64,000 nt of DNA from Polyangium spumosum (GTDB lineage: Bacteria; Myxococcota_A; Polyangia; Polyangiales; Polyangiaceae). The stretch covers positions 744,001 to 808,000 of the forward strand of contig NZ_WJIE01000006.1 of NCBI RefSeq assembly GCF_009649845.1, read 5' to 3'. Both the position numbers and the translations under genes were made by a program. Below the pieces are notes generated by a model, which worked only from the letters and a program-made list of their open reading frames with translations, was not told the DNA's origin and made no database searches. Positions within the stretch are counted from its first letter, which is position 1; each line of letters starts with the position of its first letter. This document shows, piece by piece, positions 1 through 64,000 of this stretch.

Positions 1-523
1 GAAGCACGTTGCCCGTCGCGTCCTTCAGCGCGACCACGTTCGGCGCCTTGTCGCAGATCTGCGCCGTCGTGTCCGCCGAGAGGTCGACGACGCAGCGGCC
101 CGGGATGTTGTAGAGCACGACGGGGCAAGAGACCACGCGCGCCACCGCGAGGACATGCTCGCGCATGCCGTCCTGCGAGGGCTTGTTGTAGTACGGCATC
201 ACGACCATCACGGCGTCGGCGCCCGCGGCGAGCGCGGCCTGGGACGCGGCGATCGTCTTCTTCGTGGAGAACGATCCCGTCCCGGCGAGCACGGGCACGC
301 GGCCCTTCGCGACCTCGACGACGCGCTTGATCACGAGGACCTGCTCCTCGTCCGAGAGCGTGGGCGACTCGCCCGTGGTCCCGCAAGGCACGAGGCCCGA
401 GACGCCGCCTTCGATCTGCGCCTCGACGAGCGCGTCGAGCGCGGCGAGATCGACGGCGTCGCCATCGGCGGTGAAGGGCGTGACGAGCGCGGTGAAGGTG
501 CCTGTGAAGGTGACGGGTTTCAT
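1..523 (-). CDS. dapA: 4-hydroxy-tetrahydrodipicolinate synthase, N-terminal part (cut by window edge)
   Basis: Condenses pyruvate with aspartate semialdehyde in the first committed step of lysine/diaminopimelate synthesis in the cytoplasm. The reverse-strand translation starts MKPVTFTGTFTALVTPF at the ATG whose complement ends at 523. It carries the family landmarks GTTGES (Thr pair that relays protons), YNIPGR (catalytic Tyr) and VVALKDA (Schiff-base Lys). About 174 codons of the usual 290-300 are present; the C-terminal half lies left of the window. No neighbour here belongs to the lysine pathway. A related class I aldolase (for example N-acetylneuraminate lyase) is possible but less likely because GTTGES and YNIPGR are typical of DapA. 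Confidence 0.93.
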   Translation of the reverse strand, partial: MKPVTFTGTFTALVTPFTADGDAVDLAALDALVEAQIEGGVSGLVPCGTTGESPTLSDEEQVLVIKRVVEVAKGRVPVLAGTGSFSTKKTIAASQAALAAGADAVMVVMPYYNKPSQDGMREHVLAVARVVSCPVVLYNIPGRCVVDLSADTTAQICDKAPNVVALKDATGNVL

Positions 524-646
524 CGGCGCGCGAGCCTGGATAACTTCGCGAGGCACGTCAAGTTTCCGCGGTCCCGGCTGCGCCTGCACGTCCGGAGTGC
601 GCGCCTCGACCTTGCCAAGGAGGGAGCGTGGACGCACGTTCCAGCC

Positions 647-895
647 ATGCAGTCGTTGATGGACAAAGCTCTGATGGGATACGTCGAGCTCCAGGTGGGC
701 TCGCTGAAGGTCGAGATCCCGATCCGCGCGGCTGGGGAGGCTTCTCCGGCAGAGCCGGCCGCGAAGTTCGAGATGGAGGGCGACGCCTGCGCGATCGTCG
801 TGCGAGGTGACGCGACGTCGAAGCAGGTCGAGCGCGCGATGCAGCGTGCGGCGCGGGAGGCCGTGCGCCAGCTATCGCGGAAGCTGCTCAACTAG
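647..895 (+). CDS. small hypothetical protein, 82 aa
   Basis: Function not recognised. The protein starts MQSLMDKALMGYVELQ and ends in a helical Arg/Gln-rich segment (QVERAMQRAAREAVRQLSRKLLN). Its middle alternates hydrophobic and charged residues like a short beta-rich domain. There is no signal peptide or membrane segment. The start is uncertain: an AAGGAGG lies at 617-623, too far upstream for the ATG at 647, and a second in-frame ATG is at 659. It is transcribed away from dapA and lies just upstream of a membrane protein gene. Confidence 0.5.
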   Translation: MQSLMDKALMGYVELQVGSLKVEIPIRAAGEASPAEPAAKFEMEGDACAIVVRGDATSKQVERAMQRAAREAVRQLSRKLLN

Positions 896-971
896 CTCCT
901 CGAATACCATGCTAGGCTCGCGCACCGGATGAGCTAGCTGCCCGGCCTCCGGCGGACGGGCGCGGGAGAGC

Positions 972-1583
972 ATGGTTTTGGGTACCTGTCGAACCAGAAT
1001 CGGAGCGTGGGCCGCCGCGACGGCGCTGGGGGTCGCGACGCTCACGGGGCAGCCGAGCGAGGCCGCCGCCGAGGGGCCGGTGGTCGGCACGAGCAAGGGG
1101 ATCGTGGGCGGCGCGTTGCTCGGCGGCGAGCTCGTGGCGCTCGGGATGGGCGCGTTCGGCGTGAGCAAGGGCTGGACGTACCTCGTGTTCCCGCCGCTCG
1201 CGGCCGTGGGCGGCGGGATCGGCGGTTACTTCATCGAGCAGTCCGCCCCGCCGGCCGAGGTGCCGCTGTACATGCTGGCCGGCGGCATGGCGCTCGTGAT
1301 CCCGACGATCATCGTCACGCTGAACGCGACGATCTACAAAGCGCCGGAGAACTACCCGAACGAGCCGGTGCAGAACCAGCCCGCAGGAGAGCCGGCGTTA
1401 CCACGCGTCAGCAAGAGACCGATTCACGTGCCGATGTCGCTCGTGGATGTGCACGAGGGCCGGTTCGCGATGGGTGTGCCCGCCCTGGAGATCCGCCCGA
1501 TGTACACGCCGGAGGAGATGGCGAAGTTCGGGGTCGCGCAGGGGCGCGAGGTGAAGATCCCGGTGTTTCAAGCGAGCTTCTGA
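972..1583 (+). CDS. hypothetical membrane protein, 203 aa
   Basis: Not recognised. The N-terminus looks like a secretion signal (roughly residues 11-33, ending SEAAAEG). Three Gly/Ala-rich hydrophobic segments follow, around 42-62, 67-87 and 97-118 (the last is VPLYMLAGGMALVIPTIIVTL). A soluble C-terminal tail of about 80 residues contains EIRPMYTPEEMAKFGV. The expected location is the cell envelope. It is followed by the RMD1-family gene after about 105 bases that hold a 9-base inverted repeat (1594-1602 with 1633-1641). No partner or enzyme motif is visible. Confidence 0.7.
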   Translation: MVLGTCRTRIGAWAAATALGVATLTGQPSEAAAEGPVVGTSKGIVGGALLGGELVALGMGAFGVSKGWTYLVFPPLAAVGGGIGGYFIEQSAPPAEVPLYMLAGGMALVIPTIIVTLNATIYKAPENYPNEPVQNQPAGEPALPRVSKRPIHVPMSLVDVHEGRFAMGVPALEIRPMYTPEEMAKFGVAQGREVKIPVFQASF

Positions 1584-1688
1584 GGACGGAGGGCGCCCGG
1601 GACGGGGCGATACGGCGCGTTTGCGTGGTCGCTCCCGGGCGGGGACACTGAGCCTTCGGGGGGCGCGCGGCGCGGGCCCGAAACCACC

Positions 1689-2474
1689 ATGTCCCGCATC
1701 TATCCGGTCGAAGCTTACTCGTACGCGTCGCGCTTCGTCCTCCGCGAGGTCGAGACGTGGATGCCGCCCAATCAGGGCGTCCGTGCGTCGAAGACGCAGC
1801 TCGTCGTGTCGCTCGACGGCGACAGGCTCGCCTACCTCTTCGACTTCGGCGCGATCGTGTTCGTGAACGTCCCCGACGCGGAGCGCGAGCGCATCGTCGA
1901 GACGTTCAACAAGAAGCTGCAGCAGGAGCCACACCCGCCGCTGCGCGAGAGCTTCCTCCTCGAGGTGCGCCCAGGCTCGGCCAACGAGGTGCGCTTCGAA
2001 CGTGTCGTGGTGCCCGAGGTCGACTCGACGACGCTCGACGTGATCGCCACCGTGCTCGCGCAGTCGGTGGCGATCGACTACTACGACGAGGACGTGCAGG
2101 CGATCCTGGACCGCGTGGGCGCGGTGGCCGGCGAGGTGGCGCGGCAGGGGAGGCCGCTCGGCAGGACGCGCGATTTCGTGAAGTTCGTGGGCGCGGCGAT
2201 GGCCTCGCAGGTCGAGATCATCTCGGCGATCTCGCTCCTCGACAAACCCGACCTCACCTGGGAGAACGAGGCCGCCGACCGGCTGCACGACAAGATGCGG
2301 AACAACTTCGAGATCCAGGAGCGGCACAAGGCGCTGGAGATCAAGCTGTCGACGATCCGCGAGACGCTGCAGACGTTGATCGAGTTCAGCCAGACGCGCC
2401 GGATGGTCTTCCTCGAGGCGGCGATCGTGGCGCTGATCGTGTTCGAGATCTTGCTGAGTTTTCTGAAGCTCTGA
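1689..2474 (+). CDS. RMD1/YagE (DUF155) family protein
   Basis: The 261-residue protein matches the RMD1/Sif2 (DUF155) family, whose yeast members are tied to sporulation and mitochondrial organisation; the bacterial role is unknown. Visible family features are the beta-rich start (SRIYPVEAYSYASRF), the segment LAYLFDFGAIVFVNV, a helical region with QSVAIDYYDEDVQAIL, the stretch MASQVEIISAISLLDKPDLTWE, and one C-terminal membrane helix (VFLEAAIVALIVFEILLSFL). Length and domain order are typical for the family. It meets the membrane-protein gene ending at 2479 head-on, with only four bases between them. Confidence 0.88.
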   Translation: MSRIYPVEAYSYASRFVLREVETWMPPNQGVRASKTQLVVSLDGDRLAYLFDFGAIVFVNVPDAERERIVETFNKKLQQEPHPPLRESFLLEVRPGSANEVRFERVVVPEVDSTTLDVIATVLAQSVAIDYYDEDVQAILDRVGAVAGEVARQGRPLGRTRDFVKFVGAAMASQVEIISAISLLDKPDLTWENEAADRLHDKMRNNFEIQERHKALEIKLSTIRETLQTLIEFSQTRRMVFLEAAIVALIVFEILLSFLKL

Positions 2475-2478
2475 GCAA

Positions 2479-2946
2479 TCAGAAGCGGAGGCGGAGCGAG
2501 ACGAGCGTGCCGATCACGCAGGCGGCGAGCGAGAAGAGGGCCGCGACTCCGTAGGCGAAGCGTGAGGTCTTGCGCAGGGAGCGCGAGGCTTCGCCGTCGT
2601 CCTCGGCGCCGGCCGCGAGGAGCGCGAGGAGGGCGAGGACCACAAAGACGAGCGCGCCGAAGGAGAGGTGCAGCTTGCGCTCGAAGAGCCAGCCGAGCGC
2701 GCGAGACGCGAGGAAGAGGCGCTGGCGAAGGTGCGCGCGGTAAGGGAGCTCGAGGAGCAAGCCCGTCGCGAAGGAGGCAGCGACGAGGGACGTCGTGAGC
2801 CCCGAGGCGAGGCGAAGCGCGCGCGAGAGGCGCGTGTGCTCGCGGGTCCGCACGAGCGAGGTGGAGAGGGCGAGGAGGGCGAGCGCCGCGATCCAGGCGA
2901 GGACGCCGTGGAGGAGCGCGACCGGGCGGAGGAGGTCGGGCGTCAC
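2479..2946 (-). CDS. four-helix integral membrane protein, 155 aa
   Basis: Last gene of the overlapping minus-strand unit 2479-5691. Hydrophobic segments lie at about 10-32, 45-65, 93-112 and 128-150 (SRFAYGVAALFSLAACVIGTL). His residues sit near helices 1 and 3 (LLHGVLAWI; KLHLSFGALV), so haem binding of a CopD/DUF420-like kind is conceivable but unproven. The GTG start overlaps the TGA of the gene before it (GTGA at 2946-2943), indicating translational coupling. Its job is probably linked to the radical SAM operon. Confidence 0.7.
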   Translation of the reverse strand: MTPDLLRPVALLHGVLAWIAALALLALSTSLVRTREHTRLSRALRLASGLTTSLVAASFATGLLLELPYRAHLRQRLFLASRALGWLFERKLHLSFGALVFVVLALLALLAAGAEDDGEASRSLRKTSRFAYGVAALFSLAACVIGTLVSLRLRF

Positions 2947-3251
2947 GGGACGAGCGCTCCCTGGAGGGCGAGCGCGAGCGCAGCAGCAAGCGCGGCGCGG
3001 CCGAGCCAGCGCGAAGCGGCGTCGATCGATCGGGTCGCGAGCGCGTGGCCGCCGAAGATCGCCGCCCCACCCGCGTACGCCGCGATGAGCGCGCGCCAGA
3101 CGAAGCGGCTGCGATCCGACCAGATGACGATCGCCGGGTTGGCCTCGGGGAACCAGACGGCCTCGACGAGCCGGAGAGCGACGTACACGAGCGCCGCACC
3201 CGCGAAGCCAAACGCGAGCGCCACGAGGAGCCGCCTACGCGCGCTCGGCAC
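2943..3251 (-). CDS. small membrane protein, 102 aa
   Basis: Not recognised. It has three hydrophobic stretches: residues about 8-28 (LLVALAFGFAGAALVYVALRL), 52-72 and 83-100. A short soluble segment between the first two holds NPAIVIWSDRSRF. The GTG start lies inside the end of the radical SAM gene (17-base overlap), and its stop overlaps the start of the next gene by four bases. It is therefore part of the five-gene unit and probably acts in the membrane with its neighbours. Confidence 0.65.
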   Translation of the reverse strand: MPSARRRLLVALAFGFAGAALVYVALRLVEAVWFPEANPAIVIWSDRSRFVWRALIAAYAGGAAIFGGHALATRSIDAASRWLGRAALAAALALALQGALVP

Positions 3252-4413
3252 GCGTCTGCTCCTCTGCGTCGCGGTGAGCGCGCACGCGCGGGCACTCGGG
3301 ATCCGGGCCGAGCGCGCCCCCGAGGTGCGACGCGACGACGCGGCATCCGCCCCGACAGATCGAGCGGATCACGCAGGAGGCGCAGGGCTCGGCGTCGTGC
3401 GGCGCGCGCCAGGCTTCGAGCGTCGTATCGGTCGCCCACGCCGCGCCCGCGCCGCCCCGCCACGCGCCCTCGGCCCGCGCCTCCGCGGCAGGCGCGAAGC
3501 TACAAGGCGCGAGGTCGCCGTCGATCCGCACGGCGGCGAGGTACCGGCCCGCCTCGCAGCCGAGCACGCCAAAACGCGCGAGCGCCGCGGCGTCGCGCAC
3601 GTGGCCCGAGAGGAGCGGCACGAGCGAGCAGTCGACGCGGATCGCGAGGCTCGTCGCGCCGGAGAGCGCCTCGAGCGTGGGAAAAAGCGCGTCGACCTGC
3701 GCGGGCGAGAGGCGCGTCGCGAGGTAGGAGAGGTCCGCCGCGCGCCCGGCCGGTTTGTAGCGGAGGAGCTGGAGCTCGCGCGCGCCGAGGGAGGCGGCCC
3801 GCTGCGCCGTGTCGGCGAGACGATGAAACGTCGTTCGCGTGAGGACCACGTTGACCCCGAACGCGACGCCCGCCTCCGCGAGCAGGCGCATCGCCCGCTC
3901 CGCGACCCGCGCGCCTTCCCAGCCGCGCACCTCGCCGTACGCCGCGCCCTCGCCGTCGTAGCTGACGTTCACCTGCGCGAAGCTCCGAAGCTCCCGCGCG
4001 CGCTCGTCCGTCATGCCGATGCCACTCGTCGTCAGCACCGGGACGAGCCCGAGGTCCCTCGCCGCGCGGCCGAGCTCGCCGAGGTCGGGCCTCACGAGTG
4101 GCTCGCCGCCGCCGAAGGCCACCGTGAACACGCCCGCCGCCGCGAGGGCCACGAGCCGCGCCGTGATCACCTCGAACGGCGGGCTCTCGCCGTCGGGCCG
4201 CGCGTCGAGGTAGCAGCCCTTGCACCCGGCCCCGCAACGCGAGGTGACCGCCACGTGCGCCTCGAGTGGCCTCGCCCGGCGCGTCGCGTCGGCCTCGCGC
4301 CAGAGCGCGCCGCCCGAGAGCCCGAGCCGCTCGGCCGCGCCGCGGCCGATCGCCACGAGCGTGCCGTCGTCGAGCCGCACCCAGGCGCCAAAAGGCTCAA
4401 CGCGCGCTCGCAT
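3235..4413 (-). CDS. radical SAM/SPASM domain protein
   Basis: The 392-residue protein has a radical SAM core with the cluster motif CGAGCKGC (Cys 60, 64, 67 from this start). It also has the GGEP loop (FGGGEPLVRP) and a C-terminal SPASM region rich in Cys (GVLGCEAG, APCSF, CASCVIRSICRGGC). SPASM enzymes bind extra 4Fe-4S clusters and often modify peptides or proteins. An earlier in-frame start at 4440 exists; the ATG at 4413 was chosen because it overlaps the preceding gene less and leads directly into the domain. It sits directly after a 94-residue membrane protein that could be its substrate (inference). Confidence 0.87.
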   Translation of the reverse strand: MRARVEPFGAWVRLDDGTLVAIGRGAAERLGLSGGALWREADATRRARPLEAHVAVTSRCGAGCKGCYLDARPDGESPPFEVITARLVALAAAGVFTVAFGGGEPLVRPDLGELGRAARDLGLVPVLTTSGIGMTDERARELRSFAQVNVSYDGEGAAYGEVRGWEGARVAERAMRLLAEAGVAFGVNVVLTRTTFHRLADTAQRAASLGARELQLLRYKPAGRAADLSYLATRLSPAQVDALFPTLEALSGATSLAIRVDCSLVPLLSGHVRDAAALARFGVLGCEAGRYLAAVRIDGDLAPCSFAPAAEARAEGAWRGGAGAAWATDTTLEAWRAPHDAEPCASCVIRSICRGGCRVVASHLGGALGPDPECPRVRAHRDAEEQTRAERA

Positions 4414-4681
4414 CACCGCCCCCGTCGCGCTCGCCGTCACGCTCGCGCGTCGCGCCCTCGTCCTTCGAGCGCTCGCCCCCGAACGCCGCGGCGACGCCCG
4501 CCATCACGACGCCCGCCGCGACCGCCGAGAGGAACAGGAGATCGAGCGCGCTGCCCACCGAGGAGCAGTTCGCCCCCGGGCCCCGGCGCACGGCGAGGAT
4601 CTCGTCCGCGGCGACGGGCCCCGGGCCGATCTCCACGGCGCCTTCGGGATCTCGGTGCGCGTCGGCTTGGTCGTCCTTCAC
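4397..4681 (-). CDS. 94-aa membrane protein with NCSS motif; possible substrate of the adjacent radical SAM enzyme
   Basis: The GTG start overlaps the TGA of the upstream gene (GTGA, 4681-4678), and the end overlaps the radical SAM start, so it is translationally coupled on both sides. The N-terminal half is acidic (KDDQADAHRDPEGAVEIGPG). The centre reads RRGPGANCSSVGSALDLLF and leads into one hydrophobic helix (LFLSAVAAGVVMAGVAAAF). The tail is highly charged, with Asp/Glu/Arg repeats. The family is not recognised. A leader-core arrangement with a Cys-Ser-Ser core next to a SPASM maturase would fit a modified peptide, but a plain membrane subunit is equally possible. Confidence 0.65.
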   Translation of the reverse strand: MKDDQADAHRDPEGAVEIGPGPVAADEILAVRRGPGANCSSVGSALDLLFLSAVAAGVVMAGVAAAFGGERSKDEGATRERDGERDGGGDASAR

Positions 4682-5691
4682 AGGCCAAAACTCTCCAGGT
4701 AGCCCGCGTTCGCGCCCTCGAGCGACAAAAACGCCACGGCGAGCACGCCGATCATGCAGAGCGCCGCGCGGCCGATCCGCGCCGCCGCGCGCCCGTCCCG
4801 CGAGCCGAGCCGCCACGCCCGCGCCACGATGTCCACGCCGAGCACGCCGAACCCGAGCCACAAGAACGGCCGCACGTCGCCGTCGCCGTGGTGCCGGACC
4901 AGGATCGCCGCCGCGCCCCCGAGGTAAAGCGCGAAGGCCACGGACGACGGGCGGACCACGGCGCGCACGATCGCCTCGGGATCCCGGCCCGGCCTGCGGA
5001 AGAGGCGCGCGATCGAGAAGGCGCCGATGAGCCCGAGCAGCCCGAGCACGCCCGCCGCGGCCCGCGCGAGCTTTTCGCGACGCACGAGCCGCCCGATCTC
5101 GGCGTGCAGGCTCGGCACGAGGTCGGGGAAACGCGAGACCACGTGGTGCGCCGCCGCGAGATCACCCCGCTCGCGTTCGAGCGCCACGAGCTCGTTCAGC
5201 GCGAGCGCGCGCGTGAGCTTGTCGGCCGAGGGATCCGCGATCGCCTCGCCGAGGGCGGACGCGGCTCGGTCGGGCGCGCCGAAGCGATGCCAGAACGCCT
5301 CCGCCACGATGAGCCACGCCTCGGCGCGCACGCGGCCCGGCGGGAAGGTCGCGGCGTCACGCGCGAGCGCCTCGATCGTGGCGCGGTCCGGGCTCGGGGT
5401 CCGGCGGACCGCTTCGAGGCGCGCGAGGGGCGCGAAGTCTCCCTCGGCGTGGGCGCGCAGGTCCGCGGCGCGGGCGCGCGCCACCTTGGCGAAGGGCGCG
5501 GAGGGATCGATCGACAGGACCGCCTCGTAGCCAGCGAGCGCCTCGCCGAACCGGAGCTCGGCGGCCGCTCGCTCGGCTCGCTCGAAGCTGGTCTTGGCCC
5601 TCGCGCGTGGTTCGGGGGCGGCCGGCTCGGCGCGCGCCGAGGCGGCGAGCCCGAGCAGGAGCACGAACACGCCCGCGCGCAAGGTGAACAC
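4678..5691 (-). CDS. TPR-containing membrane protein, 337 aa
   Basis: First gene of the coupled unit, with a GTG start at 5691. A signal peptide (residues 1-21, LLLGLAASARAEP) is followed by TPR-like helices (FERAERAAAELRFGEALAGYEAVLSIDP and further repeats to about 190). The C-terminal part has several membrane helices (ARAAAGVLGLLGLIGAFSIARLF; VAFALYLGGAAAILV; FLWLGFGVLGVDIVA; ALCMIGVLAVAFLSL). It probably forms an envelope scaffold for the operon; no enzyme motif is visible. A strong terminator belonging to the next gene upstream lies only 32 bases before the start, so the operon promoter must be very close or within that spacer. Confidence 0.75.
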   Translation of the reverse strand: MFTLRAGVFVLLLGLAASARAEPAAPEPRARAKTSFERAERAAAELRFGEALAGYEAVLSIDPSAPFAKVARARAADLRAHAEGDFAPLARLEAVRRTPSPDRATIEALARDAATFPPGRVRAEAWLIVAEAFWHRFGAPDRAASALGEAIADPSADKLTRALALNELVALERERGDLAAAHHVVSRFPDLVPSLHAEIGRLVRREKLARAAAGVLGLLGLIGAFSIARLFRRPGRDPEAIVRAVVRPSSVAFALYLGGAAAILVRHHGDGDVRPFLWLGFGVLGVDIVARAWRLGSRDGRAAARIGRAALCMIGVLAVAFLSLEGANAGYLESFGL

Positions 5692-5722
5692 GGCGGCAGC
5701 CTAGCGCCTTTCGTGCTGCTGG

Positions 5723-5766
5723 AAAAACGCATCGGCCTCCGGGAGCACGAGGCGCCCGGAGGCCGA
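5723..5766 (-). terminator. rho-independent terminator of the Gly-rich lipoprotein gene
   Basis: On the minus strand a perfect 12-base stem (TCGGCCTCCGGG paired with CCCGGAGGCCGA, 11-base loop) is followed within four bases by a run of five T. It lies 32 bases after the stop of the lipoprotein gene ending at 5798. Confidence 0.85.
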
Positions 5767-5797
5767 GGAGCCGATCAGGTCGGGTTTTTCCGGCGAA

Positions 5798-6823
5798 TCA
5801 GGGCATGCCGCCCATGCCGCCCATGCCGCCGCCCGCGCCGCCGGCACCACCGGCGCCGCCGGTGCCCATCATGCCGCCCGTGCCGCCAGCGCCGCCAGCG
5901 CCGCCCATGCCACCGGCGCCACCCATGCCGCCGGCGCCACCCATGCCACCGGCGCCGCCCATGCCGCCCATGCCACCGGCGCCGCCAGCGCCGCCCATGC
6001 CGCCCATGCCACCGGCGCCGCCCATGCCGCCCGCGCCGCCCTGGCCGCTGCTACCGACCTGGCCGAGGCAGAGGCCCGCGCCGCCGGGGAGGTTGACCGA
6101 CGTGTCGCACTTCGCGCCGTCGCCGCCGCAGTCCTCGTCGGTGCAGCAGTAACGACCGCACTTGCCGCCGTTGCAGTTCATGCCGTTCTGGCAGAACGGC
6201 CCGTTGTCGGCGTCGCACTCACCGCAGAGGGGGACCGTGTTCGGCGCCGGCCAGCACTGGTAGCCCTGGCCGTTGAAGTCACACGCCTCGCCGGCGGCCG
6301 TGTTGCAGGGCTCGTTCGTGATCGGGTTGCACTTGAGCGTCGCGTCGATCGTGATGCACGACCCGCCCGAGGCCGGCTTCTCCGGCGGGTTGCACGTCCA
6401 GTCCGGCGGGGGCGGGAAGCACTCGGCCTTGCACGCCGTGTCCAGGCACATGAACAGATTGTTGTAGTACTGCGGGTCCATCTCCTCGCAGGAGGCGTTG
6501 TCGCCCGTGAGGCAGTCGTAGCAGCCGAAGGCGCACTCGCTGTTGGCGCACTCGGCGAGCTGCTCGCAGCAGTTCGCCTCGACGCACTTGCCGCAGTCGT
6601 TCTGGCTGAGCAGGCCAGTGCAGGTCGGGTCGAACGTCGGGTCGCACGTGCCGCCCGAGGACGAGCTCTGCGCCACGGAGCTCGACGAGCTCGACACCGA
6701 AGAGCCCGCGCCGCCCGTGCCTCCGTTGCCGCCGGTGTTCCCCCCGGGGGTGGTGTCGACGGTACAGGCCCACATCGACAGGGCGCCGAAGCCCGCCATC
6801 ACGAGGAATGCAATCGATCGCAT
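5798..6823 (-). CDS. Cys-rich lipoprotein with long Gly/Met/Ala repeat tail
   Basis: The lipobox (LSMWAC, Cys 20) is followed by a Gly/Thr and Ser linker and then a Cys-rich domain (about residues 60-255). That domain has paired cysteines such as CGKCVEANCCEQLAEC and CCTDEDCGG, typical of myxobacterial surface lipoproteins with disulphide modules. The last 85 residues are GGMGGAGG-type repeats. It is probably anchored to the outer membrane and exposed. Function not recognised. The gene ends with a strong terminator and has a 169-base spacer upstream that would hold its promoter. The tail is low complexity and is expected to vary in length between strains. Confidence 0.8.
   Translation of the reverse strand: MRSIAFLVMAGFGALSMWACTVDTTPGGNTGGNGGTGGAGSSVSSSSSSVAQSSSSGGTCDPTFDPTCTGLLSQNDCGKCVEANCCEQLAECANSECAFGCYDCLTGDNASCEEMDPQYYNNLFMCLDTACKAECFPPPPDWTCNPPEKPASGGSCITIDATLKCNPITNEPCNTAAGEACDFNGQGYQCWPAPNTVPLCGECDADNGPFCQNGMNCNGGKCGRYCCTDEDCGGDGAKCDTSVNLPGGAGLCLGQVGSSGQGGAGGMGGAGGMGGMGGAGGAGGMGGMGGAGGMGGAGGMGGAGGMGGAGGAGGTGGMMGTGGAGGAGGAGGGMGGMGGMP
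5802..6045. repeat. imperfect tandem repeat coding for GGMGGAGG
   Basis: About 240 bases of 9-, 12- and 21-base units built on GCCGCCCATGCC / ACCGGCGCC (plus strand). They lie wholly inside the 3' end of the lipoprotein gene and encode Gly-Gly-Met/Ala repeats. Confidence 0.9.
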
Positions 6824-6992
6824 CGGAAAAGCTCCTACTACACCGACAACGGACGTCGCCGGGTCACGAGAGACCTGGGGTTGGCCACGAGTGCGGGCCC
6901 GGGCAAACGCGTGGTCGGCAGACGACCCGAGCGTACGCCCCTCTGCGGCTATAACCGAAATCGTCGTGGGAGCGAAGCGATGAGAACGGCGC

Positions 6993-7247
6993 CTAGGGTT
7001 TGGATTCGCCCACGTCCGTGTCCGCGCTGGCCTCGACGGCGCAGCCGGCGCACTCGAGGCCCTGGATTTCCACGGAGATCTTCTGCGCCACGCCGAGCCC
7101 GTAGGGGCAGTGACGGCACTTCGAGTGGCAGCAGTAGCCGCGCTTCAGGTGGTAGACGGACGTGAAGACGACCTTGTGGCCTTCTTTGTAGAAGTCCACG
7201 CCTTCCAGAAGCTGGCCGAACTTGGGGAGAGCCTTCGACAAAGCCAC
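6993..7247 (-). CDS. DUF5522-like Cys-cluster protein, 84 aa
   Basis: The short protein carries the conserved core DFYKEGHKVVFTSVYHLKRG followed by YCCHSKCRHCPYG, a four-Cys/His cluster that matches small DUF5522-type proteins. A second pair, CAGC, lies near the C-terminus (QGLECAGCAVEA). Metal or Fe-S binding is likely from the Cys spacing; the biological role is unknown. The start is GTG at 7247. It lies 89 bases downstream of efp on the same strand and may be read through from it. Confidence 0.8.
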   Translation of the reverse strand: MALSKALPKFGQLLEGVDFYKEGHKVVFTSVYHLKRGYCCHSKCRHCPYGLGVAQKISVEIQGLECAGCAVEASADTDVGESKP

Positions 7248-7336
7248 CGCCTCATGCGCGACGTCGCTCGTTCGATCAAAGCACGAACGATGACATCACG
7301 GTAGCTCCGTCGAAGGCCCGCGCCGGGGCGGAGGCG

Positions 7337-7903
7337 TCAGCGATTGACGCGCTCGAGGTACTTGCCGTCGGTGGTGTCGACCTTGACCCACTCGCCTTCC
7401 TTGACGAAGAGCGGGACGTTGATCACCGCGCCGGTCGAGAGCGTGGCGGGCTTGGTGGCGCCGCTCGCGGTGTCGCCCTTCACGCCCGGCTCGCAGGTCG
7501 TGATCTGCAGGACGACGCTCGCGGGCAGGTCGACGCCGATGGGCTGCTCGTTGAAGAGCGTGACGTCGACGTTCATGCCGTCGGAGAGCCACTTGGCGTC
7601 GTCGCCGACCTTGTCACCCGGGACGGTGATCTGCTCGCCCGTGTTCTGGTCCATGAACACGAAGTCGGAGCCCTCCGGGTAGATGTACTGGAACGTGCGC
7701 GTCTCGACGTTCGCCGGCTCGAGCTTCTCGCCCGACTTGAACGTCCGCTCGAGGACGTTGCCGTTCGCCATGTTCTTCAGCTTCACCCGGGTGAAGGCCT
7801 GACCTTTGCCAGGCTTGACGAACTGGAACTCGATGACGGAGAAGGGGTCCTTGCTCCCATCGAGCATCATCTTGAGGCCTTTACGGATGTCGCTCGTGTC
7901 CAT
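7337..7903 (-). CDS. efp: translation elongation factor P
   Basis: EF-P rescues ribosomes stalled at polyproline stretches by binding between the P and E sites. The 188-residue length and three beta-barrel domains are standard. The tip loop of domain I reads FVKPGKGQAF, giving Lys33 as the modifiable residue, as in the EpmA-type (Lys) branch rather than the Arg/EarP branch. Domain III contains the signature (GEWVKVDTTDGKYLERV). The ATG at 7903 follows a purine-rich AGGAAG. No epmA or epmB gene is in the window. Confidence 0.96.
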   Translation of the reverse strand: MDTSDIRKGLKMMLDGSKDPFSVIEFQFVKPGKGQAFTRVKLKNMANGNVLERTFKSGEKLEPANVETRTFQYIYPEGSDFVFMDQNTGEQITVPGDKVGDDAKWLSDGMNVDVTLFNEQPIGVDLPASVVLQITTCEPGVKGDTASGATKPATLSTGAVINVPLFVKEGEWVKVDTTDGKYLERVNR

Positions 7904-8011
7904 GCGGGGCGCTTCCTGGTAGCTTCCTTGACTCGGGCGCCCCCCTTAGCACAGCCAAGGGGGTGGCGCACAAGGGGCGAGGCGACTACCCCACCCTGCC
8001 GAGCCGAGATC

Positions 8012-8872
8012 ATGGATCAATTCGACGACGAGTTGCGGGAGATCAAGCGTGAGATCGTCGAGTCCCGCGGGCTCATCATCAAGACGAACAACCTCACGAA
8101 CGCCCTGGCGGCCGACCTCAAGACGATCTCCAAGCGCCAGCTCGGCTTCGAGCGCCGCGCTTTCTGGAACAGCGCGAGCGCCAACCTGCTCTTCGTCCTG
8201 GTCGTGATCGGCGTGGTCAAGCTGGCCTGGGACGCCCGCATCGACTCCGTGCAAGCCGACACGAAGCAGGCGAAGGAGAAGATCGGCAAGCTCGAGGCGG
8301 ACCTGAAGGAGATGCAGCGGAGGGCCGACGACCGCACACGAGCGGAGTCGGCGGCAGCGGCGTTTTACGAGCTCGTCCGCGCGGGCAGGCGGCAGGAGAT
8401 CATCGAGGGCTTCGAGGCGCTTCGCAAAGAGCCGCTCTCGCGCGCCGAGATCGCCTTCTTCACGGACGCGGTGGACACGGCGCGCGCCGAGCTAGGCATC
8501 AAGAGCTACCAGCTCGGCCTCGATCACCTGCGCACGGGGCGCTGGCACGAGGCGGCCGTCGCGTTCGAGGAGGCGATCCGGCTGAAGGAGAACGCCGCGC
8601 ACTCGCCCTCGGCGCGCCTCCACCTCGCCCGCGCCTACCGCAAGCTGAACCGACAGCGCGACGCGATCCCGATGCTGATGCAGCTCTCCGAGGCCTCGCC
8701 GGACAAGGAGATCACCGACGACGCGATGTTCCTGCTCTGCGAGTGCCTCGTCGACATCCAGGCCTGGAACGACGCGAAGACCACGCTGCGCGCCTTCATC
8801 CGCCGCTTCCCCGACAGCCCGTTCCTGAACGACGCGCGCATGGAGCTCGCGGACATCTCGCTCAAGCACTGA
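8012..8872 (+). CDS. membrane-anchored coiled-coil TPR protein, 286 aa
   Basis: The N-terminal about 45 residues are charged (DQFDDELREIKREIVESRG). One membrane helix follows (SANLLFVLVVIGVVKLAW, about 51-68), then a coiled coil (TKQAKEKIGKLEADLKEMQRR), then TPR repeats to the end (GRWHEAAVAFEEAIRLKENA; SARLHLARAYRKLNRQRDAI; DAMFLLCECLVDIQAWNDAKT). The final repeat resembles YbgF/BamD-type TPRs (FIRRFPDSPFLNDARMELADI), suggesting an envelope assembly or scaffold role. The ATG at 8012 was preferred over an upstream ATG because the upstream codons lie in the spacer and look non-coding. Confidence 0.78.
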   Translation: MDQFDDELREIKREIVESRGLIIKTNNLTNALAADLKTISKRQLGFERRAFWNSASANLLFVLVVIGVVKLAWDARIDSVQADTKQAKEKIGKLEADLKEMQRRADDRTRAESAAAAFYELVRAGRRQEIIEGFEALRKEPLSRAEIAFFTDAVDTARAELGIKSYQLGLDHLRTGRWHEAAVAFEEAIRLKENAAHSPSARLHLARAYRKLNRQRDAIPMLMQLSEASPDKEITDDAMFLLCECLVDIQAWNDAKTTLRAFIRRFPDSPFLNDARMELADISLKH

Positions 8873-8908
8873 GCGCGCGATCGCTCGCGACCACGTCGGC
8901 CGCGCGGA

Positions 8909-10267
8909 TCAGAGCCCCTGGAAGAGCTCCATCGGCCGGAACACGCGCGCCCGCCAGGCCGCCTCGTTGTGCGGCGCGCCGGGCTCCCACCAGTGGTACA
9001 CGTCCGTGAGCAGCGTGTAGCCGACCGACACCAGCGCCTCCCGCATCTGCGCATTCTCGCAGGCGTTGTCGCCGAGCCCCACGTCGTCCCGGATCCCGTC
9101 GCCGTCCGCGTCAGAGCATTTCGACTCGTTCTCGACCTGCCCGAGCGCCGGGTCCCCGCCGCCCGAATCGAGGTAGAGCACCACCTCGCGATGGCCGCGC
9201 GCCTCGTATCGCTCGATCATCGTCTCGTTCTGCGAGGCGTCGCCGATCTTGCCCCATCCCATCGTGCCCGAGAGGCTCGCCGCGTAATCGTATTCGCCGG
9301 GGAATCGATCGGCGATGTGGAACGAGATGAGCCCGCCGAGCGACGAGCCCATCGTCCCCACCTTCGCCGGCTCGCCATAACGATCCCGCACGAGCTTTCG
9401 CACCGCGCCATTCACGAACTCCGCATACGCGTCGCCTTTGCCGCCCCAGGGCTCGGCCGTGCCGTCGCCGTCGAGGTCGATGACGTCGGGCACGTGCGTG
9501 TACTCGTCCATTCGACCGATGCCCGTGTTGTCGATGCCCACGAGCATCATCCCGGCGGGCGCGCTGTCCTGCAGCCTCCAGCCGCCCCACGCCGACGCGG
9601 GGTCGAAGAGGTTCTGCCCGTCGTGCACGTAGAGCACGTGCGTCGCCGCGCCCTCGGGCACCCAAACGTTCACCGCGCGCTCCGGCATCTGCGCGTCGCC
9701 GATCCGGAAGAATCGATCGAGGTGCGCCGCCGTCGGCGCGACGAGGCTCATCTCCCCGTTGTCGTCGTACGTGTACGAGCGCGCCCATGGGTCGGCCTCC
9801 CAGAGCGTCGTGTTCGTGAACTTGTACCGGCTCCCCGCGGACAAACCCTCGACGTGGAGCCAGCGAAACCCCGCGTCGTCGAGCTTCATGGGGCTGCCCA
9901 CCCAGCCGTCGTGATCCCCCGCGACGAGGTCCAGGCTCGTGTTCGTCGAGACGAACAGGTGGCCGCCCTCGATCACGAGGGGCCATCCCTCACTCGCGGC
10001 GTACTTGTCCATCGTGCCTTCGAGGTCCGCGCGGAGCTCGGCGAGCACGCCGTCGAGGCTCGTCGCGCTCGAACCGCCTTGCCCCGCGCCGCCTTGCCCG
10101 GCGCCGCCCGATCCCCCGAGACCTCCGCCGCCTTGCCCGGCGCCTCCCGTGCCCCCGCCGCTGCCTCCGTCGCCGCAGCCGACGACCACCGCCGAGAGCA
10201 GGGCGAGCGCGGCGAAGAGGAGCCCCGATGAGCGCACACGAAGAGCCGAGGAACGAGGGTTCGTCAT
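8909..10267 (-). CDS. esterase-family (alpha/beta hydrolase) lipoprotein
   Basis: A lipobox (SAVVVGC) and Gly-rich linker are followed by an E-set-like domain (residues about 80-190, with DHDGWVGSPMKLDD and ADPWARSYTYDDNGE). An esterase-D-type hydrolase domain (PF00756-like) comes next. The nucleophile elbow is GTMGSSLGGLISFH, an Asp-rich loop (DSGGGDPALGQ) follows, and the likely catalytic His is in GAPHNEAAW. The layout resembles enterochelin-esterase and cellulosomal esterase relatives; the substrate is unknown. Expected on the outer membrane or outside the cell. ATG 10267 was chosen because it begins the signal peptide (MTNPRSSALRVRSSGLLFAA). Confidence 0.85.
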   Translation of the reverse strand: MTNPRSSALRVRSSGLLFAALALLSAVVVGCGDGGSGGGTGGAGQGGGGLGGSGGAGQGGAGQGGSSATSLDGVLAELRADLEGTMDKYAASEGWPLVIEGGHLFVSTNTSLDLVAGDHDGWVGSPMKLDDAGFRWLHVEGLSAGSRYKFTNTTLWEADPWARSYTYDDNGEMSLVAPTAAHLDRFFRIGDAQMPERAVNVWVPEGAATHVLYVHDGQNLFDPASAWGGWRLQDSAPAGMMLVGIDNTGIGRMDEYTHVPDVIDLDGDGTAEPWGGKGDAYAEFVNGAVRKLVRDRYGEPAKVGTMGSSLGGLISFHIADRFPGEYDYAASLSGTMGWGKIGDASQNETMIERYEARGHREVVLYLDSGGGDPALGQVENESKCSDADGDGIRDDVGLGDNACENAQMREALVSVGYTLLTDVYHWWEPGAPHNEAAWRARVFRPMELFQGL

Positions 10268-10345
10268 GACGTACCGCCTCTCGAAGAAACGATCGAAGGG
10301 CCGGAGTGTGGGCGTGTGGCCCCGCGAAGGCAACGGGCGGCGCCG

Positions 10346-11683
10346 TCAACGTCGCTTCTGTTTGCGCCCCTCGTGCTCCGCCTCCGCGGCCTCCTCCTCG
10401 GCGCGTCGCTCGTCCTCGTCCGCGTCGCTCGCTCCGTCCACGTCGACGCGCACCCGCTTCGGCGCGGCCTCGTCGCCCACCTCGTGCACCTCGATCCGCG
10501 GCCCCGAGATCCCTGGATCCTCGGAGCGATTGCGGATCGTGACCTTCGCGCGCTCGATCGACGCGTGCGCCATCTTGCCCGCGTCCTTCACCATGGTGGC
10601 CGCCTCGCGGAGCGCCTTGCCGAAGACGATCGAGAGCATCGTCAACAGGATGGGCAAGGCCACGCGGATCGCCAGGAGGACCACGATCTGCGCCGCCGTG
10701 AGGCCGACGAGGAGGAGGACCGCGATGGGGCCGGGGATCGTGTCCGCGCCCGCGTGCTCCTCGTACTCGCGGGCCCAGCGCTCCTGTCGCTTCTCCCAGC
10801 GCTCGGCCCTGCGCTCCGCTCTTCGTCCGGCCTTCTCGGCCTTCTCGGCCTTCTTCTGGGCCTTCCCTGCGCGTTTGTCCGCCTTCGGCTCCGGCGCCTC
10901 GCCGAGTTTGTCGAGGAGCGGCGCGAGGCGGCTCGCGCGTTTGTCCGGGTCGGGCTCGAGCATGGCCGCGAGCGCCGCCACGAGCGCGGGGCGCGCCGAA
11001 CGACCGAGCGCGGCTTGCACGTCGATGGCCAGGCCTTTGTGCGGCAAATCCTCGGGTTGCCTGCCCGTGAGCATCGTGAGGGCCGTCGCGCCGATCGCGT
11101 ACACGTCGGACGCGGGCATCGCGCGGCCCTGGAACTGCTCGGGCGCCATGAACCCGAACGTGCCGACGACGGTGCTGCCGCCCTCGGGCTTCATCTTGTC
11201 GCGCACGGCGCCGAAATCGATGAGGACAAACGATCCGTCGGGCCTCCGGAGCACGTTGCTCGGCTTGATGTCGCGGTGCACGACGGGCGGGGCGCGGCGG
11301 TGCAGGTAGTCGAGGATCGACGAGGCGTCGCGGAGCAAGCGGATCACCTCGCCCTCGCCGAGCGTCGCGCCGCGCTTCTGCATGGCCGCGAGGCTCTCGC
11401 CCTCGATTTTCTGGGTGACGAGGAAGAGCTCGCCGCCCTCCTCGAAGTGCTCGACGTAGCGGGGCAGGCCCGGGTGCGACAGGCTCGCGAGGACCTTGGC
11501 CTCGCGCTCGGCGAGCTCCACCTCTTTCCAGCTCTTCGCGCCGCGCACGCGGAATCGCTTGATGGCGACGGGCTGGCCCTCCTTCTTGTCGACCGCCTCG
11601 AACGTCGCCCCTTGCCCGCCCTCGCCGAGCAAGCGCACGACCGCGTAACGACCTCGTCGCAGGTTCTCCGGTGCGTCGCTCAT
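10346..11683 (-). CDS. Ser/Thr protein kinase, membrane-anchored
   Basis: The 445-residue Hanks-type kinase has all catalytic motifs: Gly loop GEGGQGATF (20-28), Lys42 in AIKRF, HRDIKPSN (136-143), DFG at 156-158 and the APEQF activation-segment end. After the kinase domain comes a highly charged Lys/Arg/Glu helix (about 290-340), then a hydrophobic stretch (VLLLVGLTAAQIVVLLAIRVALPILL) likely to insert in the membrane, and an acidic/basic tail. It probably phosphorylates cytoplasmic partners. It is divergently arranged with the VWA lipoprotein (99-base spacer), so the two may share a regulatory region. Confidence 0.92.
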   Translation of the reverse strand: MSDAPENLRRGRYAVVRLLGEGGQGATFEAVDKKEGQPVAIKRFRVRGAKSWKEVELAEREAKVLASLSHPGLPRYVEHFEEGGELFLVTQKIEGESLAAMQKRGATLGEGEVIRLLRDASSILDYLHRRAPPVVHRDIKPSNVLRRPDGSFVLIDFGAVRDKMKPEGGSTVVGTFGFMAPEQFQGRAMPASDVYAIGATALTMLTGRQPEDLPHKGLAIDVQAALGRSARPALVAALAAMLEPDPDKRASRLAPLLDKLGEAPEPKADKRAGKAQKKAEKAEKAGRRAERRAERWEKRQERWAREYEEHAGADTIPGPIAVLLLVGLTAAQIVVLLAIRVALPILLTMLSIVFGKALREAATMVKDAGKMAHASIERAKVTIRNRSEDPGISGPRIEVHEVGDEAAPKRVRVDVDGASDADEDERRAEEEAAEAEHEGRKQKRR

Positions 11684-11781
11684 GCCTCAGCGGCGCGGAC
11701 AATAGCGCAAAATTCGGCTCGTGGCGAAGCTGGATTCCGTGCTTTCCTATACCATCTTTCCGACTCGTGATAGAAGGGGCC

Positions 11782-13008
11782 ATGCGAGTACGGAAAACGA
11801 ATTGGCTTGGGATGATCGTGGGTGGATTGTCGCTCGGGCTCGCGCTCGTGGGCGCGTGTTCGGCGGGGGGCGGGAGCGGCGGCGGCGCCACCAACGGCAC
11901 GGGCGCGTCGGGGCAGGGCGGCGCGGGCGCGTCGGGGGGCAATGGTCCCGGCGCGGGCGGCATGGGCGGCGACATCTTCCCGACGACGAGCTCGAGCGGC
12001 GGCGCGGGCGGCGGGCTCGCGGACGCGGACACGTGCGCGAGCGTCTCGTCCGAGGCGACGGCGGGCAAGCAGCCGGCCGATATCATCATCGCGGTCGACA
12101 CCTCGGGCAGCATGAACGAGGAGATCGCGGAGGTGCAGGCGAACCTCAACAAGTTCGCGCAGATCATCACGGCGAGTGGCATCGACGTGCACGTCGTGAT
12201 GATCGCGGACGCGACGATGTGTATCCCCGCGCCGCTCGGCAGCGGGAGCTGCAATGGCATGGACGAGAAGCTGCCGAGCTACCGGCACGTCGTGCAGACC
12301 GTCAATAGCTCGGACGCGCTGCAGCAGATCTTGACCACGTATCCCCAGTACAAGGACGTCCTGCGCCCGAACGCCGTGAAGACCGTCGCCGTCGTCTCCG
12401 ACGACGACTCGGACCTCGGCGCGACGGCGTTCACGAACCAGCTCCTCGCGCTCGACCCGACGTTCGCGGGCTACAAGTTCGACGCCATCGTCTCGTTCGA
12501 ATCCCCCGAGGCGTGTATCTTCACGTGCGCCTTCAACTGCGCCGCGTGCCAGAACACGTGCTGCGACAAGAGCTCGTTCGCGTGCGAGCCGATCTCCGCG
12601 GCGGAGGGCAAGGTCTACAAGCAGCTCGTGCAGCAGACCGGCGGCGTCCTCGGCAACCTCTGCGTCCAGAACTTCGATCCGGTCTTCAACGACATGGCGA
12701 CCGCCGTCGTCTCCGAGGCGAAGATCTCCTGCGATTACCCGATGCCCACGCCGCCCGACGGCTCGACGATCGACCCGAAGAAGGTCAACGTCGTGTACAC
12801 GAACAGCAATGGCACGAAGACCACGATCTACAACGTGCCCGCGGGCCAGGCCGATTGCGGGAACACGGGCGGGTGGTACTACGACGTGCCCGTCGCGCCG
12901 ACGAAGATCACGATGTGCGAGAACACCTGCGCCGCCTTGCAGGGCGACGCGGGCGGGAAGGTGGAGGTGCTCTTCGGCTGCGAGACGCAGATCAAAGAGC
13001 CGGAGTGA
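11782..13008 (+). CDS. von Willebrand factor A domain lipoprotein
   Basis: Signal peptide with lipobox (ALVGAC), Gly-rich linker, then a VWA domain beginning ADIIIAVDTSGSMNEEI with the full MIDAS start DTSGS. A Cys-rich loop interrupts the later part (CIFTCAFNCAACQNTCC). VWA lipoproteins bind ligands through a divalent metal at the MIDAS. The cargo here is unknown. The ATG at 11782 begins the signal peptide; codons further upstream in frame lie in the kinase promoter spacer. The C-terminus abuts the convergent Yip1-like gene with 15 bases between. Confidence 0.87.
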   Translation: MRVRKTNWLGMIVGGLSLGLALVGACSAGGGSGGGATNGTGASGQGGAGASGGNGPGAGGMGGDIFPTTSSSGGAGGGLADADTCASVSSEATAGKQPADIIIAVDTSGSMNEEIAEVQANLNKFAQIITASGIDVHVVMIADATMCIPAPLGSGSCNGMDEKLPSYRHVVQTVNSSDALQQILTTYPQYKDVLRPNAVKTVAVVSDDDSDLGATAFTNQLLALDPTFAGYKFDAIVSFESPEACIFTCAFNCAACQNTCCDKSSFACEPISAAEGKVYKQLVQQTGGVLGNLCVQNFDPVFNDMATAVVSEAKISCDYPMPTPPDGSTIDPKKVNVVYTNSNGTKTTIYNVPAGQADCGNTGGWYYDVPVAPTKITMCENTCAALQGDAGGKVEVLFGCETQIKEPE

Positions 13009-13023
13009 TCCGAGGTTGTCACG

Positions 13024-13866
13024 TCAAACGTCCGGCGCCCACGCGTGGCGCCGGACCCACGTCCCGAACAGCGTCGCCTGCACGACCGCCGCGGTCGTGA
13101 TCACGAGCCCCACGAAATACGGCCCGAAGAACGGGACGAACCCCACGGTGTAGGCCGCGACCAGGATCGCCAGCATCCCGGCCGCGGTCGACGCGAGGAA
13201 GAGCCCGAGGAGCTTGACGTAGGCCCGCGGGGAATGGGCGACGATCTCGTACCACGCGACCGGCCAGAGGCCATTCACCGCGTGCCCCGTCATCGAAATC
13301 GCGAGGATCACCGCGGGCGTCACCGCGACGCCCACGAGGACGAGGGCCAGCGTGAGCCACACGTTCCCCGGCAGCAGGATCTCCGAGGCGATCGCCGGCC
13401 AGAAGCCGCCGAGCACGCAGACGAGGCCACGCAGGAACGAGAGGAAGAGATCCCAGCGCGAGGTGAAGCTCGCCGAGAATGGCAGCCCCGGCGCGTCGCG
13501 GGCCACGTGCTCGACGATCTGGAAATACACCGTGGAGAGTGTGCCCAGGTAAATCACGTTGAAGAGCGTGGTGATGGAGGCCGCCGGGATGGCCGTGAGC
13601 CAGTAAGGCACCGAGATCGCCGCGAGGAGGAGCATTCCCTCCTCGTCGAACGGGCGCCGCAAGGCGAGGACGAAATCCTCGCGCTCGGGGCGCTCGGGCT
13701 CGGGAAGAGGCCGCGAGAGGGCGCCGCAGAGCGGGCACATCGTCACGGGCCTCGGGTTCTGCTCGGTGACGAGGAGCCGGAGGCAAGGCGTGCAATGGAG
13801 CGCGCCGCATTGCGTGCACGCGTGCGTCGCGCTCGTCCCGGGGTGTGCCGTGCAGGGGCCTGCCAT
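13024..13866 (-). CDS. Yip1-family membrane protein with N-terminal zinc-ribbon-like Cys motifs
   Basis: The 280-residue protein begins with B-box-like Cys/His motifs (CTAHPGTSATHACTQCGALHC and MCPLCGA), about residues 4-50. Five or so membrane helices with Pro/Gly kinks follow, in the style of bacterial Yip1 domains (LAAISVPYWLTAIPAASITTL; YTVGFVPFFGPYFVGLVITTAAVV). Similar zinc-binding plus Yip1 proteins are common in myxobacteria; their role is not established. The ATG at 13866 was chosen; an upstream GTG at 13926 would overlap the previous gene by 11 bases. It may be the last gene of the pxp transcript. Confidence 0.78.
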   Translation of the reverse strand: MAGPCTAHPGTSATHACTQCGALHCTPCLRLLVTEQNPRPVTMCPLCGALSRPLPEPERPEREDFVLALRRPFDEEGMLLLAAISVPYWLTAIPAASITTLFNVIYLGTLSTVYFQIVEHVARDAPGLPFSASFTSRWDLFLSFLRGLVCVLGGFWPAIASEILLPGNVWLTLALVLVGVAVTPAVILAISMTGHAVNGLWPVAWYEIVAHSPRAYVKLLGLFLASTAAGMLAILVAAYTVGFVPFFGPYFVGLVITTAAVVQATLFGTWVRRHAWAPDV

Positions 13867-13915
13867 CGAGGGAGGAGCGTTACCCGAGTCGAGCAAAAAA
13901 GACAATGGCGCGCCG

Positions 13916-15427
13916 TCAGGAGCCACGCGCGAAACGCAATCGCTCCCCGGGCCGCCGCCGCGCGAGCGCGCCCCACGAGGAGCGCCGCACGACGGCGAGG
14001 ACCGGATACCCGCCCGTCGTCGGATGATCCGGCCCGAGCACGATGGGCGTGCCGTCCGTCGTGACCTGCACCGCGCCCCGCAGCATCGGCACGGGGAGGG
14101 CGAGATCCGGCCCGCTTCGTGGGATCTTCGCGCCCTCGAGCCTCTGGCCCACCCGATCGCCGAGCCGCGAGACGACGAACGTGGACGAGAGGAGCACGTC
14201 GAGCGCGTCCGCGGGGAAACGGCCGCGGTGCGGGCCCTCGTCGATCACGATCGTCGCGATTTCGTCGTCGGAATGCGCCGGGCCACGCCGCGAAGGCCCG
14301 CCGCCCGCCGCGCTCGGATCCCCGATGGGCAGGACGTCCCGCTTTCGCAAGGCGCGCCCGCCCGCGCCGCCGAGCCGCGCGACGAGCAACGTCGCCCGCG
14401 CCCCGAGCATCACCGGCACGTCGATCCCGCCCCGCGCCGCGAGATATCGCACGGCGCGCGGGCCTTCCTCGACGCGGAACGATTCTCCGTCCGCGAGGTG
14501 AACGGGCGCGCTGCCGTCCACCGAAATCCAGGCGTCGCCGCGGGCCCGGACCGAGATCGCGCCGAGCGGCACCTCGATCGCCGCCGCGCCGGGCGGATTG
14601 CCCACGGCCTCGTTCGCCGCCGCGTGCCCCCCCGGATCGAGCGGCCCCGAGGGCGGCAGCCCCCGCGAGAGCTGGCCCGCGCGCCCCCCGTCCTGCACCG
14701 TCGCGCACGCGGGCGCGGCCTCGACGACGAGCGCACAGTCGTATTGTTCATTTTGGACAATCGTTTGTCGCGCCGCCCCCGCCTCCACCTCGCCGGCCGC
14801 GACCGGCTCGAAGCGCACCCGATCTCCCGGCGAGAGCAAGATGGGCGGATGGCGCCCTGGGTCGAAGAGCGAGGCCGCATTCGCGCGGCCGAGCAGGTTC
14901 CAGCCCCCGGGCGAATCGAAGGGATAGATGCCGGTGAACGTCCCCGCGATCCCCACGCTGCCCGCCGGCACCCGCGGGCGCGGCGAGCCCCGGCGCGGCA
15001 GGACGAGCCGCCTATCGATGGGGCCACAATAACCGAACCCCGGCAAGAACCCGACGAGCTCCACCGTGACCTCGCGCTCGGCGTGCATGCGCACCACCGC
15101 CTCGGTCGAGACGCCGAGGACACCCGCGACCGCCTCGAGATCCGGCCCATCGTAGGCGACAGGAATCACGTGGGTTCGTCCGGGCACATGGAATCCCGTC
15201 GCGCCCGCGGCCGCGCTCGTGAGGGCCGCGGCGGCCTCGGTCGAGCGAGCGACGTTCGTCACGACAACCACGCCGCCGCCAACGACGACGTCGCTACCCG
15301 GAAAAACCTGCCGGAGGGCCGAGGCCGCCGCGTGGGTGCGGGCGGCCCGATCCGGCGCGTTTTCCACGCCGAGGTCGACGTAAAACGCCGATTCCCCGTA
15401 CGGCAGGATGAGGACGGACGAGCTCAC
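13916..15427 (-). CDS. fused 5-oxoprolinase subunits B and C (PxpB-PxpC; KipI-KipA type)
   Basis: The 503-residue fusion forms, with PxpA, the ATP-dependent 5-oxoprolinase that opens pyroglutamate to glutamate. The N-terminal about 215 residues are the PxpB/KipI (AHS1) part, with VELVGFLPGFGYCGPID and the segment FDSPGGWNLLGR. The C-terminal part is PxpC/KipA (AHS2), with VQDGGRAGQLSRGLPPSGPLD and GPDHPTTGGYPVLAVV. The subunits are separate in E. coli and B. subtilis. The ATG overlaps the stop of pxpA by four bases (ATGA), so the operon order is pxpA then pxpBC. Confidence 0.9.
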   Translation of the reverse strand: MSSSVLILPYGESAFYVDLGVENAPDRAARTHAAASALRQVFPGSDVVVGGGVVVVTNVARSTEAAAALTSAAAGATGFHVPGRTHVIPVAYDGPDLEAVAGVLGVSTEAVVRMHAEREVTVELVGFLPGFGYCGPIDRRLVLPRRGSPRPRVPAGSVGIAGTFTGIYPFDSPGGWNLLGRANAASLFDPGRHPPILLSPGDRVRFEPVAAGEVEAGAARQTIVQNEQYDCALVVEAAPACATVQDGGRAGQLSRGLPPSGPLDPGGHAAANEAVGNPPGAAAIEVPLGAISVRARGDAWISVDGSAPVHLADGESFRVEEGPRAVRYLAARGGIDVPVMLGARATLLVARLGGAGGRALRKRDVLPIGDPSAAGGGPSRRGPAHSDDEIATIVIDEGPHRGRFPADALDVLLSSTFVVSRLGDRVGQRLEGAKIPRSGPDLALPVPMLRGAVQVTTDGTPIVLGPDHPTTGGYPVLAVVRRSSWGALARRRPGERLRFARGS

Positions 15428-16134
15428 GATCGCCCCCGCGCCTCGAGTTGCCCCGCCGAGACGAGCGCCTCGCGCACGGCCCGCGCGATCGAGAGCGCGC
15501 CGGGCGTATCGCCGTGCACGCAGAGCGTCTCGAACCTGCCCGCGCCGGAGAGCCTGAGCGCCTGCGCCCGCGCCTCCGCCGGATCCGTGATCAATGCGCC
15601 GCTTTGCGTGCGGGGCACGAGCTCGCCGTCCGGCCCGTACGCCCGATCCGCGAAGCCCTCGCGCAGATACGCGCGCCCCTCGGCCGCCGCGCGCCGGGCG
15701 AGCGCGCCCTCGGGCGGGCCCACGAGGGCCACCTTCGCGCCGAGCCCGGCGGCGATTCCTTCGAGCAACGCGGCCGCGATCGCCGGATCCCTCGAAGCGT
15801 CATGATAAAGCGCGCCGTGCGGCTTCACGGCCTCGATCGAGATCCCCGCCCGCCGCGCCACCCGGGCGAGCGCCTCGACCTGCGCGCGCACCGAGGCCGA
15901 GAGCTCGGCGCTCGTCATCGAGATGCTCGTCCGGCCAAACCCCGCGCGGTCCGGGTACGAGGGGTGCGCGGCGAGGCGAGCGCCCGCCTCTCGCGCGAGC
16001 TCGCAAGCCCGCTCCATCGTCGCCTCGTCGCCCGCGTGCCCGCCGCACGCGACGTTCACCATCGTCGCGATCGAATAAAGCTCCTCGGGCTCGCCCGGTA
16101 GCTCGCCGAGGTCCACGTTCAGCGATACGGCCAT
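15424..16134 (-). CDS. pxpA: 5-oxoprolinase subunit A (LamB/YcsF family)
   Basis: The 236-residue protein has the LamB/YcsF signature start SLNVDLGE, the segment MVNVACGGHAGDEATM, AHPSYPDRAGFGR, EAVKPHGALYHD and a C-terminal CVHGDTPGA. It is the catalytic partner that completes 5-oxoproline cleavage with PxpBC. Its length matches the family (about 240-255). The ATG at 16134 fits the family start; the much longer open frame that continues upstream has no PxpA-like sequence. It follows the lipoprotein gene after 20 bases and may share its transcript. Confidence 0.95.
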   Translation of the reverse strand: MAVSLNVDLGELPGEPEELYSIATMVNVACGGHAGDEATMERACELAREAGARLAAHPSYPDRAGFGRTSISMTSAELSASVRAQVEALARVARRAGISIEAVKPHGALYHDASRDPAIAAALLEGIAAGLGAKVALVGPPEGALARRAAAEGRAYLREGFADRAYGPDGELVPRTQSGALITDPAEARAQALRLSGAGRFETLCVHGDTPGALSIARAVREALVSAGQLEARGRS

Positions 16135-16154
16135 GACGCCCTCACCCTGCCATT

Positions 16155-17195
16155 TCAGGGATCCGATCGCACGACGGTCCACGTGAGCGCATGCCAGAAC
16201 GCGCCCGCCGGGATGCCCGGCTGCGCGCCCACCGCGATGAGCGTGAACGCCCGCCCGTCCTCGAAATCGTCCAGCGCGACCCCGCCCCGCGCGAGGGCCG
16301 CGTCGAGCGGCGCCTCCGAGGTCTGCACGGTTTGTCCCGGCGTGAACGTGAGGATCCGGGCCTGCGCGAGCGAGCCCATCTCGAAGCGCGCGAGCTGTCG
16401 GAACGGCGGAAACGGCCCGACGGCGCCTGCCGTGAGCGAGGGCGCGACCTGCTGCGGCATTCCGCCTTCGGTCCCGGGCACGAGCCGCACGTCGACCGGG
16501 GGCATCGGCTGCGCGGCGTGCGCGGCCTGGAGCGACAAGGCCCCCTCGCCCGTCACGCGCGACATCGCCGCCGCGACGAGCCCCGGATTCGGCGTCTCCG
16601 GCGAATACGTGGGGCCACACGCCTCCTTTTCGAGCGGATCGGTATGCCCAGGCCCGCCGACGCAGCCCGTCGGCACGAGGAGCAGGCTCCGCTGGGCCTC
16701 GAATGCCGAGGCCGGGATCACCGCGACCGGCGCCACCACGACGCCCGCCGGCGCATTGCCCCCGGTGAGTGCCGCGCAGCCGAGATCCTTGGTCTTCAAA
16801 AGGTCGCCCGCGACGACGTGCAAATACACGTCCTCGTCCGCGGGGATCACGCTCGCTGGATCGACACGCGCGGCCGCGGCGAAGGCGAGCCCGGCCGCGC
16901 TCTCCGGATAAGGCGCAGGGTCTCCGCCGTCGGGGTAGGGGACGAAGCAGAGCCGGATGGCCTCGTGATCGTTGACGCCATTGACGATCGTCAGCGCGGG
17001 CGGCAGATCGGGCTCGGGCACGTCGTCGTTTCCCCCCGCGCCTCCGCCGCCGCCCGCGCCGCTCGACGACGAGGCGCTCGAGGAGGCGCCCGCCCCCGGG
17101 GGGAGCGGGTCGTCCGTGCCCTCGGCGCAGCCACTTTCGAGGGAGATGAGGATCGCGGAGGAGGCGAGGAAGAGCGGGCGGAGAGCACGAGCCAT
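16155..17195 (-). CDS. hypothetical lipoprotein, 346 aa
   Basis: Lipobox SLESGC (Cys 23), then Ser and Gly linkers, then an Asp/Pro start (PEPDLPPALTIVNGVNDHEAIRLCFVPYPDGG). The globular part has regularly placed hydrophobic beta segments such as EDVYLHVVAGD, SLLLVPTGCVGG, DVRLVPGTEGG and AFTLIAVGAQPGIPAGAF. This resembles secreted beta-sandwich proteins described only from myxobacteria. No enzymatic motif is visible. Four Cys in the mature part could form disulphides. It lies 20 bases ahead of pxpA on the same strand, so cotranscription is possible, though a functional link is not evident. Confidence 0.75.
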   Translation of the reverse strand: MARALRPLFLASSAILISLESGCAEGTDDPLPPGAGASSSASSSSGAGGGGGAGGNDDVPEPDLPPALTIVNGVNDHEAIRLCFVPYPDGGDPAPYPESAAGLAFAAAARVDPASVIPADEDVYLHVVAGDLLKTKDLGCAALTGGNAPAGVVVAPVAVIPASAFEAQRSLLLVPTGCVGGPGHTDPLEKEACGPTYSPETPNPGLVAAAMSRVTGEGALSLQAAHAAQPMPPVDVRLVPGTEGGMPQQVAPSLTAGAVGPFPPFRQLARFEMGSLAQARILTFTPGQTVQTSEAPLDAALARGGVALDDFEDGRAFTLIAVGAQPGIPAGAFWHALTWTVVRSDP

Positions 17196-17204
17196 GCGCC
17201 GAGT

Positions 17205-18221
17205 TTACCGCGACGGCGCGGCGGACGCTTCGACGATGCTGAGCGCGGAGGGCGTCGGGACGACACGCTCGAGCCTGAGGTCCGCGGCCGCGAACATCTC
17301 GCGAAACTCCTCTTCGGTGCGCTCGCGTCCGGGCAGCGACGCCATCATCAGCACGTCGAGCTCCTTGCCCGGGTGCGGCGCATTTCCGCGAGGAATGACG
17401 GCGTCGATGACGAGCACGCGCCCGCCCTCGGCGAGCGCGCGCCGGCAGACGCGGAGGATGGCAATGGCCGATTCGTCCGTCCAGTCGTGGAGGATCCGCT
17501 TGAGGATCAGGCAGTCGCCGCCCGGCGCGGATTGAAAGAAGTCGCCGGTCGCGAGCTCGCAGCGGCCCTCGAGGCCTGCGGCGGCGATACGCGCCTCGCG
17601 GAGCACGTGCGCGGCGTCGAAGAGCACGCCACGCGCCTTGGGGTTTTTCCCGAGCACCTCGATGAGGAAGCCGCCGTGCCCGCCGCCGACGTCGACGATC
17701 TTCTCGAACCGCCCGAAGTCGAACGAGGCGGCGATGGGCGCGTTTTCGGTGTCGGAGAACCCGGCCATGCCGCGGTGGAAGATCCGGCCGAACTCCGGGT
17801 TCTTCTCGAGGATGTCGAAGAAGGGCGCCCCGAAGATCTCGGTGAACGGCGTCTTTCCGGTGCGGATCGTGGTCGCGAGTTTGCCCGCGGGCGCCCAGAA
17901 CGTCTCGTGGGCGAGCATCAAGACCGCGTCGCGCATCGAGCCCGGCGCGTTTTTGCGGAGGACGTCGGCGCTCGGCGTGAGGTGGAAGCGGCCGTCGTCG
18001 TCCTCGGAGAAGACGTGCGCCGTCGCGAGGAGCCGGAGCGCCCGATGGAGCGGCTGCGCCTCGACGCCGAGCTCCTCGGCGAGCGACGCGGCGGACCTCG
18101 GCCCGCTCTCCAGGCGATCGGCGACGCCGATCTCGACGACCGCGTGGAGCGCCGCTGAATAGAGGTAACCCCAGCTCAACTGAATGACGTGGAGGTGAGG
18201 AGGCAGGGAAAGCTCGGTCAT
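17205..18221 (-). CDS. SAM-dependent O-methyltransferase (acetylserotonin/hydroxyindole type)
   Basis: The 338-residue protein has an N-terminal winged-helix dimerisation domain (LSWGYLYSAALHAVVEIGVADRL; AEELGVEAQPLHRALRLLA). A class I methyltransferase fold follows, with motif I IVDVGGGHGGFLIEVL. The catalytic His lies in the family motif LKRILHDWTDE. This is the plant-type/PF00891 family used to methylate hydroxyls of small aromatic or polyketide products. No biosynthetic core gene is adjacent, so the substrate cannot be named. The lipoprotein gene downstream starts nine bases later and probably shares the transcript. Confidence 0.9.
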   Translation of the reverse strand: MTELSLPPHLHVIQLSWGYLYSAALHAVVEIGVADRLESGPRSAASLAEELGVEAQPLHRALRLLATAHVFSEDDDGRFHLTPSADVLRKNAPGSMRDAVLMLAHETFWAPAGKLATTIRTGKTPFTEIFGAPFFDILEKNPEFGRIFHRGMAGFSDTENAPIAASFDFGRFEKIVDVGGGHGGFLIEVLGKNPKARGVLFDAAHVLREARIAAAGLEGRCELATGDFFQSAPGGDCLILKRILHDWTDESAIAILRVCRRALAEGGRVLVIDAVIPRGNAPHPGKELDVLMMASLPGRERTEEEFREMFAAADLRLERVVPTPSALSIVEASAAPSR

Positions 18222-18274
18222 TGGCGACCGATAGTACGGTCACCCGGCTGACGCAAGCTCCTGTGCGAGGAGGT

Positions 18275-20317
18275 TCAGCGCCGGATCGAGTACATGAAGC
18301 TCGCCTTGGGCTGGCGGAGCCACCGCTCGGTGATCGACTTTTTGAGGTCCGCGTACGCGCCGGGCGCGTCCACGTATTTCGCGACGAGCGCGTCGGCCCC
18401 GGGTTTGTCGCCGCTGCCCTTGATCTTCGCCACGATCCCCATGAGCTTCTTGCTCGCCGCGGGGAACGCGTCGAGCTTCACCGAGAAGCAGCCCGTGTCC
18501 GTGCCATTTTGCGCTTTTTCGCCCGCGTTCCAGGCGAGGATCCCCTCGTCCATCAAGAACCCCACATGGATCGCCGAGAGCTGGCTGTAGTTCAGCGGGT
18601 GCTTGGACTCGTCGTACATCCCGCGCGAGATGTGCCCGAACGCCCAGGCGATGTCCCGCACGTGCGCCTGGTTCGCCTTTTCCCGCGTGATCACGCCCCG
18701 GTCCACGAGCCAATCGGTGAAATAAAGCGCCGCCGACTGGGCCTTGAGCTCCTCCAGCGTGCTCGCGAGGGGCCCGGTGAAGATCTCGCTGTCGATCTTG
18801 CCGTCCACCGCATACTGATGCGAGGGGCCGAGGTTGTGGGCGGCCTCGTGCAGGACCGTGCTCATGAGCTGCGGCGCCGCTTCGTCGGTGTACGACGCCA
18901 TGGCCGAGGCGCAGAACAGCGACGAGGCCTGCGTGCGCGCGGCCGAGACGCTGTCCGGGTCGGTATAAAAATTCGTCATCGCGACCGTGCGACCGCGCCC
19001 CTCGTTGCCCACGGGCCCGAAATTCGGCAGGCTCTGACCGATCGTCGCGCCAAACGCGTCCCGCGAGTCCCCCGCGTTCACGATGACCGCGATGAAATCG
19101 GGCAGCTTGAAGGACACCTTCTGCGCCGCATACGGCGGCCCGGCGAGGTCGGCGAGCGCCTGCTCCATGTCCTGCTTCAGCGGATCGAGCTTCTCTTTCC
19201 ACTCGATCGAGCCCTGATCGATCCGCGCGAAGCTCACGTGAAAGCCCGCCTTCTCGCTGCACGGCTCGAAGTACGTCTCGTCGGGGCCGATGCGCAGATA
19301 CCATTTCGAGTTGAACGTGCCCATCCGCGCCCAGGCCTCGTCCGCCTCGAACCAGCGCCCGTCCCGGAACGCCTTCGCCGCCGCGCGCAAATACGTCTGG
19401 AACGAGGCCTCGTCCGGGTTCGTGATCGCCTCGGCCGCCGCGTCGAGCTCACGCGCCACGGCCTGCATGTCGTTCTCGTAGGCCCGATGATAAGGCACGG
19501 GCTTCAAGGCATCACCTTCCCCCGTCACCACGACGAACGGATCCAAAAGCGCCCGGGCGTCCGGTCGCGCGGCGAGCGCCTTGCAAAAGTCGGGGTTCTT
19601 CTGCAGCTCGGCGGGATAAAGCCCCGAGGGGACACGCGGGTCCTCGCCCGGCGCCCGCGGGATCGCATAACAATTGACGTCGCCCTTCGAGGCCGGCGCC
19701 TGGCATTGCGGGCCCTGGTTGCGGTAAAAGAGCCGCCGGCTCGCCGGATCGTCCGCGGGCACCAGGGGCGCGAGCCCGAGCGTACCCGTCTGCTTCTGGT
19801 ACATCTTCTCGACGAGCCGCGCGGCCGCGAGCACGTGCTCCACGACCTTCCGATCCTCCTCGCTCGCCTTGCCCGCGGAGAAATCCGAAACGACGAGCGT
19901 CGGGCGGCCCGCGTCGAGCTCGCGCAGGACGGCCTTGCGGCGCTGCACCTCGCCCGCCGGGAGGCCCTCGAACTTCGGCCCATTCTTCACGAAGTCCACG
20001 ATCGAGGCGTACGCGCGCCCGAACGCCGGGGTGAAGTCCTTGGCCGAGACCCAGTCGGCCTCCTTCGTCTCCGTGGGGCCCCAGAGCACGGCGAGCTCGT
20101 TCGGATCGAGGGTCTTGTCGCGGTCTGCGTCCTCGTTCCAGAAGAGCGGCAGATCGAGGGCGACCGCGGCCCGATTGAAGTCGGCGCGAGGTACCGCATC
20201 GAACGTGGCCTGCCAGACCCCGTCCGGCGAGACGACCGGCGGCGCGCCGCCGCCGCAAGCCGCGGCGGCGGACGCAAAGACCCACGGAAACGCGAAGCGA
20301 CGCCAGGAAAAACGCAT
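18275..20317 (-). CDS. M49-like (dipeptidyl peptidase III related) zinc peptidase, lipoprotein
   Basis: The 680-residue protein has a signal peptide with lipobox-like ASAAAAC. The C-terminal half carries HEAAHNLGP, a zinc-binding HExxH, and about 30 residues later STLEELKAQSAALYF, which corresponds to the Glu-bearing EExxAD helix of DPP III-like and Nudix-linked homologues. The Asp of that helix is Gln here. The region between and after (TDWLVDRGVITREKA) also follows the family pattern. It is probably an exported metallopeptidase or metal-dependent hydrolase; the substrate is unknown. ATG 20317 begins the signal peptide. It is divergent from the methyltransferase gene with a 47-base spacer. 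Confidence 0.8.
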   Translation of the reverse strand: MRFSWRRFAFPWVFASAAAACGGGAPPVVSPDGVWQATFDAVPRADFNRAAVALDLPLFWNEDADRDKTLDPNELAVLWGPTETKEADWVSAKDFTPAFGRAYASIVDFVKNGPKFEGLPAGEVQRRKAVLRELDAGRPTLVVSDFSAGKASEEDRKVVEHVLAAARLVEKMYQKQTGTLGLAPLVPADDPASRRLFYRNQGPQCQAPASKGDVNCYAIPRAPGEDPRVPSGLYPAELQKNPDFCKALAARPDARALLDPFVVVTGEGDALKPVPYHRAYENDMQAVARELDAAAEAITNPDEASFQTYLRAAAKAFRDGRWFEADEAWARMGTFNSKWYLRIGPDETYFEPCSEKAGFHVSFARIDQGSIEWKEKLDPLKQDMEQALADLAGPPYAAQKVSFKLPDFIAVIVNAGDSRDAFGATIGQSLPNFGPVGNEGRGRTVAMTNFYTDPDSVSAARTQASSLFCASAMASYTDEAAPQLMSTVLHEAAHNLGPSHQYAVDGKIDSEIFTGPLASTLEELKAQSAALYFTDWLVDRGVITREKANQAHVRDIAWAFGHISRGMYDESKHPLNYSQLSAIHVGFLMDEGILAWNAGEKAQNGTDTGCFSVKLDAFPAASKKLMGIVAKIKGSGDKPGADALVAKYVDAPGAYADLKKSITERWLRQPKASFMYSIRR

Positions 20318-20364
20318 GCGCCCTTCTATCACGAGGGGCCCGGAAGTAGGCTTGCCAAAGCCCC

Positions 20365-21546
20365 GTGACCGCACGTGATCCGAAGCCGCTCCGCCTCACC
20401 CGAACCGCCGCCGCCTCCGTTCGTCGAGGTCATCCCTGGGTGTACCGCGAAGGCCTCGTCCGCCCGCCCAAGCTCACCTCCGGCGCGGCCGTCTCCCTCG
20501 CGAGCGAGGAAGGCGAGCCGCTCGGCGTGGGCCTGTGGGACGAGTCGTCGCCCATCGCCGTGCGTGTCTTCGGCCGCAGCGGGCGCCTCGACGAGCGCGC
20601 GCTCATGGAGCGCATCGAGCGCGCCTTCGCCCGACGCGAAGCCTTCCTCTCGCCCGACACCGACGCCTACCGCCTCTGCAACGGCGAAGGGGATCACGTG
20701 CCCGGGCTCGTCATCGACAGGTACGCGCACGTGGCGATCGTCCGGCTCGACGGCGATCACCTCGAGCCGTGGATCAACAGGCTCACGTCGAGGCTCGCGC
20801 GTTCGCTCCACATCCGCGGCGTCCGCAGCGTCGCGCTCCGCCGCGCCCGCGACGAGGCCGGCGAGCGTCGCATCCGCCCGCTCGCCGGCGAGGAGCCCGA
20901 GGACCGCGTGGTCGTACGCGAGAACGGCATGGCGATGGAGGTCGACCTCGCCCACGGCCAGAAGACCGGCGCGTTCCTCGACCAGCGCGACAACCGCGCT
21001 CGCGTCCGCGCCTTCGGCAAAGGTCGCGCCCGCGCGCTCAACCTCTACAGCTACGCCGGCGGCTTTTCCGTCGCGGCCGCGCTCGGCGGCGCGGCGCACG
21101 TCACCTCGGTCGACGTCGCCGCCGCCGCGCACGCGACCGCGCAGCGCTCCTTCCGCGCGAACGGGCTCGACCCTTCGAACCACGCGTTCGTCACGGCCGA
21201 CGCCTTCGCCTTCCTCGAGGCCGCGGCGCGGCGCGGCGATCGCTTCGACCTCGTCGTCTCGGATCCGCCGAGCTTCGCGCCGAACGAGCGCACCAAGCCG
21301 CGCGCGCTCGCCGCGTACCGCAAGCTCCACGGCGCGCTCGCCAAGGTCCTCGCGCCGGGCGGCTTGCTCTGCGCGGCGTCGTGCTCAAGCCACGTGTCCG
21401 CCGAGGAGTTCGTCGGCACGCTCGACGACGCCGCGCTCGGCCGCGACGACCTCTCGCTCGTGGCCATCCACGAGAACCCGCCCGATCACCCCACGCTGCC
21501 CGCGTGGTCCGAGGGCCGGTACCTGAAGTTCGTGGTGCTCGCCTGA
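20365..21546 (+). CDS. class I SAM-dependent rRNA methyltransferase (RlmI-like)
   Basis: The 393-residue protein has an N-terminal PUA domain (RRGHPWVYREGLVRP; PLGVGLWDESSPIAVRVF), a linking EEHUB-like domain and a C-terminal Rossmann methyltransferase. The latter has NLYSYAGGFSVAAALGGA, DVAAAA and the catalytic motif VVSDPPSFAPN. This matches 23S rRNA cytosine-C5 methyltransferases RlmI/RlmK, including the Cys in LLCAASCSSHV. The start is GTG at 20365. The gene stands alone between a divergent peptidase and a convergent kinase. Confidence 0.9.
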   Translation: MTARDPKPLRLTRTAAASVRRGHPWVYREGLVRPPKLTSGAAVSLASEEGEPLGVGLWDESSPIAVRVFGRSGRLDERALMERIERAFARREAFLSPDTDAYRLCNGEGDHVPGLVIDRYAHVAIVRLDGDHLEPWINRLTSRLARSLHIRGVRSVALRRARDEAGERRIRPLAGEEPEDRVVVRENGMAMEVDLAHGQKTGAFLDQRDNRARVRAFGKGRARALNLYSYAGGFSVAAALGGAAHVTSVDVAAAAHATAQRSFRANGLDPSNHAFVTADAFAFLEAAARRGDRFDLVVSDPPSFAPNERTKPRALAAYRKLHGALAKVLAPGGLLCAASCSSHVSAEEFVGTLDDAALGRDDLSLVAIHENPPDHPTLPAWSEGRYLKFVVLA

Positions 21547-21547
21547 C

Positions 21548-21565
21548 GGTTCGTCCTTCCGAACC
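21548..21565. terminator. possible hairpin terminator between convergent genes
   Basis: GGTTCG and CGAACC form a six-base stem with a six-base loop, one base after the methyltransferase stop. There is no T run, so this is a weak candidate for either direction. Confidence 0.35.
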
Positions 21566-21595
21566 CGTTGGACCTCAAACGATCAGGCGCCCGGA

Positions 21596-23275
21596 TCAGA
21601 ACCCGGGATCACGCACGCGCGGGAGGTTGTCCTGGCCGCCCGGCTTCGTGGTGCCCGTGCTCTTCACGCTCGGCGTACCCGTCGATCGCACCGTGCTGGT
21701 CGCGGTCGGCGTCGTCGTGACCTTCGTCGTGGTCGCGCCCGTGCTCGGCGTCGCGGGTTGCGTCGCGGCGCTCGTCGTCGGCGCGGGCGCCGCGCTCGCG
21801 ACGGTCGTCGGCGTGGGCGCGGGCGAGGGCGTGGGCGTGGCCGCCGGGGGCGTCTGCGCGGAGGCGGCGGGCTGCGTCGCGGGCGCGGGCGGCTGCCCGT
21901 TGTTCTGCGTGAAGGCGATGGCCGCGCCGCCGATCGCGAGCGCGCCGACGGCCGCGAAGACCAGGGCGAGCTTCTTCTTGCCGCCTCCCTGGGCGCCCGC
22001 GCCGTCGACGTCGGCCACGATCGCGGCGGTCGTCGGCGACGACGGCGCGCCTTGCGTCGCGGTGATCGTGCCGGGCACGAGGCTCGCGCGTCCGTGCGCG
22101 ATCGTGGCGACGTCGTGCACCGCTCCGGCCGGCGGGGGGATCGACAAAAGCCCCGGCGGGATCGAGGGCATCTGGCTCAGCACGCCGGGCGGCAACGTCC
22201 CGCCGTTCGCCCGCGCCTGCGCGAGGAGCGCGGCGCGTTGCGCCTTGAGCTGCTCGCGTTGTTCGGCGCGCTCGTCGGCGACCCTGAGGCCCTCGCGGAT
22301 CGCCGCGCGGCGCTTCTCGGCGCGCTCGCCGAGCATGTTCTTGACGAAGCCGACGACGTCCTCGTCGGGGATCCCCGCGAGTTTGAGCTCCGCGATCCCG
22401 CGATCGAGCGCGCGCGCGAACTCGGACATCGTCGGGTAGCGGCGGTCGGCGTCCTTCTCGAGCGCCTTCATCACGATGTCGTTGAGCAGCTCGGGGCAGC
22501 TCGGCATCGAGTCGCGGAGCGAAGGAGCCGGGTCCTTGTCGCAGATCCGGCGCAGCGTGATCATGTCGTTGTCGCCGCGGAACGGGTGCTTCGAGGCGAG
22601 GAGCTGGTAGAGCACGATCCCGAGCGCGAAGACGTCGGTGCGACGATCGATGTTCTTGCCGAGGGCCTGCTCGGGCGACATGAACGGCACCTTGCCCTTG
22701 AGCTGGCCGTCCTTCGTCGCGCCGGTGTCCGACGCGGTCGTGGCCTTCGCGACGCCGAAGTCCACGATCTTCACGACGCCGTCGTAGGTCACGAGGATGT
22801 TCTGCGGCGAGACGTCGCGATGCACGAGCCCGACGAGCTCGCCCGTCACCTCGTCCCGCAGCTCGTGCGCGGCGTGCAGGCCGAGCGCGGCGTTGAGGCA
22901 GAGCCGCATCGCGACGAGTATCGGGATCCCGCCCTTCTGCCGCGACGCGCGCGCGAGCTGGCTGAGCGGCTCGCCGTCGATCCACTCCATCACGATGTAG
23001 ATCAGGCCGTCCTGCTCGCCGAGGTCGAGGATCTCGCAGACGTGCGGATGCCGGATGCGCGAGGCGAGGCCCGCCTCCGCGAGGAACATCTCCTCGAACT
23101 GCGGATCTTGCGAGATCTCCGGAAGCATCGTCTTGACCGCGACGATCTTCTGGAAACCACGCGTGCCCTTCATGCGCGCGGCCCACACGACGGCCATGCC
23201 GCCCTGCGCGATCGGCACGAGTAGCTCGTACCGCCCCAGCGTATGCCCCGCGCCCACGTCGCCGAGCGAGCTCAT
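21596..23275 (-). CDS. Ser/Thr protein kinase with C-terminal membrane helix and Thr/Pro-rich tail
   Basis: The 559-residue Hanks-type kinase has Gly loop AQGGMAVVWAA, Lys48 in VAVKTML, HRDVSPQN (152-159) and DFG at 172-174, with PFMSPEQALG after the activation loop. HRDVSPQN is the common myxobacterial variant and should be active. A helical linker (AEKRRAAIREGLRVADERAEQREQ) follows, then one membrane helix (LALVFAAVGALAIGGAAIAF). About 100 residues of Pro/Ala/Thr repeats, presumably periplasmic, end the protein. The ATG at 23275 directly precedes the kinase domain. It meets the methyltransferase gene head-on. Confidence 0.93.
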   Translation of the reverse strand: MSSLGDVGAGHTLGRYELLVPIAQGGMAVVWAARMKGTRGFQKIVAVKTMLPEISQDPQFEEMFLAEAGLASRIRHPHVCEILDLGEQDGLIYIVMEWIDGEPLSQLARASRQKGGIPILVAMRLCLNAALGLHAAHELRDEVTGELVGLVHRDVSPQNILVTYDGVVKIVDFGVAKATTASDTGATKDGQLKGKVPFMSPEQALGKNIDRRTDVFALGIVLYQLLASKHPFRGDNDMITLRRICDKDPAPSLRDSMPSCPELLNDIVMKALEKDADRRYPTMSEFARALDRGIAELKLAGIPDEDVVGFVKNMLGERAEKRRAAIREGLRVADERAEQREQLKAQRAALLAQARANGGTLPPGVLSQMPSIPPGLLSIPPPAGAVHDVATIAHGRASLVPGTITATQGAPSSPTTAAIVADVDGAGAQGGGKKKLALVFAAVGALAIGGAAIAFTQNNGQPPAPATQPAASAQTPPAATPTPSPAPTPTTVASAAPAPTTSAATQPATPSTGATTTKVTTTPTATSTVRSTGTPSVKSTGTTKPGGQDNLPRVRDPGF

Positions 23276-23436
23276 AGGTACCCCCCCAAAGCCCTGCGTC
23301 CGCGCAAAACGCGACCCTCCGAGCCCCTCGCCCGATCTCGCCGCTCGTACCTCGCCGGACCCTGCACGTTGTCGACGGTCAGGATCGCAGAAGGACGGCC
23401 GCGCCTCAAGAAGATCGCGACGATCCGGCCGCTCCC

Positions 23437-24597
<1,161 letters not shown>

Positions 24598-24699
24598 GCG
24601 CGGAGCTTCGTCCAAAACGGCCCGGTTGACGAGCCCCGCCACGCCTTGCCCAGGCCGCGGCGTGCGCTACATGACCCGTTGGGGCGGGCGCGTATCTGG

Positions 24700-25257
24700 A
24701 TGAATTTGCTCGAGACGTTGGAAGTCCACGCTTCGCAGGTCTTCGTGGGCGTGGGGGTCTTCGGGTTCAGCTTCGTGCTCAGCCTGGCCGCGGTGGCGCT
24801 CGTGGTCGTCCGCCTCGAGCCGGATCACTTCGAGCTCACGCACGGCCCGGGGCGGTTCCTCGCCGGACGGCCGGCGTGGCTGCGGGCCCTCGGGATCGCG
24901 GGCAAGAACCTGCTCGGGTTTTTCCTGGTCATTCTGGGAATCCTGATGTCCTTGCCGGGCGTGCCGGGGCAAGGGCTGCTCACGCTCTTCATCGGGCTGG
25001 TCCTCCTCGACGTCCCCGGCAAACGAGCGATCGAGCGGCGCATCATCGCGGTGCCGGCGATCCTGCGCGCCTGCAATCGCCTGCGCGCTCGCTTCGACAG
25101 GCCGCCGTTCACCCTACCGCCGCGGCGGCGCGTGAAGGAACGCGACGAGCTCGCGGACGAACGGATCGGGATCCGACGCGAGCCGCGCGAGGGCCTCGGC
25201 GCGCGGGAGATCACCCACGAACAGCGCACGAAACGCCCGCTTCAGCGCGACGCGTGA
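24700..25257 (+). CDS. two-helix membrane protein, 185 aa
   Basis: It has an N-terminal membrane helix (VFVGVGVFGFSFVLSLAAVALVVV), a soluble loop (EPDHFELTHGPGRF), a second hydrophobic region (LLGFFLVILGILMSLPGVPGQGLLTLFIGLVLL) and a basic tail. The Pro-Gly-rich PGVPGQG loop between half-helices resembles small PGPGW-type transmembrane proteins. The last 48 codons (25114-25257) are antisense to the end of lpxA, and the tail there is charged and probably unstructured. The function is unknown; if the tail is not needed, the true selection is on the first about 137 residues. Confidence 0.72.
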   Translation: MNLLETLEVHASQVFVGVGVFGFSFVLSLAAVALVVVRLEPDHFELTHGPGRFLAGRPAWLRALGIAGKNLLGFFLVILGILMSLPGVPGQGLLTLFIGLVLLDVPGKRAIERRIIAVPAILRACNRLRARFDRPPFTLPPRRRVKERDELADERIGIRREPREGLGAREITHEQRTKRPLQRDA

Positions 25258-25890
25258 CTCGAGCGGTACGAGGCTGCGCTCGAGCCCCACGCGGTTCAAC
25301 GCGCGCACGCGCGCCCGGTTGCCCTCGGCGATCACGAACGGCGGCACGTCACGCTCCACCATCGAACCACCCGCGAGGAACGATCGCGCGCCCACCCGGA
25401 CGAACGGCGCCACCGCGACGTGACCGCCGGTCACGACGTGATCCTCGATCACCACGTGCCCCGCGAGCAACGTCCCGTTCGCCAGCGTGACCCGATCCCC
25501 CACGACGGCGTCGTGCGCGACGTGCACGCCCACCATGAAGAGCCCCGCGCTCCCGATCCGCGTCACACCACCGCCGTGCCCGGTGCCGCGATGCACCGTC
25601 ACGTGCTCGCGAAAGACGTTGTCGTCACCCACGACGAGCGTCGTCGGCTCGCCCGCGTACCTGCGATCCTGCGGAGCGCCGCCGAGCACCACGAACGAAT
25701 GGACCACGTTGCGACGGCCGAGCCGGCTGCCCGCGGCGATCACCGCGTGCGCGTCGATGCGGCAGCCGTCGCCGATCTCGACGTCGCGCTCGATCACGGC
25801 GAACGGGCCGACGACGACGCCCTCGCCGAGCTTCGCCTCGGGGTCGACGTGCGCGAGCGGATGGATCGAGGCGGCCACGAGGGCGCGCAT
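25114..25890 (-). CDS. lpxA: acyl-ACP--UDP-N-acetylglucosamine O-acyltransferase
   Basis: First step of lipid A synthesis. The 258-residue protein has the LpxA start (ASIHPLAHVDPEAKLGEGVVVGPF), left-handed beta-helix hexapeptides, GAPQDRRYAGEPT and the catalytic His segment GVHVAHDAVVGD. The C-terminal helical domain has GNRARVRALNRVGLERS. All are standard. It stands alone here, whereas lpxA usually sits in lpxD-fabZ-lpxA-lpxB. It may be the only lpxA or a second copy; the window cannot tell. The ATG at 25890 was chosen because the family begins there; an upstream ATG at 25926 is less likely. Confidence 0.92.
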   Translation of the reverse strand: MRALVAASIHPLAHVDPEAKLGEGVVVGPFAVIERDVEIGDGCRIDAHAVIAAGSRLGRRNVVHSFVVLGGAPQDRRYAGEPTTLVVGDDNVFREHVTVHRGTGHGGGVTRIGSAGLFMVGVHVAHDAVVGDRVTLANGTLLAGHVVIEDHVVTGGHVAVAPFVRVGARSFLAGGSMVERDVPPFVIAEGNRARVRALNRVGLERSLVPLESRVALKRAFRALFVGDLPRAEALARLASDPDPFVRELVAFLHAPPRR

Positions 25891-25990
25891 TCTCGTGACG
25901 CGCAGCGCGCTTGGCAAGGCGAACACCCGAAGAAAGACGAGCCACGCGAGGGCCGGCCGGAGCCGATCCCCCGCGCGGCCAGAGGATCCG

Positions 25991-26803
25991 TCACAGCTTG
26001 GAGAAGTGGAACCGAGCCATCACGGTCGCCGAGATCGTGAGGTCACCCGGCTCGATCGTCGTGGCGAGCTTCAAGCTCGCGATGCCGACGCCGTCGCCCA
26101 TGAAGATCGGGCTCACGCGCCCCGGCGCCCCCTCCACGCTGTGGAGCGAGAGCAGCCGAACGCCCGACGTGGCCGCGAGGATCTTCGCGTTCCGCTCGGC
26201 GTCCACGGCGGCGAGGTGCAGCGCCTTGGCTTGCGCTTCCTCGGGCCGCGCCAGGAGGAACGAGATCCCCTGCACGACGTTCGCGCCCGCGCCCACGCCC
26301 GCGTCCACGACCCTCGCCGCCTGCGCTCCGAGCTCCTCGGTCTCCGCGAGGCGCAGCGTGATCGACAGCGTGTTCCGCGCGCGGTAACCGACGATCTTCG
26401 GCGCGCGACCGGCCGCGGGTTCGTCCTGGATCGGCTGGAGCTGCAGCGTCGCCGTCTGCATCGTGAGGCCCTCGAGGCCGAGCTTCTCGATCGCGCTCGT
26501 CACGAGCGCCATCTTGCGAGCGAGCTCGGTCTGCGCCCCGTCCAGCGTCTTGGCGCGGACCTCGACGCCGAGCTCGGCGCGCATCGCGTCCGGCTTCGCC
26601 ACGATCTGTCCCTGGCCGCTCGTCGTGATGAGCTCACCGAGCTGCTCTTCCAGGACGATGTTCGCCAGCGCGTTGTCGTTCTCCGCGCTCGGCTTCCCCT
26701 CGGCCTTGGGCTTCGAAGCGGCGCGCAACGAAAGGAACGACATCTTCCCGATCACGACGCCCGCGAGGCGCGAGCCCGTCCGTAGAAGTTTCGCCATTGC
26801 CAT
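25991..26803 (-). CDS. SIMPL (DUF541) domain protein, 270 aa
   Basis: SIMPL domain proteins (DUF541; E. coli YggE, Brucella BP26) are usually periplasmic and of unclear function. Visible family features are the start of the domain ITTSGQGQIVAKPDAMRAELGVEV, the segment IVGYRARNTLSITLR, VVDAGVGAGANVVQGISF, and the end (DLTISATVMARFHFSKL). The N-terminal about 60 residues contain a weak hydrophobic stretch rather than a clear signal peptide. Two ATGs are adjacent (26803 and 26797); the first is preceded by AAGGGGGG. It lies 37 bases downstream of a terminator that belongs to... the opposite end of the next spacer, so it has its own promoter in 26804-26955. Confidence 0.82.
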   Translation of the reverse strand: MAMAKLLRTGSRLAGVVIGKMSFLSLRAASKPKAEGKPSAENDNALANIVLEEQLGELITTSGQGQIVAKPDAMRAELGVEVRAKTLDGAQTELARKMALVTSAIEKLGLEGLTMQTATLQLQPIQDEPAAGRAPKIVGYRARNTLSITLRLAETEELGAQAARVVDAGVGAGANVVQGISFLLARPEEAQAKALHLAAVDAERNAKILAATSGVRLLSLHSVEGAPGRVSPIFMGDGVGIASLKLATTIEPGDLTISATVMARFHFSKL

Positions 26804-26955
26804 GATTCCCCCCTTTCCTCGCGCGGAGACGCGCCCCGCGCTCGATGTCCCCTGCACATGGCGGCCGAGCCGCCCGTGCCCCGTGGCGAGCATGGGGCCC
26901 GAGCCGCAGCATGACCAGGGTGTGCGGGGGACGTAACTGACGCGGCGCAGAAATG

Positions 26956-26994
26956 AAAAACGGCCCGCTACGTGGAAACGACGTGGCGAGCCGT
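26956..26994 (-). terminator. rho-independent terminator of the pseudokinase gene
   Basis: On the minus strand a 14-base stem (arms 26981-26994 and 26960-26973, one mismatch and one G-U pair, seven-base loop) is followed immediately by a T run. It sits 26 bases after the stop at 27021. Confidence 0.8.
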
Positions 26995-27020
26995 GAAGAG
27001 GGAAAACCCGGCCGAAGGGC

Positions 27021-28784
27021 TTACTTGCACTTCTTGAAGAGACCGACGCCCGTGCACGTCTTGCCGGTCTTCGTGCCGGTCGGCCTCGTCCCCACCGTGG
27101 GGTTCGTCTTCGTCGTCGTGCCGCCCGACTTCGTGGTGTTCGCGGTCGTCGCCGTCTCTTTCGGGGCCTCGGCGAGCTTGAATTCCTTCTCGAACTTCTT
27201 GTCGGCCTCGACCGTGATGTTCTCGGTCTGCGTCTGGTAACCGGCCTTCGAGAGCTCGACCATGTGCTCGCCCGGCGCGAGCTTGAGCGTCGCCGGATCC
27301 GTGATCTCCTTGTCGTCGACCTTGATCGTGTCGCAGCCCGGCGTGCACTTGATCGCGACCTCGACCTCGGTCGGCGCAGCCGGCGGCGGCGCGGGCGCTT
27401 CCCCCGAGCCCGCGGGCGCCGCGCTCTCACCGCTCCCGGTCGGCGCGCCCGTCGGCGTGATGGCGATCGGCGCGTTCGGATCTTCGGCCGTCCCCTTGTC
27501 CTTGCCGCCGAGCACGATGAACGCGCCCACCGCGCCGCCGACGAGCAGGACCGCCGCGACGCCGATGATGATCGGCAGCTTCTTCGAATTGCCGCCCCCA
27601 TCCATCTGCAGGCGCGGCGCCGCGGTCGTCGGCGCCATCGGGCCGGGGCCCATGCCCATGCCCATGCCCATGTCTGCGTTCGGCTGCGCCATGCCGCCCG
27701 GACCACCCATGCCGGGCCCGTCCATGCCGGGACCACCCATGCCCATGGCGGGGCCGCCCATGCCGGGCGCGCCCATGCTTGCGCCTCCGGGCGGAGGCGG
27801 CGGAGGGTAGCCGGAGCCGTCGCTCGATCCGCCGGGCTGGTAGACCGGCACCGCGGCCGTCGGGCCCATCGGATCGGCGCCGCTGATCGCAGGGAAGGCG
27901 ATCGTCGCGCTCGTGGCCATCTCGGGCATCGTCGCCGCGGCCGAGAAGGCTGCCGCGAGCTCGCTGGCCTGGCGGAAGCGCTCGTTCGGATCGAGCGCGA
28001 GCGCGCGGGTGAACACGGCGTCGAGCACCGGCGAGACCATCGCGCCGAGCTCCTGGGCTCGCTGCGAGGCGGGCTGACGTGGCCCCACGAGCTCGTGTTG
28101 CCACGAGGCGAGATCGGGCTGCGCGCCCTGGCAGGATCGCCAGTACGGCCGGCCCGTCAGGGCGTAGAAGAGCACGAGGCCCATCGCGAACACGTCGGCC
28201 GCGGCGTTGGCGGGCGCGCCGCCTTGCATCTGCTCGGGCGCGACCCAGGGCGCCGCGATCGCGTAGCCCTCGTTCGTCTGGACGTAGCTCCGAGCGAGGC
28301 CCGCGCCGAAGTCCATGACGCGCACCGCGAAGCCTTGCGGCGCGACGAACACGTTCGTCGGCTTGAGGGCGTGGTGCATGAGCCCCCGCACGTGGGCGTT
28401 GTCCAGCGTGCGCGCCATGTTCTGCGCGATCTGCGCGACCTCCTGCGGCGAGAGCGGTCGCTGCGAGACGAGCTGCTCGAGCGACGGCGCCGGGGAGAAC
28501 TCCGTCACCGTGAAGGGCGCGGCGGTCTGCTGATCGTAACCCGCGTCGAGCACCGGCAACACGGCGTCGGGCGGCAGCCCGTTCGTCGCCGTGTAGATCT
28601 GCTCGATCATCGTCATGATCTCGGGCCGCTGCGCGATGCTCGGCGAGTACATGCGCACGGCCATCTGGCGGCCCGTCGCGTCGACCACGCGGTACGTGGC
28701 CGACGAGCCGCCGTTGCCCAGGAGGGCCTGGACCGAGTACTTGCCGGCGATGACGTAGCCGGGGGAGAGCTGGGGCGCGGTCAC
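27021..28784 (-). CDS. predicted Ser/Thr pseudokinase with PEGA domain
   Basis: The 587-residue protein has a kinase fold but lacks key residues. The ATP-anchoring Lys is Arg44 (MAVRMYS), and the HRD catalytic loop reads HHALKPTN (137-144), so the base Asp is Ala139. The Gly loop (GNGGSSATY) and DFG (158-160) remain. A Pro/Gly/Met-rich linker, one membrane helix (PIIIGVAAVLLVGGAVGAFIVLG) and a PEGA domain (VAIKCTPGCDTIKVDDKEI; LAPGEHMVELSKAGYQ) follow. It is probably a signalling scaffold. The GTG at 28784 has AAGGA upstream and lies eight bases after the lipoprotein gene, indicating an operon. Confidence 0.88.
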   Translation of the reverse strand: MTAPQLSPGYVIAGKYSVQALLGNGGSSATYRVVDATGRQMAVRMYSPSIAQRPEIMTMIEQIYTATNGLPPDAVLPVLDAGYDQQTAAPFTVTEFSPAPSLEQLVSQRPLSPQEVAQIAQNMARTLDNAHVRGLMHHALKPTNVFVAPQGFAVRVMDFGAGLARSYVQTNEGYAIAAPWVAPEQMQGGAPANAAADVFAMGLVLFYALTGRPYWRSCQGAQPDLASWQHELVGPRQPASQRAQELGAMVSPVLDAVFTRALALDPNERFRQASELAAAFSAAATMPEMATSATIAFPAISGADPMGPTAAVPVYQPGGSSDGSGYPPPPPPGGASMGAPGMGGPAMGMGGPGMDGPGMGGPGGMAQPNADMGMGMGMGPGPMAPTTAAPRLQMDGGGNSKKLPIIIGVAAVLLVGGAVGAFIVLGGKDKGTAEDPNAPIAITPTGAPTGSGESAAPAGSGEAPAPPPAAPTEVEVAIKCTPGCDTIKVDDKEITDPATLKLAPGEHMVELSKAGYQTQTENITVEADKKFEKEFKLAEAPKETATTANTTKSGGTTTKTNPTVGTRPTGTKTGKTCTGVGLFKKCK

Positions 28785-28792
28785 GGCGTTCC

Positions 28793-29431
28793 TTACTCGG
28801 CCTTGATGGACTCGATGGCCTTGCTCACCGCGCCCATGCCCGCCTCGTCGTCGTCGGCCGCGAAGCCGAGCCCGAGCAGCGCGGGTTCGCCGTCCTTGAG
28901 CGGCGCCTGCAGCACGAGCAGCGTGCCCTTCTTCTTGGCGCGCTCGGTGCCGGCCGCCGTCCACACGTTGAGCTCGATGCCGTTGACCGTCTGCGTGTTC
29001 TCCGGCTTCTTCCAGTTGACCTTGAAGCCCTTCGGCGGCGTGACGTTGATCGCCTTGATCGCCTCGGTGAGGGCCTCGTCGCGCGCCGTCGTGTCTTTCT
29101 TCGCGTCCTTGTCCGGCGTGTACGAGCCGAACACGACGACGGCGCCTTCCTCCGAGACCTGCGCGATCGTCTGCGCGTCGCCCTGCGCGTACATCCACGA
29201 CTCCGCGGGGTGGAAGGTGAGCTTGGCGCTCTTCACCTTGGCGACGGTGTTTTTCTTCGCGGCGCACTTCTCGTCGAGCGACTCGCACTTCGGCGGAGGC
29301 GGAGGCGTCTCGACGACTTGCGCCGTGTTCGCGTCGTCGGCCGTCTCCGTGTCGGGTTTGTTCCCGCCGCACGCAGCAGCCACGACGAGGAGAGCGAGGG
29401 GGGCGATTGCTTTGAAGGTGCGGTAGACCAT
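28793..29431 (-). CDS. hypothetical lipoprotein, 212 aa
   Basis: Signal peptide with lipobox VVAAAC (Cys near residue 21), acidic/Thr linker, Pro run, then an alpha/beta domain with repeated Lys-rich segments (KKNTVAKVKSAKLTFHPAESWMYAQGD; ALTEAIKAINVTPPKGFKVNWKKPEN). It ends in KAIESIKAE. No family was recognised. It directly precedes the pseudokinase gene with eight bases between, so the two are almost certainly cotranscribed and may work together at the envelope, for example as a sensor and a scaffold (inference). Confidence 0.72.
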   Translation of the reverse strand: MVYRTFKAIAPLALLVVAAACGGNKPDTETADDANTAQVVETPPPPPKCESLDEKCAAKKNTVAKVKSAKLTFHPAESWMYAQGDAQTIAQVSEEGAVVVFGSYTPDKDAKKDTTARDEALTEAIKAINVTPPKGFKVNWKKPENTQTVNGIELNVWTAAGTERAKKKGTLLVLQAPLKDGEPALLGLGFAADDDEAGMGAVSKAIESIKAE

Positions 29432-29543
29432 GCGCAAATCCGAGCGTGTCAGATGCCGGCCGGCGTCCGCAAGTATTTCGGGTCTCGCCCCCCCCACCTT
29501 CGCCGCCGGATCCAGGGGCGCGGGGAGCGCACAGCGGAAAAAG

Positions 29544-30251
29544 CTAGGGCTTTTTCTTCATCCCGGGCAGGTAGGCCTTCTCGGGGGCCTGCTCGAGGAA
29601 CTCGATCTTCTCGGCCGTCATGATCCCGTACTTCGGGTTCGCGGCGGCGCCCGAGCTCGCCTTCGTGAAGGTGACCGAGTAGGTGCCCGTCACCTTGACC
29701 TTCGCCCCGATGTTGGGGATCGGGTTCGGCAGATCCGCGCCCCAGAACTCGTCGGCGAGCTTCGCCTCGCCTTCCTTGCCCTTCGGCTGCTTGTCGATCG
29801 CCTCGATCAGCGTGAAGACCTGCGCGAAGTTCGACGCCCAGCCCATCACGTCGATCATGTCCGCCGTCTCGCCCTTCTCGTCCGCGATCGCGAAGGTCGG
29901 GATCGGCGCCTTGCAGTCCGGCGGATCACCCTTGCCCGTCTTGTGGATCGCGCAGGCCGGCGCGTCGGCGTAGTTCGTCTTGACGACGTAGCCGACGATG
30001 GAGACCTGCTTGCCGTTGACGTCCTCGAAGTGCACGCGGCTGCGGAGATCGTGCGTGATGCCCCAGACCGTGTACGCGCCGTCGGACGTCTTCTTCTGCT
30101 TCTGCGGGAGCGTCGGCACCGCGGGCATCGAGGCCTTCTTGCCGCTCACCGCGGGCTTTGCCTTGTACGGCTCCTCCGACGGTCCGCAGCCGAGCACGGC
30201 CGAGCCTGTGACGGAGGCGAGGGCGAAAACGAGTGCATGTCGGACGTTCAT
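29544..30251 (-). CDS. hypothetical lipoprotein, 235 aa
   Basis: Lipobox AVLGC after a typical signal peptide (MNVRHALVFALASVTG). The mature part has a Lys/Pro linker and then a beta-rich domain with YTVWGITHDLRSRVHFEDV, NGKQVSIVGYVVKTNY, a Cys pair (PACAIHKTGKGDPPDC), FAIADEKGETADMIDV and VKVTGTYSVTF. This looks like an OB-fold-like module, which recurs in myxobacterial lipoproteins. The function is unknown. It lies 112 bases upstream of the next minus-strand lipoprotein, a separate transcript or the first gene of a three-gene unit. The ATG at 30251 begins the signal peptide. Confidence 0.75.
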   Translation of the reverse strand: MNVRHALVFALASVTGSAVLGCGPSEEPYKAKPAVSGKKASMPAVPTLPQKQKKTSDGAYTVWGITHDLRSRVHFEDVNGKQVSIVGYVVKTNYADAPACAIHKTGKGDPPDCKAPIPTFAIADEKGETADMIDVMGWASNFAQVFTLIEAIDKQPKGKEGEAKLADEFWGADLPNPIPNIGAKVKVTGTYSVTFTKASSGAAANPKYGIMTAEKIEFLEQAPEKAYLPGMKKKP

Positions 30252-30495
30252 GAGTCTCTCCGGGCCGCTCGAGGGTACGCCCTCGGGCACAGGCTGCCTC
30301 CCTGGGCAGGGGGATTGGGCTGAAAAGGGCTAACACGACGGTGCACGGGGCGTAAAGAGAAACGCCGAAGGAGGGGGCTGGGCGCCCGAACGCCTCTCAT
30401 AATGAGGCGCCTCGGCGGGCCGGCGGGCCCGTCCAAACCCGAGGTCGTCGTCGAGCGTCGCCCGGGCCACGAAGGTAGGGTAGTCTCCACGCACC

Positions 30496-31761
30496 ATGCG
30501 CGAGACGAAGCTGCGCGCCCCGTTCGAGACCTCGCGGGTGCTCGTCATGATCCTGGCGGGTGGGGAGGGCCGGAGGCTCGGCCCTCTCACCTCCGACCGC
30601 GCCAAGCCGGCCGTCCCGTTCGGCGGTCGTTACAGGATCATCGACATCGTCCTCTCGAACTTCGTCAACTCGGGGCTGCACAAGATCAAGATCCTCACGC
30701 AGTACAAGAGCGCGTCGCTCGACGAGCACATCGCGCGGGCCTGGCGCCTCTCGCCGATGCTCGACAACTTCATCGAGACGATCCCGGCGCAGCAGCGCAC
30801 CGGCAAGAGCTGGTTCAAGGGCTCGGCCGACGCCGTCTTCCAGACGCAGCACGTCATCACGGACGAGTCGCCCACGCACGTCTGCATCTTCGGCGGCGAT
30901 CACGTCTACAAGATGGACATGCGCCAGATGCTCGACGCGCACCTCGAGAGGAACGCCGAGGTCACCGTCGCGGCCATCCCCGTCCCGCGCAAGGAGGCCA
31001 CGCAGTTCGGCGTGATCGAGGCCGACGCGCAGGGCCGGCTCATCGCCTTCCACGAGAAGGTCCCCGACCCGCCGCCGATGCCCGGCCACCCGGACCTCGC
31101 CCTCGCCTCGATGGGCAACTACATCTTCAACACGGGCAGCCTGCTCGAGTCGCTCGGGGAGGACGCGAAGAACGAGCAGAGCGCGCACGACTTCGGCCGC
31201 GACATCATCCCGTACATGGTCCGGAACGGGAAACGCGCGTTCGTCTACGACTTCCAGACGAACCGCGTGCCCGGCGAGGACGAGGGCTCGAACGCGTACT
31301 GGCGCGACATCGGCACGATCGACGCCTACTGGGCCGCGCAGATGGACCTCATCAGCGTCCAGCCCGCCTTCAACCTCTACAACCAGCGCTGGCCGATCCG
31401 CACCGCGATGAGCCACGATCCGCCGGCGAAGTTCGTCTTCCGCGACGAGTGGAACGCGCGCGTCGGCATCGCGACCGAGAGCCTCGTCTCGCTCGGCTGC
31501 ATCATCTCCGGCGGCCGGATCCACAGGAGCGTCCTTTCGAACCGCTGCCGCGTGAACTCCTTCAGCCACGTGGAGGAGAGCGTGCTCTTCGAGAACGTGG
31601 TGATCGGCCGGCACGCCAAGATCCGCCGCGCGATCATCGACAAGGACGTCGAGGTCCCGCCCGGCGCCGAGATCGGCTACAACCTCGAGGAAGACAAGAA
31701 GCGCTGGTACGTGAGCGAGGGCGGCATCGTCGTCATCCCCAAGCGCGCGAAGATCGGCTGA
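30496..31761 (+). CDS. glgC: glucose-1-phosphate adenylyltransferase
   Basis: Makes ADP-glucose from glucose-1-phosphate and ATP, the committed step of bacterial glycogen synthesis. The 421-residue protein shows the nucleotide loop ILAGGEGRRLGPLTSDRAKPAVPFGG, RIIDIVLSN, the catalytic GGDHVYKMDM, the sugar-binding FHEKVPD, SMGNYIFN and the C-terminal beta-helix. It has the Arg-rich N-terminal strand expected for allosteric activator binding. It heads a plus-strand run; the phosphatase gene follows after nine bases. No other glg gene is in the window. Confidence 0.96.
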   Translation: MRETKLRAPFETSRVLVMILAGGEGRRLGPLTSDRAKPAVPFGGRYRIIDIVLSNFVNSGLHKIKILTQYKSASLDEHIARAWRLSPMLDNFIETIPAQQRTGKSWFKGSADAVFQTQHVITDESPTHVCIFGGDHVYKMDMRQMLDAHLERNAEVTVAAIPVPRKEATQFGVIEADAQGRLIAFHEKVPDPPPMPGHPDLALASMGNYIFNTGSLLESLGEDAKNEQSAHDFGRDIIPYMVRNGKRAFVYDFQTNRVPGEDEGSNAYWRDIGTIDAYWAAQMDLISVQPAFNLYNQRWPIRTAMSHDPPAKFVFRDEWNARVGIATESLVSLGCIISGGRIHRSVLSNRCRVNSFSHVEESVLFENVVIGRHAKIRRAIIDKDVEVPPGAEIGYNLEEDKKRWYVSEGGIVVIPKRAKIG

Positions 31762-31770
31762 GCGGGAGCG

Positions 31771-32460
31771 ATGGGTCGAACGGTCGTGGTCGGCGACCTG
31801 CACGGATGCAGGGACGAACTCGAAGATTTGCTCGGCCACGTCGGGTTCGGCGCGGGCGACCGGCTGATCTCGGTCGGCGACCTCGTGGTGCGTGGCCCCG
31901 ATCCCGCGGGCACGATCGATCTGCTCCGCAAGCACCACGCGCGCGTGGTCCGCGGCAACCACGAGGATCGGCTGCTCCGGTATCGGCAAGCGCCTCCGGG
32001 CACCGCGCCGCAGCTCGGGAGCCTGCAGCGCGAGGTCGTGCGGGCACTGCGTCGCCGGCACTGGGACTTCCTCGGCTCGCTGCCGCTCTGGATCGATCTG
32101 CCCGAGCATGACCTCCGCGTCGTGCACGCGGGCGTCGATCCCGCGCTGCCCATCGAGCGTCAGAGCCCGCGCACGCTCATGTACGTGCGTTCGATCGGCC
32201 TGAGCGGCGCGCCCGAGGAGCGGCGCGGGCCGATCCTCTGGGGCGAGCAGTACGTGGGGCCGCCGCACCTCGTCTTCGGGCACAACGCCCTCGAGCGCCC
32301 GCAGATCCACCCGTACGCGACCGGCATCGACACGGGCTGCGTGTACGGCGGACGCCTCACGGCGATGGTGCTGCGCGCGGGTGAACACCCGCCTCCGCCC
32401 GAGGATCGGATGAGCGTCCTCGTGAGCGTGCCGGCGCGAAGGACCTACTACCCGCGCTGA
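31771..32460 (+). CDS. calcineurin-like Ser/Thr metallophosphatase (PrpA/ApaH type)
   Basis: The 229-residue protein has all metallophosphoesterase motifs: GDLHGC, GDLVVRGPD, RGNHEDRLLR, a metal-binding His in VVHAGVD and GHNALERP near the end. It resembles PrpA/PrpB and diadenosine tetraphosphatase relatives, which remove phosphate from proteins or split Ap4A with Mn2+. In a genome with many Hanks kinases a role in reversing protein phosphorylation is plausible. It follows glgC after nine bases, so cotranscription is likely. Confidence 0.9.
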   Translation: MGRTVVVGDLHGCRDELEDLLGHVGFGAGDRLISVGDLVVRGPDPAGTIDLLRKHHARVVRGNHEDRLLRYRQAPPGTAPQLGSLQREVVRALRRRHWDFLGSLPLWIDLPEHDLRVVHAGVDPALPIERQSPRTLMYVRSIGLSGAPEERRGPILWGEQYVGPPHLVFGHNALERPQIHPYATGIDTGCVYGGRLTAMVLRAGEHPPPPEDRMSVLVSVPARRTYYPR

Positions 32461-32517
32461 GGGAGCCGCAATCCGGCTCTCGCCAAGGGCGCGCGTTTGG
32501 GGCTACCCTCACGGGTC

Positions 32518-33420
32518 ATGCGCTCCGTCTGGCCTCGCCTCGCCGCGACGCTCGCCCTCACGGCCGCCTGCCATTCTGCGTTCGTCGTCGCGACGCCCTC
32601 GCTCGTGTACGCGCAGGCTGCCGCCAAGGGCGCCAAGGCCACGGTCACCTCGCTCATCCAGCGCGGCAGCGCGCTCTTCGACGACGCCGAGTACGAAGAG
32701 TCGATCCAGACGCTCTCCGCGGCGCTGCTTCGGCCCGGCACGAGCAAGCAGGAGAAGATCGAGATCTACCGCCTGCTCGCCTACAACTACATCGTCCTCA
32801 AGCGCATGGACGAGGCCGACGCCGCCGTGCGAGGCCTGCTCGTGCTCGACGAGACGTACAGCTTGCCGCCGACCGAGTCGCCGCGCTTCAAGGACTTCTT
32901 CAAGGCGACGCGCGAGAAGTGGGAGTCGGAGGGCAAGCCGGGCCGCGAGGCGCAGAACTCGCCCGTGGCCGAGAAGCCGATCCGCATCATGCACACGTCG
33001 CCCGCGCAGGTCCCGCCGGGCACGCTCATCAAGCTCTCGGGTCGGGTCGAGGATCCGGACGGGCGCGTGCGCGCCATGCAGCTCGCGTATCGCACGGGCG
33101 CGGACGGCAAGTTCGTCCTCGTCCCGGCGAGCTTCACGCTCGGCGAGTTCCGCGCGCAGATCCCGAGCGCCGCGGTCAAGCCCCCGCTCGTCGAGTACTA
33201 CCTGCAGGCGATCGACAAGGGCGGCCTGCCGCTCACCTCGCGCGGCGACGCGGCGACGCCGCTGCGTATCGCCGTGCCCGCGGCGCAGAAGGGCGGCGTC
33301 TTGTCGAGCCCGTGGTTCTGGGTGCCCGTCGGCCTCGCGGTCGTGGGCGGCGGCGTGGCCGCGACGTACTTCCTCCTCAACCAGAGGACCTCGACCGTCA
33401 CGATCCGCGTGACGGAGTAG
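32518..33420 (+). CDS. TPR-like exported protein with C-terminal membrane helix, 300 aa
   Basis: The signal peptide is residues 1-32 (LALTAACHSAFVV...VYAQAA; no strict lipobox). TPR-like helices follow (IQRGSALFDDAEYEESIQTLSAAL; IYRLLAYNYIVLKRMDEADAAVRGLL). A beta-sandwich module follows (PIRIMHTSPAQVPPGTLIKLSGRVEDPDGRV...VLVPASFTLGEFRAQIP), ending with a membrane helix (FWVPVGLAVVGGGVAATYFLL) and a short tail. The architecture recurs in myxobacteria; its function is unknown. It is probably periplasmic and anchored in the membrane. The ATG at 32518 begins the signal peptide. Confidence 0.75.
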   Translation: MRSVWPRLAATLALTAACHSAFVVATPSLVYAQAAAKGAKATVTSLIQRGSALFDDAEYEESIQTLSAALLRPGTSKQEKIEIYRLLAYNYIVLKRMDEADAAVRGLLVLDETYSLPPTESPRFKDFFKATREKWESEGKPGREAQNSPVAEKPIRIMHTSPAQVPPGTLIKLSGRVEDPDGRVRAMQLAYRTGADGKFVLVPASFTLGEFRAQIPSAAVKPPLVEYYLQAIDKGGLPLTSRGDAATPLRIAVPAAQKGGVLSSPWFWVPVGLAVVGGGVAATYFLLNQRTSTVTIRVTE

Positions 33421-33455
33421 CCGCGACGACCGATTCGCGCCAAACCTCCGCCGAC

Positions 33456-34352
33456 ATGACCGAGCCTGTTTATCCGTTCGTCGCCGTCGACGTCCCCCGC
33501 GATCAAGCCGAAGAGCTCGGCGCGTTGCTCTTCGAACTCGGCGCCATGGGCGTCGAGGAGCGCGACGAGCAGACGCTCGCGAAGGGCGCGGGCGAAGGCA
33601 AGGTGACCCTCGTCGCGAGCTTCTCCACGCGCGAGGAGGCCGATCAGGCGATCACCTCCCTCACCGAGGAGGACGCCTCGCTCGCGCCGCGTATCGAGGA
33701 GATCGTCGGCGACGCCTGGCGCGACGCCTGGAAGCAACACTTCGAGCCCTTCCCGTTCACGCCCGACGTGGTCGTCGTGCCGCCGTGGGTCAGTTACGAG
33801 AAGAAGCGCGCGGACGAGCACGTGCTCGAGCTCGAGCCGGGCCGCGCCTTCGGCACGGGCCTGCACGCGACGACCTCGCTCGTCGCCGAGATGCTCCACG
33901 ATCGCAAGAGCTCGCTCGCCGGCATGCGTGTCCTCGACGTCGGCACGGGCAGCGGCATCCTCGCGCTCGTCGCGCTGATCTACGGCGCCGCGAGCGCGCT
34001 CGCGATCGACAACGACCCCGAGGTGATCGACGTCGTGCGCGAGAACGCCGAGCGCAACGGCCTCGCCGATCGTGTCGTCGTCCGCGAGCAGACGATCGAG
34101 TCGGTGACCGAGACCTTCCCCGTCGTGCTCGCGAACATCGAGACCCGCGTGCTCCGTCCGATCGCGGAAGACCTGGCGCGCACGGTCTCTCCTTCCGGCC
34201 TCTTGATCCTCTCCGGCATCCTCGCGGCCGAGCACGACGAGATCGTCGCGCGTTACACCTCGCTCGCGCGTCCCTTGCGCCACCTCGAGACCCGTCGCCG
34301 CGGCGATGGCACCGGCGACGACTGGGTCGCGATCACGTTCGCGGCGTCATGA
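33456..34352 (+). CDS. prmA: ribosomal protein L11 methyltransferase
   Basis: Trimethylates lysines and the N-terminus of ribosomal protein L11. The 298-residue protein has the small N-terminal domain (ELGALLFELGAMGVEERD), the conserved DAWKQHFEPFPFTPDVVVVPPW linker, LEPGRAFGTGLHATT, motif I DVGTGSGILALVAL and NIETRVLRPIAEDL. These are diagnostic for PrmA. The stop overlaps the rsmE start by four bases (ATGA), the usual prmA-rsmE arrangement. Confidence 0.95.
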   Translation: MTEPVYPFVAVDVPRDQAEELGALLFELGAMGVEERDEQTLAKGAGEGKVTLVASFSTREEADQAITSLTEEDASLAPRIEEIVGDAWRDAWKQHFEPFPFTPDVVVVPPWVSYEKKRADEHVLELEPGRAFGTGLHATTSLVAEMLHDRKSSLAGMRVLDVGTGSGILALVALIYGAASALAIDNDPEVIDVVRENAERNGLADRVVVREQTIESVTETFPVVLANIETRVLRPIAEDLARTVSPSGLLILSGILAAEHDEIVARYTSLARPLRHLETRRRGDGTGDDWVAITFAAS

Positions 34353-35077
34353 GGGGCCCGCTGCGTGTCCCCGTCGCCCGCGTCGAGGCGGGCGCTTCGA
34401 TCCTCGACGAGGACGCCTCTCGTTACGTCGCGCGTGTGCATCGCAAGCGCCTAGGCGATCGCGTGGTGCTCTTCGATCCCGACCGCGCGATCGAGGCCGA
34501 CGCCGAGATCACGGCGATCGATCGCGCCAGCGTCTCCGTCCTCGTCGAGGCTCCGCGCGTGGCCACGTTCCTCCCGGCACGCCGCGTGACGCTCCTCCAG
34601 GCCACGTGCAAGAGCGACAAGTTCGACGCCATCGTGCGTGACGCGACCGAGCTCGGCGCGAGCCGCGTGGTCCCGGTCGTCGCCGAGCGATCCGTGGGTC
34701 GCCCCGCGGACGGCCGGGCCGCGCGGTGGCGCAGGATCGCGGTCGAGGCGGCGCGGCAATGTGGCCGCGGTGATGCGCCTGCGATCTCGTCGCCGATGGA
34801 GCTCGCGGAGGCCGTGCAGCTCTTCGCGGCGGGCGAGGGCGTCTCCGGCTTTTGCCTGGATCCCATGGCCGACGCGCCGCTCGGCCCGGCGCTCCGCCGC
34901 CTCGCCCCGGAGGTCGAGCTCGCCTTCGTCGTGGGCCCCGAGGGGGGCTTGTCCCCGGCCGAGATCGAGGCGTGCACCTCGGCCGGCCTCGCGCGTGTCT
35001 CGCTCGGCCCGCTCACGCTCCGCGCCGAGACGGTGTGCGCGGCGGTGCTCGGCGCCGTGCTGATGCTCTCGCGATAA
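34349..35077 (+). CDS. rsmE: 16S rRNA (uracil-N3) methyltransferase
   Basis: Methylates U1498 of 16S rRNA. The 242-residue SPOUT protein has an N-terminal PUA-like part (RYVARVHRKRLGDRVVLFDPD), QATCKSDKFDAIVRDATELGASRVVPVVAERS, RRIAVEAARQCGR and the SAM-binding knot GPEGGLSPAEIEACTSAG plus LGPLTLRAETVCAAVLG. The ATG overlaps the prmA stop. It is followed by a 77-base spacer carrying short direct repeats before the histidine kinase gene. Confidence 0.94.
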   Translation: MRGPLRVPVARVEAGASILDEDASRYVARVHRKRLGDRVVLFDPDRAIEADAEITAIDRASVSVLVEAPRVATFLPARRVTLLQATCKSDKFDAIVRDATELGASRVVPVVAERSVGRPADGRAARWRRIAVEAARQCGRGDAPAISSPMELAEAVQLFAAGEGVSGFCLDPMADAPLGPALRRLAPEVELAFVVGPEGGLSPAEIEACTSAGLARVSLGPLTLRAETVCAAVLGAVLMLSR

Positions 35078-35090
35078 CGCCCCGCGCCGC

Positions 35091-35134
35091 GGACGAACCC
35101 GGGCGGGACAAACCCGGACTTGACAAACCCGGGC
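35091..35134. repeat. three short direct repeats GAC(G/A)AACCCGG in the spacer upstream of the histidine kinase gene
   Basis: Units at 35091-35104, 35105-35118 and 35119-35134 share GACAAACCCGG or close variants, on a 14-base step. The third contains TTGACA (35120-35125), which could be a -35 box, though no good -10 is seen. It could be a regulator binding site for the two-component genes. Confidence 0.45.
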
Positions 35135-35154
35135 GTCCGGCGTCACCTTTCCGC

Positions 35155-36705
35155 GTGTCCTTCCTCGACGACGTGCGTCGCTCTCTCGACCGGCCGGAGG
35201 GCTCCTCGTGGGCGCTCTCCGGCCTCGGCGCGCATCGAAAGACGCTGCTCGACGCGCTCGAGGCCCTCGAGGCGCGCGGCGAGCCCGAGGAGAAGATCGA
35301 GCGGCTGCACGACGTCTGGTCCGACAAGCTCGGGGCGTTCGTCCAGGAAATGCAGCGGTTGCTGGAGGGCGGCCTCGCGTTTGGCGCGAGCACCGAGGAG
35401 ATCCACGCGCTCGTCGACGTCGCGCTCCGCCGCCGGCTTGGTTTGTCCGACACGGCCGGCTCTCGCGTCCGGGATCGCGAGATCGATCGCCTCTCCAGCG
35501 AGGTCCTCTTTTCCATTCAGCGGCCCGAGCGCGCCCCGAGCCTCTGGCCCGAGCGGTATGCCTTCGAGTTGCGGGCATTGCGGCGCGCCGAGGGCGAGAC
35601 GCTGCTCACGCCCATTGGCCGGCTCGTCCTCGGCCTCCCCGAGCGGGACGCCGTCCGGTGGCTGCTCGCCGTCGAGGTCGCGTTATCACGCGGGCCCTCG
35701 GATCCCTGGCGCATTTCTCGTTCTGCGGCGGCGCGCCTCGTCGAGAGCAAGCGGCTCCGCGTCTTCTGGTACGGCAGCGAGACCTGGCCAGCGCACCCGC
35801 AATCGCTCGATCGCCTCGCCGCGCTTGGCCTGCTTTCGTTCGAGGACGAGGCCGAGGAGGCGCTCACCACCTACGAGCTCACCGAGAATGGCGCCGAGCT
35901 GCTCGCCGAGGTCGCCTCGGGGGAGACGCCCATGGTCCTGCTCGCCGGCGCGCTCATCCAGGACGAGACGGCCGCCGTCCTCGGCCGCATTCGCGCCGCC
36001 ACGGCATTGATCCAGCGCGAGAGCGCGGCGTTCGCCATGACCCGGCACGCGCGCATGGTCGCGCACGAGATTCGTAATGCCCTCGTCCCCGTGCGTGAGG
36101 CCATCGACGACCTCTTCGCGGCATTACAACACGAAGGCCGCGGGCGGCTCGTGGATCGCCACGGCGCCACCATCACGGGCGGCGTCGACCGCATCTTCCG
36201 GTTCATGACCGAGATGGCCCAGGTCGTCGAGCGCGCGGGCCCTCCGCCCGAGCCCTTCGACGTCGCGGCGGCCATCGAGGACGCGCTCGCCGCGCTCGCC
36301 GAGGAGCTCGGCCGCGTGGCCCATTTCGATCGCCCTCGATATCTGCCGCCCGTCCGGGGCCGGCGCGACCGGTTCGTCCTGGCCATCGTCGATTTGCTCC
36401 GCAATGCCGCGCGCGCCCGCGATGACCGGCCCGCGACGATCCGCGTCTCGGCCGGGCTCGACGGGGACGGCGCGATCGTGGTCACCGTCGACGATGATGG
36501 CCCCGGGGTCCCGCCCGAGTATCGAAGGGCGATCTTCGCGCCGGGGTTCTCCCTTCGGCCGGGCGGGACGGGGCAGGGGCTCGCGCTCGTGCGGGAGGTC
36601 GCGCGGGCGGAGCTCGGGGGCGAGGCCCATTGCGAGGAGAGCCCGCTCGGCGGGGCTCGATTCGTGCTCCGCCTGCCCGCCGACGCCGGAAGGAGCGCCG
36701 CGTGA
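35155..36705 (+). CDS. sensor histidine kinase with unrecognised N-terminal region, 516 aa
   Basis: The first about 290 residues match no sensor domain I recognise. They are helical, soluble and without membrane segments (LDALEALEARGEPEEKIERLHDVWS; ASGETPMVLLAGALIQD). The dimerisation helix carries the phosphoacceptor in MVAHEIRNALVPV. The HATPase domain has N-box VDLLRNAARARDD, G1 DDDGPGVPPEYRRAIFAPGF and G2 GGTGQGLALVREVA. A cytoplasmic sensor is implied. The GTG start at 35155 was chosen after the repeat spacer; upstream codons in this frame lie in rsmE. Its TGA overlaps the GTG of the response regulator gene (GTGA), so they are coupled. Confidence 0.88.
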   Translation: MSFLDDVRRSLDRPEGSSWALSGLGAHRKTLLDALEALEARGEPEEKIERLHDVWSDKLGAFVQEMQRLLEGGLAFGASTEEIHALVDVALRRRLGLSDTAGSRVRDREIDRLSSEVLFSIQRPERAPSLWPERYAFELRALRRAEGETLLTPIGRLVLGLPERDAVRWLLAVEVALSRGPSDPWRISRSAAARLVESKRLRVFWYGSETWPAHPQSLDRLAALGLLSFEDEAEEALTTYELTENGAELLAEVASGETPMVLLAGALIQDETAAVLGRIRAATALIQRESAAFAMTRHARMVAHEIRNALVPVREAIDDLFAALQHEGRGRLVDRHGATITGGVDRIFRFMTEMAQVVERAGPPPEPFDVAAAIEDALAALAEELGRVAHFDRPRYLPPVRGRRDRFVLAIVDLLRNAARARDDRPATIRVSAGLDGDGAIVVTVDDDGPGVPPEYRRAIFAPGFSLRPGGTGQGLALVREVARAELGGEAHCEESPLGGARFVLRLPADAGRSAA

Positions 36706-37634
36706 GACCGATGGGCCGCATCTTGATCATCGACGACGACCCGAGCTTTCTGCAGCTCTATCGGGCGCGGCTCGGCAGCGAGGGGTATCTCGTGGAGACC
36801 GCGGACGAGGTGGAAAAGGCGCTCGCGCGGCTCGACCAGGGCGGCTGGGACGTCGTGCTCGTCGATCAGAAGCTCGACGGCAAGGCGGGCCCGGACACCG
36901 GCCTCGACCTCGTCTCCGAGGTCTCGCGCCGCGCGCCGCTCGCGAAGACCATCCTCGTCACGGGGTATGCCACCGAGGCCGCGGTGACGCGCGCCTTCCA
37001 GGACGGCGCCTACGATTACCTCGAAAAGGGCCCGATCTTCCGCGTCCTCTTGCTGGCGAAACTACGCAATGCGCTCGAGGCCGTGCGGGCGCACCATTTT
37101 GGCGAGCTCTCCTCGGACGAGGCCGAGGCGGCCATTCGTGACACCTGGGCCGCGGCCGAGAGCGAGACGGACCCGAACCGCAAGGGCAAGCTGCTCGAGG
37201 ACCTCATGGTCCTCGTCTTCAAGACGATCCCCGGCTTTCGCCACGCCTCGGCCCGGCGCCGCAACGAGGACGAGGAGATCGACCTCGTCATTCGCAACGA
37301 GTCCACCGATCCTTTCTGGGTGAACGAGCGCACCTCGTACATCCTCGCCGAATGCAAGAACTGGACGCGGCCCGTGGGCGCCACGGAGATCCGCAGCTTC
37401 TTGTGGAAGCTCTCGCGCAAGTTCAATCGCTCGCGCCTCGGCCTCTTCATCGCGCCGGGCGGCTTCTCCGCGCCGCTCCGCAGCGATCTGCACGGCGAGC
37501 GCCGGGACGATTACCTCGTCCTGCTCATCGGCAAGGCCGACCTGCGCGAGCTCGTCCTCGCGCCGGACCGGAATGCATTCATGAAGAAGCTGCACGAGCG
37601 GGCCGTGCTCGAGTTGCACGGCGAGGCGCGCTGA
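36702..37634 (+). CDS. response regulator receiver fused to a PD-(D/E)XK nuclease-like domain
   Basis: Residues 1-130 form an intact receiver: acidic pocket Asp11-Asp13, phosphoacceptor Asp55 (VVLVDQK), Thr87 (LVTGYA) and Lys109 (YLEKGP). Instead of a DNA-binding output, residues about 150-310 look like a restriction-endonuclease fold. They carry Glu166 (KGKLLEDLM), Asp194 (EEIDLVI) and Glu217-x-Lys219 (YILAECKNW), the spacing of a PD-(D/E)XK active site. A C-terminal helix follows. The GTG at 36702 has GGAAGGAG six bases upstream and overlaps the kinase stop; an ATG at 36711 is an alternative. It is probably a phosphorylation-controlled nuclease or nucleic-acid binder (inference). Confidence 0.85.
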   Translation: MRPMGRILIIDDDPSFLQLYRARLGSEGYLVETADEVEKALARLDQGGWDVVLVDQKLDGKAGPDTGLDLVSEVSRRAPLAKTILVTGYATEAAVTRAFQDGAYDYLEKGPIFRVLLLAKLRNALEAVRAHHFGELSSDEAEAAIRDTWAAAESETDPNRKGKLLEDLMVLVFKTIPGFRHASARRRNEDEEIDLVIRNESTDPFWVNERTSYILAECKNWTRPVGATEIRSFLWKLSRKFNRSRLGLFIAPGGFSAPLRSDLHGERRDDYLVLLIGKADLRELVLAPDRNAFMKKLHERAVLELHGEAR

Positions 37635-37641
37635 CGGCCTC

Positions 37642-38457
37642 TCAGCGCTTGCGCGCGCCGAAGAGGCTCCGCAGGGCCTCGGCCAGGGTCGGGTAGGTGC
37701 GGCGCGATTGCATGTCGACGCCGAGGTCCACCATCGTCTTCGCCACGCTCGGCCGGATGCCCGAGAGCAGCCCCGTCGCGCCCACGAGCTCCACGCTGCG
37801 CATCACGTTCGAGAGGTGCTGCGCCGCCTCTGCGTCGACCGTGTCCACGCCCGTCAGGTCCAGGATCACCGCGCTCGATTGCCGGCCCACGATCTCCGTG
37901 AGCAGCCGCTCGAGGAGCGCGCTCGCGCGGGATTGGTCGATCGCGCCGATCAAGGGCACGACGAGGACGCCCTGCCAGACCTCGATGACCGGGCTCGACA
38001 GCCCCACGATGGCCTGCTGCTGCGATTGAATGAGCGCGAGCTGCTCCTCGAGGCGCTGCTGCGCCTTCACGCGCTCGGTGATGTTCTCGGCGATGGAGAA
38101 GATGCGCACCACCCGCTCCCCGAAGGCGTCGCGCAGGGGGATGATGTTGTTGCGCCAGTACGTCGGGCCGATCGGAGCCTCGAAGGAGAACTGCTCGCCG
38201 GCGAAGGCGCGCCTCGTGAGCGTCGTGAAATCCGGCTGATCGGCGTAGAGCTCATAGAGGTTTTTCCCGACGAGCTCGCCCGGCTGGAGACCGAGATCCA
38301 CGAGGCCATTGCCGATCGACAGCGTGCACGTGCCGTCCTCGTCCATCGCCCAGATCGCGACCTGCATCGTCCCGATCGCGCGGAGCAGAGCCCTGGCCTC
38401 GACGTTCTCCTCCGAAGGCTCGCTCGCGCCGAGGCGCGAGTGTATTTCCCCTGCCAT
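37642..38457 (-). CDS. PAS-STAS domain protein (RsbR-like)
   Basis: The 271-residue protein has a PAS domain (residues about 25-130, MQVAIWAMDEDGTCTLSIGNGL; PAC part VVRIFSIAENITERV). A coiled-coil linker (AQQRLEEQLALIQSQQQAI) and a STAS domain follow (VIEVWQGVLVVPLIGAIDQSRA; AVILDLTGVDTVDAEAAQHL). The layout is that of RsbR co-antagonists and stressosome-type sensors. The Thr in GVDTVDAEA sits where RsbT-like kinases phosphorylate. No RsbS or RsbT partner is adjacent. It converges on the receiver-nuclease gene with only seven bases between. Confidence 0.88.
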   Translation of the reverse strand: MAGEIHSRLGASEPSEENVEARALLRAIGTMQVAIWAMDEDGTCTLSIGNGLVDLGLQPGELVGKNLYELYADQPDFTTLTRRAFAGEQFSFEAPIGPTYWRNNIIPLRDAFGERVVRIFSIAENITERVKAQQRLEEQLALIQSQQQAIVGLSSPVIEVWQGVLVVPLIGAIDQSRASALLERLLTEIVGRQSSAVILDLTGVDTVDAEAAQHLSNVMRSVELVGATGLLSGIRPSVAKTMVDLGVDMQSRRTYPTLAEALRSLFGARKR

Positions 38458-38511
38458 GAGAGCGGATCTAACAGAAGTCTCGGACCGGCACAACCGCGGC
38501 GTCGCCGGGTC

Positions 38512-40167
38512 TCAGAGCGGGTGGATGGGCTCGCGCGCGGCGTTTCGGCCGGCGAGGAAGCCGAAGACGAGGGCGGGGCCGAGCGTGCCGCCGGCGCCCC
38601 AGTATCCGCGGCCGGCCGGGGAGGCAATACAATTGCCAGCGCCGAAGAGGCCCGGGATCGCCGACCCGTCGGGGCGGAGCACGCGCCCGTTCGTCCCCGT
38701 GATCGGGCCTCCGCAGGTGTCGAGCGTCCCGGCGCCGAGGATCACCGCGTAATAAGGCCCGGTCGTCGAAATCGGGTGCATCGTGCGGTTGCCCGTCACG
38801 CTGCGCGACGGCCCTTGCCAGGCATTCTCGAACGACGTCGCGCCGCGCTGGAAATCGAGGTCCACGCCCGCCTGGGCGAAGGCATTGAAGCGCGTGATCG
38901 TGTCCTCGAGGTTCGTCACGAAGCTCGGGTCGAGCGTCGCTGTGGGGACGACGGCGCTCGCGGCGAATCGCTGGCCCCGCAGCGCGTCGAGGCGCGCTTC
39001 GATCGCCGCGGCGAGCTCCGCGCGTGTATTCGCCTTGATGACGAACGGGGGCAAGCTCCCCGGCGCGGGCACGACGCCGCGCCACGGCCAGGGCGTCGGC
39101 TCTTGTGCCACCGCCTCGTCCCAGATCATGAACTGCACGAGGTTCGGCTCGTCGGTGCCGAGCGTCAGGAAATGGCTCTGCGCCCGGACGTGATAGGGCA
39201 ATTTTTCATTGACGCAGCGACGGCCATATTTGTTGACCAGGATCGTGCTGTCGCCGTAGACACTGAAGGCGATCGCTCCGAGGTTCGTCACGTGACCGTC
39301 CTGCGCGGCGGCCTCCTCGACCGAGAGCTGGAAGTAGAAACCATTCGAGAGGTTGCCGATCGCGGCGCCGAGCTTCGAGGCGATGTCCAGAAAATCGCCC
39401 TTGCCCGTGGGGACGCTGCCCGTGCCGAAGAGCGGGCCTCGCTGCAATCCGAGCATCTTTCCGCGCGCGTGCGCGAAGCCACCCGTCGCGAACACCACGG
39501 CGCGCCGCGCCTTCGCTCGCTTGCGCGCGCCGTTGTGATCGATGTCCACCCCGACCACCTCGCCATTTTGCTTCTGGAGCACGTCCACGACCCGGTGGCC
39601 CGTGCGAATGGGCACGTTCCTCGCGTCGAGCCAGTCGATCATCGATTGCGTCAGGAGGAATCCGGGCCAGCCGACGAGCCCCGGCGGCGCATTGCCGAGC
39701 ACGCGTCCATACGGCGATACGTTCTCGGGCAGGCCGGCGTGATAGTCCGGGTCCGAGATCGGGCTCGGCGAGAAGCCGAACCCCGGGTAGATGTAAGGAT
39801 AGAGGGCGCCGAGCTGGGTGAGCTCGTCGATCACGTCGGAGCCGTTGTCGTAGAACGCCGTGAGGAGGTCGTATTCGCGCTTCGGCAGCCCGAGCCACGT
39901 CGCCGCGGGGTCGTAGAGCGACGGATAGGAGAGGCGCGCCATGAGCTTCAGCGCGTCGTCGCGGGGATCGGTGAGCCCCTGGGCCCGCATGAGCGAGTTG
40001 TTCGGGATCCAGAACGCGCCGCCCGATATCGAGGCCGTCCCCCCTGGCTGCGAGCCCGCCTCCAGCAGCAAGACCGATCGGCCCTCGTGAACGGCCGCCA
40101 CGGCCGCCGCGAGCGCCGCGCCGCCAGCCCCGACGATTACCACGTCCGCATCATAGTGCCATGTCAT
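38512..40167 (-). CDS. FAD-dependent oxidoreductase (3-ketosteroid dehydrogenase/fumarate reductase family)
   Basis: The 551-residue flavoprotein begins with the FAD-binding DVVIVGAGGAALAAAVAA and the second motif LLLEAGSQPGGTASISGG. It has the GG motif VVFATGGFAHARGK and a C-terminal FAD signature (GLFGAGNCIASPAGRGYWGAGGTLGPALVFG). The family includes ketosteroid-delta1-dehydrogenases and flavocytochrome c-like fumarate reductases that move hydride between FAD and an unsaturated bond. No haem or Fe-S motif is present, so electron transfer partners are unknown. The substrate cannot be told from sequence alone. Confidence 0.87.
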   Translation of the reverse strand: MTWHYDADVVIVGAGGAALAAAVAAVHEGRSVLLLEAGSQPGGTASISGGAFWIPNNSLMRAQGLTDPRDDALKLMARLSYPSLYDPAATWLGLPKREYDLLTAFYDNGSDVIDELTQLGALYPYIYPGFGFSPSPISDPDYHAGLPENVSPYGRVLGNAPPGLVGWPGFLLTQSMIDWLDARNVPIRTGHRVVDVLQKQNGEVVGVDIDHNGARKRAKARRAVVFATGGFAHARGKMLGLQRGPLFGTGSVPTGKGDFLDIASKLGAAIGNLSNGFYFQLSVEEAAAQDGHVTNLGAIAFSVYGDSTILVNKYGRRCVNEKLPYHVRAQSHFLTLGTDEPNLVQFMIWDEAVAQEPTPWPWRGVVPAPGSLPPFVIKANTRAELAAAIEARLDALRGQRFAASAVVPTATLDPSFVTNLEDTITRFNAFAQAGVDLDFQRGATSFENAWQGPSRSVTGNRTMHPISTTGPYYAVILGAGTLDTCGGPITGTNGRVLRPDGSAIPGLFGAGNCIASPAGRGYWGAGGTLGPALVFGFLAGRNAAREPIHPL

Positions 40168-40410
40168 GCAAGTGCTCCCTTTTCGAGGAACGGGTCAAGG
40201 ATCCGGCTACCATTGACCAATCTAACCGAATCCGTCCCCTCGGTATGTGAAATGACGCCCGGAGAGCACGATTCCGTCCGCTTGGCCAATTTGTGCCAGG
40301 TGTGCGCGCCCGGGAGCGGCGGCGGCGCCAGGGGCTCTTCGGAGACCCTCGCAGAAAGCCGCGTCTCCCCGCCTGGAACGCCCCTTGCCGTGCTCGTGGT
40401 CGAGGTGCCC

Positions 40411-41724
40411 ATGGCCAGGTCGAATCACGTCGGAAAAATCTTGCGTCACGTCCTCGCTCTGTCGATCGCGCCCGCCGCCGTCGCCTGTGGAATCGACACC
40501 AGCGGCTTCGAGCCCCTCGTTTGCGGGCCGGCCGACGGAACTCGTTATCTGTCGGACCTGCGTCCGTCCGAGGAGCTCGATTACATGGAGCTCGTGGACA
40601 TCGGCGAGGGAGGGATCGGCGAGCGGCGCCCGATCGACTCCTTCGGGGAGAAGTGTGGCTCCGCGACCGACGCGGCCGCATGCGAGGCCGCGATCGACGC
40701 CGCCTCGTCCATGCAAGGCTTCCGGCTCGGCGACTGCGTCGATTTCTGTCCGCGCCACGTCCTCGTCACGAACGCCGCCGACGCGGTCGACGTCCTCGAT
40801 ACGAAAGAGGCCGTGCTCGCCTTGATCCGGCCCATCGATTCAGAAGGCGAAGCCGTGCTCGCGGCCTCGCTCGCGGGGTATCGCATTCCCTGCAACGACT
40901 CGGACGAGGGCGGCGTCCGGGCCGCGAGCTCGGGCTTCGAGGTCCTCGGCACGAAATACACCGCGGTCTGCGACCCGATCGAGCGCACCCTCTACCGCCT
41001 CGCCGTCGACGCGGACGGCAACGTCACGGAGGTCGAATCCGCCGTCATCGAGTCGGAGGCCGGCGCTTGTATCGGCCGGCGCCCCGCGGGGCTCGCGCGC
41101 CGCAAGGCCCGCGGCTCGACCCGCGTCGGCGCTTATCTCGCGAGCGTCGCTCACCTCGAAGCGGCGAGCGTGGACGCCTTCGGGGCTCTCGCCGCGGAGC
41201 TCTCGCACCACGGCGCCCCGCGCGCGCTCGTCGAGCGCGCCGAAATCGCGCGGCGCGACGAGGTCCGGCACGCGCGGGTGATGCGCAGGCTCGCCTCCCG
41301 TCACGGCGGTCGATTCCGCGCCCCCTCGGTGGCGAAACAAGCGTCGCGGTCGCTCGAGGCGATTGCGCTCGACAATGCGGTCGAGGGCTGCGTGCGCGAG
41401 ACCTTCGGCGCGCTCGTCGGGATGTGGCAGGCGCGCGCCGCGAAGGATCCCGCCGTCCGCCGCGCCATGCGCCGGATCGCGCTCGACGAGGCCCGGCATG
41501 CCTCGCTCGCGTGGGCCATCGACGAATGGATTCGCCCGCGGCTCGACGCGGCGGCGCGGGCGCGTATCGAGGCCGCGCGCCTCGCGACGCTCGACGCCGT
41601 CGCTGCCGAGGCCCGCGCCGGGAATGCCCCCGAGCTCGTGACGACCCTTGGCTTGCCCGACGGAGCCGCGGGCGAGCGGCTCGCTCGGCATTTCAAGGAT
41701 GCCGTCCTCGCGCTCTCGGCGTGA
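40411..41724 (+). CDS. ferritin-like diiron domain lipoprotein, 437 aa
   Basis: A signal peptide with a lipobox-like APAAVAC is followed by a Cys-containing N-terminal domain (about 30-220; CGPADGTRYLSDLRP, LGDCVDFCPRHVLV). A four-helix ferritin-like domain comes last. Metal ligands are visible as HLEAASVDAFGAL, EIARRDEVRHARVM, AVEGCVRETFGAL and IALDEARHASLAW, two E...ExxH halves typical of diiron carboxylate proteins. It is an envelope protein; a role in metal or oxygen chemistry is likely but unproven. ATG 40411 begins the signal peptide. The 243-base spacer upstream holds both divergent promoters. Confidence 0.8.
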   Translation: MARSNHVGKILRHVLALSIAPAAVACGIDTSGFEPLVCGPADGTRYLSDLRPSEELDYMELVDIGEGGIGERRPIDSFGEKCGSATDAAACEAAIDAASSMQGFRLGDCVDFCPRHVLVTNAADAVDVLDTKEAVLALIRPIDSEGEAVLAASLAGYRIPCNDSDEGGVRAASSGFEVLGTKYTAVCDPIERTLYRLAVDADGNVTEVESAVIESEAGACIGRRPAGLARRKARGSTRVGAYLASVAHLEAASVDAFGALAAELSHHGAPRALVERAEIARRDEVRHARVMRRLASRHGGRFRAPSVAKQASRSLEAIALDNAVEGCVRETFGALVGMWQARAAKDPAVRRAMRRIALDEARHASLAWAIDEWIRPRLDAAARARIEAARLATLDAVAAEARAGNAPELVTTLGLPDGAAGERLARHFKDAVLALSA

Positions 41725-41815
41725 AGTGATGACCGATGGGCTCGCGGGGGCGCTTCGCGGGCTTAGATTTCCTGGGCAGGCGCGGCATCCCTCCGCGTTT
41801 GCCCAGGAGGTCACC

Positions 41816-43141
41816 ATGCAACGAATTGCCAGGACGCTCGGCGCCGCCATCGTCGCGGGCGGGTGCGCCTCCCTCCCCGCGGCGGCCCAGCACGATATCG
41901 GCGGACGGATGGATTTCCTGCCGGCCGCCCGGGAGGTCAATCGTGTCGCCGAGCCCCCGGCTGGAAAGACGGTGGTGATCGCGGGCGCGACGCTCTTCGA
42001 CGGGCGAGGCGCGCCGCCCGTGCGAGACGCGGTGGTGGTCGTCCGGGGCGGGCGTATCCTCGCCGTCGGCCCGCGCGACTCCGTGGAAATACCTGCCGGC
42101 GCGGAGATCGTCGATGCGGCGGGACAATCCGTCTTGCCAGGCCTCGTCGACGCGCATTTTCACCTCGACGGCGACATCCCCCTGCCGGCGCTTTTCCTTC
42201 GGCGCGGCGTGACCTCGCTGCGCGATCCGGGCGCCTGGATCGAGGGTTACGACCCGGTGCGCGCCTCGGCCGCCCCGATTCCGCGCCTCTTTCTGACGGG
42301 GCCGCACCTCGACGCGCCGCCGCCCGCCCATCCGAGCGAGGCGCTGCTCGTCCTTGATCCCGCCGAGGCGCGCGTCGCGGTGCATCGCCTCGCGGATCGG
42401 GGCGCGTCGGCCATCAAGATTTATTATCGACTGCCGCTCGGCACGATCCGGGCCGTCAACGAGGCCGCTCACGAGCGGGGCCTCATCACCATGGCGCACC
42501 TCGAAATCGTGGACGCGGCCGACGCCGTGCGCGCCGGGACCGACGGCATCGAGCACGTCACCTCGTTCGGGACGGCGATCGCCGCGCCTCGAGAGGCCGA
42601 GGCGTTCCGGCAGGCCGTCCTCGCGGACAACGCCGCCCGCGGCCCGGGTCGTTATGCGCTCTGGAGCGACGTCGATCTCGATTCTCCGCGCGTGAAGGCG
42701 GTCCTCGACCTGCTCGCGTCCGAGGGTACGTTCTTCACGCCCACGCTCGCCGTCTACGAGCGGCGCCCGGGCGATCCCGGCACGAGCGAGGTCGAGGCCC
42801 GGGCGTTCTCGAAGATGCTCGCCTTCGTGGGTCGCGCGCGCGGCGCCGGCGTGCGTATCGCGGTCGGCTCCCATTCCGCGGTGCCACACGCCGAGCGCGG
42901 AGATGCATACTTCCGCGAAATGGAGCTCTTGCACGAGGCGGGCCTCCCTCGCGGCGAGGTCATCGCGGCCGCCACCCTGGAGACCGCGAGGTTTTTGCGG
43001 ATCCAGGATCGGCTGGGCAGCCTCGAGCCTGGCAAGATCGCCGATTTGATCCTCGTCGGCGGCGACCCCGGGGAGGGCCTCTCCGCCCTGCGCGACGTCC
43101 GCCGGGTCATGCTGAACGGGGTGTGGGTCGCGCCGCGTTGA
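41816..43141 (+). CDS. amidohydrolase-family protein, exported, 441 aa
   Basis: Signal peptide (residues 1-25), then the amidohydrolase beta-sandwich (GATLFDGRGAPPVRDAVVVV) and TIM barrel. Metal-site landmarks are LVDAHFHLDGD (HxH), SAIKIYY (bridging Lys), TMAHLEIVD (His) and GIEHVTSFG (His). The fourth ligand, normally Asp in GTDxG, reads GSHSAVPH, so His or Ser replaces it. The C-terminal motif GSLEPGKIADLILV is standard. Imidazolonepropionase- or prolidase-like chemistry is possible; the changed Asp leaves activity in doubt. ATG 41816 has AGGAGG five bases upstream. Confidence 0.85.
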   Translation: MQRIARTLGAAIVAGGCASLPAAAQHDIGGRMDFLPAAREVNRVAEPPAGKTVVIAGATLFDGRGAPPVRDAVVVVRGGRILAVGPRDSVEIPAGAEIVDAAGQSVLPGLVDAHFHLDGDIPLPALFLRRGVTSLRDPGAWIEGYDPVRASAAPIPRLFLTGPHLDAPPPAHPSEALLVLDPAEARVAVHRLADRGASAIKIYYRLPLGTIRAVNEAAHERGLITMAHLEIVDAADAVRAGTDGIEHVTSFGTAIAAPREAEAFRQAVLADNAARGPGRYALWSDVDLDSPRVKAVLDLLASEGTFFTPTLAVYERRPGDPGTSEVEARAFSKMLAFVGRARGAGVRIAVGSHSAVPHAERGDAYFREMELLHEAGLPRGEVIAAATLETARFLRIQDRLGSLEPGKIADLILVGGDPGEGLSALRDVRRVMLNGVWVAPR

Positions 43142-43205
43142 GCCCGGTCGCCGCTCGCGCTGCGAGGCCTTCGCCTCGCTCTCGACTTCGTGTACAATCC
43201 CCCGC

Positions 43206-44327
43206 ATGCGCGGCGCCATCCTCTTCAACGGCAATGCGGAGTCCGACGAATGGCTCGTCCGGGCCGCGGCCCCCTTCCTCGCGACGTCCCGCCACAAGGA
43301 CCCGGCCGTCGCCGCGGCGCGGCGCACCCTGCTCGTCACGGCGGGCTGGGCCGAGCACGAGTACGACGAGGGGCACGTCAAGCGCGCCCTCAACGCCGCG
43401 GGGTTCCCCTCGGCCTTCGAGCACGGCTTCGATCGCGCCCACGAGAACCTCTCGCTGCTCAATGAGCTCGACGGCGTCCTCGCCGAGGCCCCCGAGCTCG
43501 CCGAGGCCTTCCGCGAGCTGCGCCGCGCCGAGGCCACCGCGCGCAGGTTTTACCTCGAGCACAACGCCCACACGATCGACCTCTTCCGTCGCACGCTGCG
43601 CGAGGCCAAAGCCGAGGCGCCCGATACCGACCTCCAGAGCTTGCTCGCCGACATGACGCACCCCACGGGCCCGCGCGCGCTCGCCCGCCACGCCCTCGCG
43701 CGTGAGCTCCGGCGCGCCTTCCACACGCTCGAATCGAACGACGACCACCTCTTCGAGCTCTTCGGCGATATCGAGCGCCGCGCCTTCGACGCCGCCGGCG
43801 CCCTCTATCACCCGGCGTTTCGCGCCGCCAAGGAGCGGCTCGAGGCGCGGATCCTCTCCGCCAGCAACATCTTCCTCTTCGGCGGCCGGCTCGATCTCCT
43901 GCTCGGCGCGCTCCGCTTCTTCCGCCTCCGCGACGTCTTCGTCGAGGCCCTGCGCCGCGGCGCTCAGATCGTCGCCGTCTCCGCGGGCGCCATGGTCCTC
44001 TGCGAGCGTGTCATCGTCTACGACGACTTCGCCGAGACCCCGCGCGATTTCCAGCTCTACGACCGCGGCCTCGGCATCGTGCAGGACCTCCAGGTCTTCC
44101 CGCATTGCATGGAGCGCATTCAAACGGACGACATCGACAACCTCGCCTACCTCGCGCGGAGGTTCCGCCATCACGCGTGTGTCGGCTTGAACCAGCGCTC
44201 GCTCCTTTTGCTCGACCTCGCGCCGCGCCGGGCCGTGAGCGTCGGCGTGGGCGACGGCGTCTACGTCTTCGGGCCCGACGGGAGGAAACGTTGCCGTCGG
44301 GCGGGTGAGGAGGTCCCGATCTCGTGA
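43206..44327 (+). CDS. peptidase S51 (cyanophycinase)-like class I glutamine amidotransferase-fold protein
   Basis: The 373-residue protein opens with ILFNGNAESDEWLVRAAAP and TLLVTAGWAEHEYDEG. After a long helical insertion (about 80-215) it resumes with NIFLFGGRLDLLLGALRF, then the nucleophile elbow VAVSAGAMVLCERV (Ser as in S51 peptidases) and a late His-rich stretch (QVFPHCMERIQTDD). The helical insertion is unusual for cyanophycinases. It could be a peptidase or a regulatory member of the fold. Its stop overlaps the next gene by four bases (GTGA), so the pair is coupled. Confidence 0.75.
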   Translation: MRGAILFNGNAESDEWLVRAAAPFLATSRHKDPAVAAARRTLLVTAGWAEHEYDEGHVKRALNAAGFPSAFEHGFDRAHENLSLLNELDGVLAEAPELAEAFRELRRAEATARRFYLEHNAHTIDLFRRTLREAKAEAPDTDLQSLLADMTHPTGPRALARHALARELRRAFHTLESNDDHLFELFGDIERRAFDAAGALYHPAFRAAKERLEARILSASNIFLFGGRLDLLLGALRFFRLRDVFVEALRRGAQIVAVSAGAMVLCERVIVYDDFAETPRDFQLYDRGLGIVQDLQVFPHCMERIQTDDIDNLAYLARRFRHHACVGLNQRSLLLLDLAPRRAVSVGVGDGVYVFGPDGRKRCRRAGEEVPIS

Positions 44328-45304
44328 ATGGCACGGACGTAGGAAAAAGCCGGGTCTTCGCTCTCCTCGGCCACTGGTTCACCGTCGCCCCGGTCGCGCG
44401 GCACACGCTCGCGCCGCGCCGCGTCTCCGCTTCGGTCCCCTTTCGATGGACGGTCCCGGACGCGAAATACGGGGAGGTCCGCCTCTCGGGCCGCCTGCAC
44501 CACGCGCCCTCGGAGACCCTCCTCGTCGTCGTCCACGGGCTCGGGGGCGACGTCCGCAGCCATTACGTGCTCACGGCTGCCAGCGCCGCCGAGGCGGCCG
44601 GCCTCGCCAGCCTGCGCCTGAATTTGCGGGGCTCCGACCGCACGGGCGAGGACATCTACCACGCGGCCATCACCCAGGACCTCCACGCCGCCCTCGCGAG
44701 CGCGGAGCTCGCCCGTTATGCGAGGGTCCTCCTCCTCGGTTATTCGCTCGGCGGGCACATCGTCCTCCGCGCCGCGACGGAGAAGGGCCTCGACGCCCGC
44801 GTCCGCGCCGTCGCCGCGGTATGCCCCCCGCTCGACCTCTCCGTGGGCGCCCGCGCCATCGACGAGCCCGGGCGGCTCGTGTATCGGCGCCACGTCCTCG
44901 CGGCCATCAAGGAGATTTACGCCGAGGTCGCCGCGCGGAAGCCCGTCCCCTTGCCGATCGCCGAGGCGCGCCGCATCGCCACGATCCGCGACTGGGACGA
45001 GCACATCGTGGCGCCGCGCTTCGGTTTTCGTGGCGCGGACCATTATTATGGCGAGTCGAGCGTCGCGCCGCGCCTCACTGGAATCGAGGTCCCCTCACTC
45101 GTCGTGGCCGCCGAGCACGACCCCATGGTCCCGGCCGATACGCTCCGGCCCGTGCTCTCCGGCGCGCGCCCGCCGCTCGAGGTGCGCTGGATCGATCGCG
45201 GCGGGCACGTCGGTTTTCCGGCCCGCGTCGACCTCGGTTTTCCCGGGCCGGGCGGGCTCGAAGATCAGGTCGTCGCGTGGCTGCTCGGCCGCGCGGGCGG
45301 TTGA
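44324..45304 (+). CDS. alpha/beta hydrolase of the YheT family
   Basis: The 326-residue protein has the YheT pattern: VVVHGLGGDVRSHYV, SLRLNLRGSDRTGEDIYHA, the nucleophile elbow LLGYSLGGHIVLR, acid AAEHDPMVP and His in DRGGHVGF. YheT/ABHD1-3-like enzymes are esterases or lipases of unsettled substrate. It begins at a GTG that overlaps the S51-like stop. It ends 19 bases from the convergent Cys-rich lipoprotein gene. Confidence 0.88.
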   Translation: MNGTDVGKSRVFALLGHWFTVAPVARHTLAPRRVSASVPFRWTVPDAKYGEVRLSGRLHHAPSETLLVVVHGLGGDVRSHYVLTAASAAEAAGLASLRLNLRGSDRTGEDIYHAAITQDLHAALASAELARYARVLLLGYSLGGHIVLRAATEKGLDARVRAVAAVCPPLDLSVGARAIDEPGRLVYRRHVLAAIKEIYAEVAARKPVPLPIAEARRIATIRDWDEHIVAPRFGFRGADHYYGESSVAPRLTGIEVPSLVVAAEHDPMVPADTLRPVLSGARPPLEVRWIDRGGHVGFPARVDLGFPGPGGLEDQVVAWLLGRAGG

Positions 45305-45323
45305 GCGCGGGCGCGGCGGCTCT

Positions 45324-45890
45324 TTACAGGCACGAGCCCGGCGAATCAATGCCGCAATCGAGACCGCACGGGCAGGGGTTTGAATTCTGGCACGGTTTGT
45401 TCTCACAGTCCTCGTCACGCCAGCACTGGGGATACACCGCCTTCAGCTTGCAACTGTACGCGACGCATACATGCTCCATCGGGCAATCCGTGTCCGTGAG
45501 GCAGCAGCCCGACGGCAACGTGCAGCTTTCCGAAATATGCGAGTCTGGGGGGCATTTCCACGTGCCTGAATGACACGTGGGGTCCTTCACGAGGGCGGGA
45601 GAGCAAAATTCCCAGCAGATCGGCGGTTCACTCCCCGCGCACGTATTGCTGCCGCCCGCGCCACTGCTGCTTGCGCTGCTGCTGCTGGCGCTGCTCCCGC
45701 CGCCCTTGCCGCCCTCCCCGCCACTTCCCCCCGCGCCGACCACGCCGCTGTTGTTCCCGGTGCCTCCTTCCCCTGCGCCGGCGCCCCCTTCGCCCCCGGT
45801 CCCCGGCGGTGGCTGGTAATCGCCGAGCGTGCAAGCGGCGAAGAACGAGCTGACGATCACGATCGAAACAAAGCCAAGTCGATGGTTCAT
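45324..45890 (-). CDS. small Cys-rich lipoprotein, 188 aa
   Basis: Lipobox SFFAAC (Cys 20), then a Gly/Glu and Ser linker, then a C-terminal domain of about 100 residues with 18 Cys. The pairs include CTLPSGCCLTDTDC, CWRDEDCENKPC and CPCGLDC. These repeats resemble the Cys modules of other myxobacterial surface lipoproteins, including the one at 5798-6823. No catalytic motif is visible. It begins 13 bases after the stop of the large kinase-STAND gene, so the two are likely cotranscribed. Confidence 0.78.
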   Translation of the reverse strand: MNHRLGFVSIVIVSSFFAACTLGDYQPPPGTGGEGGAGAGEGGTGNNSGVVGAGGSGGEGGKGGGSSASSSSASSSGAGGSNTCAGSEPPICWEFCSPALVKDPTCHSGTWKCPPDSHISESCTLPSGCCLTDTDCPMEHVCVAYSCKLKAVYPQCWRDEDCENKPCQNSNPCPCGLDCGIDSPGSCL

Positions 45891-45903
45891 GCCATCGATG
45901 GTA

Positions 45904-48900
45904 TCACGGAATGGCGAACGACCAGAGCACCGTGATCGGCTTTCCCTCGAACGGCTGCACGTGCACCTGCCGGAACACCCGATCCACGCACGCCCCGACC
46001 TTCGTCCCCACGAATCGCTCGTCGAGCGAGACGGCCGAGACCGTCCCGCGCGGGTCGAGCACGAGCGCGACCTTGCCGTGGCCCTTCGGCTCGGCGTCGT
46101 CTTCGCGCTTGCACGAGGCCGCGAGCACCTTGGCGTGCCCGAGCTTCGAATAGGCCTCCCCGCGCACCACCGACGGCGCCACGGGCCCATCGCTCCGCGG
46201 CGTCGCCGTCGGCAACGCCGTCACGGGGCCCGTGAGCCCGGGCTCCACGACGGGCGGCGGGATGCTCTCCGTCTCCCGGAGCAGGTCTTCGAGCGGCTCG
46301 GGCAGCTTGGCGTTGTCGCGCTCCTGCTGGACGATGTATTCGTCGAGCTGCCGCACCACGCTCGAATCGAGCGCCGTGGGCTCCTTCGGCGCCGAGGGCG
46401 CCGTCTTCGCCTGCAGCGCGAGTGATCCCTGCACGAGCTTCAGCGCCGTGAGCGCCGCCTTCGCCTCGGCCTCGCGCTTTTCGGCCTCCTTTTGCCCCGA
46501 GACGGCCCGCTCGCGGTCGGCCTGCGCCTTCGCCTCGCGCGCGAGCGCGAGCGCCGCCTCTGCCTTCGCCCGTGACGTATCCGCCTCGGCCTGCGCGCGC
46601 TTCGCCTCAAGGTCGACGTACACCGTCCCCGCCCCGAACGCCACGAGCCCCGCGAGGATGCCCGCCACGGCCACGAGGATCCGGCTCCGCTGCGCCGCCG
46701 CGACGCTGGCCGTGTAAAACCGTTTCGCCGCGCCCTCCAATCGGATTCCCCGGATCCGCAGGATCTCCTCGAGCAAGAGCAGCCGGCGCCTCCGCCAGAG
46801 GAGCTCCGGGTCGAGCTCTTCATCCCAGACCTTCGCGGCGTCCTCGAAATCCTGGATGACGAGCCGCTCCTCCCGCTCGCTCGCGACCCAGTCCCGGAGC
46901 CTCCCCCAGTGCACGAGCAGCGCCTCGTGCGCGAGCGTCACGAGCTCGACCTCGCCGTCCTTGCGCCGCTCCGTCTCGCGCAGGACGAGCCGCGCCTCCG
47001 AGAACACCTGCACGACCGCGCGCGCGGCGGGCCCGAACTCGCGCACGAGATCGCCGATCGGCCGCGTCATGCGGGCCCCCTCCGGCGTCGTGAGCGAGAG
47101 CAAGACGCGCTGCACCACCCGCTCCGTCCCGGCCTCCTTCACCGCGCGATCCAGGGTCTCGTTCGCGTGCCGCGAGAGCGCCCCCGAGAACTCGATCGCG
47201 CGCAAGGACGAGCGCGTGATGAGCCTCTTCTCGCGAGCGCGGCTCCGCCAGAGCTCGCGCAGCGCGAACTCGACGAGCGGCATCGAGCCCGCCGTCGTCT
47301 CCAGCGCCTCGAGCAGCTCCTTGCGCAGCCGCGGATCCTCGAACGTGTAGCCGTAGCTCTCGAACGCCGCGTCGATGACCTCGCCCCACGCGGCCGATCC
47401 GAGCGGCGAGACGAGCACCGCGCCGCGCGTGATCACGCGGCCCACCTGCTCGTGCGCGAGGATCGGATCGAGCAAGTCGCGCCGCGCCGTCACCACGACG
47501 CGTAGCCCCGGCCAGGGCCGCTCGCCGAGCCGCGCGAGCAGGTCGAGCGTCCACGTCTGGCTCTTGCCGCCAGGCCCTTGCGCGAGCGTCGCGATCTCCT
47601 CGAGCTGATCGACGAGCAGCACGAGCCCGCGCTTGCTCTGCGCGAGCCACGCCTCGACCCGCGCGGCCGCCTCCTCCGGCGAGCGCTTCGGATCGATGCC
47701 CATGTGGAAGAGCGCGGTCGTGAGCACCTGCCGCGGATCGGTGCCCGGCGAGATCAGCACCGTCTCCCACTGCCGCGGACCGCCGAGCGCGCCCTCCGCG
47801 ATCGCGGGCAAGATGCCGGCCCGCGCGAGGCTCGATTTGCCGCTCCCGCTCGGCCCGAGCAGCGCCGCGAGGCCCCGCGTGCGCAAGACCTCGAGCGCCG
47901 CCGCGACCTCGACCCTGCGGCCGAAGAACACGTCGCGATGCTCCTTCTCGAACCGCTCGAGCCCACGAAACGGCCCGTCTTCCTCGGGCGGCAGCGCGCG
48001 GCTCCGACCCACGAGCGCGCTGCGGATGCGCTCGAGCTCGATCGCCACGATCTCGGCCGATCTCGGCCGCTCCTCCGGCTCGGGCGCGAGCAACGTGTCG
48101 ACGAGATCCCCGAGCGCGGCCGGGATCTCCGCCACCACCTCGGCCACGCGTGGCGGCCGCCTTCGCCCGTGGAGCACGTCCTCGTCGAGCGAGCCCCGGC
48201 CTGCCGCGGGCGTGCGACCGACGAGGCACACGAAGAGCACGGCGCCGAGCGCATACAGATCACTCGCGCTCGTCGCGGGCGAGAGGTCGCGCCAGCAGAC
48301 GGGATCGACGAACCCGCGCTTGCCCCCGATCGCCTCGAGCGGCGAACGAAACCCCCGATCACTCGGGCGATCGGGCGGCGTGCCCGGCACGCTCGGGATC
48401 TTCGATCGCACCGGGGGGATGGACTCTCCCGGCGTGGCCGTGGGTGACGCCGCCGAGATGCCGAAATCGATCAGCTTGTAGGCCGCGGGCGTGCCGAGCA
48501 GGGCCACGTCGACGACCACGTTCGCGGGGGAGATGTCGCGGTGCACGAGCCCGGCGCCGTGCACCGCCACGAGCGCGGAGGCGATCGCGATGCCGGCGTC
48601 GATCGTCTCGCGCACCGAGAGCGTCTGCTTGTCGCGCAGCCGTTCGCCGAGCGACTCGCCTGCGACGTACTCCATCGCGAGCCCGATCACGCCTCGCGCC
48701 TCGTCGACGGGGAGCTGGTAGAAGCGCACGACGTTCGGGTGCTCGACGCGACAGAGCCGCGCCGCCTCGTCGATGATCGCCTGCCTGCCCGCCTCGCCGC
48801 CTGCGTCGAGCGCGAAGAGCTTCACGGCCGAGAGCCTGAGCTTCGTCGTGCCCGCCGTCTCCTCGGCCAGCCAGACCGGCGCGAACCCACCGCGGCCGAG

Positions 48901-48990
48901 CTGCCTGACGAGCCAGAACGCCCCGATGTGCCGCTCGGCGTCGGGGAGGTCGGTCAGCCGGCGTACAGCTTCGGGCAGGGCGCTCGACAT
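45904..48990 (-). CDS. Ser/Thr kinase - STAND ATPase - AgmX/PglI-like fusion, 1028 aa
   Basis: Residues 25-320 form a kinase with Lys57 (SAVKLFA), HRDISPAN (150-157) and DFG at 175-177, so it should be active. Residues about 350-700 are an nSTAND ATPase: FFGRRVEVAAALEVL, Walker A GPSGSGKS (379-386), Walker B LVLLVDQLEE (456-465) and a winged-helix-like region. Instead of WD40 repeats, a membrane helix (ILVAVAGILAGLVAFGAGTVYV), an Ala/Glu/Lys coiled coil and a C-terminal AgmX/PglI-like domain (KVALVLDPRGTVSAV; CVDRVFRQVHVQPFEG) follow. AgmX/PglI domains are tied to gliding or envelope complexes. It likely couples a signal or NTP switch to an envelope machine (inference). Confidence 0.9.
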   Translation of the reverse strand: MSSALPEAVRRLTDLPDAERHIGAFWLVRQLGRGGFAPVWLAEETAGTTKLRLSAVKLFALDAGGEAGRQAIIDEAARLCRVEHPNVVRFYQLPVDEARGVIGLAMEYVAGESLGERLRDKQTLSVRETIDAGIAIASALVAVHGAGLVHRDISPANVVVDVALLGTPAAYKLIDFGISAASPTATPGESIPPVRSKIPSVPGTPPDRPSDRGFRSPLEAIGGKRGFVDPVCWRDLSPATSASDLYALGAVLFVCLVGRTPAAGRGSLDEDVLHGRRRPPRVAEVVAEIPAALGDLVDTLLAPEPEERPRSAEIVAIELERIRSALVGRSRALPPEEDGPFRGLERFEKEHRDVFFGRRVEVAAALEVLRTRGLAALLGPSGSGKSSLARAGILPAIAEGALGGPRQWETVLISPGTDPRQVLTTALFHMGIDPKRSPEEAAARVEAWLAQSKRGLVLLVDQLEEIATLAQGPGGKSQTWTLDLLARLGERPWPGLRVVVTARRDLLDPILAHEQVGRVITRGAVLVSPLGSAAWGEVIDAAFESYGYTFEDPRLRKELLEALETTAGSMPLVEFALRELWRSRAREKRLITRSSLRAIEFSGALSRHANETLDRAVKEAGTERVVQRVLLSLTTPEGARMTRPIGDLVREFGPAARAVVQVFSEARLVLRETERRKDGEVELVTLAHEALLVHWGRLRDWVASEREERLVIQDFEDAAKVWDEELDPELLWRRRRLLLLEEILRIRGIRLEGAAKRFYTASVAAAQRSRILVAVAGILAGLVAFGAGTVYVDLEAKRAQAEADTSRAKAEAALALAREAKAQADRERAVSGQKEAEKREAEAKAALTALKLVQGSLALQAKTAPSAPKEPTALDSSVVRQLDEYIVQQERDNAKLPEPLEDLLRETESIPPPVVEPGLTGPVTALPTATPRSDGPVAPSVVRGEAYSKLGHAKVLAASCKREDDAEPKGHGKVALVLDPRGTVSAVSLDERFVGTKVGACVDRVFRQVHVQPFEGKPITVLWSFAIP

Positions 48991-49066
48991 GCGAGGAAGG
49001 ACATTCTCGCGAGGCCGGGGGAGGCTGTCAAATGGAGCGCGCGGCGGCGCTGAATCAGGCCTCTGT

Positions 49067-49396
49067 CTACGGGCGGCGGCGGATGAGGCCCTCGATCACG
49101 TCCACCCGATCGGCCGCGAGGACGAGCATCCAGTGGCTCGTGTGATGGTCGGGAATGGCATACGCAATGAGGCGCAGCTTGCCGGCGAGGCCTCGCGGCG
49201 GGAGGGCCGTGCTGAAGACGGGCGTCATCCGGGTCTTCTCCGGGCGCGTCCGCGCCGCGTCTTCGAGCGGCTGCTGCGCGGGCGTGTTTCCCATCGGATG
49301 CGGGCTGGTCTCGCGTGGCACGCCGGGCCTGTCCTCCGGCCCGAGATCGGCGCCCCAGAAGGGCAGGTCGTTTGATCGATGGTTCATCTTGCCCAT
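49067..49396 (-). CDS. small hypothetical protein, 109 aa
   Basis: Not recognised. It reads NHRSNDLPFWGADLGPEDRPGV, then a Pro/Thr-rich middle, then GLAGKLRLIAYAIPDHHTSHWMLVLAADRVDVIEGLI. The last part looks like a small alpha/beta domain or the end of a PRC-like fold. It starts 21 bases after the alcohol dehydrogenase stop, preceded by AGGAGG, so it belongs to that transcript. It could be a regulatory or accessory subunit (inference). Confidence 0.6.
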   Translation of the reverse strand: MGKMNHRSNDLPFWGADLGPEDRPGVPRETSPHPMGNTPAQQPLEDAARTRPEKTRMTPVFSTALPPRGLAGKLRLIAYAIPDHHTSHWMLVLAADRVDVIEGLIRRRP

Positions 49397-49417
49397 GGTC
49401 CCCTCCCTCCTGAAAGC

Positions 49418-50569
49418 TCACTTGGCCCCGGGTGGAATCAGCGCCACCTTGAGGACCCCGTCCGCGCGGGCATTGAAGATGCGATACATCTCGGCGGTCT
49501 CCTCGAGCGGCACGTGATGGGTGATGAGCGCCTTCGGGTCGATGCGCCCCTCTCGGATGTGCTCGACGAGGCGGGGCATGTAGCGCTTGACGTCGCATTG
49601 CCCGGCCTTGATCGTCAGGCCCTTGTTCATCGCCGAGCCCATGTCCACGAGGTTCCACGGCGGGCCGTAGACGCCGATGATCGAGACCCTCCCGCCGCGC
49701 CGCGCCGCCTGGATCGACCAGTTGAGCGCGATGGGCGAGCCGGCCTGGACGCGGAGCATCTTGCCGAGGACGCCGTGCAGGAGCGACCCTTTTGCTTCGA
49801 GGCCGACCGCCTCGATGCATACGTCCGGACCACGCCCGTCGGTCATCTCGAGCAGGCGCGAGACGACGTCGGGGTGCTCCTTGAAATCGACGATCTCGAC
49901 CCGGTTGTATTTCTGGGCGAACGCGAGGCGGTAATCGATGGAATCGATGGCGATGACCCTCTTCGCGCCCATGAGCCAGGCGCACCTTTGGGCGAAGAGC
50001 CCGACGGGCCCGCAGCCGAAGACGGCCACCGTGTCTTCGGGCGTGATGTCGCCCATCTCCGCGGCCTGGTATCCGGTGGGGAGGATATCGGAGAGAAACA
50101 GCACGTCCTCGTCGGAGAGGTCGTCCGGGATCTTCATCGGCCCCACGTCGGCGAAGGGGACCCGTACGAGCTCCGCCTGTCCGCCCTGGTAACCGCCGGT
50201 CGTATGCGAATACCCGAACACGCCGCCGACGACCTTCGTGAGCGGGTTCGTGTTTTCGCAGATCGAGGTCCGCTCGCGCTGACAGAAAAAACACGCGCCG
50301 CAGGCGATGTTGAAGGGCACGACCACGCGGTCGCCGCGCGCGAGGCTCGCGACCGAGGGCCCGACCTCCTCGACGACGCCGGTGAACTCGTGGCCGAAGA
50401 TCGTGCCGACGCGCGTATCGGGCACGTAACCATTGTACAGGTGCAGGTCGGACCCGCAGATCGTCGCCCGCGTCACCCGCAGGACGACGTCGTTCGGATG
50501 CTCGATCCGCGGCTCGGGATTTTCCTCGACGAAGACCCGCTTCGGCCCGTGGTACGTGAGTGCCAGCAT
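49418..50569 (-). CDS. zinc-dependent alcohol dehydrogenase (formaldehyde/threonine dehydrogenase-like MDR)
   Basis: The 383-residue medium-chain dehydrogenase has catalytic zinc ligands CGSDLH and GHEF, structural zinc cysteines (CGACFFCQRERTSIC) and the NAD-binding Rossmann VAVFGCGPVGLFAQRCA. The segment DVLFLSDILPTGYQAAEMG and the Tyr-rich loop GYSHTTGGYQGGQAE are typical of glutathione-independent formaldehyde dehydrogenases and their relatives. The oxidised alcohol is not determinable. The ATG at 50569 follows GGGAGGGGG. A small gene follows in the same transcript. Confidence 0.92.
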   Translation of the reverse strand: MLALTYHGPKRVFVEENPEPRIEHPNDVVLRVTRATICGSDLHLYNGYVPDTRVGTIFGHEFTGVVEEVGPSVASLARGDRVVVPFNIACGACFFCQRERTSICENTNPLTKVVGGVFGYSHTTGGYQGGQAELVRVPFADVGPMKIPDDLSDEDVLFLSDILPTGYQAAEMGDITPEDTVAVFGCGPVGLFAQRCAWLMGAKRVIAIDSIDYRLAFAQKYNRVEIVDFKEHPDVVSRLLEMTDGRGPDVCIEAVGLEAKGSLLHGVLGKMLRVQAGSPIALNWSIQAARRGGRVSIIGVYGPPWNLVDMGSAMNKGLTIKAGQCDVKRYMPRLVEHIREGRIDPKALITHHVPLEETAEMYRIFNARADGVLKVALIPPGAK

Positions 50570-50670
50570 GACGCGAACCCCCTCCCGGGGTTCACGAATG
50601 CAAGAGGCAGACCGGCGGTCACGGGGCCCTCCGGATTCGAGAGAATCGCGTCAGGCTGGACGTTCGGCGA

Positions 50671-50958
50671 TCAGCGGTCGTCCTTGGAGGTGAGCCATTG
50701 GGCCAGCGCCTCCGCGGACAGGTCCAAGATGAGGTCGCTGACCCGGTCGGCCCCCTCATCGCGTACCCTCGTGGCCAGGAGCGCGCGCTCCTCGGGGCTC
50801 AGGCTCCGGCGCAAGCGGCGCTCGAACAGGTGCACGAGCGGCCCGAGCTGGCCCTCGAGGCGCCCTTCCTCGCGCCCTTCCTTGCGCCCTTCCTTGCGTC
50901 CTTGCAGGATGTACTTGTGGACGAACTCGCTCTGATACTCGTAGTTCGGTAGAGCCAT
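50671..50958 (-). CDS. C-terminal tail of an Rpn/DUF4351-like protein, 95 aa (probably a remnant)
   Basis: It reads ALPNYEYQSEFVHKYILQG followed by a Lys/Arg/Glu/Gly repeat (GRKEGRKEGREEGRLEGQ) and a helical end (LFERRLRRSLSPEERALLATRV; LILDLSAEALAQWL). This is the tail usually found after the nuclease part of recombination-promoting (Rpn)-type proteins. The nuclease part is absent. In its place upstream is the serine recombinase, whose frame overlaps this tail, which suggests the element integrated into or next to the gene. An intact short gene cannot be excluded, since an ATG and purine-rich RBS are present. Confidence 0.55.
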   Translation of the reverse strand: MALPNYEYQSEFVHKYILQGRKEGRKEGREEGRLEGQLGPLVHLFERRLRRSLSPEERALLATRVRDEGADRVSDLILDLSAEALAQWLTSKDDR

Positions 50959-52693
50959 GGCCCCTTGACCCCTCTTGCCTGCCCTTGTTTCTCAGTACGG
51001 TGACCACCCGCTGGCCAACTTGGACTGCCGGGTCTTTTTCCATCGCCATCTCACGGAGCGGGAGCGCGAGCGAGAGGGTGAGCTCTGTTGGAGAGACCAT
51101 GCAGACCTGGAAGTCGTGCTCCCTCTTGAGGTCTTGAAAGAGCGCACGCTGAAGCTCCGCCCGTCCACTCATGCGCTCGCGCAGCTTCGCCAGGTACTGC
51201 TGCACCTGCGCGACGCCGAGCTTCGGCGTCGCCCGCGTGACTTGCGGCTCGAGCGTCCCGATCTCCGTCTCGACGGTCTGAAGCTCCGCGCGGAGCTCAC
51301 GCACACGCTCGACGAACGCGCGATCGGGCTCGATGTCCGTTGATGCCTCGAACGTGCGGAAGTACTTCGCGAGCGTGGCCTTGAGCTTGTCGCGCTGCCG
51401 CTTCGCTGCATCGAGCGCCCGCCGCGCCTCGGGTTGTTCCGCCTCGAGCTTCCGGTTCAACTCCGCGAGAGATGGCAACACGAGCGCGGGGGACGAGAGC
51501 AACTCGTGCACCCACGTCCACACGGTCTGCTGCAAGTCCGTGGCTCGCACCAGGGGGAACGCACAGACCCCCGCGCCGCTCGCATGTCGCTGGTGGCAAA
51601 TGTAGTAGCGATTGCGGCTGGCGGCCTTCCCGATCATCGGACTGCCGCACTCCGGACAGCGGAGGATACCAGTGAGCGAAAAAACTTCGCCACTTGGCCG
51701 CCCTTCGCGGACCCGCTTACTCCTGCTCTCCATCGCCCGAATCTGCTGCGCCTTGTTCCAGATGTCGTGCGTAATGAGAGCCTCGTGCTCTCCCTGGTAT
51801 AGGGTCTGCTTGCTGCGTGGCAGCTGCGAGGGCACGCGGTCCGCGTACGCGGCTTCGTCGAATGTGGTGAAGCCGGCATAGACCGGGTTGTCGAGGATCT
51901 TGAGGACGAAGACCGCGCGAAAGGGTATCCCCGTACGACTGACGTACCCGCGGTGGTTCAGGTACAGGGCGATACGCTTGCAGCCATAGCGATACTCGTG
52001 CGACGTGTAGAGCTCGAAGATGAGACGAACGATCTCCGCTTCCTTCGCATCGACATACCAGCACTTGCCGACCGGATAGTCGAGGCACGCCTTCCGGTAG
52101 GCTTCGTCGCGACTCAGCCCCGCTGCTTCCAGGTCCTTGATGCGACGCGCCTGCGACGTGTACCCGAAGGGCGCGGGACCGCCGCCCACCTTGCCCTTCA
52201 GGGCCTTGCCCCGCTTCATCTCGCGGATCCGCTCTGCCGCCAGCCCGACCTCGAGCTCCGAAGCAGCACCTAACACCTGCAGGGAGAACCGCCCGTGTGC
52301 GCTCTTGTAGTCGAACTGGTTGCTGAAGTCCCAGAGCTGGACTCCATGGGCTCGGAGCGCGCTCAGGATCCGTGCCTGGATTTCGTTGTTCCTCCACTGG
52401 CGGTCGGTGTGGCGCGCGCAAACCCCCTGGATCCGCCCAGCCGCGATGTCGTCGAGGAGTTCCTTCAGCGCAGGCCGCTTTTCGGTCCAGAGCTCGGCCG
52501 AGACCTTCCGGGGCTCGACGTAGATACGGTAGTCCTGCCAGCCGCGTAGGCGTGCGATCTCGCGAGAGCGGGCGCACTGGTTCGGGATCGAGAGATCCCT
52601 CTTCATGCTCTCCTCGCTCGTGACGCGCACGTAGAAGGCCCACCAGCGTGCCGGCGGCGGAGAGCCATCGTCCCACGATTGTAACCCCTTCAC
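50756..52693 (-). CDS. large serine recombinase (site-specific integrase)
   Basis: The 645-residue protein has a resolvase-type N-terminus, a recombinase domain (GGGPAPFGYTSQARR; SRTGIPFRAVFVLKILDNPVYAGFT), a zinc ribbon (ILRCPECGSPMIGKA and later YICHQRHASGAGVC) and a coiled coil (DAAKRQRDKLKATLAK; ELRAELQTVETEIG). At the nucleophile position the usual RVS reads RVTSEES, giving Thr then Ser. The GTG at 52693 follows AGGAGGGAGAGGAG and overlaps an upstream stop (GTGA). The last about 65 codons read out of frame through the Rpn-like tail, so the native C-terminus was lost. Confidence 0.85.
   Translation of the reverse strand: MKGLQSWDDGSPPPARWWAFYVRVTSEESMKRDLSIPNQCARSREIARLRGWQDYRIYVEPRKVSAELWTEKRPALKELLDDIAAGRIQGVCARHTDRQWRNNEIQARILSALRAHGVQLWDFSNQFDYKSAHGRFSLQVLGAASELEVGLAAERIREMKRGKALKGKVGGGPAPFGYTSQARRIKDLEAAGLSRDEAYRKACLDYPVGKCWYVDAKEAEIVRLIFELYTSHEYRYGCKRIALYLNHRGYVSRTGIPFRAVFVLKILDNPVYAGFTTFDEAAYADRVPSQLPRSKQTLYQGEHEALITHDIWNKAQQIRAMESRSKRVREGRPSGEVFSLTGILRCPECGSPMIGKAASRNRYYICHQRHASGAGVCAFPLVRATDLQQTVWTWVHELLSSPALVLPSLAELNRKLEAEQPEARRALDAAKRQRDKLKATLAKYFRTFEASTDIEPDRAFVERVRELRAELQTVETEIGTLEPQVTRATPKLGVAQVQQYLAKLRERMSGRAELQRALFQDLKREHDFQVCMVSPTELTLSLALPLREMAMEKDPAVQVGQRVVTVLRNKGRQEGSRGHGSTELRVSERVRPQVHPARTQGRAQGRARGRAPRGPARAARAPVRAPLAPEPEPRGARAPGHEGTR
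50857..50905. repeat. short tandem repeat coding for GRKEGR
   Basis: About four 11-12-base units of CGCCCTTCCTTG/CGCGCCCTTCCT (plus strand) that encode the Lys/Arg/Glu/Gly stretch in the Rpn-like tail. Confidence 0.8.
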
Positions 52694-53280
52694 GACTCCT
52701 CTCCCTCCTCCTCGCGTGCCATCGTCACGAGCAGATCGCTCACGATGTCTACAATCGTATCGCTGAACTGGCATGCGTCCGGTGATGGCGACGAAGACGC
52801 ACCGTCGGACCGATGTTGCCCGAGTTGCCTCGTACTCTCGGCTCTCATAAGGCACGCGCTTGCGTCTCGCGAGCTGCGCCCGCTCGCCGTGCACTCATTG
52901 GCCCGCGTGCACCAGGCCGCCAGGAACTCGGCGGAGGGCTTGGGCGTGGCCGAACGGGAGGCGCCGAGCGTGGTCCTGTCGACGATGTGACGGAGTTCGT
53001 GGACCGGAGAGAGGAATCCGGGGGACTCGAAGGGACCATCGACGGGGGTACGATCGAAACGCTCATTGGCTGCACCTCCCCGGCACCTTCGGTCGCCCGA
53101 AGCGCCGCGTTGCTGGTCATCGGGCTGGAGGCGGGAGGGGCTCACGCAACCGGAGCGGAGCGGCCTCGGGACCTGTGTAGCCCAGTTCCCTCGAATGTAG
53201 CGTTTTGACAAGCGAGTACCAGGAGGAATTGCTGGTTTCACCTCGGCGCTGGTAGCGGGCGCCCGTATCGCTCGATTGGT

Positions 53281-53390
53281 GGCCAAGACAAACAACAGAA
53301 AACCACTGCAAAAGTGGGTTTTGGCATCGCCACCCCCTTGTTTCGCAGGACCAAGCACCAGAAGAGCCGCTCCATGTAACCACTTTTTCG
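53281..53390. repeat. diverged direct repeat, copy 1 (110 bases)
   Basis: Begins GGCCAAGACAAACAACAG and ends at GTAACCACTTTTTC. Two separate anchors (GACAAACAAC and GTAACCACTTTT) recur at exactly +258, so the two copies are colinear without net indels. On the minus strand both copies can be read as a similar peptide with a GxxLFVLA core. Confidence 0.75.
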
Positions 53391-53538
53391 TCGATCCGCC
53401 CCCCGGGACCGATTCGAGCGCGCCCCCGAGCGTCCTCGCGCACCTTCCACGCCCTCCCCCCAGGGCACTTGACCCTACCCTCCGTGCTGCCTTCCTGCCC
53501 CTCGTGGCCCAGCGCAAAGGCCGTGCCGCTCGCGCGTC

Positions 53539-53648
53539 AGCCAGGACAAACAACCAAAAGCCACGTGAAAAGTGAAAAAATCCCCGATTACCCCCTGGAT
53601 TCGCCGGCCCAACTTCGAGAAGAGCCGCTTGAGGTAACCACTTTTGGG
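53539..53648. repeat. diverged direct repeat, copy 2 (110 bases)
   Basis: Partner of the copy at 53281-53390, offset 258 bases. It contains GACAAACAACCAAAAG and AAGAGCCGCTTGAGGTAACC. A weaker, partial third match (GTAGCGGCTTTT) lies near 53816. Confidence 0.75.
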
Positions 53649-53980
53649 TTTTTCGGGCTCTCGGCTCCGCGTCCCCCTCCCGTAACCCTGCGAAAACACG
53701 TCGGGCGCCCCCTCGGAGACACGCTCGACGTCGACCCGCCACAGGTTCCAGGTGGACCCCCCCGCAAAATAAAAGCGGCTTTTCCACTGGCGCCGAGTGG
53801 CTCCTCGGCGGCTTTGTAGCGGCTTTTTGCGAAATCGAGGTCCTCGAGCGGGCCGTTCCAGCGATAGCGTAGAGCGGCGGCTACTTTTGGGATCGTCCCG
53901 ACCGCGGGGGCGTCGATGGGCGGGAAGGGGAACCCAACGATGTCGGCCCCGCTGTCCGTTTCGTCGACGGAGCCGGGGGC

Positions 53981-54010
53981 TGATCCTCCCCCACTTCCGT
54001 GGACAAACCC
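53981..54010 (+). repeat. left inverted repeat of the IS3 remnant
   Basis: Begins TGATCCTCCCCCACTTCCGT and continues GGACAAACCC; about 24 of the first 28 bases match the right end. Confidence 0.85.
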
Positions 54011-54041
54011 AGAGGCGCGAAGATGCGCTAAGGAGAGTTCC

Positions 54042-54811
54042 ATGGCGAGGCGGAAACGGAGGTCGTTCAGCGCGGAGTTCAAGGCAGAGGCGGTTCGTCT
54101 CTGTCAGGTCGGGGACCGGAGCATCACGAAGGTCGCGAAGGATCTGGATCTTACTCAAACGGCGCTACGTGAGTGGGTGAGGGCTGCAGAGACCAACGTC
54201 GGGGAGAAACCCCCCGAGACCCTCACGGGCGCCGAGCGCGAGGAGCTCGTGCGGCTACGGCGTGAAAACAAGCGGCTGCAGATGGAGAGGGAAATCTTAA
54301 AAAAAAGCGACGGCCTTCTTCGCGAAGGAGAGCGAGTGAAGTTCGCGTTTAGGGCTGGCTGTATTTGGCTACGATACGATCCTCGACCTGTTCTCGCGGC
54401 GGGTCGTCGGCTTCGCAATGAGGGAGCAGAACGACCGCGCCCTCGCGCTCGCAGCGCTCGAGCGGGCGCTACGCGCACGCAGGCCGAAGCCGGGGCTTTT
54501 TGCACCACTCGGACCGCGGCAATCCCTACGCCAGCGAGGACTACCGGAAGGCGCTGCGAGAGCGCGGCATCGTCGCGAGCATGAGCCGCACCGGCGACTG
54601 CTGGGACAACGCCGTCGCCGAGAGCTTCTTCGCGACCCTCAAGGCCGAGCTGGTCGACGCGACGCGCTTCCCGACCCGGGATGCCGCGACGGCAGCGATC
54701 GGTGACTACCTCGAGCGGTTCTACAATCACGCCCGGCGGCACTCGTACCTCGGGCACTTGAGCCCGGTCGAGTTCGAATTGAGAGCACAAGTGGCTGCGT
54801 TTGCGGCATAG
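54042..54811 (+). pseudogene. IS3-family transposase (orfA-orfB), deleted and frameshifted
   Basis: The orfA part is intact at the start (MARRKRRSFSAEFKAEAVRL, helix-turn-helix and leucine-zipper region RRENKRLQMEREILKK). At an eight-A run (54299-54306) the frame passes straight into the orfB start (VKFAF) without its usual separate stop. Most of orfB is deleted: after VKFAF the sequence jumps to the late catalytic core (LDLFSRRVVGFAMREQND). A T-run frameshift near 54498-54502 separates that from HHSDRGNPYAS...GDCWDNAVAESFFATLKAEL (DDE Asp and Glu region) and the end (FYNHARRHSYLGHLSP). It cannot make an active enzyme. Confidence 0.9.
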
Positions 54812-54812
54812 T

Positions 54813-54842
54813 GCGTTTGTCCACGGGAGCGGGGGAAGATCA
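54813..54842 (-). repeat. right inverted repeat of the IS3 remnant
   Basis: The complement begins TGATCTTCCCCCGCTCCCGT and continues GGACAAACGC. It lies one base after the orfB stop. Confidence 0.85.
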
Positions 54843-55094
54843 GGAACGCCGTGCTGCGGTGGCTCGCGGATTCGGTGCTCGCGGGCCTCGATTTCCCGGA
54901 GAGGGCAGAGGCGTCGGAGCCCGCTCCCGTGCATGCCCCAGCGTCGGCTCACGAGGCGTGTCCGCCGGATGCGTGGAACGTGCCGCTTGCGCTCCTCTGA
55001 ATCGGGCACGCGCTCGATTCGTCCGAGTGGCTGATTCTCGGCGCGGGAACGCTGGGCCTCGCGGGCTACTGGAATGGCGAGCGCCGGCCGGTGA
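54841..55094. repeat. 254-base direct duplication, copy 1
   Basis: From CAGGAACGCCGTGCTGCGGT to GCGCCGGCCGGTGA it matches 58991-59245 with scattered substitutions and one base less. Confidence 0.88.
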
Positions 55095-55390
55095 TCGAGT
55101 GGAGCGCGGCTGCATGGAGCCTGCTTGGGACGCTGCGCGGGTTCAAGCTCGGGAAAGCGCTTCTCGCGGATCGGGGCCTCGTGGCGGCGGCTCGTGCGCT
55201 GGTCCGGCGGTGTGTGACGATTGCCGGTGGGGGTCGACGCTGGACACGGTCAAGGCGGTGCCCGCGTCGGACCCGAGCGCCATTGTGGCCGCGTGCCTGG
55301 TGATGACGGCAGCGCATCGAGTATCGGCGGGCTTCCTCGTGCGGGAACAACGCCCGCAGACGGCGGCGACCTCGGCAACGCCGTCTCCCG
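54843..55390 (+). pseudogene. truncated, stop-containing copy of a gene duplicated at 58806-59250
   Basis: The frame reads RNAVLRWLADSVLAGLDFPERAEASE, then a TGA replaces the Trp codon of the second copy (LLALL*IGHALDSSEW). It continues LILGAGTLGLAGYWNGERR and a helical end (FKLGKALLADRGLVAAARALVRRC). The 5' half is missing because the IS remnant ends exactly at its left edge. Later codons shift frame (VPASDPSAIVAACLVMTAAHR). The original function is unknown; the hydrophobic LILGAGTLGLAGYW suggests a membrane helix. Confidence 0.65.
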
Positions 55391-55809
55391 AGCGATCGAC
55401 GCCGCCATCGCCCGAGGCCACGGCCCCGGCGCTGCCGTGTCCCCTGCCGCGCCCCCGTCTCCCGTGCGGGAGGTCGCGCGCGTTTCCGGCATCCCGTGCG
55501 CGGCGTGCCTGGCCCCCGTTGCCTCGTGGGCGTTCGCCGCCTTTAGGCCGGTTCAATCGGGTTCGTCGTTCGCGCCTCGACCGCGACGACGGCGCAGCCC
55601 GCGACGACGGCCCCCGCAGTGATCGATGACGACGGCGCCCCACGTCGCGAAGCTTGGGGCCCGCCCCACATCGCGAGCTTGGGGTGCGCCCGGCAGCCCA
55701 GCCGATCCGACGCCCCCTTGGAGCAAGGAGGTTCCTGGGCGAACCCCGCGACGGCAGCGACAAACCTTGCCCTTCCCTTGTCGCCGCGGATCGGGTAGGT
55801 TTGTCCCCG
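55391..55809. other. degenerate spacer upstream of the SEC-C gene
   Basis: No convincing gene. It is rich in CG-dinucleotide repeats. A segment at 55563-55664 matches 58041-58141 (about 100 bases, many substitutions). The promoter of the SEC-C gene should lie near its end. Confidence 0.55.
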
Positions 55810-57153
55810 ATGGCGAAGATCGGACGCAACGAACCCTGTCCCTGTGGAAGTGGACGCAAGTACAAGAAGTGCTGCCTCGCGACCGCCGCCGGGGCGTATA
55901 CGACGGCAGATCGTCTATCCACGCTCGAGCGGTTGCTCGACTGGGTTGATGAAGACGAGCTGGAGGGGTCGCGGGAGAGGTTCTGGGGCGACCTCCTGCC
56001 CCTGCGCGACAAGTACCCAAATCCCATCCTGCGCGACATGGCGGAATGTGTTTTCCAGTGGTGGCTCTTCTTCGACGCGCGGAATGGCGCGGGGGTCACG
56101 CTGGCCGAACACCTCCTCGCCCATGCTCGTGACCTCCGCGCGGGCGAACGTAGCTACCTCGAGATGGGCCGCGCGAGCGCCATGCTGCTTTATGACATCA
56201 TCGCGGTCGAGCCGGGCGAAAGCGTCACCGTTCGCAACGTGCTCGATGGCGGCGAGACCCGTGTCCGCGAGCGGAGCGCCTCGCGTGCGGTGCGCCCATG
56301 GGACCTCGTCGCCGCGCGGGTCTTCGCCAGGGGCGCGTCGGGGTTTCCGGAGTTCGATGGCGGCATCTTACCGCTCCCAAGCCACCTCCGGAGCTGGCTG
56401 ATCATGGGTCTCGAAAAGGCTCGCGCCGAACTCGATGGCGCAGATTTCCGGACGAGCCTCGCCCCCTTCTTCTTCGAGGTCTGGTTCAACCCAAAAAAGC
56501 CGACGCTCGTCAACCACGATGGCGACCGTCTCCTCTTCACGACGACATACTTCGACGTGCTCGATGAGGCCAAGCTCGCCGCCGCGCTCGACCATGCGTC
56601 GGAGCTTCACCGGGACGACGACGCGGAGTGCTGGAGGTGGGTCGGAAGCGGCGGTCAGCAGGCGGGAGAGGTTGTCATCGCCTCAATGCGCATCGAAGGC
56701 GCTCGGCTGGAAATTCAGACCAACTCGCGCGAGCGCGGCGAGCGTGCCCGGACGCTCGTGGAAGGACTTGCGGGCGAGGCGGTGCGATACCGCGTCACGA
56801 AGCACGAAGACGTGGAGCGAGGTATGAGCGAAGCTTCACCTCGTCACGGACGCGCATCCGCGGCGCAGTCAGAGGCGCTCGATGGGCCGGCACGCGAAGC
56901 GCTCGCGCTGTTTTACCGGGAGCATTACGAAAGGTGGGTCGACGAACCGATTCCCATGCTCGACGGGCAAACGCCTCGGGCGGCGGCGAAGGTCGAGGCG
57001 CTGCGACCGCGTGTGGCCAGGATGATCGAGGACCTGGAGGTGATGTACGAGCGGGCGGTGGCGGAGGGAACGGTCGGGTATGATCCGGAGTGGATGTGGG
57101 CGGCGCTCGGACTGGAGGATCTCGCGCGAGGGCGCGAAGGAAGGAATATATAA
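55810..57153 (+). CDS. SEC-C motif protein, 447 aa
   Basis: The N-terminus is a SEC-C zinc motif (IGRNEPCPCGSGRKYKKCC, residues 4-22). SecA uses the same motif to bind SecB and ribosomes, and many accessory proteins of unknown role share it. The rest is a mixed helical and beta domain (LSTLERLLDWVDEDELEGS; FRTSLAPFFFEVWFNPKKP; TLVNHDGDRLLFTTTYFDVL). A C-terminal part follows with ALALFYREHYERWVDEPIPMLDGQTPRAAA, seen in other SEC-C proteins. The function is unknown; proteins of this kind are common on genomic islands. Confidence 0.85.
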   Translation: MAKIGRNEPCPCGSGRKYKKCCLATAAGAYTTADRLSTLERLLDWVDEDELEGSRERFWGDLLPLRDKYPNPILRDMAECVFQWWLFFDARNGAGVTLAEHLLAHARDLRAGERSYLEMGRASAMLLYDIIAVEPGESVTVRNVLDGGETRVRERSASRAVRPWDLVAARVFARGASGFPEFDGGILPLPSHLRSWLIMGLEKARAELDGADFRTSLAPFFFEVWFNPKKPTLVNHDGDRLLFTTTYFDVLDEAKLAAALDHASELHRDDDAECWRWVGSGGQQAGEVVIASMRIEGARLEIQTNSRERGERARTLVEGLAGEAVRYRVTKHEDVERGMSEASPRHGRASAAQSEALDGPAREALALFYREHYERWVDEPIPMLDGQTPRAAAKVEALRPRVARMIEDLEVMYERAVAEGTVGYDPEWMWAALGLEDLARGREGRNI

Positions 57154-57172
57154 TTATGCTTCCTCCATTCGC

Positions 57173-57445
57173 TCAGCCTTCTACAGCTCCTGTGCCGCCT
57201 CTCTTCAACAGCTTGGCGACAATGCCTTCCTGGTTGGAGAGGTCGTCGAAAATGGTAGCCAGTGGATCATCGAGAAGACCCGCGAGGTAGCCCAGCAGAG
57301 TTGGTGCGGCGGCCACGAGCTCTGCGTCGGCGGCAACAACCTCCGCAACAACCAGGCCGTTCTGATCGTGGATGATGGCGCGCCCAGAGGCGCATTCAGC
57401 GATGTGCCAATGAACAGTCATGTCGCCGTGATTTGGGTCTGTCAT
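57173..57445 (-). CDS. small phage-like hypothetical protein, 90 aa
   Basis: Reads TDPNHGDMTVHWHIAECASGRAIIHDQNGLVVAEVVAADAELVAAAPTLLGYLAGLL. The pattern of a short beta segment followed by AxLVAAAPxLLxxL is common in small phage and island proteins whose function is unknown. The ATG at 57445 was used; no good ribosome site is visible. It is convergent with the SEC-C gene (19 bases) and may be the last of a small minus-strand group with the two genes that follow. Confidence 0.6.
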   Translation of the reverse strand: MTDPNHGDMTVHWHIAECASGRAIIHDQNGLVVAEVVAADAELVAAAPTLLGYLAGLLDDPLATIFDDLSNQEGIVAKLLKRGGTGAVEG

Positions 57446-57643
57446 GATTTTCCAAATTTTTCTTATGGGTCGCGGTGAGGCGGGCGCCGGGCAAACCCGT
57501 CCTGCTTGACGGGCAGCCGGACGGCACGTGAGCAAGCGCGGCAGGCTCGGCTCGCTCGGGTGGTCCGAATGATCAGGGCAACCGTGATCCGCCCCGGCAA
57601 AACCGAAGCGGTCGTGGACGAAGTACAAAGACACAAACGTCAT

Positions 57644-57904
57644 TTACCGCTTGAGGACGCCCGCCTTTCGTAGAGTTTTCAGGAGGAAATCCTGGTAGGT
57701 CATGCCCTCCTCCTTGGCGCGTTCCTCGAGTTCGACCATCGCCGCCCAGGGCAGGCGGCGCTCGAGAATTCGCAGCGCGTACCATTTCATTGGGACGTCA
57801 AGATCGACGGCCTCACGCTTGAGTTCGCGTTTCACCCCGGGCGGGATGTTGATTTTGAGCTGTGCTTCCGACTCTGCGGTCTCGCCACGCCTGGACTGGG
57901 CCAC
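57644..57904 (-). CDS. small DNA-binding-like protein, possible antitoxin or CopG relative, 86 aa
   Basis: The segment AQLKINIPPGVKRELKREAVDLDVPMKWYALRIL has the strand-helix-helix pattern of ribbon-helix-helix repressors. A charged helix follows (ELEERAKEEGMTYQDFLLKTLRKAGVL), resembling the TYQDFLLKxLR end of BrnA/CopG-type proteins. A toxin gene is not evident beside it. The start is GTG at 57904. Confidence 0.65.
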   Translation of the reverse strand: MAQSRRGETAESEAQLKINIPPGVKRELKREAVDLDVPMKWYALRILERRLPWAAMVELEERAKEEGMTYQDFLLKTLRKAGVLKR

Positions 57905-58034
57905 GATAGGTTTTGATGGCGCGGACGGGGCAGTGGGCGCGGGGAAACTCGAGTTGTGGCGTTCCGTTCAACAGGGACGACCCTCGCAGGAGCGCGCGTA
58001 GCGGGCAAACGGTGGGGCACAGCCTCCCGATTGC

Positions 58035-58463
58035 TCAGTATCGTCGTTCACGCGTCGACCGTGACGACGACGCTGCCCGTGATGACGGCCCCCGGAGTGA
58101 TGATGACGATGGCCCCCCACGCCGCGAGCTTGGGGCCAGCCTGCGTGGCGACGGTGGCCCGCGCCGTGAGCTCGGGGCCGCCACGGAGGCCGGTTCCGTA
58201 TCGGGAAAGAGCCTCGCCATCGCACTCTCGACCCACCCCGGCGCTCCCAGCGCATAGCGGAGCGCCTCATTGATCATCGCGCTCCGCTGCCCCTCCTCCT
58301 GGACGTGCTCGCAAAGCTCGCCGAACAGGACGGCATCGAAGACCACCGAAGTGACGAAGACCAGCCGCCCATCGCGCCGCCGCTGGGCGCGCCTCCGAAT
58401 CCACGCTTTCACGCGATCAGCCCCCACACAACCGACCCCATCGTGGGGCCCGGGTGTACGCAT
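58035..58463 (-). CDS. possible ribbon-helix-helix protein with Ser/Arg-rich tail, 142 aa
   Basis: The segment GRLVFVTSVVFDAVLFGELCEHVQEEGQRSAMINEALRYAL fits a ribbon-helix-helix fold. It is preceded by a basic stretch (RVKAWIRRRAQRRRDG) and followed by a long Ser/Arg/Pro-rich tail encoded by the repeat shared with 55563-55664. The tail is probably unstructured or partly non-coding. The start at 58463 is a guess. It may regulate the adjacent small genes. Confidence 0.45.
   Translation of the reverse strand: MRTPGPHDGVGCVGADRVKAWIRRRAQRRRDGRLVFVTSVVFDAVLFGELCEHVQEEGQRSAMINEALRYALGAPGWVESAMARLFPDTEPASVAAPSSRRGPPSPRRLAPSSRRGGPSSSSLRGPSSRAASSSRSTRERRY
58041..58141. repeat. about 100-base diverged repeat, partner of 55563-55664
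   Basis: TCGTCGTTCACGCGTCGACC and onward aligns with 55563 onward with substitutions spread evenly, ending at AGCTTGGGGCC. Confidence 0.65.
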
Positions 58464-58805
58464 GATCGCGCAACTGTCTCGGTCGGGCCAAGTTCGAGGG
58501 CAAGCGTTCGCCGCGACGTCATCACCGAGGGGGCATCCCTCTTCTCGGAAGGCATGGCCGTTTGCGTGACTGGGAAGCGTTGCCTTGATCGCCAAGGCAG
58601 GCTGGACGGGAATTGCGAAATCGTCGTCGTCGCCATATTACGCTTGGCAGCAGCTCGATCCTGTGCGTATCTGATTCCGCGGGCCTCCCCTATGCACGCC
58701 GCGCCTTCCCACAACGTCGTCGATGCCGTCGCGCTCATCGGGGCGTGAGGGCTCGGCGGCGCTCGTGGAGCTCGCCGCTGCGCTGAGGATCGCGGGCGCG
58801 GGGGG

Positions 58806-59250
58806 ATGCGGATCCACCGGAGTCTCGGCGATCCTGCGTGGAATACCGCTGCGCGGGCTGCGCTGGCGGATCCGGCCCTGAACGCGCATTCTCGTCGATT
58901 CGTGCAGACGTGCCTCCTGCGCGTACCCTCGGATGCGCCGAAACCGTTCCCCGACGAGCTGTGGCTCTGGATGGTACGAGCAGAGTATCGCAGGAACGCC
59001 GTGCTGCGGTGGCTCGCGGACGCGGTGCTCGGGGGCCTCGCTTTGCCAGAGAGGGCAGAGGCGTCGGAGCCCGCTCCCGTGCATGCCCCTGCGCCCGCTC
59101 CCAAGCCGTGTTCCTCCGATGCCTGGAATGTGCCGTTTGCGCTCCTCTGGATTGGGCACGCGCTCGATTCGTCCGAGTGGCTGATTCCTCGGCGCGGGAA
59201 CGCTGGGCCTCGCGGGCTACTGGAACGGGGAGCGCCGGCCGGTGACTTTG
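58806..59250 (+). pseudogene. frameshifted copy of the gene duplicated at 54843-55390
   Basis: The frame begins RIHRSLGDPAWNTAARAALADPALNAHSRRFVQTC and continues FPDELWLWMVRAEYRRNAVLRWLADAVLGGL, then FALLWIGHALDSSEWLI. At 59188-59190 an extra C relative to the first copy shifts the frame (IPRRGN in place of ILGAGT), and the C-terminal part seen in the first copy is absent. It supplies the 5' half that the IS deleted from copy 1. The original function is unknown. Confidence 0.6.
58991..59245. repeat. 255-base direct duplication, copy 2
   Basis: Partner of 54841-55094; the offset is 4150 bases, rising to 4151 after a single-base insertion. Confidence 0.88.
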
Positions 59251-59440
59251 CGCGCGCGTTCGCCGCTTCCGCGGCAGACGAAGCGAGGAGACGCTGGTCC
59301 ACCTCGAAGCGCGCCTCGACGTCGTACGCGTCGGCACCCAGCACGGCATGCTTCACGCCACGCGGGAGTGGGAAGCCGGTCCACGTGCGCATGACGCCCC
59401 CCGAAGCCCTCCTCGGCATGTGGTACGGTAAACAACGCAC

Positions 59441-61555
59441 ATGCTCGCGACGCCGACGGAGAGTGCGGTGAGGATGAAGTCGAACTCCAGGAACCCACGC
59501 CCACCCCAGGACCGCGAGCAGGTCGAGGAGAGACGGGGCGCGAGGTCAGTGGTACGCTCGATCCGGGAGACCCGATTGACAGCCAGCGTCCCTCGCCCGC
59601 GCGACGTGCTCTTCGTGCTTCCGCCGGATTTCTCGGCCCCGGAGGCGCACCTCGTCTTTCGTTTTCCGCCGCTCGGGCCCGCGGTCGTCGCGGCGAGCAT
59701 GGCCTCGCTCGGGCTCGTGGGGCGCGCGGTCGATCTCGCCCTCGATCTTGTCAAGGCGCCGCTCGACCTCGATGTCGCGCCGCTCGTGGCGCCGGCGCTC
59801 GTCGAGCGGCACCTCGCGGGCGAACGCGACGCGCGCATCGACGTCGTGATGGACGGGATCTTCGAGCGCCTCGACGAGCCCGGCCGGGGCGTGGACCTCG
59901 TCGCGGTCTCCATCGATCGCGGGAGCCAGGTGCCCTTCGTCGCTGTCCTCACCTGCGAAATGAAGCGCCGCTGGGGAAAGCGGATCATCGTGGGCGGCGT
60001 CGCCGTCGAGCACCTCCGCGCCCTCCTCGAGACGAGCGGCGCGATCGGCGCCGATATCGTCACGAATGCCAGCACGCCCGCGCAGATCCGTCGCGCCTTC
60101 GCCGCGCTGCTGGACCTCCCGGAGCACCGGCGTGGAGGTCCCCTCGAGCCGAACACGGAGATCGTCACGCTCGTGCGGGGCGGCATGCGAAAGGCCCCGT
60201 CCCCCGCGGACTGGCCAGCGCCCGATTTTTCGATCTATGATCTCGACCTTTATCGCCGCGACATCGTTCGCGCCGAAGGGGCCACCTATCCGGCTTATCG
60301 CGGCGAGCTCGGCGCGTCGCTCGTCCTGCCGTATTTTTTTACATTCGAATGCCAGTTCTCCTGCGCATTTTGCCAGACGGGCGGCACGCAGGAGCACAAG
60401 CCGATCGACCAGGTCGTGCGGGAGCTCGCGGAGCTCTCGGAGCGCTGGCAGACGCGCGAGTTTCTCTTCTTCAACGCGCAGGCGAACTTGCTCGCGGCGG
60501 AACTCTCGCGCGCCCTGCTCGCGGCGCGCCTCGATCTGCGCTGGTCCGATTCGTACCGCGTGCGCCCCTCGGAGCCGGGGGATCTCGAGCTCATGGCGCG
60601 CGCCGGCTGCGCGGGCCTGACGATCGGCGTGGAGTCGGCCTCGGCGCGGGTGCTGAAGGCGATGGTCAAAGGGCACCGGCCCGAGCAAGCGACGGAGATG
60701 GTCCTCGAGGCGCACCGCCATGAGATCATGGTCCGCGTGAACCTGCTCTCCTGCTTTCCCGGCGAGACGCGCGCGGAGTTCGAGGAGACGCGCGATTGGA
60801 TCCGGCAGAACGCCTTCGCCATCGACGATCTCGCGCCCTCTTCGTTCTACCTCACGGCCGACTCGCCGATCGGCAGGAAGCCGGAGCGGTACGGCGTCCG
60901 CGTCCGGGGGCCTCGCTCGCTCGAAGGGGAAGGGCGCTTCCGCAAGTCGCCCGATTCGCTCATGTACGACGAGATTGGTGGTCTCACCTGGGAGGAGCGC
61001 GCGCCGATGCTCGAGGAGAGCGAGATGATGCTGCGAAGCGCCTGGCTCGAGGGACGCGCTTCGCGGGGCGGGCTCGGGGGTTTTTCCCCGTCGAGCATGC
61101 TCGGCCTCCGCCGCCATTTCGAGACGAAGGCCGAGATCTACTCGTTCCTAAGCCGCTGCCGCGGCGGCGCGCACCGCCTCGAAGAAGAGGCGCGCGCCCC
61201 GGAGACGAGCGCGGAGGTCATCCCCTCGATTCTGCGCGCGTCGCTGCCCAAGCTGCTCGCGCCCCGCTGGGCCGATGCCGCCATGGCCCGTGCGTTCGCT
61301 GCGGCCTTCCGAGCGGCGGCGCCCTCGCTCGCGGTGCGCCTGCGCGAGGGCGACACCGCGCACGTCGTGCTCTGGTCCGACGGTCGATTCCTGTTTTTCC
61401 GCGGGGCCGTGCGCCGCGGGAGCGACGATCAGGTGCGCTCGTTCATGGTCGAAGAGCCCCTCGGGGCGCCTCCCCCCGAGGGGATCGCGCAGGGGTCCTC
61501 CTTCGAGGTCCTCACCTTCCGGCTCGATCCCCGGAGGCCCAGGGCGATGCCATGA
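59441..61555 (+). CDS. cobalamin-binding radical SAM enzyme, 704 aa
   Basis: Residues about 52-230 form a B12-binding-like Rossmann domain (RDVLFVLPPDF; FPPLGPAVVAASMASLG; IIVGGVAVEHL) without the DxHxxG His motif, as in many class B radical SAM methylases. The radical SAM core follows, with Cys304, Cys308 and Cys311 (FECQFSCAFCQTGG) and FLFFNAQANLLAAELS, GLTIGVESASARVLK and NLLSCFPGETRAEFEETRDW. A C-terminal extension of about 200 residues is not recognised. Likely reactions are C-methylation or ring chemistry. The start is unsure (59441 or 59474). Its stop overlaps the next start (ATGA). Confidence 0.88.
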   Translation: MLATPTESAVRMKSNSRNPRPPQDREQVEERRGARSVVRSIRETRLTASVPRPRDVLFVLPPDFSAPEAHLVFRFPPLGPAVVAASMASLGLVGRAVDLALDLVKAPLDLDVAPLVAPALVERHLAGERDARIDVVMDGIFERLDEPGRGVDLVAVSIDRGSQVPFVAVLTCEMKRRWGKRIIVGGVAVEHLRALLETSGAIGADIVTNASTPAQIRRAFAALLDLPEHRRGGPLEPNTEIVTLVRGGMRKAPSPADWPAPDFSIYDLDLYRRDIVRAEGATYPAYRGELGASLVLPYFFTFECQFSCAFCQTGGTQEHKPIDQVVRELAELSERWQTREFLFFNAQANLLAAELSRALLAARLDLRWSDSYRVRPSEPGDLELMARAGCAGLTIGVESASARVLKAMVKGHRPEQATEMVLEAHRHEIMVRVNLLSCFPGETRAEFEETRDWIRQNAFAIDDLAPSSFYLTADSPIGRKPERYGVRVRGPRSLEGEGRFRKSPDSLMYDEIGGLTWEERAPMLEESEMMLRSAWLEGRASRGGLGGFSPSSMLGLRRHFETKAEIYSFLSRCRGGAHRLEEEARAPETSAEVIPSILRASLPKLLAPRWADAAMARAFAAAFRAAAPSLAVRLREGDTAHVVLWSDGRFLFFRGAVRRGSDDQVRSFMVEEPLGAPPPEGIAQGSSFEVLTFRLDPRRPRAMP

Positions 61556-62580
61556 GCGGCTTTGTCTTCTTCCGCGAAAAGCAGCTCGCGCTCCGGATCG
61601 CCGCGGCACTGCCGTTCCACAAGACCGTGGCCGGCTCCGTTCGGGCCGTGCTCGCCGAGGAGATCCGGCGCTCGGGCTCCCTCGACGAGGTGCAGCTTTA
61701 CTTCGAGAACCCCTGCGCCCAGGCTTGTGAGTTCTGCGAGGAGCCTCGGCGCAGGGGCCGCTTTCCCAGCCGGCAGCTCGCGTCGCTGCTCCGCCGCTCG
61801 CAGGAGCTCGGCCTCGACCTCGTCGGCTCCGGCGCGCTCGCGGCGCTCGTCGACGCGCTCGCGGACCTCGCGCCGAAGGTCCCGCTCACGATCACCGGGC
61901 ATGACTGGACGCGCCACCCGCGCCGCCCGGAGATCCTCGCTGCGCTCGAGCGCCGCCCGGACACGCGCCTCCGACTCCAGGGGCCCTCGCTCGGCTTCTC
62001 CTCGCCCGAGCTCACGCGCCGCGTCGCGGCCTTGCCTGGGCTCGAGTGGATCGCGACGACCCTGCAATCAAGTGATGCAGCGGAGCACGACGCCATGGTC
62101 GGCGCCCCGGACGCCCACGCGGAGCTGCTCGCGGCGCTCGACAACCTGAAGGCCACGCGGGTCCCCATCCTGCTCACGGTGGTGCTCAGCCGGCGCGCGC
62201 TCCGCACGCTGCCCGAGACCTTGTCGTTCCTGTCAGCGCGCCGGCTCCCGCTATCGCTCCAGGCGTTCATCCCGGACGAGGCCATGGGCCCGGCGCTCAA
62301 CGTGCTCGCGCCGCTCGACGAGCTCCGCCGCGCTCTCGAGCGGGCTCCGCGCGAGGCCCTCGGCGCCATCCAGTCGGTGGTCGGGGTCCCCCCGTGCGCG
62401 GTGCCCGCGCCGCTCCGCCGGAAGATCGCCCCGGCCCATCGAATGAAAGGGCGCGAAGGAACGAGGTTCGGAGCGGGGTGCGGCACGTGCGCCGCGCGTG
62501 GCCATTGCTCGGGCGTACCGTCGGGTTACCTCGTGGCGCTCGGGGCGCGGGGGATGGAGCCCCTCGCGTCGACCGATTGA
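61552..62580 (+). CDS. radical SAM enzyme with C-terminal SPASM-like cysteines, 342 aa
   Basis: The cluster motif is CAQACEFC (Cys 55, 59, 62), later than usual because of an N-terminal helix-rich extension (RIAAALPFHKTVAGSVRAVLAEE). Barrel segments with weak family signatures follow (VPLTITGHDWTRHP; LEWIATTLQSSDAAEHDAMVG). A C-terminal Cys group CGTCAARGHCSGVP probably binds a second cluster. It is coupled to the cobalamin enzyme by a four-base overlap, so the two act in one pathway. The substrate is unknown; peptide or small-molecule modification are both possible. Confidence 0.85.
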   Translation: MSGFVFFREKQLALRIAAALPFHKTVAGSVRAVLAEEIRRSGSLDEVQLYFENPCAQACEFCEEPRRRGRFPSRQLASLLRRSQELGLDLVGSGALAALVDALADLAPKVPLTITGHDWTRHPRRPEILAALERRPDTRLRLQGPSLGFSSPELTRRVAALPGLEWIATTLQSSDAAEHDAMVGAPDAHAELLAALDNLKATRVPILLTVVLSRRALRTLPETLSFLSARRLPLSLQAFIPDEAMGPALNVLAPLDELRRALERAPREALGAIQSVVGVPPCAVPAPLRRKIAPAHRMKGREGTRFGAGCGTCAARGHCSGVPSGYLVALGARGMEPLASTD

Positions 62581-62644
62581 CTCGGTCTTCCAGCTTCCGG
62601 CGAATGCCGCCCGAGCGTCGTCGACGCCCGTCGGCGGTTGATCC

Positions 62645-63595
62645 TTGACATCCCCGCCAGATCCGGGGAGCTTTCGCTCCGTGTCCCCCGAAAGGTCCCG
62701 TCAGCGCGCGCGGCTCCCGGTGACGAACGTCGCTGGCCCCGCTCCGCGCCAGTCCCTCGCGCCGCTGGAGACCTGCGGGCCCGACGATCGGTTCCACGAC
62801 TACATACTCGCCGAGTACGAGCCGATCGCGCCTGCCCTGGGCAAGCTCCGCTCGCTCAACGTCCTCGTGGAGTCGTTCGCCATTGCAGGCGTCGAGCGCG
62901 AGGGGCTCGCGCTCCTGTCGGCGGTTCGCGCAGGGCTCGGGCCATTTCGCACGGTCTGGGGCATCAAGCGGCACCACGCGCACGGCGAGCTTGGCTGGGA
63001 GCTCTATTTCTACGATTTCCAGCGTGCGCATGCCGACCTCTCGATCGCCCGCGTTGCAGCCATCCTCGCCCCCCACCTCCGGGTGACCGGGCGGGAGCCT
63101 CGGCCGCTCCCCTGGCACATGTTCAGCGTCGAGCTCGGCCCGGCAGGGCTCTTGGAGGGGGCGCCTTCGGCCATCGACATCTACATCGACATGCGCTCTT
63201 ACAAATGCGTGGCCGACGAGCTCGTCTTCGAGAACGTCTATACGTTCCACGACGCGCGTGCCGAGATCGAGGAGGTCCTGCACCGCGTCCGCTCCTGCGT
63301 GCATTTCGATCCGAGTCGGGACGCGCTCCACCGGCTGATGCCGGCGCACCTGTTCAACTGCCGGAAGATCTGCGTCGCGAACAAGCGGCACGCCGACGCG
63401 ATGTATTTTTCACGGATCCCTACCCCCGCGCTCTCGCGCTTCCTCCGTGATCATCAATGGCCCGGGGCGCTTCAGGATTTCGTGCGCACGCGCGATGAGG
63501 CGCTTGGCCACCTGCTCTGGGATGTGGGGATCGATTTCCGGGCGATCGATGGGCGCGCGACGACCATCAAGAGCGGGATTTATGGCAGCTTCTGA
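62645..63595 (+). CDS. unrecognised 316-aa protein in a radical SAM cluster
   Basis: No family recognised. The protein has recurring beta-rich segments with Lys/Arg and Tyr: TVWGIKRHHAHGELGWELYFYDF, WHMFSVELGP, IDIYIDMRSYKCVADELVFENVYTF, KICVANKRHADAMYFSRI and IDFRAIDGRATTIKSGIYGSF. These could be the strands of a barrel that binds a negatively charged or prenyl-like ligand, but this is only pattern reading. It is soluble without signal or membrane segments. The next radical SAM gene starts inside its 3' end (14-base overlap), so it belongs to the cluster. Confidence 0.75.
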   Translation: MTSPPDPGSFRSVSPERSRQRARLPVTNVAGPAPRQSLAPLETCGPDDRFHDYILAEYEPIAPALGKLRSLNVLVESFAIAGVEREGLALLSAVRAGLGPFRTVWGIKRHHAHGELGWELYFYDFQRAHADLSIARVAAILAPHLRVTGREPRPLPWHMFSVELGPAGLLEGAPSAIDIYIDMRSYKCVADELVFENVYTFHDARAEIEEVLHRVRSCVHFDPSRDALHRLMPAHLFNCRKICVANKRHADAMYFSRIPTPALSRFLRDHQWPGALQDFVRTRDEALGHLLWDVGIDFRAIDGRATTIKSGIYGSF

Positions 63596-64000
63596 GCCGC
63601 GGTCCGCCCTGCCGAATGGCGGCGACGTCCGCTTCCTCCCGCCTGCTCCTCCGTGGCCGTGCGAGAGCCTGATGATCACCTTCGCGTTCCGGTGCAACAT
63701 CGCCTGCACCTTCTGCATGGTCGAGGACGCGCTGAACGTGTTGCCCGGCACCTCGCTCGCGGCGTTCCAGCGCGCCGTCGAGGATCCCTCGATGCTCGAG
63801 GGCGTCTCGCGGATCATCTTCAGCGGCGGCGAGGTCACCCTCGCCAAGGACCTGCCCGCGTATGCCGCATTTGCCCGCTCGTTGCCCGGGATCCAACACG
63901 TACGCATCCAGACGAACGCGACGCGCCTCGGCGACCGGCGGACCCTCCGCACGCTGATGGACGCGGGTATCGACGAATTCTTCGTGTCCTTTCACGCGCC
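63582..64000 (+). CDS. radical SAM enzyme, N-terminal part (cut by window edge)
   Basis: Cluster motif CNIACTFC (Cys 38, 42, 45) in LMITFAFRCNIACTFCMVEDALN, then the GGE loop RIIFSGGEVTLAKDLPAYAAFAR and QTNATRLGDRRTLRTLMDAGIDEFFVSFH. This is the pattern of MoaA/PqqE-like enzymes; a SPASM tail may follow beyond the window. The ATG at 63582 overlaps the previous gene by 14 bases, showing coupling. About 139 codons are visible. Confidence 0.88.
   Translation, partial: MAASEPRSALPNGGDVRFLPPAPPWPCESLMITFAFRCNIACTFCMVEDALNVLPGTSLAAFQRAVEDPSMLEGVSRIIFSGGEVTLAKDLPAYAAFARSLPGIQHVRIQTNATRLGDRRTLRTLMDAGIDEFFVSFHA

Follow-up and report, generated by a model that had tools for sequence, protein, structure and literature searches.

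The ABBA (PT-barrel) aromatic prenyltransferases and the radical SAM (rSAM) enzymes are two large enzyme worlds, and the locus described here holds a constant gene pair that connects them. Among the former, PagF, KgpF and LimF are peptide prenyltransferases. Among the latter, the described enzymes that come closest are HxsC of the His-Xaa-Ser (Hxs) system, of which barrel proteins such as those considered below are not known to be a part, and the B12-rSAM methyltransferases of the PhpK and KedN5 families. The leader-recognition domain of RiPP enzymes, the RRE, provides a further point of reference. In the open-access literature searched, which included few subscription articles and no bioRxiv preprints, no description of a prenyltransferase barrel paired with an rSAM enzyme was found.

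A run of 13 genes at the window edge

The window, a stretch of 64,000 nucleotides from the soil bacterium Polyangium spumosum, ends within a closely packed group of three rSAM genes (A, B and D) and one additional gene (C), all on the forward strand. Gene A (59441..61555; 704 aa) is of the B12-rSAM C/P-methyltransferase type, gene B (61552..62580; 342 aa) encodes an HxsC-like rSAM protein with a C-terminal Cys cluster, gene C (62645..63595; 316 aa) a protein with a predicted prenyltransferase fold, and gene D (63582..64934, cut by the window end at 64000; 450 aa) a second HxsC-like rSAM protein, with an auxiliary Cys cluster and a C-terminal accessory domain. A and B overlap by 4 bases and C and D by 14, and a gap of 64 bases separates B from C, which starts with TTG at 62645 (alternative GTG at 62720). 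These reading frames and their spacing bear out the first-pass annotation, which had described a tightly coupled cluster of three rSAM genes and a protein of unknown family.

Beyond 64000, the completed D is followed (window numbering throughout) by genes for a Rieske oxygenase (64931-66160), a PhyH oxygenase (PhyH1, 66157-66978), a second protein with a predicted prenyltransferase fold (E, 66978-67847), a B12-rSAM protein (F, 67894-69576), a second PhyH oxygenase (PhyH2, 69573-70382), an SGNH protein (70509-72200), a carbamoyltransferase that carries SxtJ (72197-74401), a DUF5989 protein (74404-74634) and an SPL-type rSAM protein (74707-75855). The run thus extends about 12 kb past the window edge and comprises 13 genes, from 59441 to about 75855, interleaved with overlaps and short gaps. 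As had been noted for the part inside the window, there is no obvious core synthase: searches of this locus with Pfam and NCBIfam detected no NRPS or PKS among the 13 genes. Proteins A to D have relatives with 87-93% identity within genomes of the genus, which, together with the adjacency of C and D in 32 of 32 loci (see below), indicates that the grouping is more than chance.

The CxxxCxxC motif, identified by eye, and profile matches place A, B, D, F and the SPL-type protein in the radical SAM superfamily; the Pfam Radical_SAM match is above the cutoff for A (8e-18) and full-length D (3e-18) and below it for B (1e-5). The earlier assignment of A to the cobalamin type is backed by its NCBIfam neighbours, all below cutoff (the PhpK family, 1e-25, and a RiPP C-methyltransferase family, 1e-16); the Pfam B12-binding domain, found in F, has no match in A. 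B (1.9e-12; 46.7 bits) and D (37.9 bits) match the NCBIfam HxsC family at scores far short of its curated cutoff of 267.9 bits.

The C-D pair and the two predicted barrels

In an evenly drawn sample of 377 Myxococcota genomes, for which the following proportions are valid, C is present in 32, and D, at E<=1e-40, in 31, all of them among the 32; this threshold was our choice, and the D of the remaining genome (G203), although weaker, adjoins C. A D-type rSAM gene adjoins 35 of 35 C genes on the same strand, in 32 loci that include the window's own, as counted with profiles run against six-frame ORFs over stretches 5.7 to 20 kb long, some of them ended by contig ends, with a D profile built from most of the same D genes. 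The gene calls in the other genomes come from a simple in-house ORF scorer, with some wrong starts and only two calls in one locus (L061). C and D are a constant pair across the Myxococcota sampled, far from homologues that never co-occur, and the pair is also found on a Pontibrevibacter plasmid. An E-type or F10-type protein is absent from the fetched stretch in 13 of the 32 loci (12 if G355 is credited with the E-type gene on a different contig) and from the annotated 14 kb on each side of the Pontibrevibacter pair, so that prenylation by E may be non-essential to C-D.

Protein C gives no Pfam or NCBIfam match at E up to 1, and in this respect the first-pass label of unknown family stands; what is new is the predicted fold. 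The model (pLDDT 88.1, pTM 0.84) forms a ten-stranded antiparallel barrel built from five alpha-beta-beta-alpha units, the ABBA fold of prenyltransferases: its best 34 Foldseek matches are aromatic prenyltransferases throughout (best 7e-6), and it aligns with CdpNPT at Z 12.8 (rmsd 4.2, 241 aligned). A sequence search of the PDB yielded a single match (E 1.5), and a profile search mostly short stretches of HIV gp41 and capsid chains (E 0.02 and worse), which are judged to be chance because the fold search gives a quite different, full-length match. No second copy of C was found in the same genome. Pfam Trp_DMAT has no match there either, a result that is uninformative given that 14 control genomes are equally silent.

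Protein E is likewise predicted to adopt the PT-barrel prenyltransferase fold (pLDDT 88.3, pTM 0.87) and fits aromatic prenyltransferases better than C does (Z 19.4 against DciF, rmsd 3.3, 248 aligned, vs 12.8 for C). Its best Foldseek matches are PagF (1.6e-7), KgpF and LimF. E55, S57, R69, K134, K184 and Y186 are kept in 17 of 17 aligned sequences and Y136 in 16 (the alignment, A3, leaves out F10-type proteins and the relatives in L038, L058, L072 and L073). The acidic residue, the arginine and the two K-x-Y motifs (E55, R69, K134/Y136, K184/Y186) sit on barrel strands 1, 2, 4 and 6 and presumably correspond to E89, R100, K187/Y189 and K259/Y261 of FgaPT2. In the model, the active site of E looks canonical and its putative donor site complete. 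The link between C and E lies in predicted fold rather than in sequence, given that the best BLASTP match (E 0.007 over 84 residues) is not significant as homology and that hhalign comparisons of the C family with E-type families give 0.7-1.3%.

The barrel of C has its own set of conserved residues. K108, E119, Y121, Y123, N197, Y199, K247 and K309, all on barrel strands, are kept in 29-31 of the 31 sequences in alignment A1, which provided both the model and the residue counts and covers 31 of the 35 C sequences (all but both copies in L050 and those in L057 and L058). Lys or Arg is not conserved in C on the strands that carry the K-x-Y motifs of E, and C therefore may not bind prenyl diphosphate. 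The N-x-Y of strand 6 and the Lys of strand 10 resemble N172/Y174/K283 of EpzP, matched by strand counting only; a report on EpzP (PMC3485228) assigns Lys/Arg, Asn and Tyr to the diphosphate site. The second C copies in three tandem C-D duplications deviate at many conserved barrel positions (for the L050 copy, absent from A1, this is judged from a separate alignment alone) and are nevertheless retained next to a second D. This retention, the one-to-one adjacency with D and the absence of E's K-x-Y pattern from C would fit a non-enzymatic C, that is, a substrate-binding or chaperone subunit of an rSAM complex with D in which the barrel fold is reused. We regard this reading as a serious contender, if a rather unlikely one: three lysines and several tyrosines of the barrel are nearly invariant in the remaining copies, as expected of an active site.

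His-Xaa-Ser components, accessory domain and modules

Two of the 32 C-D loci include a His-Xaa-Ser peptide system within the stretches examined. In L047, C and D are encoded on the same strand and in the same run as an HxsB that exceeds its cutoff (533 bits), HxsD, an HxsD-like protein and a peptide bearing 12 HxS repeats; in L064, HxsD, HxsB and a 7-repeat peptide lie 4-6 kb past D. These loci, the similarity of B and D to HxsC, and the Foldseek matches of E to peptide prenyltransferases speak for a RiPP-type pathway, in which C, D and E would act on a ribosomal peptide as a divergent His-Xaa-Ser branch with the precursor encoded elsewhere in the genome. Against it, the other 30 stretches contain no Hxs system, B and D fall far short of the HxsC cutoff, HxsB and HxsD were not seen among the NCBIfam matches listed for the locus proteins scanned (P0001-P0014), and a regular-expression search requiring at least three HxS repeats found no such peptide in L003 or the window. 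The suggestion that a precursor may lie to the right of the window was likewise not borne out within the run, where small ORFs outside the genes are few and no coding-strand ORF of 20-100 aa was found among them. A RiPP-type pathway thus appears unlikely, though still a reading of some weight.

D, F and the SPL-type rSAM protein have in common an accessory domain of about 75 aa, for which neither the Pfam hits nor the NCBIfam matches listed include a counterpart. In hhalign comparisons, the C-termini of D and F match with a probability of 90 (E 1.6e-6) and F matches the accessory domain of F6-type barrel proteins with 89 (2.2e-6); D against F6 is weak (18), and nine control pairs give 1.12 or less. 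The domain was also found in 7 of 8 SPL-type rSAM proteins, none of them used in building the profile. The C-terminus of A does not match it, and HxsD, considered as its possible origin, gave no match. Among the 12 loci with F, both F and D carry the domain in 10 and both lack it in 2. The D of L038 gives a weak match (3e-4) that the locus-wide count missed; other weak matches are those of L045_g07 (1e-4), L069_g06 (6e-4) and L042_g09 (single domains, 0.14 and 6e-4). The domain is not exclusive to the pathway, because all 6 of the genus's genomes examined encode a protein with two copies of it, among them the three in which D was not found.

The order of the run is not fixed within the genus. 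One genome (G337) has all 13 genes, split over two places with A-B 4.06 Mb from C-D, and another (G367) has 11 of the 13 in one stretch, including the SGNH-carbamoyltransferase-DUF5989-SPL run; the order in both is unlike that of the window, and neither F nor PhyH2 was seen in the 35 kb of G367 examined. A and B are adjacent in G000, G337, G367 and G377, in the last of which D was not found. A occurs in 7 of the 377 genomes (at 1e-30) and B in 10 (at 1e-15), so that most C-D genomes lack them at those thresholds. A-B is a movable module separable from C-D, and F-PhyH2 is also a separable module; this modularity, like the gene order, the C-D pairing, the predicted folds and the accessory domain, is a computed result. 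The earlier proposal that the four genes represent one pathway is accordingly upheld for C-D, which adjoin in 35 of 35 cases, and by the recurrence of the run in G337 and G367. The four genes nevertheless do not form a single unit, in view of A-B (G337, G377), the homologues of which faintly approach, without reaching, a pattern of never co-occurring with the rest.

The rarity of A and B and the separation of modules in G337 and G377 would also be compatible with unrelated small operons (A-B, C-D-Rieske-PhyH1-E, F-PhyH2 and the carbamoyltransferase cassette) that merely abut. This appears quite improbable, given the overlaps and short gaps that interleave the modules in the window genome, the accessory domain common to D, F and the SPL-type protein across modules, and the agreement of F and D in its presence or absence in all 12 loci with F. 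That the rSAM proteins are housekeeping enzymes of cofactor or tRNA maturation, as weak matches to MoaA, MiaB and PqqE might hint, is hardly credible, considering that these matches are far below curated cutoffs and that the distribution is patchy (C in 32 of 377 genomes, no D found in 3 of the 6 genomes of the genus).

A proposed tailoring pathway and its closest known counterparts

The earlier idea of one pathway is largely right, and a coupled pathway that lacks a core synthase is the reading that fits the locus best. More specifically, the 13 genes may make up an orphan pathway for tailoring a specialised metabolite, built around the constant pair of C, a PT-barrel protein of a new family, and the HxsC-like rSAM protein D, a proposal to which we give an even chance. 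A saxitoxin-type cluster had been suggested by the genes for the Rieske and PhyH oxygenases and the carbamoyltransferase with SxtJ, but this was dropped because such tailoring genes are generic and no core biosynthetic gene was detected at the locus.

For each catalytic step and substrate, the order of the steps and the product of the pathway, we infer the following scheme. E would use a prenyl diphosphate to prenylate an acceptor, which could be an amino acid, a peptide or a small aromatic compound; C would bind or further alkylate the prenylated acceptor in its polar barrel and hand it to D, which would perform radical C-H chemistry aided by an auxiliary Fe-S cluster. Methylation would fall to F and probably also to A, the Rieske and the two PhyH oxygenases would introduce hydroxyl groups, and carbamoyl transfer may cap an alcohol. 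The accessory domain would dock D, F and the SPL-type protein to a common partner. The constant pairing of the barrel protein C with D points to a chemically unusual natural product.

A bolder extension, speculative and decidedly less than probable, is that C-D constitutes a new two-component enzyme, in which the barrel subunit selects or builds the (prenylated) substrate and the rSAM subunit rearranges it, and that the accessory domain serves as a docking module of a new kind, playing the part of the RRE for an undescribed class of pathways. Such a module would bring rSAM, B12-rSAM and SPL-type rSAM enzymes, barrel proteins and possibly 2OG oxygenases onto one carrier. The domain suggests a way, open to experimental test, in which enzymes of unrelated classes could be brought to one substrate, and the C-D pair can be used to search for orphan clusters that lack a core synthase.

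Compared with known systems, the accessory domain would resemble the RRE in function only, as a small domain appended to different classes of enzymes in one pathway, and differs from it in that neither the Pfam hits nor the listed NCBIfam matches cover the region. F is similar to the KedN5 family (2e-28) and A to the PhpK family, in each case far below cutoff. The locus shares with the Hxs system the resemblance of B and D to HxsC, including the Cys-rich C-terminal part, and, in two other C-D loci, HxsB, HxsD and the repeat peptides themselves; it differs in the unmet HxsC cutoffs and in that HxsA, HxsB and HxsD were not seen at the window locus. Finally, C and E share with the ABBA prenyltransferases (DMATS type, NphB/CloQ/EpzP, PagF/LimF, DciF and FunA) a predicted ten-stranded barrel and, in E, the invariant acid, arginine and K-x-Y motifs of strands 1, 2, 4 and 6, but belong to no detectable sequence family (7-18% identity among the structural alignments listed), and they are set apart by the distinct barrel residues of C and by the location of both genes beside those of rSAM enzymes.

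The gene run and its C-D core

The four genes of the first-pass annotation lie where it placed them and are coupled as it described, all on the plus strand by ORF reading: A (59441-61555), B (from 61552) and D (63582-64934 in window numbering, the end being outside the window), which encode radical SAM (rSAM) enzymes, and C (62645-63595), which encodes a 316-aa protein. The window (G000:C6:744001-808000 of a 10.76-Mb genome) cuts the cluster, and the same-strand run indeed goes on beyond 64000, as seen in the locus followed to the contig end (L003; 58999 is added to obtain window numbering). D is followed, on one strand, by the genes for a Rieske oxygenase, PhyH1, the predicted barrel protein E, the B12-type rSAM F and PhyH2. 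Neighbors from D through PhyH2 overlap by 1-4 bases, the one exception being a gap of 46 bases ahead of F. An SGNH protein gene starts 126 bases after PhyH2, and genes for a carbamoyltransferase with an SxtJ-like C-terminus, a DUF5989 protein and an SPL/PA0069-type rSAM come next. By eye, the metal motifs are intact: the rSAM motif CxxxCxxC in the SPL-type protein as well as in A, B, D and F, the Rieske motif CxH...CxxH in the Rieske oxygenase, and HxD in PhyH1 and PhyH2. ORFs that by eye resemble a serine recombinase and a transposase occur a few kb to the left of the cluster (window 50756-54584), and a transposase-like ORF is located near the contig end (L003:17983-18606).

A relative of C is present in 32 of the 377 sampled Myxococcota genomes, the own genome counted. 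Directly after each of the 35 C genes in these 32 loci, on the same strand, the profile search detects a D-type rSAM, the D profile being built mostly from D genes of these same loci; tblastn with the window's D recovers the same neighbors. At E<=1e-40, D is found in 31 of the 377 genomes, each of which has C, and in the thirty-second C genome (G203) a weaker D adjoins C. C and D are constant partners. Among 72,556 plasmid records, just one has C at E<=1e-3, the alphaproteobacterial plasmid NZ_CP049813.1 of Pontibrevibacter nitratireducens, which carries the pair as well. There (L074:2157-15801), the pair lies 15 bases downstream of the gene for a repetitive, by eye autotransporter-like protein of 3926 aa, and D comes without the C-terminal extension. 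Near C-D in one distant family, proteins of ~560 aa (L043:348-2057, L044:547-2199 and L044:13229-14917) have by eye a GYPxCC motif along with a Cys cluster like that of HxsC; the single one searched had no NCBIfam match.

Predicted folds of C and E

Searches of Pfam and NCBIfam gave no match for either C or E (289 aa). The C model, built from 31 sequences (mean pLDDT 88.1, pTM 0.84), has ten strands in five pairs, and the first 34 rows of its Foldseek search consist of aromatic prenyltransferases only (best 7.4e-6, AmbP1); VIA gives Z 12.8 against CdpNPT (rmsd 4.2, 241 residues aligned) and Z 12.2 against FunA and 6-DMATS. C is thus a predicted prenyltransferase-fold protein. In the alignment of 31 C sequences (A1), K108, E119, Y121, Y123, S161, Y180, N197, Y199, K247, Y254, D293, D297, K309 and Y313 are near-invariant (28-31 of 31) and alternate along the strands. 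Three loci (L050, L051 and L053) carry tandem C-D duplications, two pairs each, and the second C departs at many conserved barrel positions, in L050, whose C sequences were left out of A1, by separate alignment. Two rows of A1, second copies by separate alignment, differ jointly at most near-invariant positions; E119 and D293 are retained in A1. Such joint change in a duplicate points to one functional site made up of these residues.

The E model (17 sequences; pLDDT 88.3, pTM 0.87) retrieves PagF (1.6e-7), then KgpF, LimF, DciF and AmbP1 in Foldseek and aligns structurally with Z 19.4 to DciF and 18.8 to 5-DMATS and CymD. Judged by the models, E is the better prenyltransferase candidate of the two. 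E-type profile matches occur in 18 of the 377 genomes, and at 15 of 32 loci an E-type protein is encoded in the 6-20 kb retrieved around C-D; in G355, one is on another contig (L069). Four further loci of the 32 have a protein of family F10. E-type barrel regions are also embedded in an 801-aa protein that is B12-rSAM-like by eye (L072:8648-11053) and in larger proteins (L068:9720-10754 and L038:8707-9906), in the latter two after a Cys-rich stretch that looks like the final part of an auxiliary-cluster region in rSAMs.

Modules and the accessory domain

The annotation described the four genes as a coupled cluster; as one unit this holds for C-D (35/35) but not for A-B. In the congener G367, a single run, C-D-Rieske-PhyH1-E-A-B-SGNH-carbamoyltransferase-DUF5989-SPL, holds 11 of the 13; the 35 kb examined there did not show F or PhyH2. 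G337 has all 13 genes in two places 4.06 Mb apart, C-D-Rieske-PhyH1-E-SPL and F-PhyH2-A-B-SGNH-carbamoyltransferase-DUF5989. In G377, where D was not found, A-B is present, the other module genes are absent within 20 kb, and by eye the flanking neighbors are those of the second G337 block. Among the six genus genomes, D is found in three and A in four; therefore, A-B accompanies D in all three D genomes but also occurs without it. The genes other than C-D are modular. The consecutive SGNH, NodU-type carbamoyltransferase (SxtJ-like C-terminal region) and DUF5989 genes (L003:11510-15635; window numbering 70509-74634) also adjoin A-B in G337 and G367; they may form a cassette of general occurrence and not belong to the pathway.

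The last ~75 residues of D match the C-terminus of F (hhalign probability 90, E 1.6e-6), which in turn is matched by the C-terminal ends of F6-type barrel proteins (89, 2.2e-6); the D-F6 match is weak (18, 0.0013), and nine control pairs score <=1.12. The profile of this accessory domain, of which SPL-type rSAMs are not part, matches seven of the eight SPL-type rSAMs at their N-terminus, own locus included (5e-10 to 6e-6), and a second B12-type rSAM, L047_g11 (9e-8); weak matches are the rSAM L042_g09 and a 2OG-oxygenase-like protein. At the 12 loci with F, the domain occurs either in both F and D (10 loci) or in neither (two). By these profile matches, D, F and the SPL-type rSAM have the domain in common. 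A pathway-specific role is disfavored because, on another contig of the own genome, an rSAM with two accessory domains (P0018) lies beside a 122-aa stand-alone accessory-domain protein (the two together at L090:8486-10632; G000:C3 ~628985-631131), and P0018 is present in 6/6 genus genomes. P0018 is 42% identical to L042_g09, encoded near C-D in a distant genome.

Peptide substrate and proposed pathway

A main rival reading is that the pathway acts on a peptide. B and D are HxsC-like, albeit far from the HxsC cutoff, and His-Xaa-Ser (Hxs) systems, whose HxsB and HxsC are treated in PMC9062424, occur in the fetched stretch at 2 of 32 C-D loci: in L047, a peptide bearing 12 HxS repeats accompanies HxsB, HxsD and an HxsD-like protein in one same-strand run with D and C, and in L064, HxsD, HxsB and a 7-repeat peptide lie 4-6 kb after D. 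A peptide substrate is therefore retained as a main alternative. In the run, no coding-strand ORF of 20-100 aa was found outside genes; the suggestion that a precursor peptide may lie to the right of the window is not supported. Peptides whose C-terminus consists of HxS repeats, mostly HGS, and a last W are encoded at L047:4807-5100 and L064:16858-17118, at C-D loci and next to genes of the HxsB and HxsD types, and at L073:13591-13935, adjoining relatives of such genes near an E-type region. An NHLP leader-peptide RiPP precursor (TIGR03793, above cutoff) is found ~7 kb from A-B in G377 (L092:1871-2176), with a close relative ~4.5 kb from F in G337 (L093:2323-2691); a precursor of this type was looked for at the window locus and not found.

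Read most economically, E would prenylate, C would handle the substrate or add a second alkyl group, D would carry out radical chemistry, and methylation and hydroxylation would then follow. The evidence consists of the order and distribution of the genes, the folds predicted for their products and residue conservation; the chemistry, the sequence of steps and the product are inferred. In the open-access literature, we found no description of a prenyltransferase or prenyltransferase fold combined with radical SAM, nor of this combination with a Rieske oxygenase or in a myxobacterial or RiPP context; the matches were a database review, a mining review and, for Polyangium with radical SAM, two genome or chassis papers. 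In E, the candidate for the prenylation step, E55, S57, R69, K134, K184 and Y186 are invariant in 17/17 sequences and Y136 in 16/17, all on model strands 1, 2, 4 and 6, an arrangement that is presumably that of FgaPT2. For comparison, the diphosphate site of EpzP, as given in PMC3485228, is made up of R49, K117, R232, K283, Y174, Y220 and N172.
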